A stretch of 60,634 nucleotides of DNA from a virus. Where the stretch lies: the IMG/VR virus record IMGVR_UViG_3300033142_002332, positions 1-60,634 of that record; one strand, written 5' to 3'. Under the pieces are notes generated by a model that saw only the letters and a list, made by a program, of their open reading frames with translations, was not told the DNA's origin and ran no database searches. Below, one piece after another: positions 1 through 60,634 of the stretch (the first letter of the stretch is position 1; the number at the start of each line of letters is the position of its first letter). A program made the translations under genes and the position numbers.

Positions 1-1
1 G

Positions 2-499
2 AGTGCATATGAAGCTAAATATGCGTCTAATATGCTAGAGAAGCTATATCATAATCTATATGACCTAGTTATGGGCTTGAATTCAATTGTTTCAGGGTTA
101 GTTAATCTTTTAGTTAAGAAGAATATTATAACCATTAAAGAGTTAGATATTAGCATTGGAGACTCAGAAGAGGAAAAAAGGAAGAGTATAGAGGACTTTA
201 GGATAAAAAATTTAGGTTTTGGTGATAAAGATGACAGTGTTAAAAGTGATAGCCTTGTTTTAGCTGATGTTATAGCTGAACTTGGAGATGACTTAGTAGA
301 CTCTTTCCCTAAAACCTTATATTTTATTATTAATAAATGTTATTTGTTCCCTGGGTTTGAAGAAAAGTTAATAGATCTTAAAGTAGGAGATGAGAAATCA
401 TTTAAATTAACGATGGCTATTCCTTTTAAAGTTAAACAAATAGAAGGTAAAGAAGTAACATTTAAAATAAAAATCATTGACATCAGGAAGAAGTTATAG
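2..499 (+). CDS. Trigger-factor-like (FKBP-type PPIase domain) protein, 5' partial
   Basis: The frame is open to the window edge, so the true start probably lies upstream; the first internal ATG is at 32. The C-terminal ~60 residues (PGFEEKLIDLKVGDEKSF, then GKEVTFKIKIIDI) closely follow the end of the FKBP-type domain of bacterial trigger factor (PGFEEQL..GKKAGDE..F.....GK.ATFKVKV..I). Trigger factor is a ribosome-associated folding chaperone and prolyl isomerase. The N-terminal part is helical and charged and is not recognised. It sits upstream of head genes, so a phage folding helper for capsid proteins is a reasonable inference; isomerase activity is not shown. It could instead be a structural protein that has only borrowed the fold. 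Confidence 0.55.
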   Translation, partial: SAYEAKYASNMLEKLYHNLYDLVMGLNSIVSGLVNLLVKKNIITIKELDISIGDSEEEKRKSIEDFRIKNLGFGDKDDSVKSDSLVLADVIAELGDDLVDSFPKTLYFIINKCYLFPGFEEKLIDLKVGDEKSFKLTMAIPFKVKQIEGKEVTFKIKIIDIRKKL

Positions 500-506
500 A
501 GATATC

Positions 507-860
507 ATGGCGTCTTGTTTAATAAAAGAAATAATAAAGAAAAATGAATGTTGTTATAAAGCTAACGAAAGGTTAAGAAGAAAAGGTGTAGGTGTAAAAG
601 CATCTGATGGTAAAATAAATAAAAATGATCATAAAGGAGAAAAGTTAAATGACGTCTTTTGCCCTTGGCATATAGATGACGATAAATATTTAAATTGTTT
701 TTGGGTTTACCTAATGGATCCAAAAAATAATAGAGAACACCAGCTTATTCAAATCGCAAAACTACTAAAAACTTCAGTAAATAATATCAAATTAATAGAA
801 ACTAGCGTATTTACTAAGCTTAAAAAGAAGCTTACTCATTTAAAAAAAAACAATCTTTAA
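507..860 (+). CDS. Small sigma-70 region 4-like protein
   Basis: A basic 117-residue protein. The centre has FCPWHIDDDKYLNCFWVYL, and the C-terminal third (HQLIQIAKLLKTSVNNIKLIE, then KALKKL-like TKLKKK) resembles the region 4.2 helix-turn-helix of sigma factors (TLEEIGKxLGVTRERIRQIE..ALKKL). Phages often carry such short NCFW...region-4-like proteins near terminase genes. It might bind DNA or the host polymerase flap; a transcription role is inferred only. An in-frame ATG exists at 477, but starting at 507 puts the start just after the upstream stop (499) and removes an unsupported leader. Confidence 0.55.
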   Translation: MASCLIKEIIKKNECCYKANERLRRKGVGVKASDGKINKNDHKGEKLNDVFCPWHIDDDKYLNCFWVYLMDPKNNREHQLIQIAKLLKTSVNNIKLIETSVFTKLKKKLTHLKKNNL

Positions 861-929
861 TTATAATTAAACAACAACTAGGTAAGGTGTTTGTTAAGTA
901 AATTGTTATGATAATGAGAGAATGTCTAA

Positions 930-1886
930 ATGGATAAGACAAAAAATTTTAGCTTTAATATCCCTGTTAAGCTTGTTAAAGGCAAAGATAAAGAGGAATG
1001 GAGAATAGGCGGAGTAGCTAGTACAGAGCATAAAGACTTTCAGGGAGAAATTGTTAAGATTGATGGCCTTGATATTTCTACTTTATCTAAAAATGGTTTT
1101 TTTAATGAAGATCATAAAAAAGGGTTTAAGAATGTATTAGGTAAAATTGATTTTGTTGAAAAAAGAAAAAATGATGATGTAGGCAAGCATCTTTATGTAG
1201 AAGGTAAGCTTTTTCAATCTCAACCATCATCTAAAGCGGCATGGAATATATTAAATGAGTTAGGTAAGAGTGACAGCGGTAAGAAGATGCAGCTTTCTGT
1301 TGAAGGCAAAATCATCAAGAGGACAGGTAAAGATAAAAAAGTTGTACAAAAAGCTAAAATAGAGAATATAGCTTTAACTTTGAATCCAATAAACGATTAT
1401 ACTTTTGCTAGTTTTGTTAAATCGTTTCAAGATTTTGAAAATGAAAAACTAAAGGAAGAAGGCCCTAAAAAACTTTCTATAAATAATGATTTTGTTTTAG
1501 TTAACCTTTCTAAATCTTCTTATAATAAGCTTCTTGAATATATAGACCATAAGAAGAGTTTTAAAGATCATATAACTGATATCTGTAAGGGCATGAATAA
1601 GGAAGAGATTTCATCTTTATTTAATGTCCTAATTAAAGCTAAAGATGAGCTCAATAAATCTTTAGAAGCAGGTCATGCTTATGCCTCTAAGATTCCAGGT
1701 CAAATGACAGATGGTGAGGTAATGACTAAAGAATCTTTAGAATCTAACAAAAAGAAAAAAGATAAAAAGAAGGATAAGCTTAAATTTGTAATAAACGAAG
1801 TAAAGAAAAGTTTTACAGATATAGATTATGTTACGATAGTAACTAAGGTTTTAGATAAATATAATAAATTTTCTAAAAGGAGATAG
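930..1886 (+). CDS. Prohead (capsid maturation) protease
   Basis: Residues 1-165 match the pattern of HK97/herpes-type prohead proteases: a beta-rich start ending in RIGGVASTEHKDFQGE, a candidate catalytic His62 (FNEDHKKGF) and Ser123 (KMQLSVEGKI), then an ALTLNPINDYTFAS segment typical of this family. Such enzymes cleave the scaffold and capsid N-terminus during head maturation. Residues about 170-318 form a lysine-rich helical tail, possibly a built-in scaffold. Within it, residues ~241-274 (LNKSLEAGHAYASKIPGQMT...ESL) nearly repeat a peptide in the N-terminal arm of the capsid protein at 2908. The gene is followed two bases later by the next start and lies directly upstream of scaffold and capsid genes. 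Confidence 0.75.
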   Translation: MDKTKNFSFNIPVKLVKGKDKEEWRIGGVASTEHKDFQGEIVKIDGLDISTLSKNGFFNEDHKKGFKNVLGKIDFVEKRKNDDVGKHLYVEGKLFQSQPSSKAAWNILNELGKSDSGKKMQLSVEGKIIKRTGKDKKVVQKAKIENIALTLNPINDYTFASFVKSFQDFENEKLKEEGPKKLSINNDFVLVNLSKSSYNKLLEYIDHKKSFKDHITDICKGMNKEEISSLFNVLIKAKDELNKSLEAGHAYASKIPGQMTDGEVMTKESLESNKKKKDKKKDKLKFVINEVKKSFTDIDYVTIVTKVLDKYNKFSKRR

Positions 1887-1888
1887 TT

Positions 1889-2173
1889 ATGGTTTTTAAC
1901 AATACCAAGAAAAGGCTTCAGCATGCTTTTGCTTCTAAGGTGACTGATGTAGGTGAAGCAACTACAGATAGTAGTGGAATTATTGAGATTGACGGTCTGA
2001 CAGCAGGAGGTTTTGTTTTGGTAACTTTTGCTGAAGATCCAGGCGCAGCACTTGTTCTTTCTGACGTAGAGGTAGAAAGTGGTAGGTTTACCGTTTATAC
2101 AAAAAATACAGGAACAAATGCAAGAGCTGTAGTTGCTTCAAAAAAAATTTTTTATTTGTTACTAAAAAAATAA
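1889..2173 (+). CDS. Small virion protein, possible head decoration
   Basis: 94 residues with an excellent ribosome site (AAAAGGAGATAGTT) directly behind the protease gene. The middle is beta-rich and glycine-containing (IIEIDGLTAGGFVLVTF, VLSDVEVESGRFTVYTKN), which suits a small beta-sandwich on a capsid. Position between protease and scaffold fits a decoration or head-fibre base protein, but no family was recognised. Confidence 0.5.
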   Translation: MVFNNTKKRLQHAFASKVTDVGEATTDSSGIIEIDGLTAGGFVLVTFAEDPGAALVLSDVEVESGRFTVYTKNTGTNARAVVASKKIFYLLLKK

Positions 2174-2191
2174 TAATTGAAAGGTAAAGAG

Positions 2192-2887
2192 ATGGAAACA
2201 GAAAAAAATAATAAAGAGACAGTTTCTAACGATGAAGCTTTGTCTAAATCTATTGATGAACTTATTGATAAGCATTTTTCAGAAAACGAAATGCCTAAGA
2301 ATGAAGATAAAGAAGATCTAAAAAAAAGCAATAAAACTAAAGATAATAAAGAAGTTGATGTAGAAGAAGATGAAGTAGATAAAGCAAAGAAAAGCAAGAA
2401 TAAATTAAAAAAAGAATTTTCTTATAAAGAAGAAAATGAGGATAAAGAAGATAAAATAAAAAGTTGTAAAAAATCTCAAGAAAAAGATAGCGAAAACGAT
2501 TATGATCTTCTTAAGAAAAGCTTTGAAGAAGAAAAGAATAAAAATGATGAACTTAGGAAGTCTATAGAAGAAGTTAATGACAGATTTAATAGTGTTGGTG
2601 AGATCTTTAAAGATATGAAACAAGAAATTGATCTTTTAAAGAGCAAACCAAATTCACGTAAAAGTATTAAAAACATTGAAGAAATAAAAAAATCTTTCAA
2701 TGATACAGAAGAACAAGATCAAAGAGAAGGGTACACAAAAGAAGAAGCAGCAGATGCAATTGAGGAGTTAGTTAAATCAGGAGAAATAAGCTCATCAGCA
2801 TGTGCTGAATTTGAAATGTTCAAAAAAATTAGCAACCCAGTTGTAAGAGGCAAGGTTTCTAAGCTTATTGTTAAAAACAGGAAATAA
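2192..2887 (+). CDS. Capsid scaffolding-like protein
   Basis: About 231 residues, extremely rich in Lys and Glu, with long coiled-coil stretches (LKKSFEEEKNKNDELRKSIE). This composition and the order protease-scaffold-capsid are standard for phage scaffolds, which template the procapsid and are then degraded by the protease. The start at ATG 2192 is chosen over an upstream TTG (2177) because AAAGG at 2180 is well spaced from it. Repeated KKSFxD/LSKSID peptides also occur in the protease tail and in two later head-neck proteins and may be protease sites. The last 50 residues are less charged and may bind the capsid. Confidence 0.65.
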   Translation: METEKNNKETVSNDEALSKSIDELIDKHFSENEMPKNEDKEDLKKSNKTKDNKEVDVEEDEVDKAKKSKNKLKKEFSYKEENEDKEDKIKSCKKSQEKDSENDYDLLKKSFEEEKNKNDELRKSIEEVNDRFNSVGEIFKDMKQEIDLLKSKPNSRKSIKNIEEIKKSFNDTEEQDQREGYTKEEAADAIEELVKSGEISSSACAEFEMFKKISNPVVRGKVSKLIVKNRK

Positions 2888-2907
2888 TAATTTAAAGGGA
2901 GAATGAA

Positions 2908-4335
2908 ATGAGTGAGCAAGCAAAGGGGTTTGGTGCTTCTTCTGAAGAGTTTTCAGGTCACGATATGGAGCAACTAGAAGAACTTAACAAAGCGCTGACT
3001 GCTGGTCATCAGTATGCTGACACTTTACCAGGAGCAATGACGGGTGGTGGTGTTTATCAATACGAGAGTCTTGATAAAACTCTTCGCCTTGTTTCTTATG
3101 AGATGAAAAATTTAAAGTTTTGGCCTGATATTCCCAAAGATCAAGCTTACAATACTGTTGAAGAATTTGATGTTCAAAACAGTTATGGTAATAATGCGTC
3201 CCCTTTCTTTAGTATGGGTGATGCACCTGTAGAGAAAGATGCTGGGTATAGTCGGCATGTTGGTAAGGTTAAATATGTTGGTACTCAAAGAAAAGTAACA
3301 CATGATTTAACTCTTGTTAAGTCTGCTCATGGTCCAGTTATAGCAAGGGAAGTAAAAAATGGTACTATGTTTATTCTTGGAGCACAAGAACGAGCATTAT
3401 TTGAAGCTTCTGAAACAAGCTTTAATTCTCTAGAATATGAGGGCGTTGAGTCTCAAATCGTTGCTGGTGATACTAACAGTAAATTTCAAGCACAAGCTTT
3501 TGAAGGTTATAATAATAACAACTCTGTTGTTTATGATCTTAGAGGTTCTGTATTGGACGAGGATATAATGGAAGAAGTAGCTCTAACAGTTTTAAATAAC
3601 TTTGGAACTCCAACAGATTTATATTTAGATACTAAGGCGCATAGTGACTTCTCAAGAAGTTTTTTCCCAAAACAACGTATTGCAGCTCCAGGAACACAGG
3701 TTCGCGGAGGCGTTGTTATACCAGATTATCAATCTAGTGCTGGTGTTTTTGCACTGAAATCAAATGTGTTTAGACGTCCAAGGAGAAGTTATTTGACTGT
3801 AGCTAATAATTCTAATGCTCCAGCAGCACCTTCATTCTCAATAGCTCCAGCAGCTGGAGCAGATCCAGCATCATTATTTGGAGCAACAGATATAGGTAAC
3901 TATTATTATGTAGCTTCATCTTTCAACGAGCATGGAGAAAGTGCAGGAACGGCTTCTGCTATAGTAGCGGTTACAACTGGCGATAAAGTAACATTTACCT
4001 TAGCAGATCAAGTTTCTACTTATGGTTTTATGGTCTTTAGATCAGCCAAGGATGGATTAGCAACAACTTCAGAATTTGTTACTAGGATTATAAAGGGAAC
4101 AACAACCACTCTAGTTACAGATTTAAATGAAACGTTACCTGGCCTATCAAAAGGGTATTTAATGAAAATGGATGCTGATAATGTTTGTTTTAAACAATTA
4201 GCTCCAATGATGAAGATGGACCTGGCAATAGTAGGTACGGCATACCGCTGGATGCAATTGCACTATGGTATGCCATTAGTGTTTACCCCTAGATTCAATG
4301 TTGTTTTAAAAAACATTGGTCGAGCTTCTGCCTAA
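2908..4335 (+). CDS. Major capsid protein
   Basis: 475 residues in the expected position after protease and scaffold, with ribosome site AAAGGGAGAATGAA. The body (YESLDKTLRLVSYEMKNL, FFSMGDAPVEKDAGYSR, GTMFILGAQERALFEAS, then DLYLDTKAHSDFSRSFFPKQR) has the layout of large HK97-fold capsid proteins of myoviruses. The N-terminal arm (residues ~26-57) repeats the AGHxYAxxxPGxMTxG motif found in the protease tail. Residues ~300-410 look like an inserted Ig/fibronectin-III domain (GNYYYVASSFNEHGESAG), a common surface decoration in phage capsids. A strong terminator follows, which fits high expression. Confidence 0.85.
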   Translation: MSEQAKGFGASSEEFSGHDMEQLEELNKALTAGHQYADTLPGAMTGGGVYQYESLDKTLRLVSYEMKNLKFWPDIPKDQAYNTVEEFDVQNSYGNNASPFFSMGDAPVEKDAGYSRHVGKVKYVGTQRKVTHDLTLVKSAHGPVIAREVKNGTMFILGAQERALFEASETSFNSLEYEGVESQIVAGDTNSKFQAQAFEGYNNNNSVVYDLRGSVLDEDIMEEVALTVLNNFGTPTDLYLDTKAHSDFSRSFFPKQRIAAPGTQVRGGVVIPDYQSSAGVFALKSNVFRRPRRSYLTVANNSNAPAAPSFSIAPAAGADPASLFGATDIGNYYYVASSFNEHGESAGTASAIVAVTTGDKVTFTLADQVSTYGFMVFRSAKDGLATTSEFVTRIIKGTTTTLVTDLNETLPGLSKGYLMKMDADNVCFKQLAPMMKMDLAIVGTAYRWMQLHYGMPLVFTPRFNVVLKNIGRASA

Positions 4336-4360
4336 ATTAGAGTAATCTAATCAACCCCTT

Positions 4361-4400
4361 GAAAAGAAACTCTAAGAGCAAAGTCTTAGAGTTTCTTTTC
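4361..4400 (+). terminator. Strong hairpin terminator after capsid gene
   Basis: A perfect 17-bp stem (GAAAAGAAACTCTAAGA / TCTTAGAGTTTCTTTTC) with a 6-base loop (GCAAAG) begins 25 bases after the capsid stop. The arm itself ends in T-rich sequence (TTTCTTTTC), so it can end transcription in the plus direction and, by symmetry, resist read-through the other way. Confidence 0.85.
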
Positions 4401-4473
4401 ATTTACCTCCTCTATTCAATTATCTTCACAATATTATTTATTTTTATTATATATCTTATTAGATAGTTTTCTG

Positions 4474-4479
4474 TATAAT
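4474..4479 (+). promoter_or_regulatory. Candidate -10 element for nrdDG
   Basis: A perfect TATAAT box follows the terminator and lies 40 bases before the chosen nrdD start. No good -35 box is visible. If it is used, transcription starts near 4486, which excludes the upstream ATG at 4478. Confidence 0.45.
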
Positions 4480-4519
4480 GAATAACAGATTGCTTAATCC
4501 AAAACAGAAAGAAAATAAA

Positions 4520-7024
4520 ATGAATAAAGAAGAGCTATTATCTTTAAAAAAAGAAGGTAAGACTAACCTAGAGTGTTCAAAGATTTTTAATGTCTGTAAA
4601 TCAACTATCTCCAATCATGTAATTTCACTAATCAATGAAGGAAGGCTAAAAAAAACAGAGATAGTTAAAAAAAAAGCTTGGAATGAAGGAACAACTAAGA
4701 ACAGGGTTAAAGTTAAGTGTTCTTATTGCAATAAAGAAAAAATAATTCATGGTTGTAGTTATAAAAGAAACGTAACAGGATTGTTTTATTGCAATCAAAC
4801 ATGCAGACAAGCTAATACTTACCAGGTTAGGACTTGTCAGTATTGTAATGATGAATATAAGGCTATTAGGGGATCAACACGTAAGTATTGTTCTCATAAA
4901 TGTTCTATGGAAAAAAAAGAACAAACGTTTAAATATGTTAAAAAAAGAGACGGAAGCATTCAAGAGTTTGATATAAATAAGATTATAAGGGCCATAGGAA
5001 GGTCTGGGAAAGAGACAGGTGAATTTGATGATGTAATTACTTCTCGTTTAGCGATTAGAGTTGTTAATCTTCTTGAGATGAATGTGTATAATTCTACGCC
5101 TGAGATAGAACAAATTCAAGATATAGTTGAAGATGTTTTATTAACCTCTCCTTTTAAAAAGACAGCTAAGTCTTATATTCTTTATCGTGAACAGCACGCT
5201 AGGTTAAGGGATTTTGCTAAGAAAGCTAATTTAGACCTGGTTGATTCATATCTTAATAACCTTGACTGGAAGGTTAAAGAGAACAGTAACATGGGTTATT
5301 CTTTACAAGGACTTAATCAGTATATTTCTAGTGAGATTAGTAAGAGCTATTGGCTAAATAAAATTTACACTAGCCAGATCCGTAATGCTCATTTGTCTGG
5401 AGATTTTCATATTCATGATTTAAATCTTCTTAGCGTTTATTGTGTTGGTTGGGATTTACAGAATCTTCTTAAAATAGGGTTTAAAGGTGTAGCTGGTAAG
5501 ATAGAAAGTAAGCCTGCTAAACACTTTCGTAGTGCTTTAGGTCAGATTGTTAATTTCTTTTATACCCTTCAAGGAGAAGCTGCAGGCGCACAAGCATTTT
5601 CAAATTTTGATACGTTATTAGCTCCTTTTATTCGATATGATGGGCTTAATGAAGAAGAAGTAGCCCAGGCAATGCAGGAGTTCATTTTTAACATCAATAT
5701 TCCTACACGAGTTGGGTTCCAAACACCTTTTACAAATATTACTCTTGATTTGCAGCCACCGTCAACATTGAAAAGCCAATCTGTTATTATTGGTGGGAAA
5801 TTACAAAAAGAAACTTATGCAGAGTTTCAAGACGAAATGCATATGTTTAACAAAACCTTTCTTAATGTAATGCAAAAAGGAGATGGAAAAGGAAGGGTAT
5901 TTACTTTCCCAATTCCAACTTATAATATTGGGTCTGATTTTGATTGGGACAGTCCTAATCTTGAAACTTTATGGGAAGTTACTGCAAAGTACGGAACACC
6001 TTATTTTGCAAATTTCATTAATTCTGATATGTCAGTTGATGATGCTCGATCCATGTGCTGTAGGTTGAGATTAGACCTACGTCATTTAGATAGAAGAGGA
6101 GGCGGCTTATTTGGAGCAAATCCTTTAACAGGATCTATAGGTGTCGTAACTATTAATATGGCAAGATTAGGGCATATTTCTAAAGACGAAAAAGAATTTA
6201 TTGAAAAACTTGATCATCTTTTGGATCTTGCAAAAGATAGCTTAGAGATTAAGAGAAGGTTGCTTGAAAGCTTTACAGATAAAAAGCTTTATCCTTATAC
6301 AAAGTATTATTTAAAAGAGATAAAGAAGCATTATAATCAGTATTGGTATAATCATTTTTCAACTATTGGGTTGATTGGAATGAATGAAGCTTGCCTTAAT
6401 TTATTTGGTAAAGACATAGGAACAAAAGAAGGCAATAAGTTTGCTGCGAAGATACTTGATCATATGAGGGATAAGCTTCTTTCTTTTCAAGAAGAAACAG
6501 GTAATATGTATAATCTTGAAGCAACTCCTGCAGAAGGAACTTCTTATCGTCTTGCTAAACTAGATAAAAAGTATTATCCAGAGATTATTTCAGCTCAACC
6601 TAAAGAAGGTTCTGGTATTAAAAGGCCTTTTTATTCTAATTCAACTCAACTTCCTGTTAATTATAGTCATGATATTTTTGATGTTCTTGATAAGCAAGAT
6701 AATTTACAAAAAAAATACACGGGAGGCACAGTACTGCATATCTTTTTGGGAGAGTCTCTTGCGCAACCTGAAAATTTAAAGAAGTTCATAAAAAAAGTGT
6801 GCGAAAACTATAATCTTCCTTATTTTACGATTACACCCACCTTTAGTATTTGTTCTGATCATGGTTATTTGAAAGGAGAGCAGCCGTTTTGTCCTGAGTG
6901 CAAAAGCAAAACAGAAATTTATTCTAGAGTTGTTGGTTATTTACGACCTGTTGATCAATGGAACGAAGGGAAGCAAGCAGAATTTCCTTTACGATCTCAT
7001 TATCAAATTGAGCATAAATCATGA
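4520..7024 (+). CDS. nrdD: Anaerobic ribonucleoside-triphosphate reductase with extra HTH/zinc N-terminus
   Basis: Class III reductase that makes deoxynucleotides without oxygen using a glycyl radical. Visible features in order: an N-terminal helix-turn-helix (~residues 1-45); two Cys-rich motifs (CSYC...CNQTC and CQYC...CSHKC, ~65-130); an ATP-cone (~135-230, YVKKRDGSIQEFDINKI); catalytic-core cysteines in SVYCVGWDL and SMCCRLRLD; and a C-terminal zinc site (ICSDHGYL...FCPEC) before the glycyl-radical loop RVVGYLRPV. The HTH/zinc segment is not part of ordinary NrdD and resembles DNA-binding parts of phage HNH/homing endonucleases. Start 4520 is preferred over in-frame 4478 because that codon overlaps the -10 box. 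It overlaps nrdG by four bases. Confidence 0.93.
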   Translation: MNKEELLSLKKEGKTNLECSKIFNVCKSTISNHVISLINEGRLKKTEIVKKKAWNEGTTKNRVKVKCSYCNKEKIIHGCSYKRNVTGLFYCNQTCRQANTYQVRTCQYCNDEYKAIRGSTRKYCSHKCSMEKKEQTFKYVKKRDGSIQEFDINKIIRAIGRSGKETGEFDDVITSRLAIRVVNLLEMNVYNSTPEIEQIQDIVEDVLLTSPFKKTAKSYILYREQHARLRDFAKKANLDLVDSYLNNLDWKVKENSNMGYSLQGLNQYISSEISKSYWLNKIYTSQIRNAHLSGDFHIHDLNLLSVYCVGWDLQNLLKIGFKGVAGKIESKPAKHFRSALGQIVNFFYTLQGEAAGAQAFSNFDTLLAPFIRYDGLNEEEVAQAMQEFIFNINIPTRVGFQTPFTNITLDLQPPSTLKSQSVIIGGKLQKETYAEFQDEMHMFNKTFLNVMQKGDGKGRVFTFPIPTYNIGSDFDWDSPNLETLWEVTAKYGTPYFANFINSDMSVDDARSMCCRLRLDLRHLDRRGGGLFGANPLTGSIGVVTINMARLGHISKDEKEFIEKLDHLLDLAKDSLEIKRRLLESFTDKKLYPYTKYYLKEIKKHYNQYWYNHFSTIGLIGMNEACLNLFGKDIGTKEGNKFAAKILDHMRDKLLSFQEETGNMYNLEATPAEGTSYRLAKLDKKYYPEIISAQPKEGSGIKRPFYSNSTQLPVNYSHDIFDVLDKQDNLQKKYTGGTVLHIFLGESLAQPENLKKFIKKVCENYNLPYFTITPTFSICSDHGYLKGEQPFCPECKSKTEIYSRVVGYLRPVDQWNEGKQAEFPLRSHYQIEHKS

Positions 7025-7614
7025 AAATAGGAGGATATCAGTCGCTTACATTGAGCGACTTTCCTGGGAATGTTGCAGCTATTGTTTTCACTCAAGGTTG
7101 CAACTTTCGTTGTCCTTTTTGTCATAATTTTGACCTTCTTGGAATTAAACCTTCTAAGAAAACATTTAATGATCAAGATATTTTTGATAACTTAAAGAGC
7201 AGGTTATTGTTATTGGATGGAGTTGTTATTACTGGAGGAGAGCCCACTTTACAAAAAGACCTATTTAGTTTTATTAGTAAAATTAAGAACATAGGTCTTA
7301 AAATTAAGCTTGATACTAACGGAAGTAACCCTAAGATAATAGAGAATCTATTAAATAACGAAAAATTAGACTATATCGCTATGGATATAAAAGCACCTTT
7401 TAGTAAGTATAATCAAGTAGCAGGCGTTGACGTTTGTATAAACAAAATTAAGAGAAGCATTGATTTGATACTTGCAAGTAAAATTTCTTATGAGTTTAGA
7501 ACTACCTTTGCAAAAGATATTTTGTCAGAAAAAGATATCTGTGAAATAAAAAAAAGCTTACCTAACGAAGCAAACTATAAGATACAAGTCTGTAAAAAAA
7601 TAAACAATTTATAA
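7021..7614 (+). CDS. nrdG: Anaerobic ribonucleotide reductase activating protein (radical SAM)
   Basis: 197 residues. The N-terminus reads GGYQSLTLSDFPGNVAAIVF followed by the radical-SAM iron-sulfur motif CNFRCPFC (Cys27, Cys31, Cys34) and the SAM-binding GGEPTLQ. The enzyme uses SAM and a 4Fe-4S cluster to make the glycyl radical on NrdD. Its ATGA start overlaps the nrdD stop, so the two are translationally coupled. All key residues are present and the length fits the pyruvate-formate-lyase-activase-like NrdG group. Confidence 0.92.
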   Translation: MKIGGYQSLTLSDFPGNVAAIVFTQGCNFRCPFCHNFDLLGIKPSKKTFNDQDIFDNLKSRLLLLDGVVITGGEPTLQKDLFSFISKIKNIGLKIKLDTNGSNPKIIENLLNNEKLDYIAMDIKAPFSKYNQVAGVDVCINKIKRSIDLILASKISYEFRTTFAKDILSEKDICEIKKSLPNEANYKIQVCKKINNL

Positions 7615-7726
7615 TTATATTTAAATATTCTATTTTTTATGTTGAATATGTTGTATTTTTATGTTTTATTTATAACTGGTTTTGATAGTTAGCTAAATAA
7701 CAGTTTTTAATATAAAGGGGGTTTTT

Positions 7727-9091
7727 ATGGACAAAGAGAAAAAATATATTGTCTTAGTTCCAGGTCATAGTATAGAAAGTCAGAGTTTTACAATGTGGAC
7801 GAATGAATCAGAGTGGTCTTTTTGTTTTCGTGCTTGTACGTATATGAAAAATTATTTTGATATGAATTTTGAAAATGTTGAAAGTAAGGTAGTTGATAGG
7901 CATTCTACAGGGGAAGGGTATGCGAGCGAAATGGAGAAAGTGGGGAAAGAGATAAAAGGTTGGGAAAAACCTATTGATTTAATTTTTGAGCATCATGTTA
8001 ATTCCGCTAGCGGAATTGCTTTTGGTTGTGAGGGGCTTATAAATTTAGATGATAAAGTTAGTTCTTTATTTGTTGATGAGCTTACTGACGATTTTAGTAC
8101 GCAATTTTTAATTCGTGAAAGAAGAACTAAAAAACTTCCAGGTGGGGAGATACTAACTGATGGCGTTCTTTCTGTGAAACCAGGAGAGAGGGGTAGTAGC
8201 GGTTTAAAAACATATAAGGGTTGTAATTCAAAGGTATCTTTTATTTGGGAACCTTGTTTTGGGAATGAAAGAACCAAAGAATCTATTAATATTTTAAAGA
8301 ACGAAAATACGTATTTTCCTTGGATTTCTCAATATTTAGGGAATAAAGTGGGTGGTGTTTTAAAGCCTAATATAACTTTAATTGATGCGCTTAGGACTGA
8401 AAGTATTGAAATTACTACGACTCAACGAGTAGCTTCTTTAGAGCCTGACCCAATAAAGAATACTCTTTTAAGAGAGTTAATTACGGTTTATAAAAAGGCT
8501 TCTATAAAATTTAAGGCTTTGAAGGGAATTACGTTAGCCCAATGGTTATTAGAAAGTGGTAGGGCAACGAGCAAGTTAGCTGTTAATCATAATAATTTTG
8601 GAGGTTTGAAATATAGGAAAGAAATAGAAGATATTAGTGGAGAAAAAAAACGATGGTCAATTGAATATACAGGGAGTGATAATAATAAAGATAATTATTT
8701 TGCATTTAAAAGTATTGAGGAGTTTGTTGTTGGGTATTGGCTTTTTATTGGTAGGCAAAACTATAAAGGTTGGGAGCGTTACGGTAATGATCCTGTCGGA
8801 TATATGGAACATCTTTGTAAGTGTGGATATTCTGAAACACCAGACTATTTGACTCGTGTTTTGAAGCTTTTACCCGAGGCGGAAAGGTTATTATTGAGTG
8901 TTAAAACAGAGCCTTACTATAAGAAAGGGAAAGAAGAAGTTATTAAAGAAGGGGGTGAAAAAAAAGTAGGTCAAAGTTCAATTAGTTCTGGAAAATGTTC
9001 ACAAATTAAGTTACAATTTGATTATGAAGGTTCGAGAATTAATATGCTCCTTAACGGAGAGGTTTGTATATCATCAAAAAAATGTTGTTAA
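7727..9091 (+). CDS. Bifunctional endolysin: amidase_3-like plus GH73-like glucosaminidase
   Basis: Residues 1-~195 look like an N-acetylmuramoyl-L-alanine amidase: YIVLVPGHS at the start, a middle FEHHVNSASG with candidate zinc histidines, and a late acidic IWEPCFGN. Residues ~245-395 carry a glucosaminidase pattern (TLAQWLLESGRATSKLAVNHNNFGGLK, read with its catalytic Glu, then YFAFKSIEEFVVGYW). The protein would cut both the peptide linkage and the glycan backbone of peptidoglycan. There is no signal peptide, so release would depend on a holin. The C-terminal ~60 residues after position 395 are unassigned and may bind the cell wall. AAAGGGGG gives a strong ribosome site. A second lytic enzyme lies at 60131. 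Confidence 0.8.
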   Translation: MDKEKKYIVLVPGHSIESQSFTMWTNESEWSFCFRACTYMKNYFDMNFENVESKVVDRHSTGEGYASEMEKVGKEIKGWEKPIDLIFEHHVNSASGIAFGCEGLINLDDKVSSLFVDELTDDFSTQFLIRERRTKKLPGGEILTDGVLSVKPGERGSSGLKTYKGCNSKVSFIWEPCFGNERTKESINILKNENTYFPWISQYLGNKVGGVLKPNITLIDALRTESIEITTTQRVASLEPDPIKNTLLRELITVYKKASIKFKALKGITLAQWLLESGRATSKLAVNHNNFGGLKYRKEIEDISGEKKRWSIEYTGSDNNKDNYFAFKSIEEFVVGYWLFIGRQNYKGWERYGNDPVGYMEHLCKCGYSETPDYLTRVLKLLPEAERLLLSVKTEPYYKKGKEEVIKEGGEKKVGQSSISSGKCSQIKLQFDYEGSRINMLLNGEVCISSKKCC

Positions 9092-9114
9092 TAATTAATT
9101 AGAAGGGTAATAAA

Positions 9115-10392
9115 ATGAGTTTTATTTATAAAGCTAGTGTATTTTTTAGTGTTTTTTTTGTTTCTTTACGATTGAGCGGTTCTCCTGAAAATTCTTTTTC
9201 AAGATGTTTTAGAACCTTTGACCCTGGTTTGAGTGATATTAGGGGTTTTGATTTTAGCCCTCGTGGCGATTCAATTGCATTTGTTGATGGTAGAGGGAGC
9301 TTTTTATCTCGAGATAATGTCTTTTCTAGTCTTGATAATAGGAATTTTAATCGAGTTTCTGAATTTATTTTTAAGCATGGGGCTCATGATATAAAGTTTT
9401 CTCCTGATGGAAAATTCATACTAGTTTGTAATGATAGAGGATGGCTTGGTTTATTAGATAATTCAAGTTTTGAAGTTAAAAATTTTAAAGCTTGGAATGT
9501 GGACTTTAATTTAATTGATTTCAGCCCCGATGGATTTCACTTTATAGCTGGGGGGGTTGGAAGGGATGAACATTTAATATATTTATTTAATTTAGAAGGA
9601 GAGGTGATAAGGATTTTTAAGGGACATTCTGGCAAGATAACAAGGCTCAAATATAGCCCAGATGGAAAGTCTTTTATTTCTGGTAGTACAACAGGAACTA
9701 TAAATATTTGGACTGTTGACGGTGAATTATTAAAGACTGTTAATTATGTTTCGTCAGCAGTATCCTTGTTAGATTTTCCAGCAAAAATTGTTGGTTTAGA
9801 TTTTTCGTCATCAGGTAAATTTTTTATGTCTTGTGATGCTTGGGGAGAAGTCAAGCAGTGGACTTCTAGGGGTGTTTTAAGTCGCGTGTTTCAATCTGAT
9901 ATTGAGGGGGTTGATATTGCGGAATTTAATCCTAATGGACAAGACCTTCTTATGGGAGGGTCTGGAAAGGTTGAATGGTGGAGTTCAGAGGGTCATTTAA
10001 AAGAAACCTTTAATAGGTTTGCAGGCCTAGTAAAAGACTTGAATTATAGACCTGACGGAGATGGTTTTTTGGCTTTATTTGAGAGGGGCGGCGTTAAGTT
10101 TTGGTTTTTAAGACCAGCATTTCAAACAAACCCTAGTGCTATAGCTAATATTTTTCCTACTGTAGGGAAAGCCCCCTTTACAGTATTTTTAGATGGTCTT
10201 GGTTCTCATGATCTTAATGATCGTGGACACATTTTGGATCATGTTTGGAAGATCTCAGATGGTAGGGTTTTAGAGGGTGGATATCGAAAACTTAAGTTTA
10301 AAAGATCTGGTGTTTATACGGTTACTTTGACTGTAACAAATAGAAGAGGTAACAGTGAGACAAGTTTTGAAAAGTATATTTTTGTTGACTAG
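9115..10392 (+). CDS. Predicted secreted seven-bladed WD40 propeller with C-terminal PKD domain
   Basis: The N-terminus (YKASVFFSVFFVSLRLSGS) is a likely signal peptide. Seven propeller units follow, each with an F/Y-S-P-D-G-like turn: FDFSPRGDS, IKFSPDGKF, IDFSPDGFH, LKYSPDGKS, LDFSSSGKF, AEFNPNGQD and LNYRPDGDG, several ending in W (NIWTVDG, KQWTSRG, EWWSSEG). Residues ~335-425 form a PKD-like domain (PTVGKAPFTVFLDGLGSHD ... GVYTVTLTVTNRRGN). Both modules mediate protein or surface binding, so an exported or envelope role is inferred; no enzyme site is seen. It follows the endolysin by 24 bases with AGAAGGG as ribosome site and precedes two exported nuclease-like proteins. Confidence 0.8.
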   Translation: MSFIYKASVFFSVFFVSLRLSGSPENSFSRCFRTFDPGLSDIRGFDFSPRGDSIAFVDGRGSFLSRDNVFSSLDNRNFNRVSEFIFKHGAHDIKFSPDGKFILVCNDRGWLGLLDNSSFEVKNFKAWNVDFNLIDFSPDGFHFIAGGVGRDEHLIYLFNLEGEVIRIFKGHSGKITRLKYSPDGKSFISGSTTGTINIWTVDGELLKTVNYVSSAVSLLDFPAKIVGLDFSSSGKFFMSCDAWGEVKQWTSRGVLSRVFQSDIEGVDIAEFNPNGQDLLMGGSGKVEWWSSEGHLKETFNRFAGLVKDLNYRPDGDGFLALFERGGVKFWFLRPAFQTNPSAIANIFPTVGKAPFTVFLDGLGSHDLNDRGHILDHVWKISDGRVLEGGYRKLKFKRSGVYTVTLTVTNRRGNSETSFEKYIFVD

Positions 10393-10399
10393 TGAAAAA

Positions 10400-10570
10400 A
10401 TGTTTAATAATAAAAAATTACTTAAAGAAAAATTATTAAATAAATACCAAGGTATTTATTTATTGAAATGTAGTATAAAAAAGTTTAATAATAAAAAGAG
10501 TTTTTATAAAATTAGTAATGATAGTGCCAGGGTAACTATCATTAAATTGAATAAGGAAAAGTTGTTATGA
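10400..10570 (+). CDS. Possible 56-residue basic protein
   Basis: A short lysine/asparagine-rich frame that starts 8 bases after the upstream stop and ends in ATGA overlapping the next start, which favours translational coupling. Against it, there is no clear ribosome site and the same DNA holds two perfect inverted repeats (10437-10462 and 10517-10543), so it may be regulatory sequence that is open by chance. No family recognised. Confidence 0.35.
   Translation: MFNNKKLLKEKLLNKYQGIYLLKCSIKKFNNKKSFYKISNDSARVTIIKLNKEKLL
10437..10462. repeat. Perfect 12-bp inverted repeat
   Basis: TAAATAAATACC and GGTATTTATTTA face each other across two bases, giving a 26-bp palindrome between the WD40 and nuclease-like genes. 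It could be an operator or an RNA hairpin. Confidence 0.6.
10517..10543 (+). repeat. Inverted repeat upstream of nuclease-like pair
   Basis: AATGATAGT and ACTATCATT form a 9-bp stem with a 9-base loop, about 24 bases before the start at 10567. Possible RNA hairpin controlling that operon. Confidence 0.5.
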
Positions 10571-11151
10571 TATATATTGTTATACAAAGATTAGTTATTT
10601 TATGTTTATTAGCTCAAGGGTTGGTTGTTACGGGCAGTGCTTCAGAAAAACATTTAAGGTTTTTAAGTCGTAATAAGCAAAAGTGCATTCATAGTGCCAA
10701 AGCTTATAGGTGCGTTGAATACGTTAGTAATAAAAGCGGAAATACGGTTAAATTTAATATACATGGCATAGGGGATAGGCTAACCGTTCATTTAACAGGA
10801 ATAGAAACCCCAAAGATAAAACCTAATCGTAAACAATCTAAAAAGTCTGAAAAATGTGAGATATCTAGGGCTAGAGATTTAAGCTATCTTGTTTCAGATT
10901 TGCTTAATAATGCTAGAGAGATTCACCTTATTGGACCTAAAAGGAGAAAGGGTAAAGCTTATATTTCTGATATTGTTTTTGATAGAAAAAGTCTAGTAGC
11001 TTTACTATTGATGCATGAATATGGTTTTATATCTAATAATAAAGATATAAATTGGTGTACTAAGCCTGAAAAAATTACTTATGGAAATAGTGTTTTTTTT
11101 GAATCTAAAAAGGAAAAACGTAGTAAAAAAGAATTAAAAAGCAACACATAA
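10567..11151 (+). CDS. Predicted exported thermonuclease-like protein, catalytically degenerate
   Basis: A hydrophobic N-terminus (VIQRLVILCLLAQGLVVTGSAS) suggests export. The fold region aligns with the intact paralogue at 11172, but the staphylococcal-nuclease active residues are changed: DGDT is SGNT (57-60), RLFGIDTPE is HLTGIETPK (75-83), and the second arginine (FRIV) is replaced near residue 133. Cysteines shared with the paralogue (KC...YRCVEYV and NWC) suggest the same disulfides. It is therefore probably a binding-only pseudonuclease, perhaps an inhibitor or partner of its neighbour; that role is inference. AAGGA precedes the start, and the genes are 20 bases apart. Confidence 0.75.
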   Translation: MIYIVIQRLVILCLLAQGLVVTGSASEKHLRFLSRNKQKCIHSAKAYRCVEYVSNKSGNTVKFNIHGIGDRLTVHLTGIETPKIKPNRKQSKKSEKCEISRARDLSYLVSDLLNNAREIHLIGPKRRKGKAYISDIVFDRKSLVALLLMHEYGFISNNKDINWCTKPEKITYGNSVFFESKKEKRSKKELKSNT

Positions 11152-11171
11152 ATTAAAATGGGTAAGGTCAC

Positions 11172-11741
11172 ATGAACTATAGCAGCTTAAAAAGAAAATT
11201 AGTTAATATATTATGTATATTGTTTTTAGTTATGTTAGTTACAGGTATATCTAAAAAAAGCGGTTACTTAAAGAGCAATAATGGTTCATGTGAACATGAT
11301 ATTGTTGGATTTAGATGCGTTGAATATGTTAAAAATTATGACGGTGACACGATCACTTTTAATATAAAAGGAGTCCATCCCATTATAGGTAAGAGAATAT
11401 CAGTCCGTCTATTTGGTATTGATACACCTGAGATGCGTCCTAAACGTAAACAATCTAAAGAGTCTAAGGCTTGTGAAAAAGCTAAGGCAAGGGAAGTAAA
11501 GGATTATGTTGCTGGCATTCTTAAGAATGCTGATAGAATTGATATTGTTGATCCTCAAAGAGGCAAATATTTTAGAATTGTGGGGTCTATAGTAGTTGAC
11601 GGAAAAGATTTAACTTTTTTATTATTGAATAAAGGGTACGGATATTCTTATTTAGGTGGTGCTAAAGAGAAGATAGACTGGTGTTTATATTCAAAAAAGA
11701 ATATAAACAAAAAGGTCTCTTTAGTTTTTTATAACAGTTAG
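11172..11741 (+). CDS. Exported thermonuclease (SNase family)
   Basis: Residues 1-~26 form a signal peptide or membrane anchor (ILCILFLVMLVTG). The nuclease core has the family's key positions: Asp57/Asp59 in DGDT, Arg79, Asp84 and Glu87 in RLFGIDTPE, and Arg125 in YFRIV. This family cuts DNA and RNA in a calcium-dependent way. Conserved cysteines (SC, FRCVEYV, DWC) point to action outside the cytoplasm. Possible roles are degrading competing DNA, scavenging host DNA on lysis, or blocking superinfecting DNA in the periplasm; the sequence does not choose among these. It lies last in the rightward endolysin-propeller-nuclease series. Confidence 0.85.
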   Translation: MNYSSLKRKLVNILCILFLVMLVTGISKKSGYLKSNNGSCEHDIVGFRCVEYVKNYDGDTITFNIKGVHPIIGKRISVRLFGIDTPEMRPKRKQSKESKACEKAKAREVKDYVAGILKNADRIDIVDPQRGKYFRIVGSIVVDGKDLTFLLLNKGYGYSYLGGAKEKIDWCLYSKKNINKKVSLVFYNS

Positions 11742-11761
11742 TTATTATTTTCATTTAAGTG

Positions 11762-12103
11762 TTAACATCCTGTGATATTAATTGTTGAATCTACGCCTAG
11801 TTTTTCAGTGCAAGTATCTATAATTCTATATGTATTATGAGTTTTCTTATATTCCATATATGTATCTTTCAACTCGGAATTTGTTCGATCTTCATAAAGA
11901 TCTAAAAAGAAAATATTTATGCCTATTAAACATAAAGAAAACATCATAGTGCTAGCTGCAACATTCTCTGTTACGTGTTTAGTTAAAAACATTGAACCTA
12001 TAAATGCCACTAAACTAAAAATAATCGATATTCCTAGCTTAAATCTTGTTTTGCCTACTTCTTCTATTCTTTTGATAAATTGCTTTTGTAATTCTATTCT
12101 CAT
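11762..12103 (-). CDS. Small two-helix membrane protein
   Basis: About 113 residues: a charged N-terminal helix (IELQKQFIKRIEEVGKTRF), two hydrophobic segments (LGISIIFSLVAFIGSMFL and ASTMMFSLCLIGINIFFL) and a polar C-terminus with two cysteines. The start at 12103 is preceded by GGAAC; the same frame runs further upstream through three 39-bp repeats that are read here as leader copies. It is the second gene of a leftward pair controlled by the promoter repeats at 12.6-12.8 kb. Function unknown; membrane role (holin-like, exclusion or signalling) is only a guess. Confidence 0.6.
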   Translation of the reverse strand: MRIELQKQFIKRIEEVGKTRFKLGISIIFSLVAFIGSMFLTKHVTENVAASTMMFSLCLIGINIFFLDLYEDRTNSELKDTYMEYKKTHNTYRIIDTCTEKLGVDSTINITGC

Positions 12104-12133
12104 GTTAGTTCCTTCGTTGTTTTGTTTTTGATT

Positions 12134-12250
12134 GTTTGTTGTTTTGTTATTCATTTTGTTTTTTCTTTCTTTGTTTGTTGTTTTGTTATTCATTTTGTTT
12201 TTTCTTTCTTTGTTTGTTGTTTTGTTATTCATTTTGTTTTTTCTTTCTTT
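12134..12250 (-). repeat. Three perfect 39-bp tandem leader repeats
   Basis: Three identical 39-bp units at 12134, 12173 and 12212. On the minus strand each contains an A-rich ribosome-site-like AAAGAAAG, an ATG and codons for NNKTTNK. A fourth near-identical copy (one base different) is at 12567-12605, upstream of the other leftward gene. They look like duplicated translation start regions rather than coding sequence. Confidence 0.8.
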
Positions 12251-12278
12251 GTTATTTGTTATAATCCTAATGCAACAG

Positions 12279-12554
12279 CTAAAAGTTCTGGAAAAAATAA
12301 AATAAAAGTCCTGGACAAAGTAGAATACAAGATAAAGCTAGAGCAATTGTTATATGTGTAACTATTTCTTCTTTTTCTTTATCTTTTCTTTTTTGTTCTT
12401 TCTCTAATTGTATTTTTATATTGACTTTTTCTTCAATGAGTTTGTCTATTTTGCTACCCAAAGAATTATAACCAAAATAAAATGATGAATTTGTTTCAAA
12501 TAGTTTTTCTATTTCTTTATTAATTTCAATTATTCTTTCTTGTTCTTTTCTCAT
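12279..12554 (-). CDS. Coiled-coil protein with C-terminal membrane anchor
   Basis: About 91 residues. A charged helical region (KEQERIIEINKEIEKLF and KVNIKIQLEKEQKRKDKEKE) is followed by a C-terminal hydrophobic segment (ITIALALSCILLCPGLLFYFF), so the bulk probably faces the cytoplasm. ATG 12554 is preceded by GGAAC; in-frame ATGs further upstream belong to the repeated leader. First gene after the two leftward promoter copies. Function unknown. Confidence 0.55.
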   Translation of the reverse strand: MRKEQERIIEINKEIEKLFETNSSFYFGYNSLGSKIDKLIEEKVNIKIQLEKEQKRKDKEKEEIVTHITIALALSCILLCPGLLFYFFQNF

Positions 12555-12613
12555 GTTAGTTCCTTTGTTTGTTGTTTTGTTATTCATTTTGTTTTTCCTT
12601 TCTTTGTTTTATT

Positions 12614-12683
12614 GTTTTCGTTATTCATATTTTTAATATACATTATTAAAAAAGTTTGTCAAGTAAAATTTTAAACTTTTTTT
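12614..12683 (-). promoter_or_regulatory. Promoter/operator/leader repeat, copy A (leftward)
   Basis: On the minus strand: -35 TTGACA (12662-12657), 16-base spacer, -10 TATATT (12640-12635) and an ATG at 12628, seven bases downstream. AAAAAAGTTT and AAACTTTTTT flank the -35 as an inverted repeat. Drives the small membrane-protein pair. Confidence 0.8.
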
Positions 12684-12712
12684 ATTTTTTTTAAAATTAA
12701 TTTTAAAAGATT

Positions 12713-12786
12713 GTTTGTTTTCGTTATTCATATTTCTAATATACATTATTAAAAAAGTTTGTCAAGTAAAATTTTAAACTTTTTTT
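12713..12786 (-). promoter_or_regulatory. Promoter/operator/leader repeat, copy B (leftward)
   Basis: Near-identical to copy A: TTGACA at 12765-12760, TATATT at 12743-12738, ATG at 12731, with the same inverted repeat. Its leader frame runs into copy A and no separate gene lies between them, so it is a tandem promoter or the relic of a lost gene. Confidence 0.75.
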
Positions 12787-12821
12787 ATATTGTTTGTGAT
12801 TATTTTTTTATTAGTGTATTA

Positions 12822-12853
12822 TTTGGTTATTTGTTTTTAGATAAATAACCAAA
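12822..12853 (+). promoter_or_regulatory. Hairpin abutting the ribosome site of the 12864 gene
   Basis: TTTGGTTATTT and AAATAACCAAA form an 11-bp stem with a 10-base loop. The right arm runs into AAAGGAGGG, the ribosome site for ATG 12864, so folding could limit translation. Confidence 0.5.
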
Positions 12854-12863
12854 GGAGGGCGAG

Positions 12864-13175
12864 ATGAAGAAAAGGGATATTATAATAAAGGATAGAAAAG
12901 ACGGAGAGTTAATAATGAGAATAATAGAATTAGCTGAAGAAAAGTGGCATGGTGTATTTTACGATAGACCAACAGACCATATAGGATATTTAAAGTTATT
13001 CAGACCACCTGACGCTTTAGATTTTAGTAATAGGATGAGCAAATTGAATTTTGTGAGTAAAGGAAGAAAATTAACTTATAATAATGGCGAGCTGTTTGTT
13101 TATTTAGATGGTCCTTTTCTTGGGATAGTTAAAGAGAAAGCTTTAAATAGCCTATCTTGTATGTCTAAAATATAG
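12864..13175 (+). CDS. Hypothetical 103-residue protein
   Basis: Has one of the best ribosome sites in the region (AAAGGAGGGCGAG). Sequence is mixed polar with LKLFRPPDALDFSNRMSKLNF and a beta-like YNNGELFVYLDGPFLGIV near the end. No signal peptide or membrane segment. It lies between the two pairs of oppositely oriented promoter repeats, so it may encode their regulator, but no DNA-binding motif is evident. Function unknown. Confidence 0.55.
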   Translation: MKKRDIIIKDRKDGELIMRIIELAEEKWHGVFYDRPTDHIGYLKLFRPPDALDFSNRMSKLNFVSKGRKLTYNNGELFVYLDGPFLGIVKEKALNSLSCMSKI

Positions 13176-13275
13176 AGGCAGATTATTTGTGTGCCTAGCA
13201 TTTATTTTAGTCTAGGTAGCTTAGCTATTTACATTTAAAAATCTTTTCATAAATTGCATCTGAATATTTTTAAAT

Positions 13276-13363
13276 AAAAAAAGTTTAAAATTTTACTTGA
13301 CAAACTTTTTTAATAATGTATATTAGAAATATGAATAACGAAAACAAACAAAAGGAAAAATAA
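13276..13363 (+). promoter_or_regulatory. Promoter/operator/leader repeat, copy C (drives parA)
   Basis: -35 TTGACA 13297-13302, 16-base spacer, -10 TATATT 13319-13324. Dyad arms AAAAAAGTTT (13277-13286) and AAACTTTTTT (13302-13311) flank the -35. The likely transcript start coincides with an ATG at 13331. Confidence 0.85.
13331..13363 (+). CDS. Ten-residue leader peptide upstream of parA
   Basis: ATG followed by nine codons ([10 protein letters not shown]) and TAA, four bases before the parA start. The ATG would be at or next to the 5' end of the mRNA and has no ribosome site of its own, while the leader's AAAAGGAAAA serves parA. It may be translated as a leaderless start or may simply be a conserved 5' region. 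Confidence 0.35.
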
Positions 13364-13367
13364 AAAA

Positions 13368-14318
13368 ATGAATAGCAAAATAATTTCTGTGTTTAACCAT
13401 AAAGGAGGTGTTGGGAAAACAACAACGGTTTTCAATTTAGGGAAAATAATGGCTAATTTAGGGAAAAGGGTTTTATTGGTTGATTCTGATCCCCAATGTA
13501 ATTTGACAAATTTAACAATAGGCTTAGATAACTTAGAGAAGTTTTATAGTAGTAAAAAAGAAACAAACATTTTTAATTGTCTTGCTACTGTTTTTGAGAT
13601 ACCAGGTTTTTTTTCTAATAATTCAAATGAAAAATATATCAAAGAGACAAAAACCAAAAACATGTATCTTTTAGCTGGCAATGTTAGATTTTCTGAATTA
13701 GATGTTATGTTATCAACTGCATTAACTAGTAATAAAACTTTGCCTATTTTAAAAAAATTTATTGGTTCTATAAATAAACTTATAATAGATATTGTTGATA
13801 AAAATAAAATTGACATAGTATTGATTGATATGAGCCCTAGTATATCTTCAACAAATGCTTGTATCTTAATGGGCTCTGATTACTTCATAATGCCTGTATC
13901 TCCAGATATTTTTTGTTGTCAGGCTATGGCAGCGTTATCTGTCATATTTTCACAATGGCATAAGGTTTTTGAGCAGTTTAGGGGATCAAGCGTTAAAAGT
14001 CTTTTACAAAAGAATCCTCCAAAACTAATAGGGATGATCTCTCAGAGTTATATTTTTAATAGTAGCTCTAAAAAATGGTTTGATAGGATAATAAAGGTAA
14101 TGAATGACGTGTTAATTCCTGAACTTAAAAAAAATAATATGGTTATAGACGAAAGTATTTTTAGTAAAGTTGCAACAGAAAATGGTTCTTATAATCTAAT
14201 TAACATCCCATACATTAAGTCACTAGAAACAGAAAGATTTATGACAAAAAACAATAAAGAGTTGTCTGAAAGTATTTTTACAAGACTAGAAGAAATAATA
14301 AGTAAATTAACAGCATAG
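13368..14318 (+). CDS. parA: ParA/Soj-family partition ATPase
   Basis: 316 residues with the deviant Walker A motif [15 protein letters not shown] near the start, Walker A' [13 protein letters not shown], and Walker [14 protein letters not shown]. These ATPases bind DNA and position plasmids or other cargo. No ParB is recognised next to it, although small basic proteins nearby (for example 17313) could be centromere binders. In a phage this suggests a plasmid-like (phage-plasmid) maintenance state or positioning of phage components; neither is proven. It is controlled by promoter repeat copy C. Confidence 0.85.
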
Positions 14319-14360
14319 GCCTTTTATTATTTTGTTAACTGATAGCGTAAGTAGCAAAAA

Positions 14361-14449
14361 AATAAAAAAAGTTTAAAATTTTACTTGACAAACTTTTTTA
14401 ATAATGTATATTAGAAATATGAATAACGAAACAAACAAAAGGAAAAATA
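14361..14449 (+). promoter_or_regulatory. Promoter/operator/leader repeat, copy D (drives cheB-like gene)
   Basis: -35 TTGACA 14385-14390, 16-base spacer, -10 TATATT 14407-14412, ATG 14419 seven bases on, and the same inverted repeat as the other copies. A one-base loss compared with copy C puts the leader ATG in frame with the gene downstream. Confidence 0.85.
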
Positions 14450-14454
14450 AAAAA

Positions 14455-15024
14455 ATGAATAAAATTATTGCCATAGGGTCATCAACTGGTGGAATAGCTG
14501 CTCTTACAGACTTATTAAAAAACCTTCCTACAGAAATACCTCCAGTTGTTATAGTACAGCACATACCTAAAGTGTTTTCTTTAAGTTTTGCAAACAGTCT
14601 TAATAAAATGTGTCCTTTTAAAGTAAAAGAAGCAGAAGACGGAGACGTTTTAAAAAAGAACACTGTTTATATAGCTCCAGGAGGAAAACAAACAAGAATT
14701 AGAAAAAGAGGATCCGACTTTGTTATTCTTGTAGTTGATGAAGAGCCTCATAATCATCATCGACCTAGCGTTGATATATTGTTTGACTCTGTAGCAAGGT
14801 ACATAAAAAATAGAGCAATTGGAGTTGTTTTAACAGGAATGGGAAAAGATGGAGCCAAAGGCCTTCTTAATATGAAAAAAGAAGGAGCCCTAACTATTGC
14901 TCAGGACGAAAAAACATCAGTGGTTTTTGGAATGCCAAAATCAGCTATAGCGATAGGTGGTGTCTCAAAGGTCTTACCTTTACAGCGTATTCCAAAACAG
15001 CTGATGGATTGGGTTAATTTATAA
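14455..15024 (+). CDS. cheB: Free-standing CheB-type methylesterase/deamidase domain
   Basis: 189 residues that cover only the catalytic half of CheB, which removes methyl groups from chemoreceptor glutamates. The triad is intact: Ser10 in IGSSTGG, His36 in VIVQHIP and Asp132 in TGMGKDGA; the HHRPSVDILFDSVA and QDEKTSVVFGMPKSAI segments also match the family. The phosphorylated receiver domain that normally holds CheB in check is missing, so the enzyme would be always active. An in-frame ATG at 14419 belongs to the repeat leader; AAAGGAAAA supports 14455. It probably alters host chemotaxis or adaptation (inference). Confidence 0.9.
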   Translation: MNKIIAIGSSTGGIAALTDLLKNLPTEIPPVVIVQHIPKVFSLSFANSLNKMCPFKVKEAEDGDVLKKNTVYIAPGGKQTRIRKRGSDFVILVVDEEPHNHHRPSVDILFDSVARYIKNRAIGVVLTGMGKDGAKGLLNMKKEGALTIAQDEKTSVVFGMPKSAIAIGGVSKVLPLQRIPKQLMDWVNL

Positions 15025-15042
15025 AAATGGAAAGTATAAACA

Positions 15043-15582
15043 ATGAAAACAGCTACTGAAGTAAAATTTACATCGTATGGTATGCCTATTGTTGTATATG
15101 AAATAATTAAAACTATTGATGGATTGGATATGACTATTTTTGATAATAGAAAGCATAAGCAGCTCGAATTAAAAAGGAGAATAAGAACACAGATAAGAGA
15201 AACAAGAGAAGAAGCCTTAAAAGAATACGCTAGCTGTTTTGAATTTGAAAGCTCAATAGAGGATCTTAACAAAGCCGAAATAAAAAACAAAATTGAAGAG
15301 TTTTTATCTTGTTATGATAGAATTTCAAAAGAAAATCTAAGAGAAATGGTTTTGTTCTTTGATGAACATCGAAAAGAGATAAAAGATAAAGTATTACGCT
15401 TTTTATTATTAGACGATCTTAGTGGTTTTTTAAATTACTTTAGAGAAAAAAACGAATTATATCTTGCTTCAAAAAAAGCTAAAGATCTGCATAATTACAT
15501 GTATAAGCGTTATAAAGGAGAGTATTATTGGTATATTAATAATAACCGTGAAGGTAATGATCTTAATTTAAGAGACCCTTAA
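15043..15582 (+). CDS. Hypothetical helical protein after cheB-like gene
   Basis: 179 residues, strongly charged and helical (RRIRTQIRETREEALKEY, DEHRKEIKDKVLRFLLLDD), with no recognised motif, signal or membrane segment. It starts 18 bases after the CheB-like gene with GGAAAG upstream, so it shares that transcript and may act in the same process. Function unknown. Confidence 0.6.
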   Translation: MKTATEVKFTSYGMPIVVYEIIKTIDGLDMTIFDNRKHKQLELKRRIRTQIRETREEALKEYASCFEFESSIEDLNKAEIKNKIEEFLSCYDRISKENLREMVLFFDEHRKEIKDKVLRFLLLDDLSGFLNYFREKNELYLASKKAKDLHNYMYKRYKGEYYWYINNNREGNDLNLRDP

Positions 15583-15654
15583 AGGTACAAAATGAAAACA
15601 ATAACAAATAATAAAAGAGAGAAAAAATGGTTAATAAAATAAAGGATAAATTTT

Positions 15655-16035
15655 ATGTCTAATCTATCGTTAGAATATTGCAATGTTAAAAATAACATAA
15701 AAAAAGCATTAAAAGAAACAACTGGATATTACCCTTTTGAAAAAGATGAAGAACTATCAATTGAACATATGCTAAAAAACGGTGTTTATATCTATAAGGT
15801 ATTAAAAAAATTAGGTTTTAATGCAGTAAGGGCACAGTCAGAGTCTAGCTATTTAACAGAGTATCTAGAATATGGAGAGCCACCAAACATGAAAACACTT
15901 GTTGATAATAGGTATTTAATATTATATGTCATAGCTGGATATCAAGTATTTGACATACACCCTTTATTTTTGCATATAGATGGGGCATCTCCAGAGGAAG
16001 TAATTGAGTTTTTATTAAATCATGTGAGTGAGTAA
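15655..16035 (+). CDS. Hypothetical protein
   Basis: 126 residues, soluble, with a C-terminal part (YLILYVIAGYQVFDIHPLF, SPEEVIEFLLNHV) that looks like a compact mixed fold. AAAGGA precedes the start. The 72 bases before it contain a short A-rich frame (ATG 15591) resembling the leader segments of the promoter repeats. Function unknown. Confidence 0.55.
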   Translation: MSNLSLEYCNVKNNIKKALKETTGYYPFEKDEELSIEHMLKNGVYIYKVLKKLGFNAVRAQSESSYLTEYLEYGEPPNMKTLVDNRYLILYVIAGYQVFDIHPLFLHIDGASPEEVIEFLLNHVSE

Positions 16036-16097
16036 TTGTACGCATATGAATATTATAATAAAAAAATAATAAAGATATGAAAATAAAGGAGAAAACA

Positions 16098-16376
16098 ATG
16101 ATTAAAGAAACGGTGTATTTAAATAGTGGCACAGATAAGCCTTTATCTAAAGAAGATATTTCCAATATAGCTAAAGATGTAGCTGTAAAATTAAATAAAG
16201 TTAAAGAAAAAATTTTAAAGTTTAAAGGATTACAAGAGATGTCGCCAGAAGCGACCAGATGTTTGAATGATTTTAAAGGTAATTTGTTGAATCTTTCAGA
16301 AAAATCTATAGAGTTAAGTGAAGAATTAAAGAAAGATATCTGTAAAAAAGGTATAATAAATAAAAAATACGCATAA
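16098..16376 (+). CDS. Hypothetical helical protein
   Basis: 92 residues, mostly helical (VAVKLNKVKEKILKF, LLNLSEKSIELSEELKKD). The start at 16098 is chosen over 16077 because AAAGGAG is correctly spaced from it. Function unknown; member of the small-gene operon after the CheB-like gene. Confidence 0.55.
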   Translation: MIKETVYLNSGTDKPLSKEDISNIAKDVAVKLNKVKEKILKFKGLQEMSPEATRCLNDFKGNLLNLSEKSIELSEELKKDICKKGIINKKYA

Positions 16377-16388
16377 TGGAGAACTATA

Positions 16389-16883
16389 ATTAATAATAAA
16401 AGGGGTATAGATAAAATAAAAAAAGAGTATCTAAAAGTATTAAGCTTTGAGACAATAGACTCATTTAATAAAGAAATCAGTTGTATAGAATATTTATGTC
16501 AACAAACGGAGTATATAGCGTATGAAAATAAAGAGGCTTTTAAATATTTAAATATACCTAAAGAATTTAAAAAGTTGGCTATTGATTTATTTATAGAATT
16601 AAATGAAGTAATTAGTGTCTATAGAGGTTTACGTAAAGAAGACATCATAAGATATTGTTTACGGCTTGATAGATTACCTGTGATAAATAGAATAATTCTG
16701 TCGTTTAAGGAAAAAGCTATAAAAGAAATATTAAACGCTAAAAACAAAGAAGACATTTTATCTTTAATGTTGGATTTTTTAAAAATGTCTTTAGAGTGTG
16801 GTTCGCTTTTTCTTGAATTGTTAAGTGATGTGTATTATGAAAATATAGAAGATATGGTTTTAAATTCACCTAAAGCTTCTTGA
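16389..16883 (+). CDS. Hypothetical helical protein with probable AUU start
   Basis: The frame is open from the previous stop (16374-16376) to 16883 but contains no ATG, GTG or TTG until TTG 16575, which has no ribosome site. GGAG at 16378-16381 sits seven bases before ATT 16389, so an AUU start, as known for infC, gives a 164-residue protein. Its sequence is uniformly helical (YLKVLSFETIDSFNKEI, NEVISVYRGLRKEDIIRYCL), including the part before 16575. Function unknown. A sequencing error or mutated start codon is the alternative. Confidence 0.5.
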   Translation: MNNKRGIDKIKKEYLKVLSFETIDSFNKEISCIEYLCQQTEYIAYENKEAFKYLNIPKEFKKLAIDLFIELNEVISVYRGLRKEDIIRYCLRLDRLPVINRIILSFKEKAIKEILNAKNKEDILSLMLDFLKMSLECGSLFLELLSDVYYENIEDMVLNSPKAS

Positions 16884-16908
16884 TTGTATATAGAAATAAG
16901 GAATTATT

Positions 16909-17274
16909 ATGCCCGAAAAAAATAACGTTATAAGTGTAGTTCATAATTTAAAAGCTAAAGGTTATGAAGATGTTATTGGAGACTGGGTAATGATGAGCAA
17001 AAATAAACCAAAAGAGCTATTAAGTGAAAAAGTAACTAACATATATGATAAAAACGAAACAACTCTTAACGATAGCAGTAAAGAAAAAATGATTAATTTT
17101 GATTTTAATATTAAAAGTGATAAAGATTATTCTTTAGTAAAAGATAAAGTAAATAAAGCTTTAGTTAGCTCTATAAATAAAGTCAGCAGTGCTTACGGAA
17201 GCGGAATTAATTTAAAAGTAACTATTTATGTAAAAAAGGAGTGCAATGAGTTTATAAAAAAACTAAAAAATTAA
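16909..17274 (+). CDS. Hypothetical protein
   Basis: 121 residues with AAGGA upstream. The C-terminal half (INFDFNIKSDKDYSLVK, INLKVTIYVKKECNEFIKK) suggests an alpha-beta fold. No motif recognised. Confidence 0.5.
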   Translation: MPEKNNVISVVHNLKAKGYEDVIGDWVMMSKNKPKELLSEKVTNIYDKNETTLNDSSKEKMINFDFNIKSDKDYSLVKDKVNKALVSSINKVSSAYGSGINLKVTIYVKKECNEFIKKLKN

Positions 17275-17312
17275 TAATTAAAACAACAACAATAGAAGAA
17301 AGGAAAATATAA

Positions 17313-17558
17313 ATGAATAAATCAAAAAATGTCGAAAACTTAAAAGCATACTCCTTTAAATGTAACAATGAGGTAAAGGATTTATATAAAAAATGGAGTC
17401 AATGTTATTCGCAGCATACTATTAGCAGCTTTTTTAACAGTGCTCTAATATCTTTTTTAAAAGAGAATAAAGATAAAGCCTTACCTATGTTTAATGATAA
17501 TGATAAGAAAAAAGTCTTAAGGATAATTCAAGACTTTAAGGAATTAGATCTTAAGTAA
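17313..17558 (+). CDS. Small hypothetical protein, possible DNA-binding
   Basis: 81 residues, basic, with AGAAAGGAAAA upstream. The stretch SFKCNNEVKDLYKKWSQ followed by HTISSFFNSALISFLKEN resembles ribbon-helix-helix proteins in length and strand-helix-helix order, so it is a weak candidate partner for ParA or a repressor. A strong terminator follows 20 bases later. Confidence 0.45.
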   Translation: MNKSKNVENLKAYSFKCNNEVKDLYKKWSQCYSQHTISSFFNSALISFLKENKDKALPMFNDNDKKKVLRIIQDFKELDLK

Positions 17559-17578
17559 CAAATTAGTTATTTAGCATG

Positions 17579-17622
17579 AAAAGAAACTAGCCTGTAAAAA
17601 CTAGGTTAGTTTCTTTTTTTTT
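17579..17622 (+). terminator. Intrinsic terminator
   Basis: A 15-bp stem (AAAAGAAACTAGCCT / AGGTTAGTTTCTTTT, one G-T pair) with a 9-base loop is followed directly by more T residues. It ends the small-gene operon. Confidence 0.85.
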
Positions 17623-17639
17623 ATAATCAGTAAGTTTCG

Positions 17640-17668
17640 TTTAATAGTCTAGGCATATATCTTATAAT
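17640..17668 (+). promoter_or_regulatory. Candidate sigma70-type promoter
   Basis: TTTAAT (17640-17645), a 17-base spacer and a perfect TATAAT (17663-17668), just after a terminator and before the virion accessory gene series. The -35 is weak. Confidence 0.5.
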
Positions 17669-17710
17669 ATTTATGTAAAAGAAAAACAAATGATAATAAA
17701 AGGAAAACCT

Positions 17711-17992
17711 ATGACTAAAAAAGATCAAGAAGATGAAAAAATAACATATGAAACAGACAACCTGGCAATAGCTGCATTTTTTGAGTTAAATGGCCTAAAG
17801 TATAAAAACTGTTGTTTAGGGACTGGAAGAAACGGTAATTCGATTGTTAATTTTGTTTTTGAGGATTCTAAAAGAATTGGTAGGGACCTTGAAAGATCTT
17901 ATAGAAATAGTAATGAAAAAAAATATAGGGAGCTATTGCTATTTTTTAGACATGAGATTTTTTTGACTAATAAAGATAAAAGAGGAAGCTAA
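17711..17992 (+). CDS. DUF5659-like protein
   Basis: 93 residues. The pattern TYETDNLAIAAFFELNGLK, then VNFVFEDSKRIGRDLERSY, matches the small DUF5659 proteins often found in phages between head and tail genes. Start 17711 is preferred to 17690 because AAAGGAAAA precedes it. Its last base overlaps the next start codon. Function unknown. Confidence 0.55.
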   Translation: MTKKDQEDEKITYETDNLAIAAFFELNGLKYKNCCLGTGRNGNSIVNFVFEDSKRIGRDLERSYRNSNEKKYRELLLFFRHEIFLTNKDKRGS

Positions 17993-18354
17993 TGTCTCAA
18001 ATATTAAAAGGTGTTACAGAAAAAAGAGGAATTGATAGAATAATAAACGTTGAACACAATGATGCTGCTGGAGCTAAAAAAGTAATACAATCTGGCATTG
18101 TTATTGGTGATATTTTTGGAAACAACTCTGGAACTGCTCAATTTATTGGAGAAAAAGCGGTAGTTAGAGCTGTTAATACAGACATAGCAATACAATATAT
18201 AAAATTTGGTGATTCAGGTGTTGCAGTTCCTACAGTTACCGATGGTGTCGCAATTCCTATAGGAGGAGATGTTTATTTAAATAGTGGTGATCAAGAATAT
18301 GTAAGAACATCAAGTAATAATGTTCAAGTAATTGTATGCCAAGATTCTTTATAA
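17992..18354 (+). CDS. Virion accessory protein (beta-rich)
   Basis: 120 residues rich in Gly, Val and Ile with strand-forming repeats (GIVIGDIFGNNSGTAQFIG, GVAIPIGGDVYLNSG). This is typical of capsid decoration or fibre proteins. Begins at the stop of the DUF5659-like gene. No family assigned. Confidence 0.5.
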   Translation: MSQILKGVTEKRGIDRIINVEHNDAAGAKKVIQSGIVIGDIFGNNSGTAQFIGEKAVVRAVNTDIAIQYIKFGDSGVAVPTVTDGVAIPIGGDVYLNSGDQEYVRTSSNNVQVIVCQDSL

Positions 18355-18372
18355 AAGATAAGAAAAGATTAA

Positions 18373-18597
18373 ATGAGCATTGCATCAACAAGAGCTCCAA
18401 CAACAAAGAAAATAAGGTATGTTAGAGATAGCAAGTGCAGGCTTGTTGAAATAAGAGAGTTTGATTTTAATGCTGAGTTAGGAAACTATTGTCATAGCAC
18501 TGTAATAAAAAGAGATTCTATTACAAAAGCCATAATCGGTTCGTTTACAAAAAAAGAAGTAGTAGTACAACAAGATTTAGACGATACGAGTGAGTAA
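18373..18597 (+). CDS. Small hypothetical protein
   Basis: 74 residues, basic N-terminus (TRAPTTKKIRYVRDSKC), no recognised motif. It lies in the same operon as the beta-rich virion proteins and ends three bases before the next start. Confidence 0.5.
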   Translation: MSIASTRAPTTKKIRYVRDSKCRLVEIREFDFNAELGNYCHSTVIKRDSITKAIIGSFTKKEVVVQQDLDDTSE

Positions 18598-18600
18598 AAT

Positions 18601-19083
18601 GTGGATGTAAATAGAGGGTTAGATCCTGCATTAGTTGAAGTAGATAATTTAGGTTGTGCAACAAGTGATCCTTCACCATATACATTATTATGGTGGTTAA
18701 AAAAGATACTAGAAGCTTCTGGTGGAACTTCTGGAATACCTGTTGATAAAAGAAGCCCTGGATACATAGATATAGACACTAGCATATTTGCATCAATTCT
18801 TACTTATAATCTATCAGTTGGCGAGACATTAAACCTAGGGTATATTTTAATATCTTTAAAGGGGTCTTTCGCTCACTTTATAGTTGAGTATTATAATGGA
18901 ACAGTTATAGAAAAAATAAGAGAATATTTTATTAATTATAACGAACCTACCTTTATAGATACTTTGGATCAAAACATACCAATAGCGTATGTTGGCGCAG
19001 GAAGCAAAATAGAGATAAAAGCAAAAATGGAGCATCAGAATCATCAAGGAAAAGCATATTCAATAATAAATGGCTACAAATAA
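18601..19083 (+). CDS. Probable virion protein, GTG start
   Basis: 160 residues starting with GTG; the overlapping ATG at 18599 opens only a three-codon frame. Residues ~20-40 (SPYTLLWWLKKILEASGG) form an amphipathic helix, and the remainder is a beta sandwich-like run (ILTYNLSVGETLNLGYILISL, KIEIKAKMEHQ). This resembles receptor-facing structural proteins. Function unknown. Confidence 0.5.
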   Translation: MDVNRGLDPALVEVDNLGCATSDPSPYTLLWWLKKILEASGGTSGIPVDKRSPGYIDIDTSIFASILTYNLSVGETLNLGYILISLKGSFAHFIVEYYNGTVIEKIREYFINYNEPTFIDTLDQNIPIAYVGAGSKIEIKAKMEHQNHQGKAYSIINGYK

Positions 19084-19155
19084 AAGTAAGACAGAAACTA
19101 TTTCTTTTGTGAGAAGTAAAAACACAAAATTTAATTCTTAAAACGGGAGAATAGA

Positions 19156-20274
19156 ATGATAGATTTCGGTACTTTTATAGGTCAATACAAATCAACCCTA
19201 GTTAATCTTAACGATTTAGACTACGGATATGTAGCTCTAGATATAAAATCCAGAATAATATTAGATCATAGCACTTCTTCAATAAAAATTGGAGATGGTA
19301 CAGAAATTTTAGATGTCGTTGAGTGGGATGCTGCAAGCGGAGGGTCAGAAAAAGGTCTGTTACCATTAGGAATTTATAAGGCTAGCCCTACAAATCTTGC
19401 GGATACAGATGGTGATTTTACACCACTTCAGCTTGACAGTAACGGACGTTTAAGAGTAGATGCAGAAGTAAGCGTCTCTACTGGCAGTGATAAAGCAGAA
19501 GATACAGCGCATACTACAGGAGATATAGGCTGCTATAACCTTTCTGTAAGGGTTGATGATATCTCAGCAGATAATTCAGCATTATTAGCTGGAACAGAGG
19601 GAGACTATCAATCATTTCTCACTAATGACAGTGGTGAGCTATATGTAATAGACGTTGATTCAATAGCAATTCTTACTACAATAGATACAGTGCTTGACAA
19701 TATCTATATAGACACTCAGGCTTTAGTAACATTAATACAAACAGAAGATACTGCTCATTCTACTGGCGATAACGGAGTTATGGCTCTTGCTGTAGCTAAC
19801 GAAGCGCAATCTGATTTAGTAAGTGCTGATGGTGACTATACGCCTATAGCAGTAGATAAGAAAGGTAATGTTTACGTTGATCTTATAGAAAAAATAGGAG
19901 AAGAGGGAACTGAAAGTGATGAAGGTGTAGATAGTGGTGCAGATGGTGAGGTTGATGTTGCTTATCACGCTACGAATTTTGTATCAGTTCAAACTATGGC
20001 TGTAGGTGCTGGTGAAGATCTTTACATAAAAGGTTGGGATATGTCGACTGATGTTCTTATATCTGCCAGACTTGTGATTTATGACGATACAACCTTAACA
20101 GAGATAATAAGAAAAATAAATGTAATAGAAAACACTCCTGGCTATAATTTTAATTGGTTAAGAGCAATAGGAGTTACTGGAGCTACTGATAGGACAGTTC
20201 AATTTGAAGCAAGATGTATGAGAAACGGAAAAACAGCTCATGTAAGTGGAGGAATAAACGCTTATAAAAGATAG
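19156..20274 (+). CDS. Virion fibre-like protein with repeated modules
   Basis: 372 residues with AAAACGGGAGAA upstream. The central part has repeats that end in an acidic turn and short strand: LADTDGDFTPLQLDSNGRLRV, LAGTEGDYQSFLTNDSGELYV and VSADGDYTPIAVDKKGNVYV, two of them preceded by EDTAHTTGD/EDTAHSTGD. The C-terminal ~120 residues (SVQTMAVGAGEDLYIKGW ...) look like a separate beta domain. Such proteins commonly form head or tail fibres. Precise place in the virion is not known. Confidence 0.55.
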   Translation: MIDFGTFIGQYKSTLVNLNDLDYGYVALDIKSRIILDHSTSSIKIGDGTEILDVVEWDAASGGSEKGLLPLGIYKASPTNLADTDGDFTPLQLDSNGRLRVDAEVSVSTGSDKAEDTAHTTGDIGCYNLSVRVDDISADNSALLAGTEGDYQSFLTNDSGELYVIDVDSIAILTTIDTVLDNIYIDTQALVTLIQTEDTAHSTGDNGVMALAVANEAQSDLVSADGDYTPIAVDKKGNVYVDLIEKIGEEGTESDEGVDSGADGEVDVAYHATNFVSVQTMAVGAGEDLYIKGWDMSTDVLISARLVIYDDTTLTEIIRKINVIENTPGYNFNWLRAIGVTGATDRTVQFEARCMRNGKTAHVSGGINAYKR

Positions 20275-20278
20275 GTAG

Positions 20279-20321
20279 AGTGAGGAAGAGAAAAATTAAC
20301 CCCTCCTTTCTCTTCCTCACT
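20279..20321 (+). terminator. Strong hairpin between virion genes
   Basis: Perfect 15-bp stem (AGTGAGGAAGAGAAA / TTTCTCTTCCTCACT) with a 13-base loop, lying 4 bases after one stop and 17 before the next start. It lacks a T tract, so it may attenuate or protect the transcript rather than fully stop it. Confidence 0.6.
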
Positions 20322-20338
20322 GTGTTTAGGAGAAATTA

Positions 20339-20677
20339 ATGGCACAAGAGTTTCAAACAGAAGTAGAAGACGCAGTAAATAGCGAACCCGAACATGCTAA
20401 TACAGTAGTAGCTACTTCTGGAGTTCCTGAGGTAATTCAAAGATTAGACAACAAAGAAATTACGCTTACCTATGTTAAAAACCCTAGTAAGGGAACACGT
20501 ATAAACGATAAATCAGATGTTATTTATATTTCTATAGATGGATCTGTTCCTACATCTAACGGTACGACTCTTGTTAGAGGTGAGTATATTTATATACCAG
20601 GACAGATAGTAGATGGAAATTTAAAGATAGATAGTAACAACAGCGGAACAAATGTTGAGATTATTTTATGGGGTTAA
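20339..20677 (+). CDS. Small virion-associated protein
   Basis: 112 residues. Beta-rich C-terminus (DVIYISIDGSVPTSNGTTLVRGEYIYIPGQ, read as strands around a typical virion-surface ISIDGSVPTSNG loop). TTTAGGAGAAATTA is a strong ribosome site. In series with fibre-like proteins. No family assigned. Confidence 0.5.
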   Translation: MAQEFQTEVEDAVNSEPEHANTVVATSGVPEVIQRLDNKEITLTYVKNPSKGTRINDKSDVIYISIDGSVPTSNGTTLVRGEYIYIPGQIVDGNLKIDSNNSGTNVEIILWG

Positions 20678-20680
20678 GAA

Positions 20681-21166
20681 TTGGCAATTAAAATACCTCC
20701 AAGCGCAAAGACACAAGACGCAGACGATACTCCGTTTGACGATACCAACGTTGATTTTGTAGCTGGAGATGTTCAAGAAGCTATAGAGGCTTTAGAGGAT
20801 AAAGTAGATACTTCAGCTTCTCCAGGCTTTACTTGGGGTAAATCTGGAAACGTTAGCGCAGGAGCGTATTTATTAAATGACACTGTTCCTTCTAATTTGG
20901 CTGGTAGAATAATTCCTATCGGAAATGGAAAAATAGCAGAAGTTTTTGTTGCTTGTCAAGATAATGCAACTTGTATCTTATCGGTTGAGAAGAGAAGTGG
21001 TGTTTCTTTTATAGAACTGTTAACTATTTCTTTAACTACTCAAAGGAATAAGGTTCAAGCCTATACTGTTAGCGTATCAAAAGGAGATGAGTTGACAACA
21101 AAAGTTAAAACTGGAAGTATAAAAAACCCAGTTATTGGTATTGTTATTAAGGGATCGTTATCGTGA
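20681..21166 (+). CDS. Virion fibre-like protein, TTG start
   Basis: 161 residues starting with TTG four bases after the previous stop. The N-terminus carries a NVDFVAGDVQEAIEALEDKV helix, a motif common in phage fibre and head-fibre proteins, followed by a beta-rich C-terminal domain (IPIGNGKIAEVFVACQDNA). It overlaps the next start by four bases. Confidence 0.55.
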   Translation: MAIKIPPSAKTQDADDTPFDDTNVDFVAGDVQEAIEALEDKVDTSASPGFTWGKSGNVSAGAYLLNDTVPSNLAGRIIPIGNGKIAEVFVACQDNATCILSVEKRSGVSFIELLTISLTTQRNKVQAYTVSVSKGDELTTKVKTGSIKNPVIGIVIKGSLS

Positions 21167-21909
21167 GTAATAGAGTAGATCCAGATAAATATATAAAAAA
21201 TGTTTCTATTATTGATTTATTTCATACAGATACAGGTACAGCTTTTAAAACTGCATCTTATACTATTATAGATAAAAATATTCTTTATCGTCTTAATGAT
21301 AATCAATTAAAACAATGGTTTGATAACGAAGACATTATTTATGCAGAAGCTGATGATGGAAGCAAGGATTATTTAAATAAATATGAAGGATGGCATAAAT
21401 TATTTGATTATTGTTTTGGGATTCCTTTTTTAAGTGGCACAAACAGTACAAGAGTAAATAGTTTTGTAAGTATAAACGCACAAGAAGCTATTGAAGAGTC
21501 AAAAGGTGTTTCAATTGATAACGATCTTGATACCTTACAGTTTGGAAGACAGGGAACAACTAGCAATAGCTCTTATTTGTTAACTTTAAATAATATGTCA
21601 TCAAACGATTCACCTGACACTATTCCTTATCCTATTTTATTTAGAAGAATGTCTTTATCCGTATCTAATTTTCCTTCTCCGTTTACACTAGCTATATGGA
21701 AAGCAAGTTATGATCATAGTGTAAGAACAATAATATATACAGAAGAGTTTAGTATAGTTAACGGTAATTTTAGCGGACATGCGGGATATACGCAAACAGA
21801 ACAAAGCATTCTTGTTGGCGCTGGAGAAGGTATTTACGTTCAAGCTGTATCGGTGGGGAATCCTAAGCCATCTAATTTAAGTGTTTTTTTATGGACTAGA
21901 AAATATTAA
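21163..21909 (+). CDS. Probable virion protein, GTG start
   Basis: 248 residues starting at GTG in a GTGA overlap with the upstream stop, so probably coupled. Polar N-terminal half, then a beta-rich half (LSVSNFPSPFTLAIWKAS, GAGEGIYVQAVSVGNPKPS) like a receptor-binding or tip domain. No family assigned. Confidence 0.5.
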   Translation: MSNRVDPDKYIKNVSIIDLFHTDTGTAFKTASYTIIDKNILYRLNDNQLKQWFDNEDIIYAEADDGSKDYLNKYEGWHKLFDYCFGIPFLSGTNSTRVNSFVSINAQEAIEESKGVSIDNDLDTLQFGRQGTTSNSSYLLTLNNMSSNDSPDTIPYPILFRRMSLSVSNFPSPFTLAIWKASYDHSVRTIIYTEEFSIVNGNFSGHAGYTQTEQSILVGAGEGIYVQAVSVGNPKPSNLSVFLWTRKY

Positions 21910-21926
21910 AAACAAAGGAGAATTTA

Positions 21927-22514
21927 ATGAACTGTGCAATAAAAAAATTACAAGAAGATATTAATAAAGTAATAAATGCTTGGTTAATATTAAAAGAAGA
22001 AGCAGTTAATATTGATAAAACGTACTGGTCTTGTGGTGTAGATTCTGAGATTAGTGGTATTGATCCTGTTACCGTAAATTCAAAATTAACAAATACTGAG
22101 TTTGTTAGCGGCATAACGTTAGTTCAGCAATTTGATAAGTTTTTTACAAATCAAGCAGTCACTCAATCAGACTATTTAAGCATTTGTGAAAACATTACTC
22201 ATGGTAACGACACTGCTTCATCTATTGTCTCTGAAGCTTGCGAGACTTTAGGAGATAGAATGGTGAGAATTTGCGTTGACTCTATTGTTTTGTTTAAAAA
22301 GTGTAAAAATATTCTTGAATTGTACAATAGTAATGAGGTTCCAGATATGATTGAGAACTTAGATAATCAAAGAGTTGTTAGTTGCAATAGTTTAACCAAA
22401 GATGATTTAGTTTTAGGAATAACACTAGTAGAGCAATTTAAAAAACTTTTAAATAATGAAGCAGTTACAGCTGGGGACTATGCTTCTACATTAGCTAAGT
22501 GGCAAAGGCTTTAG
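21927..22514 (+). CDS. Probable virion protein with internal duplication
   Basis: 195 residues with AAAGGAGAA upstream. Two related segments, NTEFVSGITLVQQFDKFFTN (~residue 55) and KDDLVLGITLVEQFKKLLNN (~residue 157), each followed by an (Q/E)AVT.(S/G)DY element, show an internal repeat of a helical unit. No known family; it sits among virion accessory genes. Confidence 0.45.
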   Translation: MNCAIKKLQEDINKVINAWLILKEEAVNIDKTYWSCGVDSEISGIDPVTVNSKLTNTEFVSGITLVQQFDKFFTNQAVTQSDYLSICENITHGNDTASSIVSEACETLGDRMVRICVDSIVLFKKCKNILELYNSNEVPDMIENLDNQRVVSCNSLTKDDLVLGITLVEQFKKLLNNEAVTAGDYASTLAKWQRL

Positions 22515-22523
22515 GAGATAATA

Positions 22524-22892
22524 ATGTCTTTAAAATTCAAGATTCTTGATGAAAGAAACACAGCAACAGTAACAGAAAAAGGACAGTTTGAGTTTTTTGA
22601 AGGAGAAAACAGAACATTGAGAGTTCAAATATTTGAATCTGTTGATGATTCTGGGTATTTTATTGAAGCAGGAGGGACTGTTGAGTTTACTTTTCCTGGA
22701 TCTCCTTCAAATTTAAATAAAACAGGTTCTATCGACAGTAACAATAGATCGGTTATTACAACAGATCTGATACCATTAGATTTAACAACAATAGTTAGCG
22801 GAAATTTAATTGCAGAAATAGATGAATTTGGAAATAAAAGAATTGTAAAGAGTAACAATGTTCTTAAAAAATTAAGCAAAGTGCCTGCTTAG
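22524..22892 (+). CDS. Small beta-sandwich virion protein
   Basis: 122 residues that look like a single Ig-like beta sandwich (KGQFEFFEGENRTLRVQIFE, GGTVEFTFPGSP, SGNLIAEIDEFGNKRIV). This form is frequent in baseplate-upper or tail-tip proteins, such as N-terminal BppU-like domains. Last gene before the connector group. Confidence 0.5.
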   Translation: MSLKFKILDERNTATVTEKGQFEFFEGENRTLRVQIFESVDDSGYFIEAGGTVEFTFPGSPSNLNKTGSIDSNNRSVITTDLIPLDLTTIVSGNLIAEIDEFGNKRIVKSNNVLKKLSKVPA

Positions 22893-22952
22893 ATATAAAT
22901 GTTATGCTTTATATTTTATACTATAACTGTAGTATTATTATAGGTTTTATAA

Positions 22953-23702
22953 ATGAGTTTTGACAGAACAGAAGGTTTAATGACAGTTAATAACTTTAAA
23001 GATAGATTTCTTTTAGGCATTAATTTGACATTAGATGATGGCACGCCTTATCCTGATGATTTTTTTGAATACAATCTTAATGCTGCAATATCTACTCTTG
23101 AACATGATTTAGATATTTTGATAACTCCTCAGGCTAAGGTTGATAAAGTAGACTATCGTTCTCCAAATTATATGAACTGGAATTATGTTCAGCTTGATTT
23201 TTATCCAGTTGTTAGTATTGAGAAATGGAAAGTTATTTATCCCTCTAATAAAACGTTATTTGAATATCCTATAGGGTGGGTAAGAGAAGATAATGACAAA
23301 GGGGTTTTGAGGTTGTTTCCTGATTCTGGAACAATTCCTCAGTGGATGTCTAGCACTGCTTTTTTACCTTATTTGATACCAGGACATGCACAAGTCCCTC
23401 ACATGTATGAAATAGAATATACTGCTGGATTTCCAAATGATAATATTCCGTTTATTTTAAACGATGCAATAGGACTAATTGCATCAATACTTCCTCTTGA
23501 TACAGCTGGAGACCTTATTGCTGGTGCTGGCATAGCCAATTCGTCTATTAGTTTAGACGGTTTATCTCAAACTATTGGTACAACAAGTTCTGCTACAAAT
23601 TCGGGATATGGTGCGCGTATATTAAGCTACGAAAAAAGATTAAAATCTAGAATGAGCTCTTTAAGAGACTATTTTAAAGGAATAATTTTTGATAGCATTT
23701 GA
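22953..23702 (+). CDS. Head-tail connector (adaptor) candidate
   Basis: 249 residues. The N-terminal helix pattern VNNFKDRFLLGINLTLDDG...FFEYNLNAAISTLEHDLDI and the later YEIEYTAGFPNDNIPFILNDAIGLIAS resemble gp6-like connector proteins, which form the ring below the portal. The C-terminal SYEKRLKSRMSSLRDYF helix fits. It opens a group of five neck-type genes before the sheath, which agrees with the call. Confidence 0.55.
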   Translation: MSFDRTEGLMTVNNFKDRFLLGINLTLDDGTPYPDDFFEYNLNAAISTLEHDLDILITPQAKVDKVDYRSPNYMNWNYVQLDFYPVVSIEKWKVIYPSNKTLFEYPIGWVREDNDKGVLRLFPDSGTIPQWMSSTAFLPYLIPGHAQVPHMYEIEYTAGFPNDNIPFILNDAIGLIASILPLDTAGDLIAGAGIANSSISLDGLSQTIGTTSSATNSGYGARILSYEKRLKSRMSSLRDYFKGIIFDSI

Positions 23703-23731
23703 TAAAGTTATAACAATAAGGAAAATACGTT

Positions 23732-24901
23732 ATGCCAAAAAAAATGGATGAATGTGTTAAAAAAGTTAAAAAACAAGATTTTCCTGAAAAGAGCGCTTGG
23801 CCTATTTGTGTTTCTTCAATGAAAAGAAAAACTAAAAAATCTTTTGATGATCTTATTTCTGGAGTTATTAAAAACAATAGCTCAGTGGTTAAATCATTAG
23901 GTGAAAAAATAAATAGTTTTAGTAAAGCTATTGTAGTTAACAGAGACACAAGAGACTTTACTGATACTAATTCTGTTAATCTTGCAAGATTAAGCAATCC
24001 AAAAAGCTATCAGTCTTATATTGAAAAATATACAGAAGAACTAGAACAAAATGGAAATCCTGTTGTTATTCCTCTAAAAAACGATAATATTTTAAAACTT
24101 TATAAAGTCGAAGAAGGTCTTTATAGCGGTCATATACAAGGAAAAGAAACAGGAGATATTTCTCATACAATAGATAAAGTTACTTTGCCAGAGTTAGTCA
24201 GTCATTTAGTAGTTACTGAAAACATTCCTCTTATAGAAGATACAAATAAAAAAGAAAATGATGACAGCTCTAAAAATATTATTATAAACGTAAATGTTAA
24301 TAAGTCAAAGGAGAAATCAATGGATAGCTTAGACCAAAAGATAGAAACTTTTTATAAAGGTAAAGTTCTTCCTATTGGCTCTGTAAGTCATGGAAGAAAA
24401 AAAGTAGCTGAAGGTAGATGGGTAAATGTCGAAGCTAAAAAACCAGGTAAAGTTCTTTCTTTTTCTGAAGGCAAAAAGGGACTTGAGATTAAAGCTAAAG
24501 AGCATAACAGAGCTATGGATCATCATTTTAAAAATGCTATAAAACATGAAAGATATGGGAAAAAATATGCTGAACATGGTGACAACATTACTTCTTTTTA
24601 TCATGAGGAAATAGCAAAAAGGCATCATAGTATGGCAAAGAAACATGCTAATGCTATAGGAAAAAAATACGGCGAAGAAAAGAGTAAGTCGTATGATAAA
24701 CATAAAAATACTTTTTTAGAAGGTTCGCCTTCTACTCATGCTTTTATAAAGGAAAGTAATAATAGAAAAATATCTTCTAAAAAGATAGACAGTCTTTTAA
24801 GTGGTTTTAAGGCAAGTGCAGCTTTAGATCGTCAAAAACAAAATAAAAATAGAATGAAACCTTATCTTGTAAGGGATAATAAAGAAAAAATGGCTTCATA
24901 G
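23732..24901 (+). CDS. Head/neck structural protein, possibly two products
   Basis: 389 residues. The N-terminus CVKKVKKQDFPEKSAWPIC is a short Cys-containing motif often seen at the start of phage structural or head-morphogenesis proteins. A KKSFDDLISG peptide (~residue 37) matches one in the next gene. The middle (~residues 170-195) is a low-complexity acidic/Asn linker. The second half begins with LPIGSVSHGRKKVAEGRWVNV and continues as a His/Lys-rich helix. A strong internal ribosome site would produce the second half separately (see 24320). Confidence 0.55.
   Translation: MPKKMDECVKKVKKQDFPEKSAWPICVSSMKRKTKKSFDDLISGVIKNNSSVVKSLGEKINSFSKAIVVNRDTRDFTDTNSVNLARLSNPKSYQSYIEKYTEELEQNGNPVVIPLKNDNILKLYKVEEGLYSGHIQGKETGDISHTIDKVTLPELVSHLVVTENIPLIEDTNKKENDDSSKNIIINVNVNKSKEKSMDSLDQKIETFYKGKVLPIGSVSHGRKKVAEGRWVNVEAKKPGKVLSFSEGKKGLEIKAKEHNRAMDHHFKNAIKHERYGKKYAEHGDNITSFYHEEIAKRHHSMAKKHANAIGKKYGEEKSKSYDKHKNTFLEGSPSTHAFIKESNNRKISSKKIDSLLSGFKASAALDRQKQNKNRMKPYLVRDNKEKMAS
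24320..24901 (+). other. Nested in-frame translation start inside the 23732 gene
   Basis: AAAGGAG lies six bases before ATG 24320, a better ribosome site than that of the full gene, and the ATG is in the same frame after a linker. It would yield a 193-residue protein equal to the C-terminal domain. Nested products of this sort are known in head genes (lambda C/Nu3). Not proven. Confidence 0.45.
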
Positions 24902-24923
24902 TTTTAAACAAAGGAACATTATT

Positions 24924-25349
24924 ATGGATAAAACATATAACAAAAACTTTGATAGAAATAAAAAAGATGTTATTTCTATCATAATTAGTAAAGCTAAAGA
25001 GCATTGTGGCTTGGATAAAAAAAAGAGTATAGACTATCTTTTAAATTTTTATAAGAAAAAACAAAATAGTTTTAAAAAATCTTTTGATGATCTTATGGTT
25101 GATGAATTGAGTAAAAGTAATTCAATAGATTATAAAATCTTTTCTGAAAAAAAAGAAATATCTAAAAGAATCGTAGATATATTAGATAAAGGAAGCAGTT
25201 TGTCTGTTGATAAACCTAAGATATCAAAAGACTTTCTTAAATCAATAAAAAAAAGAGAATTTAATTATGAAAAAAAAGCAAAAGGTAAAACAGAAAGAAA
25301 AACAGATCGTTTGATTAAAAGGGCTATAAATGAAAATGTTAGAGGGTAG
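24924..25349 (+). CDS. Basic helical protein with KKSFDDL motif
   Basis: 141 residues, highly basic. It contains FKKSFDDLMVDELSKSN, closely matching the KKSFDDLISG of the preceding protein and the KKSFxD peptides of protease and scaffold. The rest is helical and lysine-rich, ending in RKTDRLIKRAINENV. Probably internal head or neck protein. AAAGGAAC precedes the start. Confidence 0.5.
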   Translation: MDKTYNKNFDRNKKDVISIIISKAKEHCGLDKKKSIDYLLNFYKKKQNSFKKSFDDLMVDELSKSNSIDYKIFSEKKEISKRIVDILDKGSSLSVDKPKISKDFLKSIKKREFNYEKKAKGKTERKTDRLIKRAINENVRG

Positions 25350-25354
25350 TTACT

Positions 25355-26080
25355 TTGCCAAACAGACCTAAAACTAACCCTTACGGTAAATCCATATCTG
25401 TTCCTTTAAAGAACCAAGATTTTAGTAAGCTTATTGCCGACCATGGGATATATGTCAGGCATGAAAAAGTAACAATTTGTCCACATGTTTATAATCAAGA
25501 GAGTAATCATGCTGATATAACATGTAATGTTTGTGATAATGGAAAAATCACTTTTGATTCTAAAGATGTTTGGCTATTGTTATATTCGGTTAAAATGGAG
25601 CAAATGCCACAGGTTCAAGGAATTTGGGAGACTGGGGATGTTCTTGCAACGTTCCCAGGTTACTATGAAGACCTCTCTGTTGTAAGAGTTGATTACATTG
25701 ATAAAATTACAATATTAGATTTTTCAGAAAGAATGAGCGATCTTGTTGTAAGAGACAGTTCTAATGACATTGATAGAATAAGATATGAAGTTGTAGATGT
25801 TCATGACATAAGAACAAAAACTACAGTTTATGAAAAAGATACTGATTTTGTTATAGAAGATACAAATATCAAATGGATATCAGCTAATAGGCCGTCTGCT
25901 GGAGAAGTTTACGCTCTGGCCTATCAGTACAGGCCAGTATATAGAATATTAAGTTTTTTTCATGAGTCTAGGTATTACTATGATTCATTTAAAAAACCTA
26001 TTAAAACGCCAGTTTATCATCCTATACAGGCACAAATTAGAAGAGATTATATTTTAGAAGATAGAAAAGGGTATAACTAA
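25355..26080 (+). CDS. Neck/virion structural protein with Cys cluster, TTG start
   Basis: 241 residues from TTG 25355, with AGAGGG upstream. A zinc-ribbon-like cluster is visible at ~residues 42-67 (ICPHVYN ... TCNVCDNGK). The remaining sequence is beta-rich (VWLLLYSVKMEQMPQVQG, DTDFVIEDTNIKWIS, GEVYALAYQYRPVYRIL). Its place between connector and tail-completion candidates suggests a head-closure or neck component. No firm family match. Confidence 0.55.
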   Translation: MPNRPKTNPYGKSISVPLKNQDFSKLIADHGIYVRHEKVTICPHVYNQESNHADITCNVCDNGKITFDSKDVWLLLYSVKMEQMPQVQGIWETGDVLATFPGYYEDLSVVRVDYIDKITILDFSERMSDLVVRDSSNDIDRIRYEVVDVHDIRTKTTVYEKDTDFVIEDTNIKWISANRPSAGEVYALAYQYRPVYRILSFFHESRYYYDSFKKPIKTPVYHPIQAQIRRDYILEDRKGYN

Positions 26081-26096
26081 TTTATATTTTTAAATC

Positions 26097-26816
26097 ATGG
26101 ACATAAACATTAAATTAGAATCAAAAGGTTTATCGTTAAATAGTTTAGGTATAGAGCAAGAAAAAGCTTTACAAGAGGCGATAAAGTCTCTTGCACATAA
26201 TGTTTATGATGAAATATTGTTAACTGCAAAAAACACCTTAAATACTTCACTTAGGACTTACGAAAAATCTTTGGAATTTAAAGAGTTTGGAAACATTTAC
26301 CTTATATCTATTTCTGAGCCTGGAATTTATTTTGAAAATGGATTTAGTGATTTTGATATGATTCCAGGACTTACTGGAGGCTCTAAAGCTAAAGTTTCTA
26401 AGAAGGGCTATAAATATAACATTATACCCTTTAGACATAAGCCTACTTCTAAAGCATATGGAGGAAACAGAAAGGGCAACTATTATGAAAGCCTTAAGAA
26501 AACTGTTAGAAATATGAACAAGATACAGCCTAGGGAAATAAGAGATCGTTCTGGTAGGGTTATGGGGCATGTAATAGCAAAAGCAAAGAGCACAGAATCA
26601 GGAATAACAGCAGGAATGATAAAGGTACAAAAAAAATATAACACAACAAAGCAAAGCACTTATTTAACTTTTAGAGGTGTTTCTGATAACCCTGAGTCTA
26701 AGAGCTTTTCAGGATGGAAGCATCCAGGATATCCAGGGCTAAAGGCTTTTAATAAAGTTGAAAAATTATTAGATAGTCAAGTAAATGATATTATTAAAGT
26801 AATATTTGGTGTATAA
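26097..26816 (+). CDS. Tail-completion / HK97 gp10-like candidate
   Basis: 239 residues. The helix at the start (QEKALQEAIKSLAHNVYDEIL), a conserved-looking YFENGFSDFDMIPGLTGG and YNIIPFRHKP, and a C-terminal KAFNKVEKLLDSQVNDIIK helix follow the layout of HK97-gp10-type neck proteins that join the tail to the head. Neighbours on both sides are neck-type genes. Confidence 0.5.
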   Translation: MDINIKLESKGLSLNSLGIEQEKALQEAIKSLAHNVYDEILLTAKNTLNTSLRTYEKSLEFKEFGNIYLISISEPGIYFENGFSDFDMIPGLTGGSKAKVSKKGYKYNIIPFRHKPTSKAYGGNRKGNYYESLKKTVRNMNKIQPREIRDRSGRVMGHVIAKAKSTESGITAGMIKVQKKYNTTKQSTYLTFRGVSDNPESKSFSGWKHPGYPGLKAFNKVEKLLDSQVNDIIKVIFGV

Positions 26817-26818
26817 AT

Positions 26819-27565
26819 ATGTTTATTTTTGTTGATTTAGTTCTTGAAACTATCATATCAGAGGGCCTTGATGACATGAGGAATAACCTTGACGATAGGC
26901 TTAATATTATTTTTGCTCAATTAAAGGAAAGTTATTTAAATGCTGAATACGGCCAAACTGAACTTAATAGGTTTAAAACTTTTTTAACTAATGAAACTAT
27001 TCAAATAGTTCATAGCTATAGACAAATAGAGCAAAGGCTTCCTTGTATATATATCCAGCCTGTAGGTGGGGGTGAACAAGAGCCTAAATCTTTTATTAAC
27101 GATTATAGCGGAGATACAGATACTCTTGGAGGCGGGGGAACCTTTATAAGTGATAGAAAAGAAGAAAAAACGCTTGCTATTCAAGATCAGATTCAGGTTG
27201 GAATCCATGTAGGCGATCCAGGAGGAATAACAGCGCTTAGGTGGTTATATGCATCATTGGTGTATTATATTTTTTCAAGAAAAGAAGATCTAGTCAGTAG
27301 AGGAATAGATTTATCTACATGGAACACAACTGATTTTAATAGATTAAATGAGCTGTTAGAAAATGTTTATTCTAGGTATTTAACTTTTAATTGTTTGAAT
27401 TATGTAAGTTGGACTAAAAGGGAATCTGAAACAATAATTACCGATATAGATATGCATGGAGGAGTAGATGCTTCAGAGCCAGGTCAAAACTTAGGTGGTA
27501 TTAAAATAAAAAGTACAAAAGATAAAGAGTATGAAGAAAAATCTGTTTACACTATAGATAAGTGA
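26819..27565 (+). CDS. Tail-terminator-like neck protein
   Basis: 248 residues. A pattern RQIEQRLPCIYIQPVGGGEQ, DQIQVGIHVGDPGGITALRWLYASLVYYIF fits tail-terminator proteins that cap the tail tube: central beta sheet for the measured quantity and a long helix. It starts two bases after the upstream stop and precedes the sheath operon, the usual place for the terminator. Assigned from context and fold guess. Confidence 0.45.
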   Translation: MFIFVDLVLETIISEGLDDMRNNLDDRLNIIFAQLKESYLNAEYGQTELNRFKTFLTNETIQIVHSYRQIEQRLPCIYIQPVGGGEQEPKSFINDYSGDTDTLGGGGTFISDRKEEKTLAIQDQIQVGIHVGDPGGITALRWLYASLVYYIFSRKEDLVSRGIDLSTWNTTDFNRLNELLENVYSRYLTFNCLNYVSWTKRESETIITDIDMHGGVDASEPGQNLGGIKIKSTKDKEYEEKSVYTIDK

Positions 27566-27571
27566 GATCAT

Positions 27572-27790
27572 ATGTCTTTTATAAAATCATATTCTATTGA
27601 TTTTATTAAGTTTAAAAAAAGGTTTAAATTATTAAAGTTAGGATCTGAACTAGAAGCTAATAACTCATGGAAACATTTACTAGGCAATAATAATGTCATG
27701 AAAAAAAAGACTCTAGAAAAATTAAAAAATAAAGGTATAAGGCTTAGTGATTTAAACACCTTAAGAGTATTAATAAAATCTTCTATTTAA
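27572..27790 (+). CDS. Small basic hypothetical protein
   Basis: 72 residues, basic, helical (FIKFKKRFKLLKLGSELE, KKKTLEKLKNKGIRLSDL). It lies 6 bases after the tail-terminator-like gene. No motif recognised. Confidence 0.45.
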   Translation: MSFIKSYSIDFIKFKKRFKLLKLGSELEANNSWKHLLGNNNVMKKKTLEKLKNKGIRLSDLNTLRVLIKSSI

Positions 27791-27805
27791 AGATGGAGTT
27801 CGCTT

Positions 27806-27839
27806 ATTTATCTTGTGTTATTTAATAGATAAGATAAAT
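27806..27839 (+). terminator. Weak hairpin between neck and sheath genes
   Basis: ATTTATCTT and AAGATAAAT form a 9-bp stem with a 16-base loop, followed by CTTTTAT. Possibly a weak terminator or a processing site. Confidence 0.35.
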
Positions 27840-27870
27840 CTTTTATACTTATAAAGTAAGGAGAATTATA

Positions 27871-28095
27871 ATGAAAAAAAATAAAAGAAAAGGTAAAATT
27901 GAGGAAAAAAAAACCTCTAACAAAAAGTTAGAGGTAACAAAAAACAAAATGCCTGTAGGTATTAGCATAAAACCTTGGCTAGTTAAACATAATATTAAAA
28001 AATGGGAATGGCATCCTAGAGAAGTATATGCAAAAAAAAACAATATGACAATAGCAACTTTACAAGAGTGGAATAAGTTTTTTGAAAAATATTAA
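27871..28095 (+). CDS. Small basic protein upstream of sheath
   Basis: 74 residues. A lysine-rich start (KKNKRKGKIEEKKTSNKK) is followed by a helix-turn-helix-like C-terminus (PREVYAKKNNMTIATLQEWNKFF). TAAGGAGAATTATA is a strong ribosome site. It could be a small DNA- or protein-binding factor; function unknown. Confidence 0.5.
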   Translation: MKKNKRKGKIEEKKTSNKKLEVTKNKMPVGISIKPWLVKHNIKKWEWHPREVYAKKNNMTIATLQEWNKFFEKY

Positions 28096-28118
28096 TAGTA
28101 GATGGAAGGAATTAAAAA

Positions 28119-30203
28119 ATGGCAATTAAGATAGGCTTTAATGGAGCTAGTATTAATAAACCAGGAGCATATAGCGCTCTTAAAATATCACCTTTATCAG
28201 GATTTCCTTTAACTCCTACAGGAATAATAGGAATAGTAGGGCCAGCTGACGGAGGCGCTCCTGGTTTTTCTGGTCCTTTTTCTCAAGACAGTATACAAAC
28301 AGCTAAACAATCTTATGAGAGTGGCCCTATTGCTGATGCTATAGATTTACTTGTAAATCCAAGTAATGATGAAAGGATTGTTAATGGTGCTTCTACAATT
28401 TATATTTATAAAGTAAACAATTCAACTCAATCTACATTAGATCTTGCGAGTTCATGGGGGACTTTTACATCTAAAAAATATGGGTTAAGCGCTAATCAAG
28501 TAAATTCTAAAATAGAAACCGCCCAGGCAGAAGTTAACCCTACTTTTTCTTTTACTTATGTGGCTCCTAGCACTGATGCTACTTTTGGCGCTAGAGTAAA
28601 CGGAGGTGCACAGGTAAATGTTAGTATTGTTTCAAGTGATATTGCATCAGCAGCTGCAACTAAAATAGATGGCTTAACTGGATTAACTGCAACAGAAGAT
28701 AGTGGAATTATAACAGTTACTCTTACAAATAGCTCAGCAAGTGGTCTTGGGCTATCTCTTGAGATTTATGATGGTGTAGGAACAGATGATTTGACAGATA
28801 TAGGCATTTCTGCAGGAGATATCGGAATTGTTCACTCAAGTACAGCAGAAGAACAAGTACAATATACTTTAAATCATGTTAATGAAGAAGAAGAGGTATC
28901 TGAGGCCTTGGGTGGTACTTTTGGCATGTATCTTGGTTATGATGGCACTACTGGAACAGTAACGGTTTCTGATACTCAACTAACTACAACTGTTGTAGGA
29001 GGATTAGGGGCAAATTTAACGATAAATTTTGCTGATTATAATAATTTGCAAGAAGTTATTTTCTATATAGATACTCAGACGGGATATAGCTGTTCAACTG
29101 ACTATGTTTCTGCCTCTGTAGTTCAGCCTACTGTTCTTGATAATGTAACATCAGCTGGAATTTGTTCTGAAGCAGTTGACATAAAACCAGGAAAAATTAA
29201 AATCGATAGTTATGAATTTAGTTCTTATGTAAATGATAATTCTAACCTTTCTACCTGCGTAGAAACATTGAAATTAGGGTTACCTGATGCTTTAACAATA
29301 ACTTACTTCACTGGTGGTATTCTTGGAACATCTGCAAATAGCAATTTTCAAGCAGGATTTGATAAACTTAAACTGTTAAGGATAAACTCAGTAATACCTT
29401 TAATTGCTAAAGATGGATCTTCTGAAGGTTACGGGACTTATGATTGGGATACTGTAGCAGCACAACTCTTAACTCACGTTAAATGGGGATGGAGTACGAT
29501 AGGAAAAAGTGAAAGAAACGGTTATATAGGTAAAGAAGGAACTAAAGATGAACTTATAACAACTGCTAAGACATTAAATTCTGGTTATCTAAGTGTTACT
29601 GGACAAGAAGCTAAAAGAGTTAATTCTGCAGGCAATTTGGTCTTTTTGCCAGAATGGTCTAGCGCATGTCTTGTAGCTGGAATGCAAGCAGGATCTGAGA
29701 CAGGAGAGCCTCCTACATATAAGTATGTTAACGCGTCAGGAATCCAACAAGATGCTTCTTGGGACCCTAAACTAGATTTTTCAGAATTAATAGACGGTGG
29801 AATTACCTTTATTGAAAATGTAGATAGTGGTGGTTATAGGATTGTTGTCGGTAATACAACTTACGGTAAAGATAGCAATTTTGTTTGGAATAGAATATCT
29901 GTAGTTGAGGTTGGGGGCTATGTTTCTTATGATTTAAGGACTGCTCTTGAAAATGAGTTTACAGGAACAAAAGCAAAAACAGGTACTGCTACGGCTATAC
30001 TTAATTTTATTAAAGCTAGGATGACTCAATATCTTAATAGTAATATCATTGTTGCAGATGATGACGCTCCTCTTGGCTATGAAAATCTTAGTGTAGTAGT
30101 TAATGGCAATACTGCGGTCATTAACTCAACAATATTCCCAGTTCAAGGAATAGACTTTATTTTACCCACGTTCTATCTTGATTCTGCCGTTCAAACTGCT
30201 TAA
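28119..30203 (+). CDS. Contractile tail sheath protein
   Basis: 694 residues. The N-terminus (INKPGAYSALKISPLSGFPLTPTGIIGIVGPADGG) is typical of contractile tail sheaths, and the C-terminal region (ISVVEVGGYVSYDLRTALENEF, YLNSNIIVADDDAPLGYENL, then VQGIDFILPTFYLD) carries the conserved C-terminal sheath domain. Residues ~135-340 hold inserted beta domains, so it is larger than minimal sheaths. This protein defines the phage as a myovirus. A terminator follows. Confidence 0.88.
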   Translation: MAIKIGFNGASINKPGAYSALKISPLSGFPLTPTGIIGIVGPADGGAPGFSGPFSQDSIQTAKQSYESGPIADAIDLLVNPSNDERIVNGASTIYIYKVNNSTQSTLDLASSWGTFTSKKYGLSANQVNSKIETAQAEVNPTFSFTYVAPSTDATFGARVNGGAQVNVSIVSSDIASAAATKIDGLTGLTATEDSGIITVTLTNSSASGLGLSLEIYDGVGTDDLTDIGISAGDIGIVHSSTAEEQVQYTLNHVNEEEEVSEALGGTFGMYLGYDGTTGTVTVSDTQLTTTVVGGLGANLTINFADYNNLQEVIFYIDTQTGYSCSTDYVSASVVQPTVLDNVTSAGICSEAVDIKPGKIKIDSYEFSSYVNDNSNLSTCVETLKLGLPDALTITYFTGGILGTSANSNFQAGFDKLKLLRINSVIPLIAKDGSSEGYGTYDWDTVAAQLLTHVKWGWSTIGKSERNGYIGKEGTKDELITTAKTLNSGYLSVTGQEAKRVNSAGNLVFLPEWSSACLVAGMQAGSETGEPPTYKYVNASGIQQDASWDPKLDFSELIDGGITFIENVDSGGYRIVVGNTTYGKDSNFVWNRISVVEVGGYVSYDLRTALENEFTGTKAKTGTATAILNFIKARMTQYLNSNIIVADDDAPLGYENLSVVVNGNTAVINSTIFPVQGIDFILPTFYLDSAVQTA

Positions 30204-30219
30204 TTGTCTCGTCTTTATG

Positions 30220-30252
30220 TTAGGGTATTATTTAAATAATACCCTAATTTTT
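30220..30252 (+). terminator. Intrinsic terminator after sheath gene
   Basis: A perfect palindrome (TTAGGGTATTATTT / AAATAATACCCTAA) followed by TTTTTCTTATTT. The high A-T stem is still 14 bp long with a GGG/CCC clamp. Confidence 0.8.
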
Positions 30253-30307
30253 CTTATTTAATTTTCTTCCTCAAGTTCTTTTTTAACTCTTCGAACAAGT
30301 TACTCTG

Positions 30308-30336
30308 TTGATTTTTTCTAAAATTTATATTATATT
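30308..30336 (+). promoter_or_regulatory. Promoter for nuclease-methyltransferase gene, leaderless type
   Basis: TTGATT (30308-30313), 17-base spacer, TATATT (30331-30336). Six bases later comes the start ATG 30343, with no ribosome site in between, so the mRNA probably begins at the start codon. The same -10-to-ATG distance is seen in the four promoter repeats at 12.6-14.4 kb. Confidence 0.65.
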
Positions 30337-30342
30337 GTTCTT

Positions 30343-32181
30343 ATGATAGAAAAAAAATATAAGAATAAAAAATGGCTTTATAGCAGGTATGTTATAAGAC
30401 AAATGTCTTTAAGACAAATAGCTAGTGAATGCAGTAAAGACATTGGTACTATGAAGAATTGGCTGAATAAACATGATATTCCAATGCATAGCAAAGAAGT
30501 TCAGTCTTCTATCCATTCTAGAGCAATAAAAAATAGAGATAAGAGTTTTCAGGAAAACAGAATAAAAAAGATTAAAAGTCTTTGGGATGAAAAAAGAAAA
30601 GTAAATTTTCCTTTATTAAATAAGGAATTTTTAGAGAAGAATTATCCTTTAAAGATTGTAAGGGATTTAGCTGAAGAAATAAAATGCACTAAGCGAATGA
30701 TACATGAAGCTTTAGATAGTTATAATATAAAGAAAAGAACATATAAGGAAGAGCATGAGTTGTCTCAAAGGAAGAGGTATGAATCAATACGTAACAATAC
30801 TTTTCACAATAAAGAGTGGTTAGAAGAAAAGTATAAAAATAGCTGTATAACTGATATATCAAAAGAATGTGGTGTTAATGCAGGTGCAATTTCTTATTGG
30901 TTGAATGTATTTAATATTCCAAAGCATGATAAAAAAACAAGAAAAGAAACTTTAAGAATAAAAGTAAAAGAGTATTGGAACAGTCTTACTGATAAAAACA
31001 GAAAAGAACTTACGATAAAAATACATAATTCTAAGAAAAAGAATGGTAGTTATGGGAAATCATTTACCGAAGATTTATTTGCTAGAAGCTTAATACAGAA
31101 TAATATTAAATTTGAGAGACAAAAAAAATATGACAGATGGCTTATAGATTTTTATCTTATTGATTATGGTATTTATATTCAGTTTGATGGAGATTATTGG
31201 CACGGTCATTTAAATACTATAGAAGAGTTAGAAAAAACAGAACAGGGAAAAGTAATTATTAAAACAATGAAAAGGGATAGTGAGCAAAATAAAGCTATAC
31301 CTAACCTTATTAGAATTTTGGATAGTGAATTTAACGATAGTTTATATTACTCTTATGACAGTGGGAAATGTAAAGATGAAATTGATAAAATAGTTAAAAT
31401 GAAGGGGGATTATTTTAGCTCTCCTATGTACAATAAAATTGTTCTGACGTATCAGCCTAGTTTTTATGAAGAAGAAAATAAGAGATGGAAACATAGGAAA
31501 ATAAAGGAAAAAATAATTAAAAACAGGTGTTCTTATTTAAACAAACTACCTTATGAACTAACAGATAAAGAGATACTTAGAGGCTTTAAAATTTCTGGCG
31601 TTAACTATGGGTTTAGTCATTTCAATCCTCTTTGGATAAAAGCTTTTATAGAAGAATATAGCATTAATAGTATATATGATCCATGTGCTGGATGGGGTCA
31701 TCGTTTACTAGGAGCTAACAACATTAAATATATAGGTAATGATATAGATACTACTGTTACTAATGGTCTTTTCAACATAGCAAAAGAGTTCAATTTACGT
31801 GATAAAATAATATACAATTACGATTCAAGTGAGTTTATACCTAAAGAGAGATATGAAGCTGTTTTTACATGTCCTCCTTATTTTAATTTAGAAAAATATA
31901 GTAGCAAAGAGACATCAACTAACAAGTATCCTGTTTATTCAGATTGGTTGAATCTTTGGTGGAAAAACACAGTAAGAAACAGTTTAGTTAATTGTTCTAA
32001 ATATTTTTGCTATGTTATATGTGATAAGTATAAAGAGGATATGAACAAAACATGTGTAACTTTAGGGCTAACTAAGGTAAAGGAGATAGAGCTAGGCTCT
32101 TCTAAAAAAGTATCTCACTTTAATAGAGCTAATAAAAAAGAAAAAGTTAAAAGTGATATATTAGTTATTTTTATGCTATAG
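30343..32181 (+). CDS. HTH - Vsr/EDxHD-like nuclease - adenine methyltransferase fusion
   Basis: 612 residues with three parts. Residues ~10-185 contain three similar helix-turn-helix units (LRQIASECSKDIGTMKNWLN, VRDLAEEIKCTKRMIHEAL, ITDISKECGVNAGAISYWLN). Residues ~235-290 look like a Vsr/EDxHD-type nuclease (SFTEDLFARSL ... YDRWLIDFYL ... IYIQFDGDYWHG). Residues ~400-612 are a DNA methyltransferase with SAM motif DPCAGWGHRLLGA (~445) and catalytic TCPPYF (~508), likely N6-adenine or N4-cytosine specific. It may be a single-chain restriction-modification or homing enzyme. It interrupts the usual sheath-tube gene pair and has its own terminator upstream and promoter, so it was probably acquired. 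Confidence 0.8.
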   Translation: MIEKKYKNKKWLYSRYVIRQMSLRQIASECSKDIGTMKNWLNKHDIPMHSKEVQSSIHSRAIKNRDKSFQENRIKKIKSLWDEKRKVNFPLLNKEFLEKNYPLKIVRDLAEEIKCTKRMIHEALDSYNIKKRTYKEEHELSQRKRYESIRNNTFHNKEWLEEKYKNSCITDISKECGVNAGAISYWLNVFNIPKHDKKTRKETLRIKVKEYWNSLTDKNRKELTIKIHNSKKKNGSYGKSFTEDLFARSLIQNNIKFERQKKYDRWLIDFYLIDYGIYIQFDGDYWHGHLNTIEELEKTEQGKVIIKTMKRDSEQNKAIPNLIRILDSEFNDSLYYSYDSGKCKDEIDKIVKMKGDYFSSPMYNKIVLTYQPSFYEEENKRWKHRKIKEKIIKNRCSYLNKLPYELTDKEILRGFKISGVNYGFSHFNPLWIKAFIEEYSINSIYDPCAGWGHRLLGANNIKYIGNDIDTTVTNGLFNIAKEFNLRDKIIYNYDSSEFIPKERYEAVFTCPPYFNLEKYSSKETSTNKYPVYSDWLNLWWKNTVRNSLVNCSKYFCYVICDKYKEDMNKTCVTLGLTKVKEIELGSSKKVSHFNRANKKEKVKSDILVIFML

Positions 32182-32275
32182 CTTAATAGTTTATATATGT
32201 AGTCGTGTAAATTATACTATTAAGAGTAGATGGAATAAAAGCTTACTATATTAGTTTTAATAAAAGGAGATAACA

Positions 32276-32677
32276 ATGGGAAAAGTTGTAACTGGTGCTA
32301 GAGCTATTTTTAGAATTAACGGGCAAAAAATAGCTTATGCATCAAATGTTAGTTATAACGAGAACATAGCTATCGAAGACATTAATGTTTTAGATAAATA
32401 TAACCCCGAAGAACTAGCCGAAACAGGGTACACAGTAGATTTTACTTGTAATGTTTTCGTACAAGAAGAAAGCACAATAAAAGAGCTTGGGTTAATGCCA
32501 AGATTTGAAGAACTAATGACAACAGGAGTCATGACATCAGAAATAATTGACCATAAAACTGAAAAAGTTCTTCTTGTTCTTTCTGGTGTTAAAAGCATAG
32601 GTAGATCTGGAACTATAGACTCTAGAGGAACAGCCACAGAAACTTGGAACTTTAGAGGATTAAAAGAAGAAAGTTAA
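32276..32677 (+). CDS. Tail tube protein
   Basis: 133 residues beginning GKVVTGARAIFRINGQKIAYASNVSYNE, a pattern typical of myovirus inner tail tube proteins, ending with the ETWNFRGLKEE strand. AAAAGGAGATAACA is a strong ribosome site. It would stack in hexameric rings inside the sheath. Normally next to the sheath gene; here they are separated by the 30343 gene. Confidence 0.75.
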   Translation: MGKVVTGARAIFRINGQKIAYASNVSYNENIAIEDINVLDKYNPEELAETGYTVDFTCNVFVQEESTIKELGLMPRFEELMTTGVMTSEIIDHKTEKVLLVLSGVKSIGRSGTIDSRGTATETWNFRGLKEES

Positions 32678-32713
32678 AATAGTTACAACAAAACAAATAA
32701 AGGAAAAACAAAA

Positions 32714-33103
32714 ATGATAGATTTGCCAGTAATGGAACATACATTTGAAATAAATAAAAAAGGAAAAAATGCACAAAAAGTATATACGGGTTCATTTACT
32801 TATAAGAGGCTTTCTATAGGAGATCAATCAAAAGCAGGAATATTAAAAACAAAACTTAACGGTGACCTTATAAACGTTGATCAAGATGTCAATCATTTGC
32901 ACGATATGTTAAGTTGGCTTAGATACGGATTAATAGAATATCCAGAATGGTGGAGAGACTGTAACTTTGGGAATGATCTTTTTGATGTAGACATAATCGA
33001 AGACATTTATAGACAGGTTTTTAAGTTTGAAACCGAGTGGGTAAAAAAGATAAATGAAAACTCTAATTCCTCTACAGAAACTAGCAGTAAAGAGGATAAA
33101 TAG
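32714..33103 (+). CDS. Tail assembly chaperone candidate
   Basis: 129 residues between tail tube and tape measure, the classical site of tail chaperones. The sequence has a beta start (EHTFEINKKGKNAQKVYTGS) and helical acidic C-terminus ending ENSNSSTETSSKED. The next frame overlaps its last 50 bases in the +1 phase, as in many gpG/gpT-like pairs. AAAGGAAAAACAAA is the ribosome site. Confidence 0.6.
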   Translation: MIDLPVMEHTFEINKKGKNAQKVYTGSFTYKRLSIGDQSKAGILKTKLNGDLINVDQDVNHLHDMLSWLRYGLIEYPEWWRDCNFGNDLFDVDIIEDIYRQVFKFETEWVKKINENSNSSTETSSKEDK

Positions 33104-33443
33104 AGATCCTAATTTTTATTTAACTCAATGGTGGTGTAATAAATATAATTTACCACGAAATCATTCCTTATTGTTATCCCTAACCTGGGAAGAGTTATAC
33201 TTCGAATACATCACAGATTTTTATTCCAATAGCCCTGACGACTTAAAAGAAGCTGAGGGGCTATTGGGTTACAAAGAAGGCTCTTGGACTGGTTCTACTT
33301 CTGATAAGCATGAAAAAGATATGAAAGCTAAGTTAAAAAAACTACCGAAGGTTGATTTATCTGAATGGCAAGAAGATGTAGAAAAAGGGAACGATCAATT
33401 TGAGGATACTTTTAACGAGGAGTTAGATGGAAAAAACGATTAA
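33054..33443 (+). CDS. Second tail chaperone-like protein (overlapping frame)
   Basis: 129 residues overlapping the previous gene by 50 bases in the +1 frame. It contains NFYLTQWWCNKYNLPRNHSLLLSLTWEELYFEY (read as two parts around NLPRNHS), a pattern like the second part of split tail chaperones, and an acidic C-terminus. It could be made by its own ATG (33054, weak ribosome site), by reinitiation or by +1 frameshifting; the -1 and -2 frames are closed by stops at 33055 and 33051. It overlaps the tape measure start. Confidence 0.6.
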   Translation: MKTLIPLQKLAVKRINRDPNFYLTQWWCNKYNLPRNHSLLLSLTWEELYFEYITDFYSNSPDDLKEAEGLLGYKEGSWTGSTSDKHEKDMKAKLKKLPKVDLSEWQEDVEKGNDQFEDTFNEELDGKND

Positions 33444-35913
33444 AATATCTGCGGATATAAAAAACGTAAAGAGTAGCCTATCTGAACTTGATGGATTAAT
33501 TAAACAAACTGTTAAACTCCCAAGAAAAATTGACATCCTTGATAAGAATCAAGTTGATGTAATGAAGAAATGGGCTTCTAAACAAATACCTACCGTTAGA
33601 AAAGACCTAATAAAGTTAAAAGATTCAATGAAGGGAATGTCAGACGTAAACCTTTTATTAAAAACTAAAAAAGAAGCTATTAGTTTAGAAAAACAATTAA
33701 AACGACTTGAAAAAATAAAGATAGGTAAATTAGAAGGAACTAAGCCTGGAATGCTTAGTAAGATGCCAGGAATCGGTAAAATGGGCGCATTAGCGATGGG
33801 TGGCCTAGCTGGCCTTGGCGTAATGAGAGGAGTTCAAGGGTACGGCCAAAGAATGACAGAAGTTCCTCAAAGGCTTAGGCTAGCAGGAGCAATGGGAGTA
33901 GATCAATATAAAGGATTTCGTAAACAAGGCGGAGCTTATAGAGGAAAAGAATTAGGATTTGATGTTAACGAAACACTCGAACAAGCAAATAAATTAATAA
34001 GAGCCGTTGGAGATTTAAGAGGATTAACTCAAGTACAAAAAACTGCTCGTGCTTTTGGGATGGATTCAGGCCAAATAACCTCCCAGATGGGAGCGCTAAG
34101 AAAGGCAGGAGGTCAAGAACAAACTCAAAAGAACTTTGCTTTATTAGTTGGTTCAGCTGTATCAAGTAATCTTGACCAAGGCTTGCTTGCTGAGTATATG
34201 GAGGCTACTTCTGGTTTCGTTCAACAAATAGCTACTGAAGGAACAGCTGATACAAAACAATTAATGACGGCAGTAAGTGGAATAGTAAGGCAAGGTGGTT
34301 TATTAGAAGATTCTGCAAGAACAACATCTAGACTTACAAGCGTACATGAAAGCATAAAGCAATCTCAAGGGGCTAAACTTGGATTTTTTGCTCAAGCGTT
34401 TGAGGGCATGCTCGGACCTAAATCTACAGGATCACAGGCGCTCCTTGCTCTTAATCAAGGTTTGTTTGGCGCAAACACATCTAGGTTAACAGCTATAGAT
34501 CCGCAAGAAAGGTCACAATTAGGGTTAGGAGGAGCAGGATTCCAGAGAAGATCTCAGGCAATAACTGAATCTTTTGATCAATTAACTAAAGGAATGGACG
34601 TCTCTTCTAAAGCTTTAATTGCTAGTAAGTTAACTGGAGTTAAAGATGCTGGTGAAGCTTATAACTTTATGAACTCATTAAAACAAGGTAACTATTCAGA
34701 AGAAGAATTAAAACGAAAATACAAAGAAGCAAAAGCTACACCAGAAGAATCAGCAATAAACGATATGAAAACTCTTCTTGATATGAGGTTAAAGACTGTA
34801 GACTCACATAACAAAGAGCATTTGTCTAGGTTAGGTGAAATAATAGCTCCTACTATAGCAGATGTTAAAGCTACTCTTTTAGATATAGAAGACGCTACAT
34901 TAACACCAATACTTAGAGAGCTTTCATCTAACTTACCGCAAATGGTGGAATTTCTTGGTTCATTAGTAAAACATTTTACAGGTGACGAAGGGTTTTTAGG
35001 TAAAATAGGTAAAGGCCTAGCTAATCTTATTACAGGCGGCGAAGTGTCTAGAGTAGAAAAGGAACTTAAAGATCTACAGAAAAAAAGTCTGTTAAGTGAC
35101 TTAAGAGAAAAAAAAGTACAAAGGCCTCTTAGAGAATCTTTGCAAAATCTTAAAGCACCTTCTTCTAACTTAACTACAAGAGATGTAAGAAGAATAGAGA
35201 AAGGAATGTCACAAGCTACTCCTGAACAGGTAGAAACTATTAAAAAACAAGCTTGGGAAAAAATAGCTGTTACTACATTAGACATAGCAAGGAGTAGAAA
35301 AGAAGGAAAAGAAATAAATGAAGGTCAATCAGTACAATCTATACTTAATGCTTGGAAGTTACTCCCTAAAAATACTGATAGGCCTAAAAAATTAACCAGC
35401 ATAATGGGCGATGTTTTAAAAATAACTAAAGGCGATCCAGAATTAGAAAAACACTGGGAAAATGTAACAAAACAAATAAAACAAAAATCTAAAAAAGATG
35501 GTAGGGAATTAGATTTAAGCTCTAATGCTCTTAACATTAGAAAAGATGACATTCAAAGTAGGGAATTAGATTTAAGCTCTAATGCTCTTAACATTAGAAA
35601 AGATGACATTCAAAGTACAGAGTCTGCCTTAATACCTCAGGTTGAATTGCCTAGAAGTGATATTGAAAATATAGAGAAAAGAAAAATCACACAAGAATCA
35701 GCACAATCTCAAGAAAGTAAAGAAAAGAGCAATTCTAGCTTAGACTCTAGAATATCAAAATTAGCTAATTCAGTAGAAAAATTAATAAGAACAGTAGACG
35801 TCAATACTAAATCTACAGATGATAATACTAGAGAAAAAAAGCCTACATCTCAAGGCTTTATAAAGTATCAGCCTGGAACAGTGGGCGGTTCTTTTGGAAC
35901 TAGGAGAAGCTGA
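33427..35913 (+). CDS. Tape measure protein
   Basis: 828 residues, the longest helical protein of the tail region, in the normal position. A coiled-coil start (KDLIKLKDSMKGM, KEAISLEKQLKRLEKI) is followed by a glycine-rich hydrophobic stretch (~residues 115-140, GIGKMGALAMGGLAGLGVM), long helical repeats, another hydrophobic segment near GKIGKGLANLITGG, and a charged C-terminus. A perfect 57-bp duplication (19 residues) lies near residue 695-730. At about 0.15 nm per residue the tail would be near 120 nm (inference). Confidence 0.8.
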   Translation: MEKTIKISADIKNVKSSLSELDGLIKQTVKLPRKIDILDKNQVDVMKKWASKQIPTVRKDLIKLKDSMKGMSDVNLLLKTKKEAISLEKQLKRLEKIKIGKLEGTKPGMLSKMPGIGKMGALAMGGLAGLGVMRGVQGYGQRMTEVPQRLRLAGAMGVDQYKGFRKQGGAYRGKELGFDVNETLEQANKLIRAVGDLRGLTQVQKTARAFGMDSGQITSQMGALRKAGGQEQTQKNFALLVGSAVSSNLDQGLLAEYMEATSGFVQQIATEGTADTKQLMTAVSGIVRQGGLLEDSARTTSRLTSVHESIKQSQGAKLGFFAQAFEGMLGPKSTGSQALLALNQGLFGANTSRLTAIDPQERSQLGLGGAGFQRRSQAITESFDQLTKGMDVSSKALIASKLTGVKDAGEAYNFMNSLKQGNYSEEELKRKYKEAKATPEESAINDMKTLLDMRLKTVDSHNKEHLSRLGEIIAPTIADVKATLLDIEDATLTPILRELSSNLPQMVEFLGSLVKHFTGDEGFLGKIGKGLANLITGGEVSRVEKELKDLQKKSLLSDLREKKVQRPLRESLQNLKAPSSNLTTRDVRRIEKGMSQATPEQVETIKKQAWEKIAVTTLDIARSRKEGKEINEGQSVQSILNAWKLLPKNTDRPKKLTSIMGDVLKITKGDPELEKHWENVTKQIKQKSKKDGRELDLSSNALNIRKDDIQSRELDLSSNALNIRKDDIQSTESALIPQVELPRSDIENIEKRKITQESAQSQESKEKSNSSLDSRISKLANSVEKLIRTVDVNTKSTDDNTREKKPTSQGFIKYQPGTVGGSFGTRRS
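35503..35616 (+). repeat. Perfect 57-bp tandem duplication in tape measure gene
   Basis: Two identical 57-bp copies (35503-35559 and 35560-35616), each encoding 19 residues beginning RELDLSSNALNIRKDD. Identity at the DNA level, including third codon positions, means the duplication is recent or kept identical by recombination; it stays in frame. Confidence 0.95.
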
Positions 35914-37379
35914 TGGCAAATACTTTTGGATCAGGTGATTTATCAGGAGGAAACAATAAAGGTGTTAGGGTTCCTGTAAGTACAGTTAGTGCATGTAGGG
36001 TTGTTGTCTATAGCTACAGAAACAGGGTTGTTACTGGGAGCGTAGCAGAAACCACATCCAACAGAATAGAAATACAAAAAGAAATGCTGTCTTATGAATA
36101 TACTAAGAATATAGGTTCTCCCTCTGGATCTTTTACATTTCAAGTAACAGCTAACAAGAACTGGAAAGCTGTTATTTCTCCAGGTGACTGGGTTGTAGTT
36201 TACTTATCAAATGAAGGTAAAGAGCATAAAAGACTGCTAGGCAATGTAGATAGGGTTTCTCAGTTTACAACTAGAAACGACAAGGGGTTATTAGAAACTA
36301 GCTACGTTATATCTGGTAGAGATTTCGGCAAAGTATTTGAAACAACTAACATATGGTTTCATCCTTTAAATACAACTAAATTAATATTACCAGTTATCCT
36401 TCTAAAAGGAAGCCCTGATACATTAATAAACAAGCTGTTAGGTCTATTTTTAGGTAAAGATATTCCAATCAAGGCATTATTAAAACAAATACAATTATTC
36501 CAGTATCAGGTGCTTCCTATAGGGTTAGCTCTTGAGCTTGGAGCTACAGGAATTAGTTTTTATGATATTTTACAGAAAAACACTCAAAAATTACAGGGTA
36601 AAAAAGTAATTGATAATTTATCTACGATACAAGGAGATATATGGAGCATATTAAAATCTAACAGTAACGATGTAGTAAACGAATTATATACTGAACTTAT
36701 AGATGGCAAACCTACGATAACATTGAGAACAAAACCTTTTGCTAAAAAATCTATTACTAATGGTCCGACTAGTGATATTAATTATTTTTTAGATTTGGAT
36801 CAGGTTATAGTAAAAGGAGCAGATATTATTGGAAGTGATTTAGGGACTTCTGATGAAGACAGGTTTAATTTATTTTTAATGACTGCTAATGCTGATTTCC
36901 TTGGCGTTTCACAACTTGCTAGTCAGCTTAGACCTAACTGGCCTAACATTCAACAAGCATCAATTCAAAGGTATGGTCTTAGGATAATGTATGTCGATAC
37001 AGATTTTGCTTTAGTAAGTGGAGATGGCAAAAATGAGAAAATTAAACCAGAATTGTTAAGAGAGTGGAATGAATTGCTATATCATTTTTACAACAACGCT
37101 ATTTTTCTTGAAGCTGGAACGATTGAGTTAGAAAAAGCTAACCCTAATATTAAGGTAGGAAAAACCCTCATCATACAACAATCACAGATAAACCAAAATA
37201 AAATATTTTATATAGAAGGTTATAGCGATAACTGGAGCTATCCTGGAAACTGGAAACAATCTCTCCAGTTAACAAGAGGTCAGTATCTTGTTAAAGGCAG
37301 TGAAAAATTTACTTATACAATAGACTCTAAAGATAAAGTTTATACTGGTCAAACAGTTTACAGTAAAGTAGTAAGGTAG
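35913..37379 (+). CDS. Baseplate hub protein
   Basis: 488 residues directly after the tape measure (one-base overlap). Strand-rich start (SACRVVVYSYRNRVVTGS), SGSFTFQVTANKNWKAVISPGDWVVVYLS and YVISGRDFGKVFETTNIW are typical of gp44/gp27-like hub proteins, which form the trimeric cap above the spike. C-terminal NPNIKVGKTLIIQQSQINQNKIFYIEGYSDNW, read in two parts, also fits. Placement before the spike gene supports it. Confidence 0.65.
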   Translation: MANTFGSGDLSGGNNKGVRVPVSTVSACRVVVYSYRNRVVTGSVAETTSNRIEIQKEMLSYEYTKNIGSPSGSFTFQVTANKNWKAVISPGDWVVVYLSNEGKEHKRLLGNVDRVSQFTTRNDKGLLETSYVISGRDFGKVFETTNIWFHPLNTTKLILPVILLKGSPDTLINKLLGLFLGKDIPIKALLKQIQLFQYQVLPIGLALELGATGISFYDILQKNTQKLQGKKVIDNLSTIQGDIWSILKSNSNDVVNELYTELIDGKPTITLRTKPFAKKSITNGPTSDINYFLDLDQVIVKGADIIGSDLGTSDEDRFNLFLMTANADFLGVSQLASQLRPNWPNIQQASIQRYGLRIMYVDTDFALVSGDGKNEKIKPELLREWNELLYHFYNNAIFLEAGTIELEKANPNIKVGKTLIIQQSQINQNKIFYIEGYSDNWSYPGNWKQSLQLTRGQYLVKGSEKFTYTIDSKDKVYTGQTVYSKVVR

Positions 37380-37427
37380 TTTTTGTTTTTTAATTGTTTA
37401 AACAACATATAAAAAATAAGGAAACAA

Positions 37428-38285
37428 ATGAAAATAGATCCGACAAAGAATACTCTTATATGTGGAGATAATGTGAAATGGTTAAATTGGACACCTAATA
37501 ATTCAATAGATTTATGTTATATAGATCCTCCATTTTTCACTAATAAGGATTATGGAGAATTTAAAGATAAGTTCAAGGATATTAAAGAATACATAGAATG
37601 GATGAGGCCTAGAATAGAATTAATACATAAGAAATTAAAAGATACAGGTTCTATATTTCTTCATTGTGATTGGCATGCTTCACATCGACTTAGAGTTTTA
37701 TTAGATGATATTTTTGGAGAGAAGAATTTTATTAATGAGATTATTTGGTATTATGGACAAAGAAATTTAAAACATATTAAACATATCAATAGAAAACATG
37801 ATAGTATATTTTGGTACTATAGGACAGATAAATATGTTTATAATGAGCTTAGAACAAAATATACTATAGAAGAAATTAGATCTTGGAGAGGGACAAAAAC
37901 AGATTTAAAAGGTGAATATTATTTAGAAAACGCGGGAAAAAATAAACCTAGATATAAAAGATATGTAACAGATATTTTGAAAGATGGGAAATTATTAGAC
38001 GATGTATGGAAAATAAGAATATTAGGGTCTAACAGCTCTGAACGCATCGGCTACCCCACCCAAAAACCAGAATCATTAATCAAACGCATAGTTGAATGTG
38101 CATCAAATCCAGGCGATATGGTTTTGGATTGTTTTTCAGGTGGAGGAACTACTGCGAAAGTATGTGCTGATTTAAATAGGAAGTTTATAGTTGGTGATGT
38201 CTCCTCTAAAGCTATTGAAATAACTAATAAAAGATTAGATGAGAAATGTTCAAATGTTACTTATGAAACTAAGATAATAAAATGA
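37428..38285 (+). CDS. Beta-class DNA methyltransferase (N6-adenine or N4-cytosine)
   Basis: 285 residues. Catalytic motif DPPF at ~residue 33 precedes the SAM-binding motif DCFSGGGTT at ~residue 233, the order of the beta class. Other matches: GSIFLHCDWHASHRLRVLLDDIFG, RIGYPTQKPESLIKRIVECASNPGD (two parts). It methylates phage or host DNA, probably to evade restriction. It lies between hub and spike genes and overlaps the spike start (ATGA), so it is an inserted but well integrated accessory gene. Confidence 0.88.
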   Translation: MKIDPTKNTLICGDNVKWLNWTPNNSIDLCYIDPPFFTNKDYGEFKDKFKDIKEYIEWMRPRIELIHKKLKDTGSIFLHCDWHASHRLRVLLDDIFGEKNFINEIIWYYGQRNLKHIKHINRKHDSIFWYYRTDKYVYNELRTKYTIEEIRSWRGTKTDLKGEYYLENAGKNKPRYKRYVTDILKDGKLLDDVWKIRILGSNSSERIGYPTQKPESLIKRIVECASNPGDMVLDCFSGGGTTAKVCADLNRKFIVGDVSSKAIEITNKRLDEKCSNVTYETKIIK

Positions 38286-39412
38286 ATTTATTTAATGGAC
38301 ATATGCAAAGTAGTGGAATAAAAAGGTATTCTGATTCTCCTGTACCAAATAAGCTATGGGGAATTATAAAAGGACAGATTGAAAAAATAATTTTAATTGA
38401 TGACAACGAAAATAATACTTTTGAATATTTTGGTGTTAAATCTGTTCAATATGTAATTAGAATAATTGGATCTCAGAATGATGGTCTTTTTATTAAAAGC
38501 GTTATTGATAGTTCTAACTTAGGCGGGAAACATAATTACTCTGAAGTTGTTAGAGAGGGTGATAAAGCTAAAAGTGGTCCGTATTCTAGCAATGTAGGAC
38601 TTGGAGATGATAAAGATCCAAGTAAAAAACATGGAGATATGGTTTTGGTTGCTTTTATAAACGGAAACCAAGATTCAGGTGTAATTATATCAGGATTTCC
38701 TCATCCTAAAAATGAAAGAACAGGTCCCAATAAAAATGATGGAATTAGAAAAATATCAGAGTTTAATGGAATAGAATCTCATATAGATAAAAATTCTAAT
38801 TTTAGGTTAAGACATCGAGGCAGAAAAAATGGAGATGGAAAGATAGAAAATGAAAAAGGAGTAGGCACAGAATTAATATTATTTGAAAATGGAGATATTC
38901 AAATAGATTTATACGGAAAATCTGATGATGATATAAGTAAATCTATTGATGAACAGACAAAAGACTTTAGGATTAGATTAACAAAAGAAGATAAAAAACT
39001 TGAAGCTTTTATAAATGAAAATGAAATAACTGTAGACGAATTAGGTATTAATATAACTGATAAAAACAAAAATAAAATAATTACAAACAAAAACGGTGTT
39101 GATATAGAGGACTTAAGCTCTAATAAAGCAACTATGGATAACAATGGAATAAAAATTAAAGAAAATAACGGAGGAGAGTTAAATCTATCTGGAAGTAAAG
39201 TAGCTTTAGGTTTTGGCTCTATCGAAGTTTTAGATAATATAAGTAAGTTAGCACAGGAAGCTGGAAAACTAGCACAAGAAGATTCTCTTCATATACATCC
39301 TACAGGAGTTGGTCCTAGCGGACCTCCTACAAATTCTGCTTCTTATGTAGCAATTAAAGCTGCATGTGATACAATTGAAGTTTTAATTAACAATATAAAG
39401 GGGTCTTTATAA
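38282..39412 (+). CDS. Baseplate spike protein (gpV/gp5-like)
   Basis: 376 residues. The N-terminal half has an OB-fold-like region (GDMVLVAFINGNQDSGVIISGFPHP), followed by a repetitive beta region of DxNGI/DENxI-type turns (ITVDELGINITDKNKNKI, GVDIEDLSSNKATMDNNGIKI), typical of a triple-stranded beta-helix spike. The C-terminus SLHIHPTGVGPSGPPTN is a known spike-like ending. It would pierce the outer envelope during contraction. Translationally coupled to the upstream methyltransferase. Confidence 0.75.
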   Translation: MNLFNGHMQSSGIKRYSDSPVPNKLWGIIKGQIEKIILIDDNENNTFEYFGVKSVQYVIRIIGSQNDGLFIKSVIDSSNLGGKHNYSEVVREGDKAKSGPYSSNVGLGDDKDPSKKHGDMVLVAFINGNQDSGVIISGFPHPKNERTGPNKNDGIRKISEFNGIESHIDKNSNFRLRHRGRKNGDGKIENEKGVGTELILFENGDIQIDLYGKSDDDISKSIDEQTKDFRIRLTKEDKKLEAFINENEITVDELGINITDKNKNKIITNKNGVDIEDLSSNKATMDNNGIKIKENNGGELNLSGSKVALGFGSIEVLDNISKLAQEAGKLAQEDSLHIHPTGVGPSGPPTNSASYVAIKAACDTIEVLINNIKGSL

Positions 39413-39413
39413 A

Positions 39414-39953
39414 ATGATTTTAACAGATACTAAAATTAAAGAAAACATAGAAAAAGGTTTAATTGTTATAGCTCCTTATAAAGAGGAATGCTTAGGATCT
39501 AATAGTTATGATGTTCATATTGGAGACACTTTAGCTACTTATGTAGATGTTAATCTTGATTCAAAAAGACATAATAAGATTGATGTTTTTAAAATTCCAC
39601 ATGACGGATTTGTTTTAAATCCTAATGAATTTTATTTAGGTGTTACAAAAGAACACACTGAAACCCATAAACATGTTCCTTTTTTGGAAGGCAAGTCTAG
39701 TGTTGGACGATTAGGCATTAATATACATGTAACTGCTGGTAAGGGAGATGTTGGCTTTTGTAACACATGGACTTTAGAATTATCTGTTAAAAAGCGTGTT
39801 CGTATTTATTCTGGCATGTTAATTGGGCAGTTGGTATTTTTTGAAATATCTGGTGACGTTAGTGTGCCTTATAATAAAAAGAATTCTGCAAAATATACAA
39901 AAAAAACAAATATGCCAGTAGAATCTATGATGTGGAAAAACTTTGTAAAGTAA
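39414..39953 (+). CDS. dcd: dCTP deaminase (dUTPase superfamily)
   Basis: 179 residues. LTDTKIKENIEKGLIVIAPY and SNSYDVHIGDTL match the N-terminus of dCTP deaminases, and EGKSSVGRLGINIHVTAGKGDVGFCNTWTLEL has the family's Ser/Arg phosphate-binding and catalytic Glu positions (Glu ~121). The enzyme converts dCTP to dUTP on the way to dTTP, or to dUMP if bifunctional. It suits an AT-rich genome with high thymidine demand. It sits one base after the spike stop inside the baseplate operon, an unusual place for nucleotide metabolism. Confidence 0.85.
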   Translation: MILTDTKIKENIEKGLIVIAPYKEECLGSNSYDVHIGDTLATYVDVNLDSKRHNKIDVFKIPHDGFVLNPNEFYLGVTKEHTETHKHVPFLEGKSSVGRLGINIHVTAGKGDVGFCNTWTLELSVKKRVRIYSGMLIGQLVFFEISGDVSVPYNKKNSAKYTKKTNMPVESMMWKNFVK

Positions 39954-39956
39954 TAC

Positions 39957-40517
39957 ATGCCAATTGATGACTTAAGTACGTGGCAAACAACTATGGCAGA
40001 TATTCCTAAAGTATCAGATAATAGTTGGGCTACAAATTTTTCTAATTGGACTGATGAAAGAGTAACTGGAAAAGCTCAATTAACAGGAGTAATAACAACT
40101 AATTTTCCTTTTTCTTTTAACAAGACTATTTTTAAAAACTCTTTATTAACAATATCTTCATCTGTTGATGTTTTAATAGCAGCAAATAACTTTGCGTCTG
40201 TTTGGGAGACAGCTATTTTAGCATCTTTATTTTTAAATGTTATGCCAGGGGATAACTTTGGTGTTCCAACTCCTGCGACTATTTGGAGTTCAATAACTTC
40301 TTCTTTAATTGATATACCTAGCATATCAGTAGCAAAAGCACTTTTAATAGCAGGGTTAACAGGATCATCTCCAGTTAGTGATCCTTTAGATTCTGTTTTC
40401 CCTGAAGCTTTTAGGAGTGCTTTTTTATCTTTAACTGGTACGGTAACAGGCTTAAATAGCCTACCTCCTCCTTCAGGCCCCCAGCCTTTAATTGTAGCAT
40501 CTGTTTCTTTACTATAA
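39957..40517 (+). CDS. Baseplate-region hypothetical protein
   Basis: 186 residues, Ser/Thr and hydrophobic rich with unusually few charges (FKNSLLTISSSVDVLIAANNF, VAKALLIAGLTGSSPVSDPL). No charged transmembrane topology or signal is clear. It starts three bases after dcd. Position between spike and the gp25/J proteins suggests a baseplate component. No family recognised. Confidence 0.5.
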   Translation: MPIDDLSTWQTTMADIPKVSDNSWATNFSNWTDERVTGKAQLTGVITTNFPFSFNKTIFKNSLLTISSSVDVLIAANNFASVWETAILASLFLNVMPGDNFGVPTPATIWSSITSSLIDIPSISVAKALLIAGLTGSSPVSDPLDSVFPEAFRSAFLSLTGTVTGLNSLPPPSGPQPLIVASVSLL

Positions 40518-40582
40518 TAAAAACTGTTAATATTTTATAAATAACTTAGTTAACTATTATATTATAAAAATTAAATAAATTG

Positions 40583-40591
40583 TGATATGAT
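40583..40591 (+). promoter_or_regulatory. Candidate extended -10 promoter at island start
   Basis: TG-A-TATGAT is a good extended -10 box in the 148-base gap after the 39957 gene, in front of the island of damaged genes. No clear -35. Confidence 0.35.
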
Positions 40592-40698
40592 GTTTAAAGT
40601 CGTAGTTTATTGGATCGATAAAATAATAAAACATAAACAACGAAATGTGTAATAAATAAAAAATCATGAATAATACAACAAACAAAATGAAAGGTAAT

Positions 40699-40998
40699 AT
40701 GAATAATACACCGGAAAAGAAAAGAGGGTCAAAAATATTTTTTACTTCCGACACACACTTTGGTCAACAAAGAACATTAGAATTATCAAAACGCCCTTTT
40801 AAAACGGTTGAAGAGATGGATGAAACCATGGTTTTGAGCTGGAATTCTAAAGTTAAAAAAGAGGATACAGTTTTCCATTTGGGTGATTTTGGAAAACCTT
40901 CAGTTATCACCCAATTAAAAGCAAGATGTTCAAGGCTTAATATACGATGGCATAATGTTTTAGAAGGGTGTATTAGTGAGTCTTTAAGTAGGATATGA
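40699..40998 (+). pseudogene. Truncated calcineurin-like phosphoesterase
   Basis: About 99 residues. KIFFTSDTHFGQ and EDTVFHLGDFG are the first two metal-binding motifs of small metallophosphoesterases, with KRPFKTVEEMDETMVLSWN between them. The GNHD motif and all later histidines are absent; the last ~25 residues (CSRLNIRWHNVLEGC...) do not fit the family. So the 3' part was lost or replaced and activity is unlikely. AAAGG precedes ATG 40699; an in-frame ATG at 40666 belongs to a leader (MNNTTNK) like that of the repeats at 12.1-12.6 kb. Confidence 0.65.
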
Positions 40999-41044
40999 TG
41001 AGATAGGAATATATTATAAAAAACAAATTAAAAGAAAGAAAACA

Positions 41045-42886
41045 ATGGAAATAAATAAAAAACAAAATAATTTTCAAGCTAAAACCCTTACCACATGTGA
41101 CCTAAAGGCTTTAACACAAGAAGATAGCAGTTTTATCTTCAATTGTTTTTTAGAAATTCTTAGGCATAATGTTGTTTCAGATAAGCCAAATGCTTTCAAT
41201 AAGATATTTACGTTATTTCTTTGCAAGATTGTTGACGAGGATAGAGAGCCTGATGAAGAGCTACATTTTCAATGGCTAGAAGGTCAAGACGATAATATTT
41301 CATTTCAGAAAAGATTGACAGACCTTTATAACAGAGGAATGTTAGAGTTGTTGGACAAAAAGGTAACTGATATCAGTGACAGTGAATTTGACAAGAAGTT
41401 CGGACAATTAGAAGGTAAGGCTAAGGATGAACTCAAAAAAATTATAACTGAAATACGGCTTAAAAAGGATAGTGAATTTGCTATTAAAGAAGTCTATGAC
41501 GATGTGTCTTTTCAAGACAATGCAATAGTTGTAAGAGAATTGGTTGAATTATTACAATTCTATAAAATAAAATATAATTACCGCCAGCAATTTTTAAGTG
41601 ATTTTTTTGAGTTGCTTATAAGCACTGGATTTAAACAAGAATCAGGGCAATTTTTTACTCCTGTTCCAGTAGCAAAATTTATCATAAAAAGCTTACCTAT
41701 AAAAGAAATTATTTGTGAAAAAATTAAGATAGGAAATAAAAACGATTTATTACCTACAATTATTGACTATGCGTCAGGAAGTGGACATTTTTTGACCGAA
41801 TCAATGGAAGAAGTTCAAAATAATATTAATAATATTAATGAAAGCATATTAAGTCCTGATATAAAAGAAATTATCAAAAAATGGAAAGAAATGCCTCTTA
41901 GTTGGGCTAAAGACTATATTTACGGTATAGAAAAAGACTATAGGTTAGTTAAAGTTTCAAAAGCTAGTTGTTATCTTCATGGAGGAGGATTAATAAATAT
42001 TATTCATGGTGATGGACTAGGTGATTTTGCTACTTCTAATGAATTTAAAGGCTTACTCAAAGAAACGGATCAAACTTATACACAAGATAACAAACAGTTT
42101 GATATTGTCATTTCAAACCCCCCTTATTCAGTTTCAGCTTTTAAAGGATTAATGGATGAGGAAAAGTCAAAAAGGGGGTTTGATCTTTATACTAATTTAA
42201 CTGACAAAAGTTCAGAAATAGAGTGTTTATTTATCGAGAGAACGAAGCAACTGCTAAAAGATGGAGGAGTGGCTGGTATTATTCTGCCAAGATCTATTTT
42301 AAGCAACACAGGTATTTATACTAAAGCCAGAGAAATTATTTTAAAATATTTTGATATTGTTGCTATTACTGAATTAGGAAGCAATACCTTTATGGCTACT
42401 GGTACGAATACTATTATTTTGTTTTTAAGACGTAAGAATAATGAAGATTGGATTAAGGTTAAAGGTTTAATTGATAGTTTTTTTATCAATATACAAGATG
42501 ATAGCATCAGTGGTTTTGAAATACCAGCATCAGTATCAAAATACATTTCACATGCTTGGGATAGTATTTCATTTGATGATTATAAAACATTATTGCAAAA
42601 ACAACCCAACGAAGCCGTACAGCAACACGAAACCTATAAAGAATACAAAAAGAAAATAAAAGCTAAAAATGAGCAAGAAGAGTGGAATAAAATAATTGAA
42701 TTGGAGAAAGAAAAATTACTTTATTTCATTATTGTCTATTCGCAAAAAGCAGTATTGGTAAAAACTGGTCATAAAAAAGAAGAAAAACAGTTTTTAGGTT
42801 ATGAATTTAGTAATCGTAGAGGCAGCGAAGGTATACATCCAATACAGAGAGGAAAAAAAATAGATGAATGCACAAAGCTTTTTTAA
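41045..42886 (+). CDS. hsdM: Type I restriction-modification methyltransferase subunit, frameshifted near the end
   Basis: 613 residues in this frame. SAM motif DYASGSGHFLTES (~residue 240) and catalytic NPPYSVSAFKG (~357) are intact; QFFTPVPVAKFI and AGIILPRSILSN are also typical of HsdM. The frame ends at a run of six T (42879-42884). Removing one T joins it to the continuing homology in the next frame (42885-43085). The core would still be made, but the C-terminus that contacts HsdS is cut. No hsdS or hsdR is nearby, so it is an orphan, possibly decaying or phase-variable gene. Confidence 0.8.
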   Translation: MEINKKQNNFQAKTLTTCDLKALTQEDSSFIFNCFLEILRHNVVSDKPNAFNKIFTLFLCKIVDEDREPDEELHFQWLEGQDDNISFQKRLTDLYNRGMLELLDKKVTDISDSEFDKKFGQLEGKAKDELKKIITEIRLKKDSEFAIKEVYDDVSFQDNAIVVRELVELLQFYKIKYNYRQQFLSDFFELLISTGFKQESGQFFTPVPVAKFIIKSLPIKEIICEKIKIGNKNDLLPTIIDYASGSGHFLTESMEEVQNNINNINESILSPDIKEIIKKWKEMPLSWAKDYIYGIEKDYRLVKVSKASCYLHGGGLINIIHGDGLGDFATSNEFKGLLKETDQTYTQDNKQFDIVISNPPYSVSAFKGLMDEEKSKRGFDLYTNLTDKSSEIECLFIERTKQLLKDGGVAGIILPRSILSNTGIYTKAREIILKYFDIVAITELGSNTFMATGTNTIILFLRRKNNEDWIKVKGLIDSFFINIQDDSISGFEIPASVSKYISHAWDSISFDDYKTLLQKQPNEAVQQHETYKEYKKKIKAKNEQEEWNKIIELEKEKLLYFIIVYSQKAVLVKTGHKKEEKQFLGYEFSNRRGSEGIHPIQRGKKIDECTKLF

Positions 42887-43085
42887 TCATAACATCCTTA
42901 ACAATAAAGAAAAAGCTAATTACTATATTTATAAAGCTTTTAAAGGAGAATTTGATTCTTCAATATATGAAAACTTACAAAATAATGTTTTTAGTTTTTG
43001 TTTAGATGATATGATGACTTTTGATAGAATTAATTTTGAGAAAAATATATCATTGTCAGGTAAAAAAAAGGAATTAAATATTTGA
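42885..43085 (+). pseudogene. Detached C-terminal end of hsdM
   Basis: Continues hsdM in the +1 frame: NHNILNNKEKANYYIYKAF, then DDMMTFDRINFEKNISLSG, the usual end of many HsdM proteins. A local ATG (42864) gives an apparent separate protein, but the fit with the truncated upstream product shows it is one broken gene. Confidence 0.7.
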
Positions 43086-43266
43086 CTTCGCATTATGTTA
43101 ATTTTTCCATCAATATTTCTTGTCAATCTATATTTTTTGTGTTAGATTGCTTTTTATAAAATTCTTTGACTTTAGTTTTTAGTTCTTGAATAGATTTTAC
43201 AACTCTTTGCTAGACCAATGATCTCAAAACATCTTGAAACTAATGCTCTAACACCAATATTTTCGG
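43086..43266. other. Gene-free 181-base stretch, possible decayed sequence
   Basis: No intact gene. On the minus strand two overlapping short open segments (around 43145-43266) look like protein remnants in different frames, for example IQELKTKVKEFYKKQSN, but cannot be assigned. It separates the broken hsdM from the broken, oppositely oriented P63C gene. Confidence 0.35.
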
Positions 43267-43927
43267 TTAATTGTCTATGCCAATGAGTTCCTTTGCAGGT
43301 TTATTGTCTTTTAGATATTTTGCAACATCTGGTTCTAGAGTGTCATAAATTAGTTTTATGACAAGTTTTCCCCACCATTTAGGGCGATTCTTTAGAGGGG
43401 TACTCCAATTAGTTAATCTTCCAAACTCTTCCCACAATTCATCAGGAAAAGTTTTTTCCCAAGCTCTTAATTCTTCAGCTATATATAGCCTGAGTTTGAT
43501 TTGCAGCCCATCTTCTTTACGCTCATATTGATAACCTGTAACTTCATCTATTAGGGCTTCTAATCCAATATCAGCACATGCAGAAAGAAGAATGCTACAT
43601 TTTATAGCGATTTCTTTTTGTCTCTCTGTTTGTAATGCATTATCGCTAAGTGCCTTGACATATGCTCTACAAATATTAAGAAATTGTCTTGCTTCTAAGC
43701 ATTTAGCTATTTTAGACTCTCCTGGGATGCTCAAATCAATAAGTTCCGCACGGATAGATTCAGCGTCCAGATAGGGGTTTTAGTGGATTTATCCCTATAT
43801 AATCCGCAAGCCCACTTCTTTTTTTCTCTGCAATCGCTTTAACCATTCCTATTTGGCTTATTAACCTTTTACCAGTATCTGATACATAGCAACCAACTCT
43901 ATTAGTTTTATATTTAGAAATAGACAA
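43267..43927 (-). pseudogene. P63C-domain protein, frameshifted and probably N-terminally truncated
   Basis: The longer frame (43267-43734 and upstream) has YQYERKEDGLQIKLRLYI, ELRAWEKTFPDELWEEFGRL and RPKWWGKLVIKLIYDTLEP, matching the bacteriophage P63C domain. Upstream, the family's N-terminal part (GCYVSDTGKRLISQIGMVK) is in another frame. Removing one base from the four-base G run at 43774-43777 (C on the coding strand) joins them. No ATG with a ribosome site is present at the 5' end. It is the only minus-strand gene among the tail genes, and is part of the damaged island. Confidence 0.7.
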
Positions 43928-43999
43928 ATTCGTAATTTATATTAATAAATTTAAAAAATAAAAAAAATAGTTTATACTTAACTAAGAAGGGTATACTCA

Positions 44000-45940
44000 A
44001 TGGGTTTAAGTTTTTTTAAAGATATAGCTACTGATTTAAATAGACGAACAAGCCTATCTAATAGCTCTGAGCGCATAAAGTTTCCGTTTTTTAAAAAAGG
44101 TGATTATAACGATATATATTCAGATGGAAACCCCAATAAGCCATGGAATAAATCTATGGGTTATGGTTTTGGCGTATTAAAGGAAAACGGTGAAAGAATA
44201 AACGATTGGAAAACTTTCAATCTTCAATTAAACCCTCAATCTTTACAGCAAGACGAAGAATTTTCTGTTCAGTTTTTTCCAACACCAACAGGAATCATAG
44301 TTGAGCATCAAGGTTCGATTATGAAAGATCTTGTTATTTCTGGTGTTACTGGTGTTCATCCAAAAAGAGGTGCTGGTGGTGTTAATATTGATGGTAATAT
44401 AATTTTTGGAACAGGTGACAGTGGATATAAACAATTTCATGATTTAAGAAACTATATCAGATCATATGCTGAACATAAAAAAGATCCTTCGAATTCACAT
44501 CTTAGATTAGCATTTTTTAATTATAAAGATCAAGAATTTTTTTTAGTTGAACCTGTAAGATTTTCTCTTAAAAGAGCTGAAAACAGACCTTTAATGTACG
44601 AATATACAATTGTTCTAAAAACATTAGGTAGAACTAACGGAATTAAAGAAGATGCTAACTCTTTTGACAACATGCTAGGTTCAATAGGCAATGTACTAGA
44701 TAGAGTGAATAACGCTGTTAAAGTTGCTCGTGGTGTTCTTAATGGGTCAATAGCTTTGCTACTATCTACTGATAGAACTGTTAGGTCTAAAGTGTTAGGT
44801 CCATTAGAAGAATTTGAAAATGCGTTAACAGACTTTAAAAACGGAGTAACAACAGTCTTTGGGTTGCCAAAGAAATTTTTAAAGGACTTAAAGGAACAAA
44901 TAAGAGATATAAGCGATAAGCTAGCAGATAGTTCGGGAGTAGATACAGCTGGATATAATTTATTTACAAAAAGAGAAACTATAGCGCTAATTGAACAGGG
45001 AAGAGCTCCAACTTATGAAGAAAAAAAAGTTATAAATACTTTTAAAAATTTGGAACAAAAAATAGAATTAATAGCTTTTAATCAAGATAATTTCACGCAA
45101 CCGTTTAGTGATTCAGTTGCGCAAATAAATAAGTCTTATGGTGTTGGAGTAACAACTAATGTTGATGTTGTTGATGAAAACGGTAATGTAGAAGATATTG
45201 CGGTAATAACTGGACCAATAGACAATATCATTGAAAATTCTAACGATACTGTTGCGGTTCAAATTCTAGAAGATGATACTTTGCAAGATATAGCAGCTAG
45301 ATTGCTAGGAGATGCTAATAATTTTCATTCTTTAGCTGCAGTTAATAACCTAAAAGCTCCTTATATAGTAAAAACAGAAGATATTGATCAAATAGCAGAA
45401 GAAAATAATATTCCAGATGGCGTTTCTAGTGAAGAAGTAAAAAAGATGTTAGGCCTTTTGACTTTTGATGACACTATTTTAATCCCTGTTTCTACCACTA
45501 AAGATAATTCTATTAAAAATGTTTATAGTAATTCAGGGTGGGCAATTACTGAAAAGCTACCTCAAGTAGAAAAAACTCTTGGAGTAGACATAAAACTTAA
45601 TAAGGCAAAAGATTTAGCTATAACAAACACTAACGACATAGCTCTTGTGGCTGGATCTAAAAACGTTGTTCAGTCTATAGGGGTAAGGCTTGGTGTTGAT
45701 AAAGGAAGTTATAAAACACACACTCAGTTTGGAATAAACCTAAGTATAGGTGAAAAAAATACGTCTTCTTCTTTACTTATAAGAGACTCTATACAAGAAC
45801 AGTTAGCACAAGATAGCAGGTTATCTCCTGATAATAAAGTAGTTGTAAGCATACAAGGAAATGTTATTTATGTAAATATTTATGCAAAGATTAAATCAGT
45901 AGGTCAAACTTTTCCTTTACAGTTAGTTTCAGTAAGTTAA
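44000..45940 (+). CDS. Baseplate protein: LysM domain plus gp25-like wedge domain
   Basis: 646 residues. Residues ~70-210 (LNPQSLQQDEEFSVQFFPTP, IVEHQGSIMKDLVISGVTG) resemble a phage baseplate structural domain. A LysM unit is at ~417-490 (VQILEDDTLQDIAARLLGD, LAAVNNLKAPYI). Residues ~540-646 (NDIALVAGSKNVVQSIGVRL, THTQFGINLSIG, then IREQL-like region with DSRLSPDN) match the GPW/gp25 wedge family. In many phages the gp25-like and LysM proteins are separate genes, so this is a fusion. AAGAAGGG precedes the start. Confidence 0.7.
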   Translation: MGLSFFKDIATDLNRRTSLSNSSERIKFPFFKKGDYNDIYSDGNPNKPWNKSMGYGFGVLKENGERINDWKTFNLQLNPQSLQQDEEFSVQFFPTPTGIIVEHQGSIMKDLVISGVTGVHPKRGAGGVNIDGNIIFGTGDSGYKQFHDLRNYIRSYAEHKKDPSNSHLRLAFFNYKDQEFFLVEPVRFSLKRAENRPLMYEYTIVLKTLGRTNGIKEDANSFDNMLGSIGNVLDRVNNAVKVARGVLNGSIALLLSTDRTVRSKVLGPLEEFENALTDFKNGVTTVFGLPKKFLKDLKEQIRDISDKLADSSGVDTAGYNLFTKRETIALIEQGRAPTYEEKKVINTFKNLEQKIELIAFNQDNFTQPFSDSVAQINKSYGVGVTTNVDVVDENGNVEDIAVITGPIDNIIENSNDTVAVQILEDDTLQDIAARLLGDANNFHSLAAVNNLKAPYIVKTEDIDQIAEENNIPDGVSSEEVKKMLGLLTFDDTILIPVSTTKDNSIKNVYSNSGWAITEKLPQVEKTLGVDIKLNKAKDLAITNTNDIALVAGSKNVVQSIGVRLGVDKGSYKTHTQFGINLSIGEKNTSSSLLIRDSIQEQLAQDSRLSPDNKVVVSIQGNVIYVNIYAKIKSVGQTFPLQLVSVS

Positions 45941-45966
45941 AAATTAATATATAGAAAAGATAAAAC

Positions 45967-48900
45967 ATGACATTTGTATCAAGAGACTGGAGAACTATAT
46001 TATCAGAGATGATTTCATATATTTCTTCAAACTCACCATTATCTGACATCAACCCAGGTTCAGTTATAGCAACTATTAGCGAAGCTACTTCACTTGAAGA
46101 TGCAGAGCAATATTTTCAAATGTTAGAGATAATTAGAAACTATTCTCTAAACACAACATCAGGAAGTGACCTTGACAATAGAGCTTCTGAATATAATTTA
46201 GAAAGAGAAGAGGCAAAAAAATCATCAACTTATGTAGTTATTGGTGATTCTGCTTTTGTCAAGGTCACAACTAGCATATATTCAGGGCTTCCTGGTCCTA
46301 AATCTGGCGATACTATAATTTATGGCGATGATAGGTATAATTTTCCAACATCGAGTACATTAATTATAGGAAGAGGAACAAATAACGTAGAGACATTAAG
46401 TTATAGCTCTATTGTTGAATTTTCTAATTATGTAAGGTTTGATTTATCATCTGCACTTGCAAATGACCATGGCACAGATGAAACTATAATATTAAGTCAA
46501 GGAGGGAACAGAGTTGTTTCTGCTGGAAACAAAGTTAAAGTATCAGAAAACGATATTTCTGCAGAAGTTACATATACAATTCAAAATGACGTTACTCTTC
46601 TTGATGGAGAAGATGAATTAGAAGATGTTTTCATAGTAGCTGATGTAGCAGGAGTCGATGGAAATGCGCCAGCAGGATTAATTAATGAGTTTATTTCTCT
46701 TCCTTTTGCATCTGCCTCTGTAATTAACCCTGACAGAGTCACAAACGGTAAAGATAGAGAAAGTGATCAAGAACTAAGAGATAAAATTAAGCTTTATACT
46801 CAAAGCTTATCTAGAGGAACAGAGAATGCTATTCTTGGAGAAATTGTCGGTCTTGAAGATGAAGATACAAACACAAGGGTTGTTTCAGCAAATATAATAC
46901 AAACAAACGCGCTTGGTTTACCAAGTATAGTCTATATAGATGATGGAACGGGCTTTGAGCCTACATATAACGGGACAGGTTTTGAGACGGTTATAACAGA
47001 AGCTACAGGCGGAGAAAAGATGCTTCAATCTGATGTATTTCCTATTGTAAAAGCGTTTGTTGTATCAACAAACGAAGAGCCATTTGATATGTCTGGATTA
47101 ACTGAGTTGATTTATTCTACTAATTCTATATCTGAAACAGTAACCTTTACGGCATCAGATTTTGAAAATTCTGCTCAGGCAACTGCTGAAGAGATAGCTA
47201 GAGCTATTAACCTAAGAGCTTCTTTAATTGAATCAAGAACAACTGATAACGGAAAGAAAATATTTCTCACAGCATCTTCTTTAACTAACGAAAACATACA
47301 GATTACAGGCGGCACCGCAAATGATAACATTGCTTTCCCCACTGTAGAAAACACAACATTGTTTCTTTATAAAAATTATCGTCAACTTCTTAGCAAAGAC
47401 GGATCTACAGCTAGCATTGAAAGCGGAAATTCTGAGAACTATAGTTTTATAGCTAATGATAGTTTACTTATAAAAATAGATGGAAAAACAGGGCATCAAG
47501 TTGTTGTTATGAATACTTTAGATACGACTGCAGAGTCTGTAGTAAGTAGGGTTAATTTACAATTGCAAGGAGGAACCTCAATTGTTTCTTCAAATAACAT
47601 TAAAACAACTATATTTTCTAATACAGAAAATTCAAGCGAGTCTGGTATAAAAATAGGAAGAGATTGTTCTGTTACTTCTGTAAGTAGCGATACTATCTTT
47701 TCAGATGTTTCTTTGTTAAATGATTTTCCATACAATAATCAATTGAATGGGTTAAGGGCATATATAACTAGCGGAACATATTCAGGAAATTCACAAAAAA
47801 TCATAGCATATAATCAACTTAACGGCAGGATTACTTTAGATTCTAGCATAGGTGGATTCCTTAGTTTAGGAGATACTTTTGTAATAGATGGCCTTGCAAA
47901 TGGAAATATAGGGAATCCTTCTGACACAATCGGTAAGTTAAATTTTTCAACGTATCAAGTTAGCGGGAAAAACAAAGATTACACTTTAAACAGAAGCCAA
48001 GGTCAAATTGAGCTTGAAGATATCCTTCAAGCAGGTGATATAATCACAGCAGGCACAGAATACACAAAAGGACAAGTTGTCACAAACAACACTGCTGATT
48101 ATGTTTTTGGTGTATTAAGCACTTTGAATGTTTCTATAGATAAAGGAATAGATCAAATAATATCTTTTTCATCAGGTTCTTATTCTGCTGGGCAAATTGT
48201 CAATATAATAAACGATACTTTAATAGGAGGCATAGCTTATATATCTTTTTTAAATATAAATAAAGTAGTTATAGAGACTAATCAGTGGTCTGATGGCACG
48301 GGGTCTATACAGATTACAGGAGGAACATCTGCACCTGTTTTTGACTTTTCTTCAGATGAAGTTGCTAGCCTAAGACCTCATTTTCCTTATTTAGAGTCTC
48401 AAAACAAAGAAGATTCTAACGGAGCTAGTGAATATACTTTTACCGATGAAAGCAATCTAGTTATTGTAGTAGATCAAATATCAGCCTCACCTTATACTAT
48501 AACAATGAGTCAGGGAGGGATAGTAACTTTAGGAGGTAGCGGAGGAGCAGGCACAACTTTCAGAGATAGCTCTTTTGTTATTAATTTTTCAAATAATGAT
48601 TTTTTTAATAACTTTTTTATTAAATTTACTAGCGGTTTAAATATCAATGAAATGGACGTCATTTCTGACTATAACGGTGGGTTAGGAGAATTTACTTTAA
48701 CAACTGGAGTCTCTAATGCTGTTTCTGTTTCTGACACTTTTGTAATAATACCTAGAACTGCTAAAAATGTATCTAATTTTTTTCAATCTACTGTAATAAC
48801 AGGGTTAAGTTTAAAAGCAAAAATAAAAGAAACGTTTGATAAAGCTGTTATTGTTAGTTCATTGACTCCTGGGTCTGTTGGTTCGATAAATATTACAGGA

Positions 48901-49602
48901 GGAACAGCTAATAATTTTTCTATTTTGTTTCAAACTAATGGTACGGCGTTAGGTACATTTGATATTTCAAATATATTAGGGTTAATGATAGGACAGGAAA
49001 TAAAGATAATAGATAACAATACTTCTGCTATATTCGGGTTCATAACTAACATAACAGCCTCTGGTCCTTCTGGACCCTATAATATAGAGATAAGAGATTC
49101 TAGATCTGGAGGATCTTTATTAGATTTGTCTAACTATACTATAGATAATGATGCTTATATTTTTCCTAGAAATTTACTTAATTTTCCTACAGTTAGATAC
49201 CATGGGTTAGATGCTTATACTTATTACACTGGTTTGTTACAAAAAGTTCAATGGACAATAGACGGCAAAGAAGACGATCAAGAAAACTATCCAGGAGTCA
49301 AAGCTGCTGGGACTCAAATTGAAGTAAAACCACCTTCAACTAACAGAATTCAAGTTGTTGTTGATGTTACAACTATAGACGGTGTTTCTTTATCTTCTAT
49401 TCAAGAGGATATTAAGTCAGTTATTTCAAATTATATAAATAATCTTGGAGTGTCAGACGATGTAATTGTTTCAGAAATTACTAATGTTGTAATGGATGTT
49501 TCAGGTGTTTACGATGTCCAGGTACTTGAGCCTTCAGAAAATATTGCAGTAGGAGACGATGAAATAGTAAGGGTTTTTGGTAGCGATATAATTGTTGGAT
49601 GA
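45967..49602 (+). CDS. Baseplate J-like wedge protein (gp6-like), expanded
   Basis: 1211 residues, the longest gene here. The start (WRTILSEMISYISSNSPLSD ... PGSVIATISEATS, LNTTSGSDLDNRASEYNLER) and the region GVDGNAPAGLINEF, RESDQELRDKIKLYTQSLSRGTENA (two parts) are classical baseplate_J features; the C-terminus (VQVVVDVTTIDGVSLSSI, SEITNVVMDVSGVYDVQV) closes the fold. Between ~residues 375 and 1060 lie inserted beta modules with repeated ITGGTAND/ITGGTS/ITGGTANN ends. It forms the wedge ring of the baseplate together with the gp25-like protein upstream. Confidence 0.8.
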   Translation: MTFVSRDWRTILSEMISYISSNSPLSDINPGSVIATISEATSLEDAEQYFQMLEIIRNYSLNTTSGSDLDNRASEYNLEREEAKKSSTYVVIGDSAFVKVTTSIYSGLPGPKSGDTIIYGDDRYNFPTSSTLIIGRGTNNVETLSYSSIVEFSNYVRFDLSSALANDHGTDETIILSQGGNRVVSAGNKVKVSENDISAEVTYTIQNDVTLLDGEDELEDVFIVADVAGVDGNAPAGLINEFISLPFASASVINPDRVTNGKDRESDQELRDKIKLYTQSLSRGTENAILGEIVGLEDEDTNTRVVSANIIQTNALGLPSIVYIDDGTGFEPTYNGTGFETVITEATGGEKMLQSDVFPIVKAFVVSTNEEPFDMSGLTELIYSTNSISETVTFTASDFENSAQATAEEIARAINLRASLIESRTTDNGKKIFLTASSLTNENIQITGGTANDNIAFPTVENTTLFLYKNYRQLLSKDGSTASIESGNSENYSFIANDSLLIKIDGKTGHQVVVMNTLDTTAESVVSRVNLQLQGGTSIVSSNNIKTTIFSNTENSSESGIKIGRDCSVTSVSSDTIFSDVSLLNDFPYNNQLNGLRAYITSGTYSGNSQKIIAYNQLNGRITLDSSIGGFLSLGDTFVIDGLANGNIGNPSDTIGKLNFSTYQVSGKNKDYTLNRSQGQIELEDILQAGDIITAGTEYTKGQVVTNNTADYVFGVLSTLNVSIDKGIDQIISFSSGSYSAGQIVNIINDTLIGGIAYISFLNINKVVIETNQWSDGTGSIQITGGTSAPVFDFSSDEVASLRPHFPYLESQNKEDSNGASEYTFTDESNLVIVVDQISASPYTITMSQGGIVTLGGSGGAGTTFRDSSFVINFSNNDFFNNFFIKFTSGLNINEMDVISDYNGGLGEFTLTTGVSNAVSVSDTFVIIPRTAKNVSNFFQSTVITGLSLKAKIKETFDKAVIVSSLTPGSVGSINITGGTANNFSILFQTNGTALGTFDISNILGLMIGQEIKIIDNNTSAIFGFITNITASGPSGPYNIEIRDSRSGGSLLDLSNYTIDNDAYIFPRNLLNFPTVRYHGLDAYTYYTGLLQKVQWTIDGKEDDQENYPGVKAAGTQIEVKPPSTNRIQVVVDVTTIDGVSLSSIQEDIKSVISNYINNLGVSDDVIVSEITNVVMDVSGVYDVQVLEPSENIAVGDDEIVRVFGSDIIVG

Positions 49603-49633
49603 TTTTATAAATAACAACATATAGTTAGATATA

Positions 49634-51094
49634 ATGGATAAAAAAGAAAAAATTAAAAAAAGTATTCCTAGCTATTTTAAGCCGACTACAAATGTCATGT
49701 GGAAGACATTATTAAATGCTTATGGGACTGAAGACAATAATATTGTAACTCAAATAAGTGAAACAAAAAAGCAAATATTTGTAGATACAGCTGAAAAAGA
49801 ATATTTGGATGCATTAGGAGACAATGTCGCTGTTTTTAGGCCATTGGAACTTAACTTATCTGATGAAAAATATAGAGAATTAATAAAATTTTTAAGTTTT
49901 TATCCTAAGCAAGTTAAACATCTTATTTATAAAATATTAGATGTTTTTTATGCTGAAACTTTTGCTAGATTTAATCTTCAGACTCAGGTAAATGGACCCT
50001 TTGCTCTTTTTGGAGAAGAGACGCTTGTATTTAAAAATGAAAACGGATACACAACAACAATAACAAAAAAACTATTAGTAGATGGTGAAACTGATGGTCC
50101 TGGAACTATAAGAATCTCTAATACTTCTGGAATGTATTTAGGACAAACTGCTCAAATTAGTGATGATAACTCTCAAACTGAAATAGTAACTGTTATTGGT
50201 TTAACTAATACAGTAGCAACCTTATCTACTTCTACTAACATTTACACAACTAGCCAAAATGCAATAGTTTTTTTTGATACTTGTCAATATGTTACCTTTA
50301 AAGCTACTGATTTTGAAACTCCTGGATCTGCTACTGTAGATGAAACAGTTTTAGCTATAAATGAAAGAGCCGTAGGTGTGTCAGCAGAATCGATTTCTGC
50401 TGACACAAAAGTTAATCTAAGAACTAACACACCAGGATTAAAAGGAAGTATTGTTGTTTTAGGCGGGACTGCTAATGACGTTCTTCAGTTCTCTCTTTTA
50501 CCAGGCAGAGTTTTAAGGATAGAAATAAATGAAATAAAACCTAATGAAGTTGTAATAAGGATTCCATCTACTATACCAGCGCTTAGAAGGCAGCTTGAAG
50601 GATGCTTACATTTTCATTTGGATTCAACACTGACATCTGGCTGGCCAAGCTCATATCTATATAACCCTACTTTAATAGACTATACCGTCAATAAGACACA
50701 AACAACTTTAAATCAAAATATAACAGAAGGCCTTATTTATACACAGTTGTCAGTAACTGACTCTTCTTCTTTTCCTAATGAATCTGGAATATTAATGATA
50801 GGGTTTGGTAGAAACGGTATGGAATATCCTATTTCGTATATAGGAAGGCCTAATAATTCAACATTATTGATAGATCCTAGTTATCAGTTTACTAAAAACC
50901 ATCTATCAGGAGAGTCTATAAACATTATATTAAACGATGGAACTACTCCAAGAGGAAACGGTGAAGATTACCCTGTATACGCTGTTGGCATAGAAGCAGC
51001 AAGAACTCAGGTTCAAGATATAATTACAGGGATAGTAGCAGAAGGCGTTTTGATAAGATGGGTTATTGATTATCCTAGATGTGGAATTAGTTAA
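49634..51094 (+). CDS. Tail protein I / wedge-like baseplate protein
   Basis: 486 residues following baseplate J. The N-terminal helices (IPSYFKPTTNVMWKTLLNAY, KEYLDALGDNVAVFRPLEL) suit a gpI/gp7-like protein that links wedge to fibres. Residues ~215-285 (YVTFKATDFETPGSATVDET, then LGGTANDVLQF) copy the module inserted in the J protein. The remainder is beta-rich with FHLDSTLTSGWPSSYLYNP. Context supports a baseplate-fibre adaptor role. Confidence 0.55.
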   Translation: MDKKEKIKKSIPSYFKPTTNVMWKTLLNAYGTEDNNIVTQISETKKQIFVDTAEKEYLDALGDNVAVFRPLELNLSDEKYRELIKFLSFYPKQVKHLIYKILDVFYAETFARFNLQTQVNGPFALFGEETLVFKNENGYTTTITKKLLVDGETDGPGTIRISNTSGMYLGQTAQISDDNSQTEIVTVIGLTNTVATLSTSTNIYTTSQNAIVFFDTCQYVTFKATDFETPGSATVDETVLAINERAVGVSAESISADTKVNLRTNTPGLKGSIVVLGGTANDVLQFSLLPGRVLRIEINEIKPNEVVIRIPSTIPALRRQLEGCLHFHLDSTLTSGWPSSYLYNPTLIDYTVNKTQTTLNQNITEGLIYTQLSVTDSSSFPNESGILMIGFGRNGMEYPISYIGRPNNSTLLIDPSYQFTKNHLSGESINIILNDGTTPRGNGEDYPVYAVGIEAARTQVQDIITGIVAEGVLIRWVIDYPRCGIS

Positions 51095-51138
51095 TAATAT
51101 TAAAAACAGATCAGAGCAAGTATAAAAAGGATATAAAA

Positions 51139-53457
51139 ATGGGATATCAGAAAAAAATAAAACTTTGGCCTAATGAACGATTAGATTTACCTGATATACA
51201 GAATTTACAAGATTATTTTTATGAGTTTTTAGGTAAATCTAATCAAAACCTTACAGCTGCAACTCAATTTATTGTTTCTGGATTTGTTACTCAAAACAAT
51301 GGTGGAATTGATATTAAAATTGAGACTAAAGACAGTGTTGCTCTTAATATAGAAAGTAGCGGAACTGGTGTTGAGGGCATTTTGTTTATGGGATCTAACA
51401 ATGCTGCCGTAGATATCGATTTAATAAGTACATTAACAGATAACTCTACTAACTATATAGAAATAGAGTTATATGTTCAAGATTCTGCACCTGATACTAG
51501 AGCGTTTTGGGATCCAACTGCAAATTCTGGAGCTGGTGATGAATTTAATTCTGTAGTAAATACTTGCTCTAACGTTCAAGTAAGGCTAAGAATAAACACT
51601 GTAGCCTTTAGTTCCAATCCTGATTACATACCTGTGTCTAGAGTCGTAACATCTGGCGGTTCTATTTCAGATATTTATGACGAAAGACCTTTATTTTTTA
51701 GGTTAAATAGCGATTATTCTTGGCCTGATGGTAGAGCTATCCCCTCTAATACTTCTTTTAGTGGAGCAGATAAATCTATAACGCATTGGAAAGAATGGGT
51801 TGATTCGATAATGACGACCCTTAAAGAGATTAAGGGTAGTGAGTGGTACGAATCAACTTTTGGAAGCGTAAGTTTATCTGATTTATTACAAGATAGAAAC
51901 ATTACTTTAATAAAAGGTGATGATTGGGATTGGAACGAAGCAACTAATACTTTGTCTTTGGGGTCTATATCTTATTTAGATGTTCCTGGAATTTCTAGAG
52001 ATAGAAATAGAATTTTAGCAGGAAGCAATACAGACCTAGACGCAGACGGTAAATTGTTATATGTAGATATAAACAGAACCTCTGGTGCAATTGCAAATTT
52101 AACTATAAACTCATCTACTACTGAGGCCTTTGTTATAGACTCAGACAGGTTTGTTATTGCTAAAAGGGTTGATGATTTAATCGTTCTCTATAATGGTCAA
52201 ATTGTTTCAAGGCCTCACGTATATAACGAAACAGAATTTATAGAAGAAGGAAACGAATATGATTATGGAGACACCATTACTCTTCCTTTTGATAGCAAGT
52301 TATCTCCTCCAGCTGCAAGAAACTATAGAGTAGGTACTAATCAGCTTCAAATTTATATAAACGGAATAAGACAACATAATAAAAAAAGAATTCTTGTAGA
52401 TTCTATACTTCCACATCTTTTTTATGCTTATTTGCCACTTGAGGGATCTGTTCTTATTCCTCATTTGCCACCATTAGTTGAATATGATACTTCAGCTGTA
52501 AGAGTTGGTGATATTTTTCAAGATGGAAACGGAGTAGGTTTTAAAATATTAGGTGTTTTAGATAATATAGGCATCGGTGGTATTAAAATATTTAAAATAA
52601 ATAGCGGCCAAACAGTAAACACAACTTCACCAGGACAAATATATCGTAGAGATTATAAAGAAGATGGTACTGACTGGAGCTATCAAACAACTATAACTAT
52701 ATTAAAAAAAATACCTTCAAATGCAAGTATTCATTATCGTATTGATGATCTAGATAAGGCAGTTGCTGGCTCTTCTGGAGGAGGTGGAGGAGGAGCAAGT
52801 AACTTACAGGATGCTTATGATGGGGGAAGGACTATAGCAGTTTCTTCTGGAAACCCTATAGAAATATCTGGACCTCCTGGTGAGAAATTATTTAAAGTTA
52901 ATGGCGATATAGACATAACTGGAATAATTGACCCTAAAGGAATTACATTTGACCCTCAAGTTTCTAATCCAGGAGTTGGCTTAAATACACTTTATCTAAA
53001 TTCTGGTGGTGATTTAGTTTTAAATAACACTATATCAGGACTTGTTCAAAATATAAATGGAGGAGTTCCTTCTGTAGTATCATATACTAACGGAGGAATA
53101 TCATCTATTCCAAAAGGAAGGTTGTTTAAAAAAACAGGTCTTTCTTCTATTGATTTTGCTAATTGGACTACTTTAATAAATTCAGCAGTAGCAGGGATAA
53201 CTCTTGAAAATATTAATCAAGGAAATTCAGGAGAAACTAAAAGGTTTGGCGAATACATTCCGAATACAGTATTTGAGACAACTAGTTTTATAGAAGGAGT
53301 TTTGCCACAGGAAGGCTACTGGTTGTATCTAGGACCTGCAGATGGGAAGATGACTATAACGCCTCCGTCTCAAGGATCTGGGTATTCTCAAGTTCCTGTT
53401 GGAATTTGGGATAATGGAGGCTTAATCTTTAGTGTTTCTTTATGGGGGATTGCATGA
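51139..53457 (+). CDS. Tail fibre / baseplate appendage protein
   Basis: 772 residues. The N-terminal ~200 residues (KIKLWPNERLDLPDIQNLQDYFYEF, read in two parts, then RPLFFRLNSDYSW) look like the baseplate-attachment part of large phage fibres. A Gly-rich linker (SSGGGGGGAS, ~residue 550) separates it from a C-terminal beta-rich domain with GSGYSQVPVGIWDNGGLIFSV at the end. The C-terminus overlaps the next gene by four bases. Confidence 0.6.
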   Translation: MGYQKKIKLWPNERLDLPDIQNLQDYFYEFLGKSNQNLTAATQFIVSGFVTQNNGGIDIKIETKDSVALNIESSGTGVEGILFMGSNNAAVDIDLISTLTDNSTNYIEIELYVQDSAPDTRAFWDPTANSGAGDEFNSVVNTCSNVQVRLRINTVAFSSNPDYIPVSRVVTSGGSISDIYDERPLFFRLNSDYSWPDGRAIPSNTSFSGADKSITHWKEWVDSIMTTLKEIKGSEWYESTFGSVSLSDLLQDRNITLIKGDDWDWNEATNTLSLGSISYLDVPGISRDRNRILAGSNTDLDADGKLLYVDINRTSGAIANLTINSSTTEAFVIDSDRFVIAKRVDDLIVLYNGQIVSRPHVYNETEFIEEGNEYDYGDTITLPFDSKLSPPAARNYRVGTNQLQIYINGIRQHNKKRILVDSILPHLFYAYLPLEGSVLIPHLPPLVEYDTSAVRVGDIFQDGNGVGFKILGVLDNIGIGGIKIFKINSGQTVNTTSPGQIYRRDYKEDGTDWSYQTTITILKKIPSNASIHYRIDDLDKAVAGSSGGGGGGASNLQDAYDGGRTIAVSSGNPIEISGPPGEKLFKVNGDIDITGIIDPKGITFDPQVSNPGVGLNTLYLNSGGDLVLNNTISGLVQNINGGVPSVVSYTNGGISSIPKGRLFKKTGLSSIDFANWTTLINSAVAGITLENINQGNSGETKRFGEYIPNTVFETTSFIEGVLPQEGYWLYLGPADGKMTITPPSQGSGYSQVPVGIWDNGGLIFSVSLWGIA

Positions 53458-53666
53458 TAAGTGACAAAAAAGAACAATTAAAAGAAAAAATTGAATTTAA
53501 AGAAGATATGTTAATAATAAATGACGAAGAGCTATTAAAAGATATAAAGAAAGACATAAGAAGCATCTCAAATTATGTTAAAAAGAAAATAAAAATTATA
53601 AATAATAAACTTAACAATCAAACTGACGTTAAATTCATTATTCAATTTGTTAAAAAACCTAACTGA
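53454..53666 (+). CDS. Small charged protein between fibre genes
   Basis: 70 residues from ATG 53454, which overlaps the fibre stop (ATGATAA); ATG 53442 is an in-frame alternative. Acidic N-terminal half and basic second half (DIKKDIRSISNYVKKKIKI), predicted helical. May be a fibre chaperone by position; not recognised. Confidence 0.5.
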   Translation: MISDKKEQLKEKIEFKEDMLIINDEELLKDIKKDIRSISNYVKKKIKIINNKLNNQTDVKFIIQFVKKPN

Positions 53667-53677
53667 AAGGGTATATT

Positions 53678-55267
53678 ATGGCTAGCATTACAAAATTAAG
53701 AGGAATGTCGGGCGGGATTCCTACAACATTAGATTTAACAAGTACATCTGATGTTTTTCAATTTTACGCAGTTCAAATTGATGTCGTAACAGCATCTAAG
53801 CCTGCAAAATTTGATTCGAATAAACAGTTTACTTCTGGAGACATTAATTTAACTTCTGAGGTGACAGGTTCTTTGCCTGACAGTAACTTAGCAACTATTA
53901 CCACGGGAAATAAAGTATCTGGTTCTGCTGTTCAATTAAGTGGAGACAGTACGATTGTTAATGATACAGGGCTAGAAGTAGGCACTAATCTTGCGAATGC
54001 TAACATAGATGCTTCTGCGGCGATAGCTGTTTCTAAGTTAGCTGCCTTAACAGCGTCTAGAGCTGTTGTATCTGATGGATCTGGTTTTATCAGTGCATCA
54101 TCAGTAACATCAACAGAAATAGGATATGTTAGTGGATCTACATCTAATATTCAAACACAATTAAATGCTCTTTCTTCTGGATATTCAAGACGTAAAATGG
54201 TTCTTGATTATATAGTTGATAATACTGCAGTTCCTCCTACTGAAGTTTCAGGAGATAGATATATCCTTTCTCATGATGGTGGCTCACCTCATGCAGAATG
54301 GGACGGTGCAGCGGTTGGCGATATAGTTGAGTTTAATGGAGCAACTTGGGATGATACAACACCACAAGAAGGTTGGAGACTTTATGACGATGATTCCAAT
54401 CAAGATTATTTGTGGGTTGATGATGGAACAGGTCAATGGGAAGCAAGAGCTATTGACAGTCAAGCGTTAAGTGATGGAAAAGTATGGATAGGTGATGCAT
54501 CAAATGATGCTCAAGAAAAAACACTGTCAGGTGATGTTACGATTAGCAATACTGGTGTTGCTGCTATTGGATCTGGCGTAATTGTTAATGACGATGTTAA
54601 TGCTTCAGCTGCAATTGTAGAGAGTAAATTATCTCTTGATTATGCTACAGGAACATTAAATACATCTATAACAAATCATACTGGTGATGGAACCATTCAC
54701 TTTACAATGCTTGATGAAGATGATTTAACAAGCGATAGTGATACGCAAGCAGCTACACAACAAAGCATAAAAGCTTATGTTGATAGTGCTGTATCTGGAG
54801 CTGCTCCAGATTCTCTTGATTTTAGTAGAGTTGCTGGTGAATCATTTGCAGCTAACTCTACTTTTATAGTCAGATATGCAATATCAGGAGACACAGCTGG
54901 CAGAGTTTACAAGTGTACTTCTGATGAAGAAAATGCGGCAGGAAAACATTATGCTATAGGAGCAGTTCAAACTACTGGAGCTATTAGTGTAGCGGATCCT
55001 GTAATAGTCATAAAATTCCAGCAAGGAGTTACTCTAAAATCTGGAGATACAGTAATAGGAGCAAGTTCTGCAGATCAAGGTAAGCCTATATTTTTAAATA
55101 AGGCTGGAGTTATGAGTCTAGATCCTGATGCTGGCATTACAACTGGTGAAAAGTATGCTTCAAGAATCGTTGGTATTCTTGAAGAGTATAACGCTACTAG
55201 CACGAGTGAAAAAATTACTATAGATATAGCAGCTGGATCATTTTTTGGAATAGATTTAGGAGCTTAA
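53678..55267 (+). CDS. Tail fibre protein with DUF2793-like domain
   Basis: 529 residues with GAAAGGGTATATT upstream. Residues ~30-170 are Ser/Thr/Ala-rich fibre repeats (NIDASAAIAVSKLAALTAS; a related NASAAIVESKLSLDY recurs at ~310). Residues ~185-245 (DRYILSHDGGSPHAEWDGAA, DIVEFNGATWDDTTPQEGW) resemble DUF2793 fibre domains. The final part (GKHYAIGAVQTTGAISVADP) is a beta domain, possibly for receptor binding. A hairpin follows the stop. Confidence 0.65.
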   Translation: MASITKLRGMSGGIPTTLDLTSTSDVFQFYAVQIDVVTASKPAKFDSNKQFTSGDINLTSEVTGSLPDSNLATITTGNKVSGSAVQLSGDSTIVNDTGLEVGTNLANANIDASAAIAVSKLAALTASRAVVSDGSGFISASSVTSTEIGYVSGSTSNIQTQLNALSSGYSRRKMVLDYIVDNTAVPPTEVSGDRYILSHDGGSPHAEWDGAAVGDIVEFNGATWDDTTPQEGWRLYDDDSNQDYLWVDDGTGQWEARAIDSQALSDGKVWIGDASNDAQEKTLSGDVTISNTGVAAIGSGVIVNDDVNASAAIVESKLSLDYATGTLNTSITNHTGDGTIHFTMLDEDDLTSDSDTQAATQQSIKAYVDSAVSGAAPDSLDFSRVAGESFAANSTFIVRYAISGDTAGRVYKCTSDEENAAGKHYAIGAVQTTGAISVADPVIVIKFQQGVTLKSGDTVIGASSADQGKPIFLNKAGVMSLDPDAGITTGEKYASRIVGILEEYNATSTSEKITIDIAAGSFFGIDLGA

Positions 55268-55276
55268 CGAATAAGC

Positions 55277-55314
55277 TAGTTGGCTGTAAGTTGTTTAATA
55301 TTTACAGCCAACTA
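55277..55314 (+). terminator. Hairpin after fibre gene
   Basis: Perfect 13-bp stem (TAGTTGGCTGTAA / TTACAGCCAACTA) with a 12-base loop, 9 bases after the stop. No T tract follows, so termination strength is uncertain. Confidence 0.6.
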
Positions 55315-55347
55315 ATGATTGATTCATTTATAGGATACCATTAAAAA

Positions 55348-55665
55348 ATGAGCAATTCAACTAGATTTATAAACGGAGTTCCAACAGCTGTTACTACATT
55401 TTTAATACATTATGATGAAAGTATTCTTGTAACTACTGAAATAGGAGTTTCAGGAACAGGATATAACGCTGCGCATACAGAATTTACATTGCCTAATGGT
55501 GAAACTTATGATGGAACAACAAGTGAGCTATTAGTAGAAATAAATGGATTAGGTCAGGTAGAAGGCATTACTTTTAACTATGGAATAAGCGAATCTGAAT
55601 CAAAGATTACATTTATAACTGCTATTCCAAAGAATGCTAGGATTAGATTTATTAAAATAGTTTAA
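55348..55665 (+). CDS. Small fibre-region protein
   Basis: 105 residues, beta-rich (TFLIHYDESILVTTEIGVSG, TSELLVEINGLGQVEGITFN), ending KNARIRFIKIV, a strand pattern resembling short virion fibre-tip modules such as the repeated ones in large fibres. No family. The start lacks a strong ribosome site. Its stop overlaps the next small gene (TAATG). Confidence 0.5.
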   Translation: MSNSTRFINGVPTAVTTFLIHYDESILVTTEIGVSGTGYNAAHTEFTLPNGETYDGTTSELLVEINGLGQVEGITFNYGISESESKITFITAIPKNARIRFIKIV

Positions 55666-55823
55666 TGAAAAAATATAAAAAACCATTAAAACATTGTCAT
55701 GAACAAGGTAATTGTAAAAGATTATGCTTTATAATAGATAAGGAAGAAAATAAAACTTTTTATTGTTCTGTTCATGGAGATTACTTTGTTTCTAAGTGCG
55801 TTAAAAAAGTGATAAGGAGATAA
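55665..55823 (+). CDS. 52-residue Cys/His-rich protein
   Basis: A short gene starting in the TAATG overlap with the previous stop and ending three bases before the next start. It encodes HCHEQGNCKRLC and later YCSVHGDYFVSKC, five cysteines and three histidines spaced like a small zinc-binding fold. The exact fit between neighbours supports reality. Function unknown. Confidence 0.6.
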   Translation: MKKYKKPLKHCHEQGNCKRLCFIIDKEENKTFYCSVHGDYFVSKCVKKVIRR

Positions 55824-55826
55824 AGA

Positions 55827-58115
55827 ATGGGCGGTGTACAGCTTAATCAATTAAATGATGATGTTGCAAGAAGCAAGCTCTCAACTATAGCAGGAGAAGA
55901 GCTTGACAACTTAATGACATTGCTTAATGATAAGCTAGATTTTCCTATAGATATAAGTATTTCAGGTTATGTTATTACTATAGAGGCAGGAATTAAACAA
56001 AAACTAGAGTCTGATAGTTTAGACGGAACTCAAAACTCTTTTAAATGGAGACTTCCTCATATAGAAAGCGTGTCTATAGATCCAGCTGAATCTACAATAG
56101 ATTTATCAGATGGGTCTACTACTGGCGATTTTATAAACAACCCGTCTTCATCTGTTTCACTTACCTCTAGCTATTACATACAAATGGGAGTTGAGCTACG
56201 ACAAGACGGTAAGTATTACGTTATATGGGGAGACGAAGCGGCTACTTCAGGAGCAACAACTTTTCCAGGATTTTCTAAAAGCAAGGCTATACCTGTATTT
56301 ATAGGAATCCTACAAGATGATGGGACAGGAGGAACTTGGAACCTTAGCTCTCCTTCTAAATCAGATATCCAAATAATGAAAGGCGCTGCAGGAGGCGGAG
56401 GAGGTGCTGGAGGAGCAGGATTAGGAAGCGATTTAGGAGATCTTTTATATAGAGCTTCTTTTGAAGATAGTTTTAGCGATAAAGATTTAATAGATGAAAA
56501 CTCTGGTAAAACTACAGGTATTTTCGATGCATCTAACGAATATTTTAAAATATCTTATGATGCAGATAAAACAGGAACAACAACAGGGACTAGTTTAGTT
56601 GTAAGTGCCGCTCCAGCTTATACTGTAGCTATAGGCGATATAATTTGGACTACTATAAGTTCTAACAAAGAAGCTAGAAAAATTACAGCTCTAGGTTCAA
56701 TAAATACTGATGGAGGATCAGGCACTCCAGCAACAATTGAAATTGCATTTAGTGGTGATATAACAGTTGAGTCTTGTTGTATAAGTCAAGCTGTTCATAC
56801 TGTTGATATGCTTAACTACATAGATACTTCGGATGAAGAAAGTCAGAGGTTATCTCATAGAGTAGGACATATTGCTTTAACTAACGTTAGTAACGGCGTC
56901 TCTGATAGTGTCGATCATAGTGAATCTTCCGATTGGCTGACTCCAGCAACTGACGACATTGTTTTAAAAGATGTAAGCGGTACTTTATTTGAAACGACAA
57001 TTACTTCTATAACTGATTCAGATACGTTTGTTCTTGCTGATACTACTGGTTTTAGTGGTGATGGAGATGGAGCGATAGTAACTCCACTATCTAAATACTT
57101 ACTAAATTATCTAGATAGTGGATTTGTTGGAAACATAGATGTTGTTGCACAGGTTATAACGAGTAGCGATTCTGCTTCAAATTGGAGTGATGAACCAGCG
57201 ATATCTAGAAAACAAAATTATCAAGATGAATTACAAGAAAACACTATAAGCGGAACGTCTGGAGCTCATTTATATAGTAGGTTTTTTGCTAACAAAACAA
57301 GTGGTAGCGGAGAGGTTAAGTTATATGAATATCAATCGTTTTTTATAGATGAGTTAAATCAAGCTAACGGTGGAATACATCAACAGGCGTCGGGTAGAAC
57401 GGATGGCGTTGGAACCGAGATTAATTGTTCTCTCTCTGTAGTTGCAACTAAAACAAGAATTACGTTTACTGATGAATTTCCTGGTTTTATACCTGGAGTA
57501 AATCCAGGTAAAACACATGGTGAGTTAATAGTTATTTTAAACGGAAGTCACATTCCTAGATTTGTTGATTCAACTATAACAAACAATGAGTACTATAACG
57601 AAGATAGTAACGGTAGTTATATTGATCTAGATCAAGATTACTCTGGGTCTGCTTATGAGTTTACTGTTTTAAAGATGCTTGGGACTAAAGATACAAGTTC
57701 AGATAATGCAGCTAAACTTGGAAGTATTAGATACGTTGGAACAGATTACTCTACGATAGAAGCAGCTGTAGCTGGATCTATAGCTGGAGATAAGATAATA
57801 ATTCAAAACAATACTTATTTATTATCTTCTAACATAGTAGTAGATAAGCAATTAGTTATAGAGTTTCAGCCAGGAGTTATTTTAGATGGATCGGCAGCAG
57901 GTACTAAAGGTTTTAGTGTAACAGCGGATGACGTTATTTTTAAAATGAATGGTGCTTTGATGCAAGATTGGGATTCGGGAAGTGATTACTCTATATATTA
58001 TGAAACTGGAGCTGATAGAGGAAAAGTACAAAATGGAAGATTTTCTTCTACTAATGATAATGACATTTTTGTTCAGCCTGATACAGCTGTTACAGATTGT
58101 ATAGGGAACATTTAA
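55827..58115 (+). CDS. Large tail fibre/tailspike-like protein
   Basis: 762 residues with AAGGAGATAAAGA upstream. The N-terminal ~180 residues have fibre character (SSVSLTSSYYIQMGVELRQDG), with a Gly-rich linker (GAAGGGGGAGGAGLGSDLG) at ~190. The C-terminal ~130 residues (IRYVGTDYSTIEAAVAGSIA, GDKIIIQNNTYLLSSNIVV, KQLVIEFQPGVILDGSAA) look like a right-handed beta-helix (pectate-lyase-like) start, common in tailspikes. The helix is short, so depolymerase activity is uncertain. Confidence 0.6.
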   Translation: MGGVQLNQLNDDVARSKLSTIAGEELDNLMTLLNDKLDFPIDISISGYVITIEAGIKQKLESDSLDGTQNSFKWRLPHIESVSIDPAESTIDLSDGSTTGDFINNPSSSVSLTSSYYIQMGVELRQDGKYYVIWGDEAATSGATTFPGFSKSKAIPVFIGILQDDGTGGTWNLSSPSKSDIQIMKGAAGGGGGAGGAGLGSDLGDLLYRASFEDSFSDKDLIDENSGKTTGIFDASNEYFKISYDADKTGTTTGTSLVVSAAPAYTVAIGDIIWTTISSNKEARKITALGSINTDGGSGTPATIEIAFSGDITVESCCISQAVHTVDMLNYIDTSDEESQRLSHRVGHIALTNVSNGVSDSVDHSESSDWLTPATDDIVLKDVSGTLFETTITSITDSDTFVLADTTGFSGDGDGAIVTPLSKYLLNYLDSGFVGNIDVVAQVITSSDSASNWSDEPAISRKQNYQDELQENTISGTSGAHLYSRFFANKTSGSGEVKLYEYQSFFIDELNQANGGIHQQASGRTDGVGTEINCSLSVVATKTRITFTDEFPGFIPGVNPGKTHGELIVILNGSHIPRFVDSTITNNEYYNEDSNGSYIDLDQDYSGSAYEFTVLKMLGTKDTSSDNAAKLGSIRYVGTDYSTIEAAVAGSIAGDKIIIQNNTYLLSSNIVVDKQLVIEFQPGVILDGSAAGTKGFSVTADDVIFKMNGALMQDWDSGSDYSIYYETGADRGKVQNGRFSSTNDNDIFVQPDTAVTDCIGNI

Positions 58116-58126
58116 GGAGATAGTTT

Positions 58127-59173
58127 ATGCCTAACTTAGGTCTAAAAAGTAATTATGTAGATCCCAACATATTAAACGACTTTAATTCTAATATTATTCA
58201 TAATCCTATTATGCAAATAAGTCGTAGAGGTAATTTTTCTGTTGCTGTTAGTGGTGTGAATGATAGGATTCATCATGATAGATGGAAAATGCAACTTGGA
58301 GCAGTTTCTGGAACTTATCAAGAAAATAGTAGTTCTCAGCCTTCTGAATTACCAGGAAGTAAATCAATCAAAGTAACTGCAACAAGCACAGCAACAGGAG
58401 ATCTAGGGATACTTCAAAAGATTGAAGAATACTATCATTTTGACGGAAAACAATTAACTTTTTCTGCTTATGTTAAATCGAATCATTTAGAAGCTAGACT
58501 TCTTATTTATGATGGATCTTCTTATGTTGCAGTATCAAATGCTCATACTGGAGGAGGAGGATGGGAAAGGTTAAGTGGTACTTTTACTTATAGCTCAAGC
58601 GGACAATTGCTAGCTATTGTAGCAATAAAAGGAGCTCCATCAGGAGTCCTTGTTCCCATAACCTCTGGTGATTATATTGAAACTACAGGCGTTCAATTAA
58701 CTAATGGTAGTTTTTTATTACCTTTTCAACACAGGTCTAGAGCAATCGAAGAAAGAATTTGTGATAGATATTGTTTAGCGTTTATAGACTTTTTTTCTCC
58801 AGGATACCATATCCATAATATAGCTGGGGTAGATCCAAATATTTGGAGTGTTAATAATGTTCCTGGGTTTCTTAAACTTGCAGCTAATGAACTCTTTACA
58901 GCGAGCAGACTACTACTCGTTAACCATTTTTCTGCTTTATACAGAGGACCTACTGTTTATGCTTTTGATATAGCTTCTCTTACGAATGGAGGAACGTCTT
59001 TGAAATTAAGTTTTAGTTATCCTCATAAAGCAGGATTAAATAATGTTTCGGTTATTTCACTTTACGTAAACCTCACCCAGGTAGGTTTTTATGAAGCTTC
59101 TCCCTCAGGTATGACTTCAGGAGCTACAGGAGCAGCAATCGGACATGTTGTTTTTGATGCAGATATACTTTAA
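58127..59173 (+). CDS. Tail fibre protein with carbohydrate-binding-like domain
   Basis: 348 residues with AAGGAGATAG upstream. SNIIHNPIMQISRRGNFSV and DRWKMQLGAVSGTYQEN followed by KQLTFSAYVKSNHLEARLLI and GDYIETTGVQLTNGSFLLPF form a pattern seen in phage receptor-binding proteins with a CBM-like jelly roll. The C-terminal ~130 residues (CDRYCLAFIDFFSPGYHI ...) are a second beta domain. A likely host-recognition protein. Confidence 0.65.
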   Translation: MPNLGLKSNYVDPNILNDFNSNIIHNPIMQISRRGNFSVAVSGVNDRIHHDRWKMQLGAVSGTYQENSSSQPSELPGSKSIKVTATSTATGDLGILQKIEEYYHFDGKQLTFSAYVKSNHLEARLLIYDGSSYVAVSNAHTGGGGWERLSGTFTYSSSGQLLAIVAIKGAPSGVLVPITSGDYIETTGVQLTNGSFLLPFQHRSRAIEERICDRYCLAFIDFFSPGYHIHNIAGVDPNIWSVNNVPGFLKLAANELFTASRLLLVNHFSALYRGPTVYAFDIASLTNGGTSLKLSFSYPHKAGLNNVSVISLYVNLTQVGFYEASPSGMTSGATGAAIGHVVFDADIL

Positions 59174-59193
59174 ATAATAATAGGAGGTAAGCT

Positions 59194-59541
59194 ATGTCAT
59201 GGTTTCCGTTTGATAAAAAAGATAACACTTTTCAAGGTTCTATATTAGGTAGTCCAGATATTCCAGGAGAACATAGGGTTAAGTGGTACCTTGTAGAAGA
59301 CAAAGAATTTATACCAAGAATTATGAAAGCTCCTATTAAGAATGTCCCATCAGAAAACTTTGTTCCTGATTTAAAAAAGATAAATCAAATAGATACAGAA
59401 GGAACTCTTATTTATCCTGAAGATAGACTGTATACAGGTAAAGCACCGATCCTTTTAAGAGATATTGTGGTTAAGCTAAAAGATAGAATAAAACAGTTAG
59501 AGGATAGAGTAACTTTACTAGAGGAGAAAGTTAATGTCTAA
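59194..59541 (+). CDS. Fibre-associated coiled-coil protein
   Basis: 115 residues with TAGGAGGTAAGC upstream. Soluble N-terminal part, then a C-terminal coiled coil (LRDIVVKLKDRIKQLEDRV, TLLEEKVNV). It overlaps the next gene by eight bases. Could be a fibre trimerisation or attachment protein; not recognised. Confidence 0.5.
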   Translation: MSWFPFDKKDNTFQGSILGSPDIPGEHRVKWYLVEDKEFIPRIMKAPIKNVPSENFVPDLKKINQIDTEGTLIYPEDRLYTGKAPILLRDIVVKLKDRIKQLEDRVTLLEEKVNV

Positions 59542-59752
59542 TATATTAAAAGTAAATAAAGGCGGTAAGATTAAGCAATATTCTACTGCTTCCCAAAAGA
59601 GAACTAACTTACTTGATAACAATTCTGTTACTAGGGATATGTTAAATGACAATATTGTTAATTATGATAAACTTGATGAAATTACTAAAGCAAAGATAGA
59701 TTTAATAGCTACTCTTGAATCAAGAATAACTGTGTTAGAAGGATATCATTAA
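59534..59752 (+). CDS. Small fibre-region protein
   Basis: 72 residues beginning inside the previous gene, with GAGGAGAAAG upstream. Short helical C-terminus (KAKIDLIATLESRITVLEG) resembling the coiled-coil end of the preceding protein, so the two may associate. Function unknown. Confidence 0.5.
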   Translation: MSNILKVNKGGKIKQYSTASQKRTNLLDNNSVTRDMLNDNIVNYDKLDEITKAKIDLIATLESRITVLEGYH

Positions 59753-59783
59753 TTTTATAATTATAGCCTTATAAAAAAATAAT

Positions 59784-60119
59784 ATGATTAATATAAGCAA
59801 AGAAGAATATGAGAGGTTAGTTAAGTCCATTTCTGATGTTAGATCTCTTAGTTCTTCTGGAATAGTTAACGGTGATAAAAAAGAATTGTTTCAAAGTGTA
59901 TCTAGAATTGAAGAAAGCTTAAAGGGCGTTCATAAAATTATTGATTTATTGCCATTTCATACAAAACAGATCAATAATATAGAAATAAAACTTGCTGAAA
60001 CTGAAACAAAAATAGAAAAAGCTAAATGGGTAGTAATAATAGCTATTTTATCAATTGTATCTTCTGTTAGTTCTTTGGGTAGTGTTGTTCTTCTTTATTT
60101 AAAACATTTAGTTAATTAA
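59784..60119 (+). CDS. Holin-accessory-like (XhlA-type) membrane protein
   Basis: 111 residues: a helical coiled-coil part (NNIEIKLAETETKIEKAK) directly followed by one C-terminal membrane segment (WVVIIAILSIVSSVSSLGSVVLLYL). This is the layout of XhlA-like hemolysin/holin partners, which work with a holin to permit endolysin release. It lies just before an endolysin gene, which supports a lysis role. Confidence 0.6.
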   Translation: MINISKEEYERLVKSISDVRSLSSSGIVNGDKKELFQSVSRIEESLKGVHKIIDLLPFHTKQINNIEIKLAETETKIEKAKWVVIIAILSIVSSVSSLGSVVLLYLKHLVN

Positions 60120-60130
60120 GTTTTTATATT

Positions 60131-60526
60131 GTGAATAATCTTTTTAGTTTTAGTAAATATTCTCTTGAACGATTAGTAACTTGTCATAATGATCTAAAAA
60201 AACTATTTAATGAAGTTATAAAAAGATATGATTGTATTATATTAGAGGGTCATCGTTCAAATAAACGTCAAGAAGAACTTTTTAGACAAGGTAAATCTAA
60301 AATAAAGGCAGGAGGTAACCATAATTACTTTCCTTCACTAGCAATTGATGTCATTCCTTATCCCATAAATTGGAACGATAAGAAACGTTTTTATCATTTT
60401 GTAGGCTATGTTAAAGGAATTTCTGACTCCATTGATATTCATATTCGCTGCGGAGCTGACTGGGATAATGACAATGATATTAATGATCAAAATTTTATTG
60501 ATTTACCGCATTTTGAATTGAAATAA
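60131..60526 (+). CDS. L-Ala-D-Glu/D-Ala-D-Ala-type peptidase endolysin (M15 family), GTG start
   Basis: 131 residues from GTG 60131. CIILEGHRSNKRQEELFRQG, then NHNYFPSLAIDVIPYP and a C-terminal DLPHFEL give the zinc ligands (His ~75, Asp ~82, His ~128) of VanY/M15C peptidases such as T5 endolysin. It would cut the peptide stems of peptidoglycan, complementing the amidase/glucosaminidase at 7727. No signal peptide. Placed right after the membrane coiled-coil protein. Confidence 0.85.
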   Translation: MNNLFSFSKYSLERLVTCHNDLKKLFNEVIKRYDCIILEGHRSNKRQEELFRQGKSKIKAGGNHNYFPSLAIDVIPYPINWNDKKRFYHFVGYVKGISDSIDIHIRCGADWDNDNDINDQNFIDLPHFELK

Positions 60527-60551
60527 TAATGAAGTTACATATAATATAACA

Positions 60552-60634
60552 ATGGAAGATAAAAAACAACAAGACTTTTGGAATAAGTATAAAATAGGAA
60601 CTAGAGTCATGTTTTCAACTATATGGCTTATTTT
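60552..60634 (+). CDS. Start of a membrane protein, 3' partial
   Basis: ATG 60552 opens a frame that runs off the window. It reads MEDKKQQDFWNKYKIG then MFSTIWLI, a short polar start entering a hydrophobic stretch. Following an endolysin, it may be a holin, but too little is present. Confidence 0.4.
   Translation, partial: MEDKKQQDFWNKYKIGTRVMFSTIWLI

Follow-up and report, generated by a model that had tools for sequence, protein, structure and literature searches.

A WD40-PKD protein with a signal-like N-terminus beside a nuclease-like gene pair in an SPO1-like phage: a putative exported envelope cassette, possibly serving superinfection exclusion

What use could a tailed phage have for a propeller protein that carries an export-like signal? 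The question is raised by one gene in a stretch of viral DNA of 60,634 bases (IMG/VR record IMGVR_UViG_3300033142_002332, which may be a fragment; analysed whole and called the window below), for which the initial annotation had described a secreted seven-bladed WD40-PKD protein that could act in the periplasm or on the cell surface. That observation is confirmed here, and the interpretation given with it is partly supported. Judged from its gene content, the carrier is a large tailed phage, an SPO1-like myovirus with genes for a head protease, a major head protein, a sheath and a baseplate, and no integrase was identified among the annotated ORFs of the contig. The major head protein matches phrog_752 (1.2e-71), shares ~33-34% identity with that of SPO1 and is 46% identical to its counterparts in three IMG/VR contigs. 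The sheath gene (28119-30203) matches phrog_279 (4.4e-52), and the best full-length match of its product is from Myxococcus phage Mx1 (29%); in this the sheath differs from the head protein, whose best hits are from Bacillus phages.

The WD40-PKD gene occupies positions 9115-10392 of the plus strand, exactly as annotated, running from an ATG to a stop codon that ends at 10392 and encoding 425 amino acids; the motif AGAAGGG lies upstream, 7 bases from the ATG. Its domains and neighbours are collected in Table 1. In Pfam, the WD40 family (PF00400) scores 67 bits against a curated cut-off of 27, and two PKD families also exceed theirs, namely PKD_4 (PF18911; 33.6 bits, cut-off 27) and PKD (PF00801; 31.8 bits, cut-off 23.5), with PKD_4 recovered at 2.0e-9 when the C-terminal part is searched alone. 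The PKD domain claimed by the initial annotation is thus borne out, and its assignment rests on Pfam because this part of the protein is poorly modelled by AlphaFold2 (pLDDT about 36-64). Pfam revealed no catalytic domain in the protein, and its three cysteines (residues 31, 105 and 240) form no obvious disulphide pair.

Table 1. Features of the WD40-PKD gene and of the adjoining same-strand genes, with the evidence for each
Feature	Positions	Strand	Evidence
Endolysin, glucosaminidase domain C-terminal	7727..9091	+	PF01832 1.2e-15; phrog_3513 endolysin 3.5e-14
WD40-PKD protein, signal-peptide-like N-terminus (residues 1-22)	9115..9180	+	Hydropathy scan, sequence; cleavage site by eye, weak
WD40-PKD protein, predicted seven-bladed WD40 propeller (residues 30-333)	9202..10113	+	Pfam PF00400, repeat profile, AF2 model, Foldseek/VIA
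WD40-PKD protein, PKD domain (residues 344-425)	10144..10389	+	PF18911 and PF00801 above cut-off
Small basic ORF, 56 aa from ATG	10400..10570	+	Sequence; stop overlaps next start (ATGA)
Degenerate SNase-like paralogue, signal-like N-terminus	10567..11151	+	41% identity to next gene; motif residues lost
SNase (thermonuclease-like), signal-like N-terminus	11172..11741	+	PF00565 26.6 bits (cut-off 21); phrog_452 endonuclease 8.6e-15

WD40 repeats carry a signature of GH and WD dipeptides that is known to be loose, and the propeller contains one GH in a repeat position (FKGHSGK), another in EGHLKE and no WD dipeptide. With a position profile built from the WD40 repeats of other viral contigs, repeat cores were located at residues 41, 89, 130, 174, 224, 265 and 305, spaced by 40-50 residues, and their summed score was -12, as compared with a mean of -219 and a best value of -157 in 2,000 shuffles. 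Taken singly, five of the seven cores pass the 99th percentile of best shuffle hits, with 174 and 89 the strongest, and the two weakest, at 41 and 305, fall short of it; a HMMER model of similar repeats recovered only three clear repeats. Since single blades vary, the count of seven is based on periodicity and the structural model. From the sequence alone, AlphaFold2 gave a poor model (pLDDT 44.6). A second model, computed from a 12-sequence alignment that included 11 WD40 sequences from viral contigs, gave pLDDT 84-97 for most of the propeller, with weaker loops around residues 61-80 and 211-220, and closed the ring with the strand of residues 31-35. The predicted model matched seven-bladed WD40 structures, also by Foldseek, and its best solved counterparts are 5yzv, a prokaryotic WD40 domain from Thermomonospora curvata that forms part of a kinase, and seven-bladed designer propellers (7big), with Z 37.8-38.1 and 1.8 A over 281-284 residues. 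The propeller is therefore predicted to be closed and seven-bladed, in agreement with the complete seven-unit propeller of the initial annotation; the fold shared with 5yzv and 7big says nothing on function.

Whether the protein leaves the cytoplasm has to be judged mainly from its N-terminus, in which K6 is followed by hydrophobic residues 7-18, the 11-residue hydropathy reaches 2.29 and the net charge before the peak is +1. Past residue 30, no 19-residue stretch exceeds a hydropathy of 1.18 and none resembles a membrane helix. Sites of signal peptidase cleavage follow the (-3,-1) rule. The signal peptide that had been proposed earlier stands as far as composition is concerned, whereas its candidate cleavage site, G22/S23, is weak by eye, with L at -3 and G at -1. 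A hydropathy scan covered 59 ORFs of the plus strand, among them few of those shorter than 90 aa. Five of the 59 had an N-terminal 11-residue mean hydropathy above 2.0, and a net-positive n-region was present in only three of these five, the ORFs starting at 9115, 10567 (hydropathy 2.59) and 11172. The three are successive, with one small ORF in between; three ORFs placed randomly among 59 are consecutive in 57 of 32,509 arrangements, a descriptive figure, as the thresholds were set after seeing the data. Because both nuclease-like ORFs of the run have signal-like N-termini, the export reading of the WD40-PKD protein is strengthened, and from these N-termini we infer that it would be exported to the periplasm or the cell surface, as the initial annotation had suggested.

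An exported protein of the infected cell has to be set against a component of the particle, i.e., a structural adhesin of the virion that binds a receptor or matrix. WD40 propellers do occur in two tail-fibre-like phage proteins from viral contigs, L078 and L069, of which the former has a weak match to the PF07484 collar family and one to phrog_33244 (tail fiber, 1.5e-7), and the latter matched only PHROGs of unknown function and has a collar-like look by eye. In addition, a WD40 probe hits a gene of 5.2 kb in Salicola phage SCTP-2, and there are papers that name PKD domains alongside phage tail fibres. However, L078 and L069 have N-terminal parts unlike that of the WD40-PKD protein and no PKD domain among their matches, and the WD40-PKD protein itself matched no tail family in PHROGs at E up to 1, its only hit being phrog_19311 (0.064, unknown function). 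Its signal-like N-terminus also speaks against a virion part, as none was found in the region of the tail genes, among the scanned ORFs that start at 28119 or later, and the gene has the endolysin as its neighbour and is distant from those for sheath and baseplate, at 28-60 kb. The adhesin explanation was ranked third and appears improbable.

The neighbours of the gene form a compact same-strand run, in which the endolysin, WD40-PKD, the small ORF, the nuclease-like paralogue and the nuclease are separated by 23 bases, 7 bases, an ATGA overlap and 20 bases, respectively. Co-transcription of the run is suggested by this spacing; a scan for consensus promoters was uninformative (39 versus 30, sd 6, in shuffles; terminators, 4 versus 2.6), and nothing notable was found in the structure after 11741 (z -0.15). 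The last gene of the run keeps DGDT, VRLFGIDTPE and the arginine of RGKYFRIV, in motif columns that we take to be catalytic by comparison with staphylococcal nuclease, and its catalytic motifs look intact. At the corresponding motifs the paralogue reads SGNT, VHLTGIETPK and RRKGKAYI, and of the two only the last gene of the run is detected as SNase by Pfam. With most catalytic-motif residues replaced, the paralogue looks like a natural dead nuclease; a search for it in viral contigs gave 8 pattern stretches, none of which was confirmed. Behind the run, a minus-strand ORF (11762-12232) opens with a small tandem repeat, two full copies of the peptide MNNKTTNKERKNK and part of a third.

The position of the endolysin, 23 bases ahead of WD40-PKD, invites an explanation in which the exported proteins would be made late and join it in lysis or release: the SNase would digest host or extracellular DNA at lysis, and the propeller with its PKD domain would help virions to disperse by loosening or holding polymers of the envelope or matrix. 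PKD domains are common in secreted polymer-binding proteins, which counts in favour of such a role, and another viral contig has a comparable arrangement, a lysozyme-like ORF (by eye) overlapping an SNase-like ORF directly behind it (L006:5466-6369), which echoes the endolysin-nuclease neighbourhood of the window. Adjacency in two contigs is nevertheless weak evidence, the related nuclease of Sulfurimonas phage SNW-1 is located elsewhere, and the propeller protein has no catalytic domain that Pfam could see. Aid in lysis or release was placed second on account of the endolysin neighbour and the similar adjacency in the second contig, and it is rather unlikely.

The propeller together with an export-like signal, in a gene that adjoins two others with apparently exported, nuclease-like products, makes it probable that the WD40-PKD protein acts in or on the host envelope during infection. 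Three neighbouring products that all seem to be exported, one of them an intact-looking nuclease, fit a cell-envelope function. Tentatively, we favour the possibility that WD40-PKD and the SNase pair form an envelope cassette of exported products, whose likeliest purpose would be superinfection exclusion. Located behind the endolysin in what would be an accessory stretch, WD40-PKD would head the exported set, followed by the dead and then the live SNase. We infer that it would be an exported binding protein, reaching the periplasm or the surface of the infected cell through Sec, that its propeller and PKD domain would bind an envelope protein or glycan needed by incoming phages, and that the exported SNase would cut DNA crossing the envelope, the two jointly excluding competing phages during infection. 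Exclusion was ranked first because it explains the pairing of a binding module with a nuclease outside the cytoplasm, and because it has the closest precedent, that of Thermus phage Tsatsa. PADLOC gave no convincing defence match, with weak hits only to PDLC02919 (0.0017) for WD40-PKD and PDLC01096 (1.6e-4) for the SNase. A more specific version, in which the propeller holds the live nuclease where DNA enters, and the dead paralogue attaches to DNA or to the active enzyme so as to tune that enzyme or protect the producer, is quite improbable as it stands; if true, it would represent a superinfection-exclusion system that acts outside the cytoplasm by means of a nuclease, and no description of such a system was found in the portions of the literature searched. 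To our knowledge, exported effectors of phages that have a clear binding fold are few in number. If the cassette does exclude phages outside the cytoplasm, it would offer a directly testable system of three exported proteins, with an intact-motif nuclease and a natural dead control.

Gene 36 of phage Tsatsa (XKB89983.1) is named a 'WD40 periplasmic protein'; its authors predict a signal peptide, describe six WD40-like repeats and hypothesise superinfection exclusion for the set of exported proteins of the phage (PMC11437467). Gene 36 and WD40-PKD have in common that they are phage genes whose products combine a predicted or signal-like N-terminus with beta-propeller repeats, and their sequences align at 23% identity across 155 aa (E 4e-4). 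The Tsatsa protein is shorter (314 aa versus 425 aa), its repeats belong to the TolB-type PD40 family (PF07676; 110.5 bits, six stretches) rather than to PF00400, and no PKD domain is among its 7 Pfam hits; PD40 was absent among the best 25 of 34 and the best 25 of 33 Pfam families for WD40-PKD. Gene 36 also belongs to a lysogeny region that includes LexA and integrase, whereas WD40-PKD lies beside an endolysin. Since the Tsatsa repeats are PD40 and not PF00400, the precedent is an analogue. Two single-propeller WD40 proteins of about 350 aa from viral contigs, L082 and L016, have hydrophobic N-termini by eye, look exported and align with the WD40-PKD protein at 26% and 16% identity, respectively; L016, from a putatively viral contig of 8.5 kb, has no PKD domain among the best 25 of its 32 Pfam matches.

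The initial annotation had called such a gene very unusual for a phage, and the rarity of WD40 propellers in isolated phages is real: among 50,697 phage records, the WD40-PKD protein had no tblastn match at E 0.01, and a canonical WD40 probe (L082) matched a single record, that of Salicola phage SCTP-2. The wording is nevertheless overstated in view of Tsatsa gene 36, L078 and L069, and an exported phage propeller is rare yet with precedent, in Tsatsa. Viral structure models count against rarity as well, as a fold search of a viral structure library with an E limit of 0.001 returned 323 matches, and the best 50 of them include proteins of uncultured Caudovirales named as WD40/YVTN or propeller proteins and many giant-virus proteins. 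In viral contigs, an FSPDGK-type pattern gave 71 stretches, and blastp linked 6 of the 71 to WD40-PKD at E < 1e-3 (one more at 0.001), a count that is too low, as it misses L069 (E 0.18), which Pfam identifies as a WD40 protein. A stricter WD40 DNA pattern gave 8 stretches among ~2.9 million viral contigs and matched the window once; both patterns miss many repeats and are rough measures of rarity.

Is the gene then simply a passenger, i.e., a captured host gene with no role in the phage? Searches for close homologues gave 5 and 7 pattern stretches in viral and genome contigs, respectively, with none confirmed. Among plasmids, 168 records matched, all below 60% identity, and the best 30 of the 168 (23-29%) were mostly cyanobacterial WD40 proteins; being so distant, these point to no donor. 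Short WD40 matches were found in 2 of 24 genomes from the phylum of the Nitrospinota locus at E 1e-8, and none of 398 genomes from the phylum of a Mariprofundus locus matched at the strict E of 1e-20. Four contig records, of which three have a related MCP and one a related SNase, gave no match to WD40-PKD or to the endolysin, although these records may be fragments and an empty result of this search shows nothing unless a positive control accompanies it. The lack of a WD40-PKD match in all three related-MCP records suggests that the gene was gained or lost within the group, which would suit a passenger and is also expected of an accessory gene. However, its base composition (GC 0.352, GC3 0.224) is within the range of the other genes of the phage (mean GC 0.315, sd 0.034) and lends no support to recent import, and the frame is intact and tightly packed. 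A passenger gene is highly unlikely.

It is also conceivable that the exported protein alters the host surface for purposes other than phage entry, e.g., aggregation, motility or nutrient capture, through envelope remodelling or cell-cell contact. A propeller with a PKD domain is a generic binding architecture, and the stand-alone CheB gene of the window (14404-15024) would fit a wider behavioural control. No adhesion partner is known, however, and CheB lies ~2.7 kb beyond the run, past two minus-strand ORFs, and has no tie to WD40-PKD; remodelling of this kind is quite unlikely compared with the favoured exclusion of competing phages. The CheB product is a methylesterase domain (PF01339, 7.3e-66) that lacks a receiver domain, is 51% identical to the CheB of a Nitrospinota MAG and has matches in only 4 of the 50,697 phage records.

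Upstream of the endolysin lie NrdD (4478-7024) and a short ORF (7021-7614) that is NrdG-like by eye. The presence of NrdD hints at an anaerobic host. The N-terminus of NrdD extends ~150 residues beyond the part matched as reductase; by eye, this extension shows pairs of cysteines and a helix-turn-helix-like segment, looking as if a homing-type protein had been fused to the reductase.

Follow-up and report, generated by a model that had tools for sequence, protein, structure and literature searches.

The window analysed here, positions 1-60,634 of an IMG/VR virus record (IMGVR_UViG_3300033142_002332), encodes at positions 14455-15024 on the plus strand a protein of 189 residues that consists of the catalytic (methylesterase/deamidase) domain of CheB alone. 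The protein is a member of the CheB methylesterase catalytic domain family (PF01339), as seen from the domain match, the catalytic triad and the fold. The PF01339 profile covers it fully (positions 1-174 of 174, 222 bits, E 5.4e-66, curated cut-off 24), and a sequence search against solved structures returns 1chd (E 1.4e-55, gap-free), 1a2o (4.9e-55) and 6ymz (1.2e-53). The identity to Salmonella CheB (1chd/1a2o) is 50% over 184 residues. An AlphaFold2 model built from six sequences reaches a pLDDT of 91.4, and Foldseek aligns it to 1chd with E 5e-25, a TM score of 0.94 and an rmsd of 1.2 Å. The initial annotation, which had read a CheB catalytic domain at this locus and proposed a structure prediction against CheB, is thereby borne out.

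In the gap-free alignment to 1chd, S10, H36 and D132 correspond, at a constant offset of 154, to S164, H190 and D286 of Salmonella CheB. The triad, annotated earlier as intact at exactly these residues, is invariant across the aligned CheB homologues, and T11 is also present. The fold and the substrate-side conserved motifs are likewise shared with the Salmonella enzyme. An alignment with 31 homologues from outside the window shows 37 columns with a conservation of 93% or more; 36 of these are kept in the phage protein, and the sole departure is M80 to T. In a tree calculated for the donor lineage, the phage protein has a long end branch (0.75) and is placed inside no well-supported clade. That 36 of the 37 columns are kept, although the branch is so long and the cellular matches listed are only 42-56% identical, argues for selection for function. 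From the sequence, we judge it quite likely that the protein has methylesterase activity.

What distinguishes the phage protein from Salmonella CheB, besides being phage-encoded, is that the N-terminal CheY-like receiver and the linker are missing. The entire open frame comprises just 211 residues, with 23 codons ahead of the domain, so there is no receiver, as the initial annotation had also stated. The profile of two-domain CheB (NF001965 / PRK00742) is covered only at positions 168-353 and scores 254 bits, below its cut-off of 293. The protein is not a two-domain response regulator; a receiver with a phospho-acceptor Asp is absent. Cellular CheB proteins were searched in four phyla (more than 700 genomes) at strict E-value limits, and among the roughly 150 closest matches listed (42-56% identity) every frame has at least 311 residues. 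Below these limits, a shorter CheB frame is found in Marivirga (218 residues, 31% identity). Every near relative inspected has at least 135 residues before the CheB domain, and several visibly start with a CheY-like receiver. As the nearest genes are two-domain, receiver loss is the simplest account of the phage form.

Two further in-frame ATGs exist upstream, at 14404 and 14419, but these fall at the -10 box or at the point where transcription is expected to begin. Both leader and start region are common to cheB and the neighbouring parA, and in the parA copy the corresponding ATG frame is shut by a TAA. For these reasons, 14455 is the likelier start of cheB.

The record represents a true fragment of a myovirus genome. 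Besides an endolysin, it encodes a head maturation protease, a major head protein, a tail sheath and baseplate proteins, in agreement with the phage setting assumed at the outset. The capsid protein has about 33% identity to SPO1-group phages, while the best match of the tail sheath is Myxococcus phage Mx1 (29%). A search with the capsid protein in three phyla gave either nothing or, in 2 of 396 Bacteroidota, matches of 26-32% identity. In distant sister phages (L007-L009; capsid proteins 46% identical) CheB is absent and ParA has no match. The window also encodes a class III ribonucleotide reductase, NrdD, and a radical-SAM NrdG-like partner, which suggests an anaerobic host. These two genes (4478-7614, plus strand), the NrdD with an ATP-cone and the activase-like gene, directly follow the major head protein; the NrdD has about 48% identity to that of an Oceanotoga phage.

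Around cheB, an accessory island rich in AT extends from about 11.7 to 18 kb, with head genes on one side and further structural genes on the other. The neighbours of cheB are parA, small genes of unknown function and phage structural genes; cheA, cheR, cheW, MCP and flagellar genes are not among them, and the window proteins scanned include neither a chemoreceptor nor CheR nor any further chemotaxis protein.

A promoter and leader cassette at 14360-14455 (plus strand) precedes cheB. It contains a -35 box TTGACA (14385-14390), a -10 box TATATT (14407-14412) and a purine-rich leader (AAAAGGAAA) before the ATG. Initially this was described as a dedicated promoter, but it is in fact one of four near-identical cassettes, the others standing before parA and before small leftward genes. 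The parA copy (13272-13367, plus strand) has 92% identity with the cheB copy over 96 nt. On the minus strand, one cassette (12711-12788, 78 nt) is 100% complementary to the parA copy and another (12592-12691) is 90% complementary to the cheB copy over 100 nt. A 28-nt core, TTGACAAACTTTTTTAATAATGTATATT, has four exact occurrences in the window and none in 100 shuffles, and a 45-nt stretch of the cassette is present four times with at most one mismatch. All four cassettes carry an inverted repeat, AAAAAAGTTT/AAACTTTTTT, around the -35 box; judged by its sequence it may be an operator, but repeats of this kind are frequent in the AT-rich DNA of the window.

The gene behind the second plus-strand cassette (13368-14318, plus strand) encodes a ParA-like partition ATPase by its profile matches (AAA_31; PHROG 164). 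That this ParA could position chemoreceptor arrays, like ParC or PpfA, was considered and is not supported, as the profile matches are partition ATPases. The two minus-strand cassettes are arranged in tandem and face two leftward genes with hydrophobic segments, as read from the sequence. The first (12279-12587, minus strand) encodes a small protein with a charged helical part and a C-terminal hydrophobic segment, and the second (11762-12232, minus strand) a small protein with hydrophobic segments behind a repeated MNNKTTNKERKNK leader. In the leaders of both genes the start region is repeated in tandem (MNNKTTNKERKNK), as if the ribosome-binding site and the ATG had been duplicated several times.

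On the other side, a 179-residue gene (15043-15582, plus strand, from the ORF list) begins 18 nt past the cheB stop and is probably co-transcribed; a search for its relatives gave no confident one. It is followed by five small genes of unknown function on the same strand (15655-16035, 16077-16376, 16575-16883, 16909-17274 and 17313-17558), the rest of the probable operon, and by an intrinsic-terminator-like hairpin with 17 pairs and a T run (17578-17618, plus strand). With seven same-strand genes from its start to this hairpin, cheB probably heads an operon. With a predicted near-consensus, sigma-70-like promoter ahead of parA, cheB and the genes of small membrane-type proteins, the arrangement would suit a module for early takeover of the host or for carriage.

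The repeated cassette also raises the question whether a bacterial cheB was joined onto the phage contig during assembly, possibly at the ~96-nt repeat, which lies exactly upstream of the gene and could mis-join short reads. We consider this highly improbable. The bacterial cheB genes found have a receiver-sized N-terminus, there is no repeat on the 3' side, where the DNA continues with phage-like composition to the structural genes, and the codon usage is matched to the phage: neither the GC3 (0.21) nor the codon score of cheB lies outside the spread of the other phage genes.

In the virus collections searched, CheB appears to be rare outside the window. IMG/VR (2.9 million contigs) was scanned with two degenerate motifs; in controls, the pair recovers 30 of 31 known cheB loci. 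The scans returned 48 and 44 stretches, none of which is CheB by profile; three contain chance-level partial CheB matches, in frames of about 2,800 codons. Searching IMG/VR with narrow peptide patterns from the phage protein or its alignment gave no related locus, and the BFVD viral models contain no match at E <= 0.001. In INPHARED (50,697 records) four CheB matches are found, all of which look like bacterial DNA. Named by eye from their translations, H1 is a Salmonella cheB of 349 residues, H2 (MT835847) belongs to a flagellar/chemotaxis operon, H3 is a Wsp-like region adjoining a WspR-like response regulator, and H4 is a 7-kb fragment with bacterial-looking genes and a PAS-type protein beside the match. 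INPHARED "phage" records with bacterial-looking parts around cheB, such as chemotaxis or flagellar operons, are OR851186.1, OQ572403.1, MT835847.1 and MT837354.1. The phage protein also matches a phage-collection family, PHROG 22245 (E 1e-55). However, with a profile length of 349 this family is full-length CheB, the same length as Salmonella CheB, and host DNA within phage records may be its origin. The search for homologues in other phages, suggested in the initial annotation, therefore found no second independent viral example in IMG/VR, INPHARED or BFVD, where records near-identical to the window were possibly left out. Recurrence in several independent phages, as expected of an established auxiliary gene, is not seen for cheB.

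This rarity, together with the position of cheB in an island of small genes without known function, is what would be expected if it were a captured and expressed fragment of a host gene that does nothing for the phage. However, the gene is old enough to have decayed and has not done so. Its active site is intact and all but one of the 37 conserved columns are kept, its codon usage is phage-like, and a phage promoter cassette that is repeated elsewhere stands upstream. A functionless passenger is thus improbable.

The consequences of losing the receiver can be judged from cellular CheB. The receiver of a two-domain CheB blocks access to the active site as long as it is not phosphorylated, and in E. 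coli deletion of the regulatory domain activates CheB, though less than phosphorylation does (PMC8609364). The earlier proposal of a constitutive activity is sound on this analogy. Without its regulatory domain, the E. coli enzyme has a low affinity for receptors, with a KD of 0.66-1.2 mM, and no site for the pentapeptide tether (PMC8609364). Lacking receiver and linker, the phage protein would have neither phospho-control nor a pentapeptide-binding site. It would always be on but untethered. An untethered, weakly binding enzyme, with a KD in the mM range as in E. coli, would need high expression, with which the near-consensus promoter is compatible.

A CheB of a single catalytic domain also exists as a natural form in Campylobacter jejuni (PMC3879368, PMC2147049), to which we liken the phage protein by description; there, however, it is a chromosomal adaptation enzyme. 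Its role in normal adaptation opens the way to a reading in which cheB, on a prophage or phage-plasmid, supplements or retunes the adaptation of the host and so tunes chemotaxis instead of disabling it. The cheB promoter sequence before a partition-type ParA is as expected of a maintained replicon. However, no integrase, repressor or ParB was recognised among the window proteins scanned, and nrdD/nrdG and the SPO1-like virion proteins would equally fit a lytic phage. A benefit of this kind for the host is unlikely.

We suggest instead that the phage, a myovirus that probably infects an anaerobe, acquired from a host-type CheB the catalytic half but not the inhibitory receiver. The gene would be expressed, early in infection or in carriage, from the near-consensus sigma-70 promoter sequence that is also present before parA and the small membrane-type proteins. 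The product would be an unregulated methylesterase/deamidase that hydrolyses glutamyl methyl esters on the host chemoreceptors regardless of CheA signalling, so that the receptors would be driven toward the demethylated state and adaptation blunted. In the E. coli scheme, persistent demethylation of the receptors lowers CheA activity, biases the cells to smooth swimming and removes adaptation. By the same logic, CheA activity in the infected host would go down and smooth swimming would be favoured. We regard this as the best explanation, with a probability of roughly 55%, and in our judgement the chance that the phage protein changes host receptor methylation during infection is likewise a little better than even. 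The benefit for the phage may lie in dispersal of infected cells, in a saved signalling cost or in carriage.

The demethylated receptors could also belong to a chemosensory system that does not serve flagella, such as one for type IV pili or for surface sensing or one of Wsp- or Frz-like type, in which case attachment or second-messenger output would be altered and not swimming. CheB homologues do operate in such systems, and among the matches listed, some of the closest relatives of the phage protein are from Bacteroidota, where chemosensory genes need not accompany flagella. However, the phage protein is near ordinary E. coli-like CheBs in sequence, as also seen in the identity to Salmonella, and away from the WspF-like form in L030. 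Such a target is quite unlikely.

The initial annotation knew of no established phage function of this kind. For CheB this is nearly right, as our literature search on viral chemotaxis genes found no viral CheB, but genes for chemoreceptors (MCPs) have been described from viral scaffolds that were assigned to Desulfovibrio vulgaris (PMC9448743). Like cheB, these are phage genes expected to act on host chemotaxis; they add a receptor, however, while CheB is an enzyme that modifies receptors. For two phages of Pseudomonas syringae, a potential chemotaxis function has been mentioned (PMC11256456). An early protein of Pseudomonas phage LSL4, PIT4, alters host motility via signalling proteins (PMC10714779), but it binds histidine kinases and does not represent a chemotaxis enzyme taken up by a phage. 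Since receiver-less CheB and viral chemoreceptors are both already known, the phage-borne receiver-less form is a variant. If active, it would extend the phage effects on motility reported so far, which come from inhibitors of kinases and pili and from viral chemoreceptors, to the memory of adaptation, and a naturally receiver-free CheB would be available as a tool.

More tentatively, and at somewhat less than even odds, it can be speculated that the deregulated enzyme reprograms host navigation in infection or carriage, erasing chemotactic memory on the receptor side within one regulon shared with the partition ATPase and the membrane-type proteins. This would be a first instance in which a virus controls the behaviour of bacteria via chemoreceptor methylation. 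As few adaptation systems in biology are understood as well as this methylation, a viral enzyme acting on it allows one to ask, cleanly and quantitatively, whether phages steer the behaviour of their hosts and not just the metabolism.

Several other genes of the window deserve mention. A 425-residue protein (9115-10392, plus strand) adjoining the endolysin combines strong WD40 repeats (E 1e-18), a eukaryote-like beta-propeller in a phage, with a PKD domain at its C-terminus, and has no PHROG match. Directly after the tail sheath gene, a 612-residue HNH-endonuclease-like protein (30343-32181, plus strand) is possibly a homing or insertion element. The tail-gene region contains a 613-residue N6-adenine DNA methyltransferase (41045-42886, plus strand; Eco57I-like), and by the baseplate genes there is a lone minus-strand gene (43267-43734) that matches PHROG 2384, a family of unknown function, with E 1e-49.

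Follow-up and report, generated by a model that had tools for sequence, protein, structure and literature searches.

In E. coli, the receiver of the chemotaxis methylesterase CheB represses the catalytic domain until it is phosphorylated, and the linker between receiver and catalytic domain binds the NWETF tail of the receptor. Phages, for their part, inhibit or exploit the motility of bacteria. When the catalytic domain of E. coli CheB is present alone, as in the laboratory construct CheBc (residues 147-349), it is active in vivo with a high catalytic rate and without phosphorylation feedback; in its behavior it approximates phosphorylated CheB, and the cells that carry it show a broad, bimodal kinase activity (PMC5809149). 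A CheB without a response-regulator domain has also been described in C. jejuni (PMC3879368).

Here, we analyze a 60.6-kb IMG/VR virus record (hereafter the window, meaning the whole of this stretch), which is probably a piece of a larger genome and which encodes, on the plus strand at 14455-15024, a CheB methylesterase catalytic domain of 189 aa that lacks a receiver. This protein resembles the CheB of Salmonella and E. coli (PF01339; 1CHD, 1A2O) in its fold, its Ser-His-Asp triad, its equivalent of Met283 and an identity of about 50%; it differs from them in having neither the N-terminal receiver nor the linker, in being encoded by a phage and in lying behind a phage promoter cassette. Its truncation is the same as that of CheBc; however, CheBc is an artificial construct of demonstrated activity, whereas the phage version is natural and its activity predicted. 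The C. jejuni protein, likened here by its reported architecture, is both natural and receiver-less, but it belongs to the bacterium's own chemotaxis system. The CheB domain and its receiver-less form in C. jejuni are already known, and what appears to be new is the phage context, with the gene placed behind a phage promoter cassette.

The catalytic domain and the missing receiver

The earlier note on this DNA had described the gene as a CheB catalytic domain with a triad at residues 10, 36 and 132 and without its regulatory receiver, and both parts of this description agree with the analyses made here. The PF01339 profile spans the whole product of ORF 14455-15024 (profile positions 1-174 of 174, E = 5.4e-66) with a score of 222 bits against a curated cut-off of 24. 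The nearest solved structures are those of Salmonella CheB (1CHD, E = 1e-55; 1A2O), which is 50% identical to the phage protein, Pectobacterium CheB (6YMZ) and Thermotoga CheB (3SFT). The phmmer alignment to 1A2O is gapless, residue 2 of the query falling on residue 156, and it places Ser10, His36 and Asp132 on Ser164, His190 and Asp286, and Met129 on Met283; the equivalents of the triad and of Met283 are invariant across the 43 CheB relatives aligned. The comparison of a predicted structure with CheB, which the earlier note had proposed, gave a concordant result: the AlphaFold2 model has a pLDDT of 91.4 and matches 1CHD in Foldseek with a TM score of 0.94 and 1.2 Å. An unrelated esterase family, named in that note as one outcome that would overturn its reading, is excluded by the Pfam match, the PDB alignments and the fold match to 1CHD. 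The identification of the product as a CheB methylesterase catalytic domain with an intact active site is thus well supported. In the alignment with 43 CheB domains, the phage protein retains all 29 of the near-invariant columns, defined as those with at least 95% conservation among cellular CheB domains, and for this reason the gene looks functional rather than decaying. The best cellular identities (51-55%) are spread over four phyla, and in a phylogenetic tree the protein groups with canonical CheB-like sequences, apart from the WspF-type sequence of record OQ572403, although branch support around it is weak (about 60).

No match to Response_reg was found at E <= 1 across the entire window, and there is no receiver-like reading frame within the 136 bases that separate the stop codon of the preceding ParA gene (14318) from the cheB start. 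In contrast, at least 135 residues precede the catalytic domain in all of the approximately 43 nearest cellular relatives retrieved, and in the six of these that were tested Response_reg was always found ahead of it. The phage protein begins at the first strand of the domain (MNKIIAIGSSTGG), and therefore the break coincides with the domain border; the linker between receiver and catalytic domain is missing together with the receiver. The protein has no N-terminal receiver with a phosphorylatable Asp, as a canonical two-domain CheB does, and it matches the NCBIfam CheB subfamily, which describes the full protein, in the C-terminal part alone and below the cut-offs. Nor does the gene lie in a chemotaxis cluster with cheA, cheR or cheW; its neighbors encode ParA and phage proteins without known function. 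An alternative in-frame ATG at 14404 would give a longer reading frame, but it overlaps the -10 element. The likely start is ATG 14455, since an AGGA is located upstream at about 14440, since ATG 14404 lies inside the promoter, and since a further leader ATG at 14419 is in frame with CheB but, through a one-base difference, out of frame in the copy of the leader that precedes ParA.

Promoter cassettes, phage context and distribution

The claim that cheB has a dedicated promoter was only half right. A strong sigma70-type site (TTGACA-16-TATATT, 14385-14412, with TTGACA at 14385-14390 and TATATT at 14407-14412) does precede the gene, and this 28-bp promoter was absent from all shuffled windows; however, it belongs to one of four identical copies and is not reserved for cheB. 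A 49-bp promoter core (AAAAAAAGTTTAAAATTTTACTTGACAAACTTTTTTAATAATGTATATT) occurs four times without change inside 2.1 kb, facing both directions, and the leader on its 3' side is nearly identical among the four copies. Two of these cassettes are on the plus strand, before cheB (14356-14455) and before the ParA gene (13272-13367); the other two are on the minus strand, one belonging to ORF 12279-12587 (12592-12691) and the second (12711-12788) in tandem with it as the result of a 103-bp duplication. The four cassettes mark a candidate set of co-regulated phage genes, and as the promoter core is common to CheB, ParA and the minus-strand genes, CheB is probably co-expressed with them. In the core, the -35 element is surrounded by a 10-bp inverted repeat, a feature also shown by about 2% of shuffled cores, and an operator common to the four cassettes is accordingly possible but unproven. 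No copy of the cassette was found among the other IMG/VR contigs.

The gene immediately upstream (13368-14318, plus strand), which has its own cassette copy, encodes a stand-alone ParA-family ATPase (Pfam AAA_31, 2.4e-33; phrog_164) with homologues in P22-like Salmonella phages, Pf1 and a Helicobacter-associated phage; no partner ParB was recognized among the annotated genes of the window. Downstream, a 179-aa protein without known function (15043-15582, plus strand), for which no relatives were found, begins 18 nt after cheB and probably shares its transcript. On a larger scale, cheB is flanked on both sides by genes for a SPO1-like major head protein, tail sheath and baseplate, and it has both the GC3 (0.21) and the codon preference of the phage. 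The placement of the gene in a phage genome, as first proposed, thus holds: it is resident there, in a large tailed phage and with a phage cassette at its 5' end, and contamination or misassembly is unlikely, because phage genes lie on both sides, because the codon usage is phage-like and because the 3' side of cheB runs into ORF 15043 without any repeat. The major head protein (phrog_752) matches SPO1-like phages at 33% and three IMG/VR contigs, none of which has a CheB, at 46%. Two of the three, read at length, are syntenic with the window over the head and tail genes, and in both of them the interval of about 13 kb between the head protein gene and the homologue of ORF 17690 holds unrelated cargo. 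In the window this cargo interval, in which cheB lies, extends from 4336 to 17689.

Genes of this kind appear to be rare among phages. A search of INPHARED (50,697 records) returned four CheB matches, the weakest of them MT837354 with 30% identity. A gene-by-gene reading, which covered MT835847 and OQ572403, revealed a bacterial flagellar and chemotaxis operon (fli/flh/che) in the former and a wsp operon with prfB and lysS in the latter, so that both are bacterial DNA, likely misfiled or contaminated; OR851186, a Salmonella record of 2.5 kb, was set aside as too short to be counted and is probably bacterial DNA as well. In IMG/VR (2.9 million contigs), a gapped motif and two scans at the protein level detected no other CheB, although the records closest to the window may have escaped them. 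With a looser motif there were 44 matching contigs, but they contain no CheB; three weak matches in frames of about 2800 aa are due to chance. Both motifs recover nearly all of the cellular CheB loci examined, so the IMG/VR scans are sensitive. To judge from these searches, neither INPHARED nor IMG/VR appears to hold a second phage with a receiver-less cheB, with the same proviso for the closest records. The uncharacterized phage/prophage family PHROG 22245 has a CheB-like profile that matches the phage protein with E = 1e-55; the protein aligns, however, with only positions 156-338 of its 349, for which reason the members of the family appear to be full two-domain CheB proteins. CheB-like proteins have thus apparently been filed as viral before, in the two-domain form. 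In the papers searched, there was no mention of a chemotaxis adaptation enzyme in a phage, nor of a CheB that is phage-borne, lacks the receiver and lies behind a phage promoter cassette, in accord with the earlier remark that no established phage function of this kind was known.

Possible roles during infection

The role that we infer for the phage CheB is that of an unregulated, constitutively active methylesterase/deamidase which acts on the receptors of the host and flattens chemotaxis in infection; we give this reading a probability of roughly 0.58. The host's sigma70-type polymerase would read the cassette at the 5' end of cheB, and the product, free of inhibition by a receiver and in no need of phosphate from CheA, would demethylate and deamidate the host chemoreceptors, its presumed targets, whatever the state of the phosphorylation feedback. 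In a pathway of the E. coli type, lower receptor methylation would reduce the activity of CheA, and E. coli-like cells would then acquire a smooth swimming bias and adapt poorly. Infected cells might in this way ignore gradients, cease to steer and spread out as phage replication proceeds. Of the possible mechanisms, constitutive receptor demethylation has the strongest backing, given that E. coli CheBc, with the same truncation, is active without phosphorylation feedback (PMC5809149). The behavioral effect would presumably be dose-dependent, as CheBc cells tuned to normal activity are still able to adapt (PMC5809149), and since the linker is missing, the docking of the phage enzyme on the receptors may be weak. 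As the INPHARED and IMG/VR searches revealed no second phage with the gene, comparison gives no sign that phages make conserved use of it. A natural CheBc in a phage would predict a simple form of takeover, in which the receptors are kept demethylated whatever the cell senses, and the protein could offer a ready-made, phosphorylation-independent enzyme for probing receptor adaptation in laboratory strains of E. coli. Considerably more tentative, and in our judgment somewhat short of an even chance, is the broader proposal that the catalytic half of CheB behind a phage cassette is an unregulated effector by which infection reprograms host navigation, and that no phage effector working through receptor demethylation was known before it.

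Enzymes of the CheB family serve nonflagellar pathways too, and the phage protein could conceivably act on a host chemosensory pathway that controls type IV pili or c-di-GMP, as WspF-like proteins do, and bring about superinfection exclusion or a biofilm switch by altering the surface structures that serve other phages as receptors. The wsp operon of OQ572403 indeed includes a CheB-like gene, and chi phage, whose infection depends on how the chemotaxis system controls the motor (PMC10399903), shows that phages can have a stake in such a pathway. We nonetheless consider such a role rather unlikely, given that the tree, albeit with weak support, places the phage protein among canonical CheB-like sequences, away from the WspF type, and that no pilus or c-di-GMP genes were seen near cheB. 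It is quite unlikely, too, that the gene is merely a captured fragment of a host gene, carried in a hypervariable interval, perhaps transiently, as cargo without any phage-specific benefit. The differing content of the cargo interval in the syntenic relatives would fit such an origin, as would the failure of the INPHARED and IMG/VR scans to find the gene in another phage; but the near-invariant columns are all intact, the codon usage is phage-like, and the cut is exact at the domain border with a phage promoter cassette in front.

A methylesterase/deamidase that has been retargeted to a nonreceptor protein of the host or the phage is highly improbable. The receptor-docking linker is missing, and the co-directional 15043-15582 protein could serve as an adaptor or as the target; on the other hand, the conserved core is unchanged, and an identity of about 50% to ordinary CheB proteins in four phyla does not suggest an outlying subfamily. 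An assembly artefact, or host DNA joined to a phage contig, is scarcely credible: a repeated cassette could in principle produce a misjoin, and the CheB matches in public phage records appear to stem from similar contamination, but the flanks on both sides are phage genes, the codon usage is that of the phage and the 3' junction is unrepeated. Constitutive demethylation of host receptors is the reading that we prefer.

Other features of the cargo interval

The window encodes no tRNAs. Within the cargo interval, the segment 4478-7614 encodes the anaerobic ribonucleotide reductase NrdD and, after it, a protein resembling radical SAM activases; this pair suggests an anaerobic or facultative host. 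Between 9115 and 11741, there are a protein with WD40 and PKD domains and a pair of related SNase-like proteins, each of the three with an apparent signal sequence, which is unusual cargo for a phage. Finally, 39-bp tandem repeats at 12134-12250, located where the minus-strand ORF 11762-12232 begins and encoding repeats of the peptide MNNKTTNKERKNK, are apparently a start-site sequence that has been multiplied.
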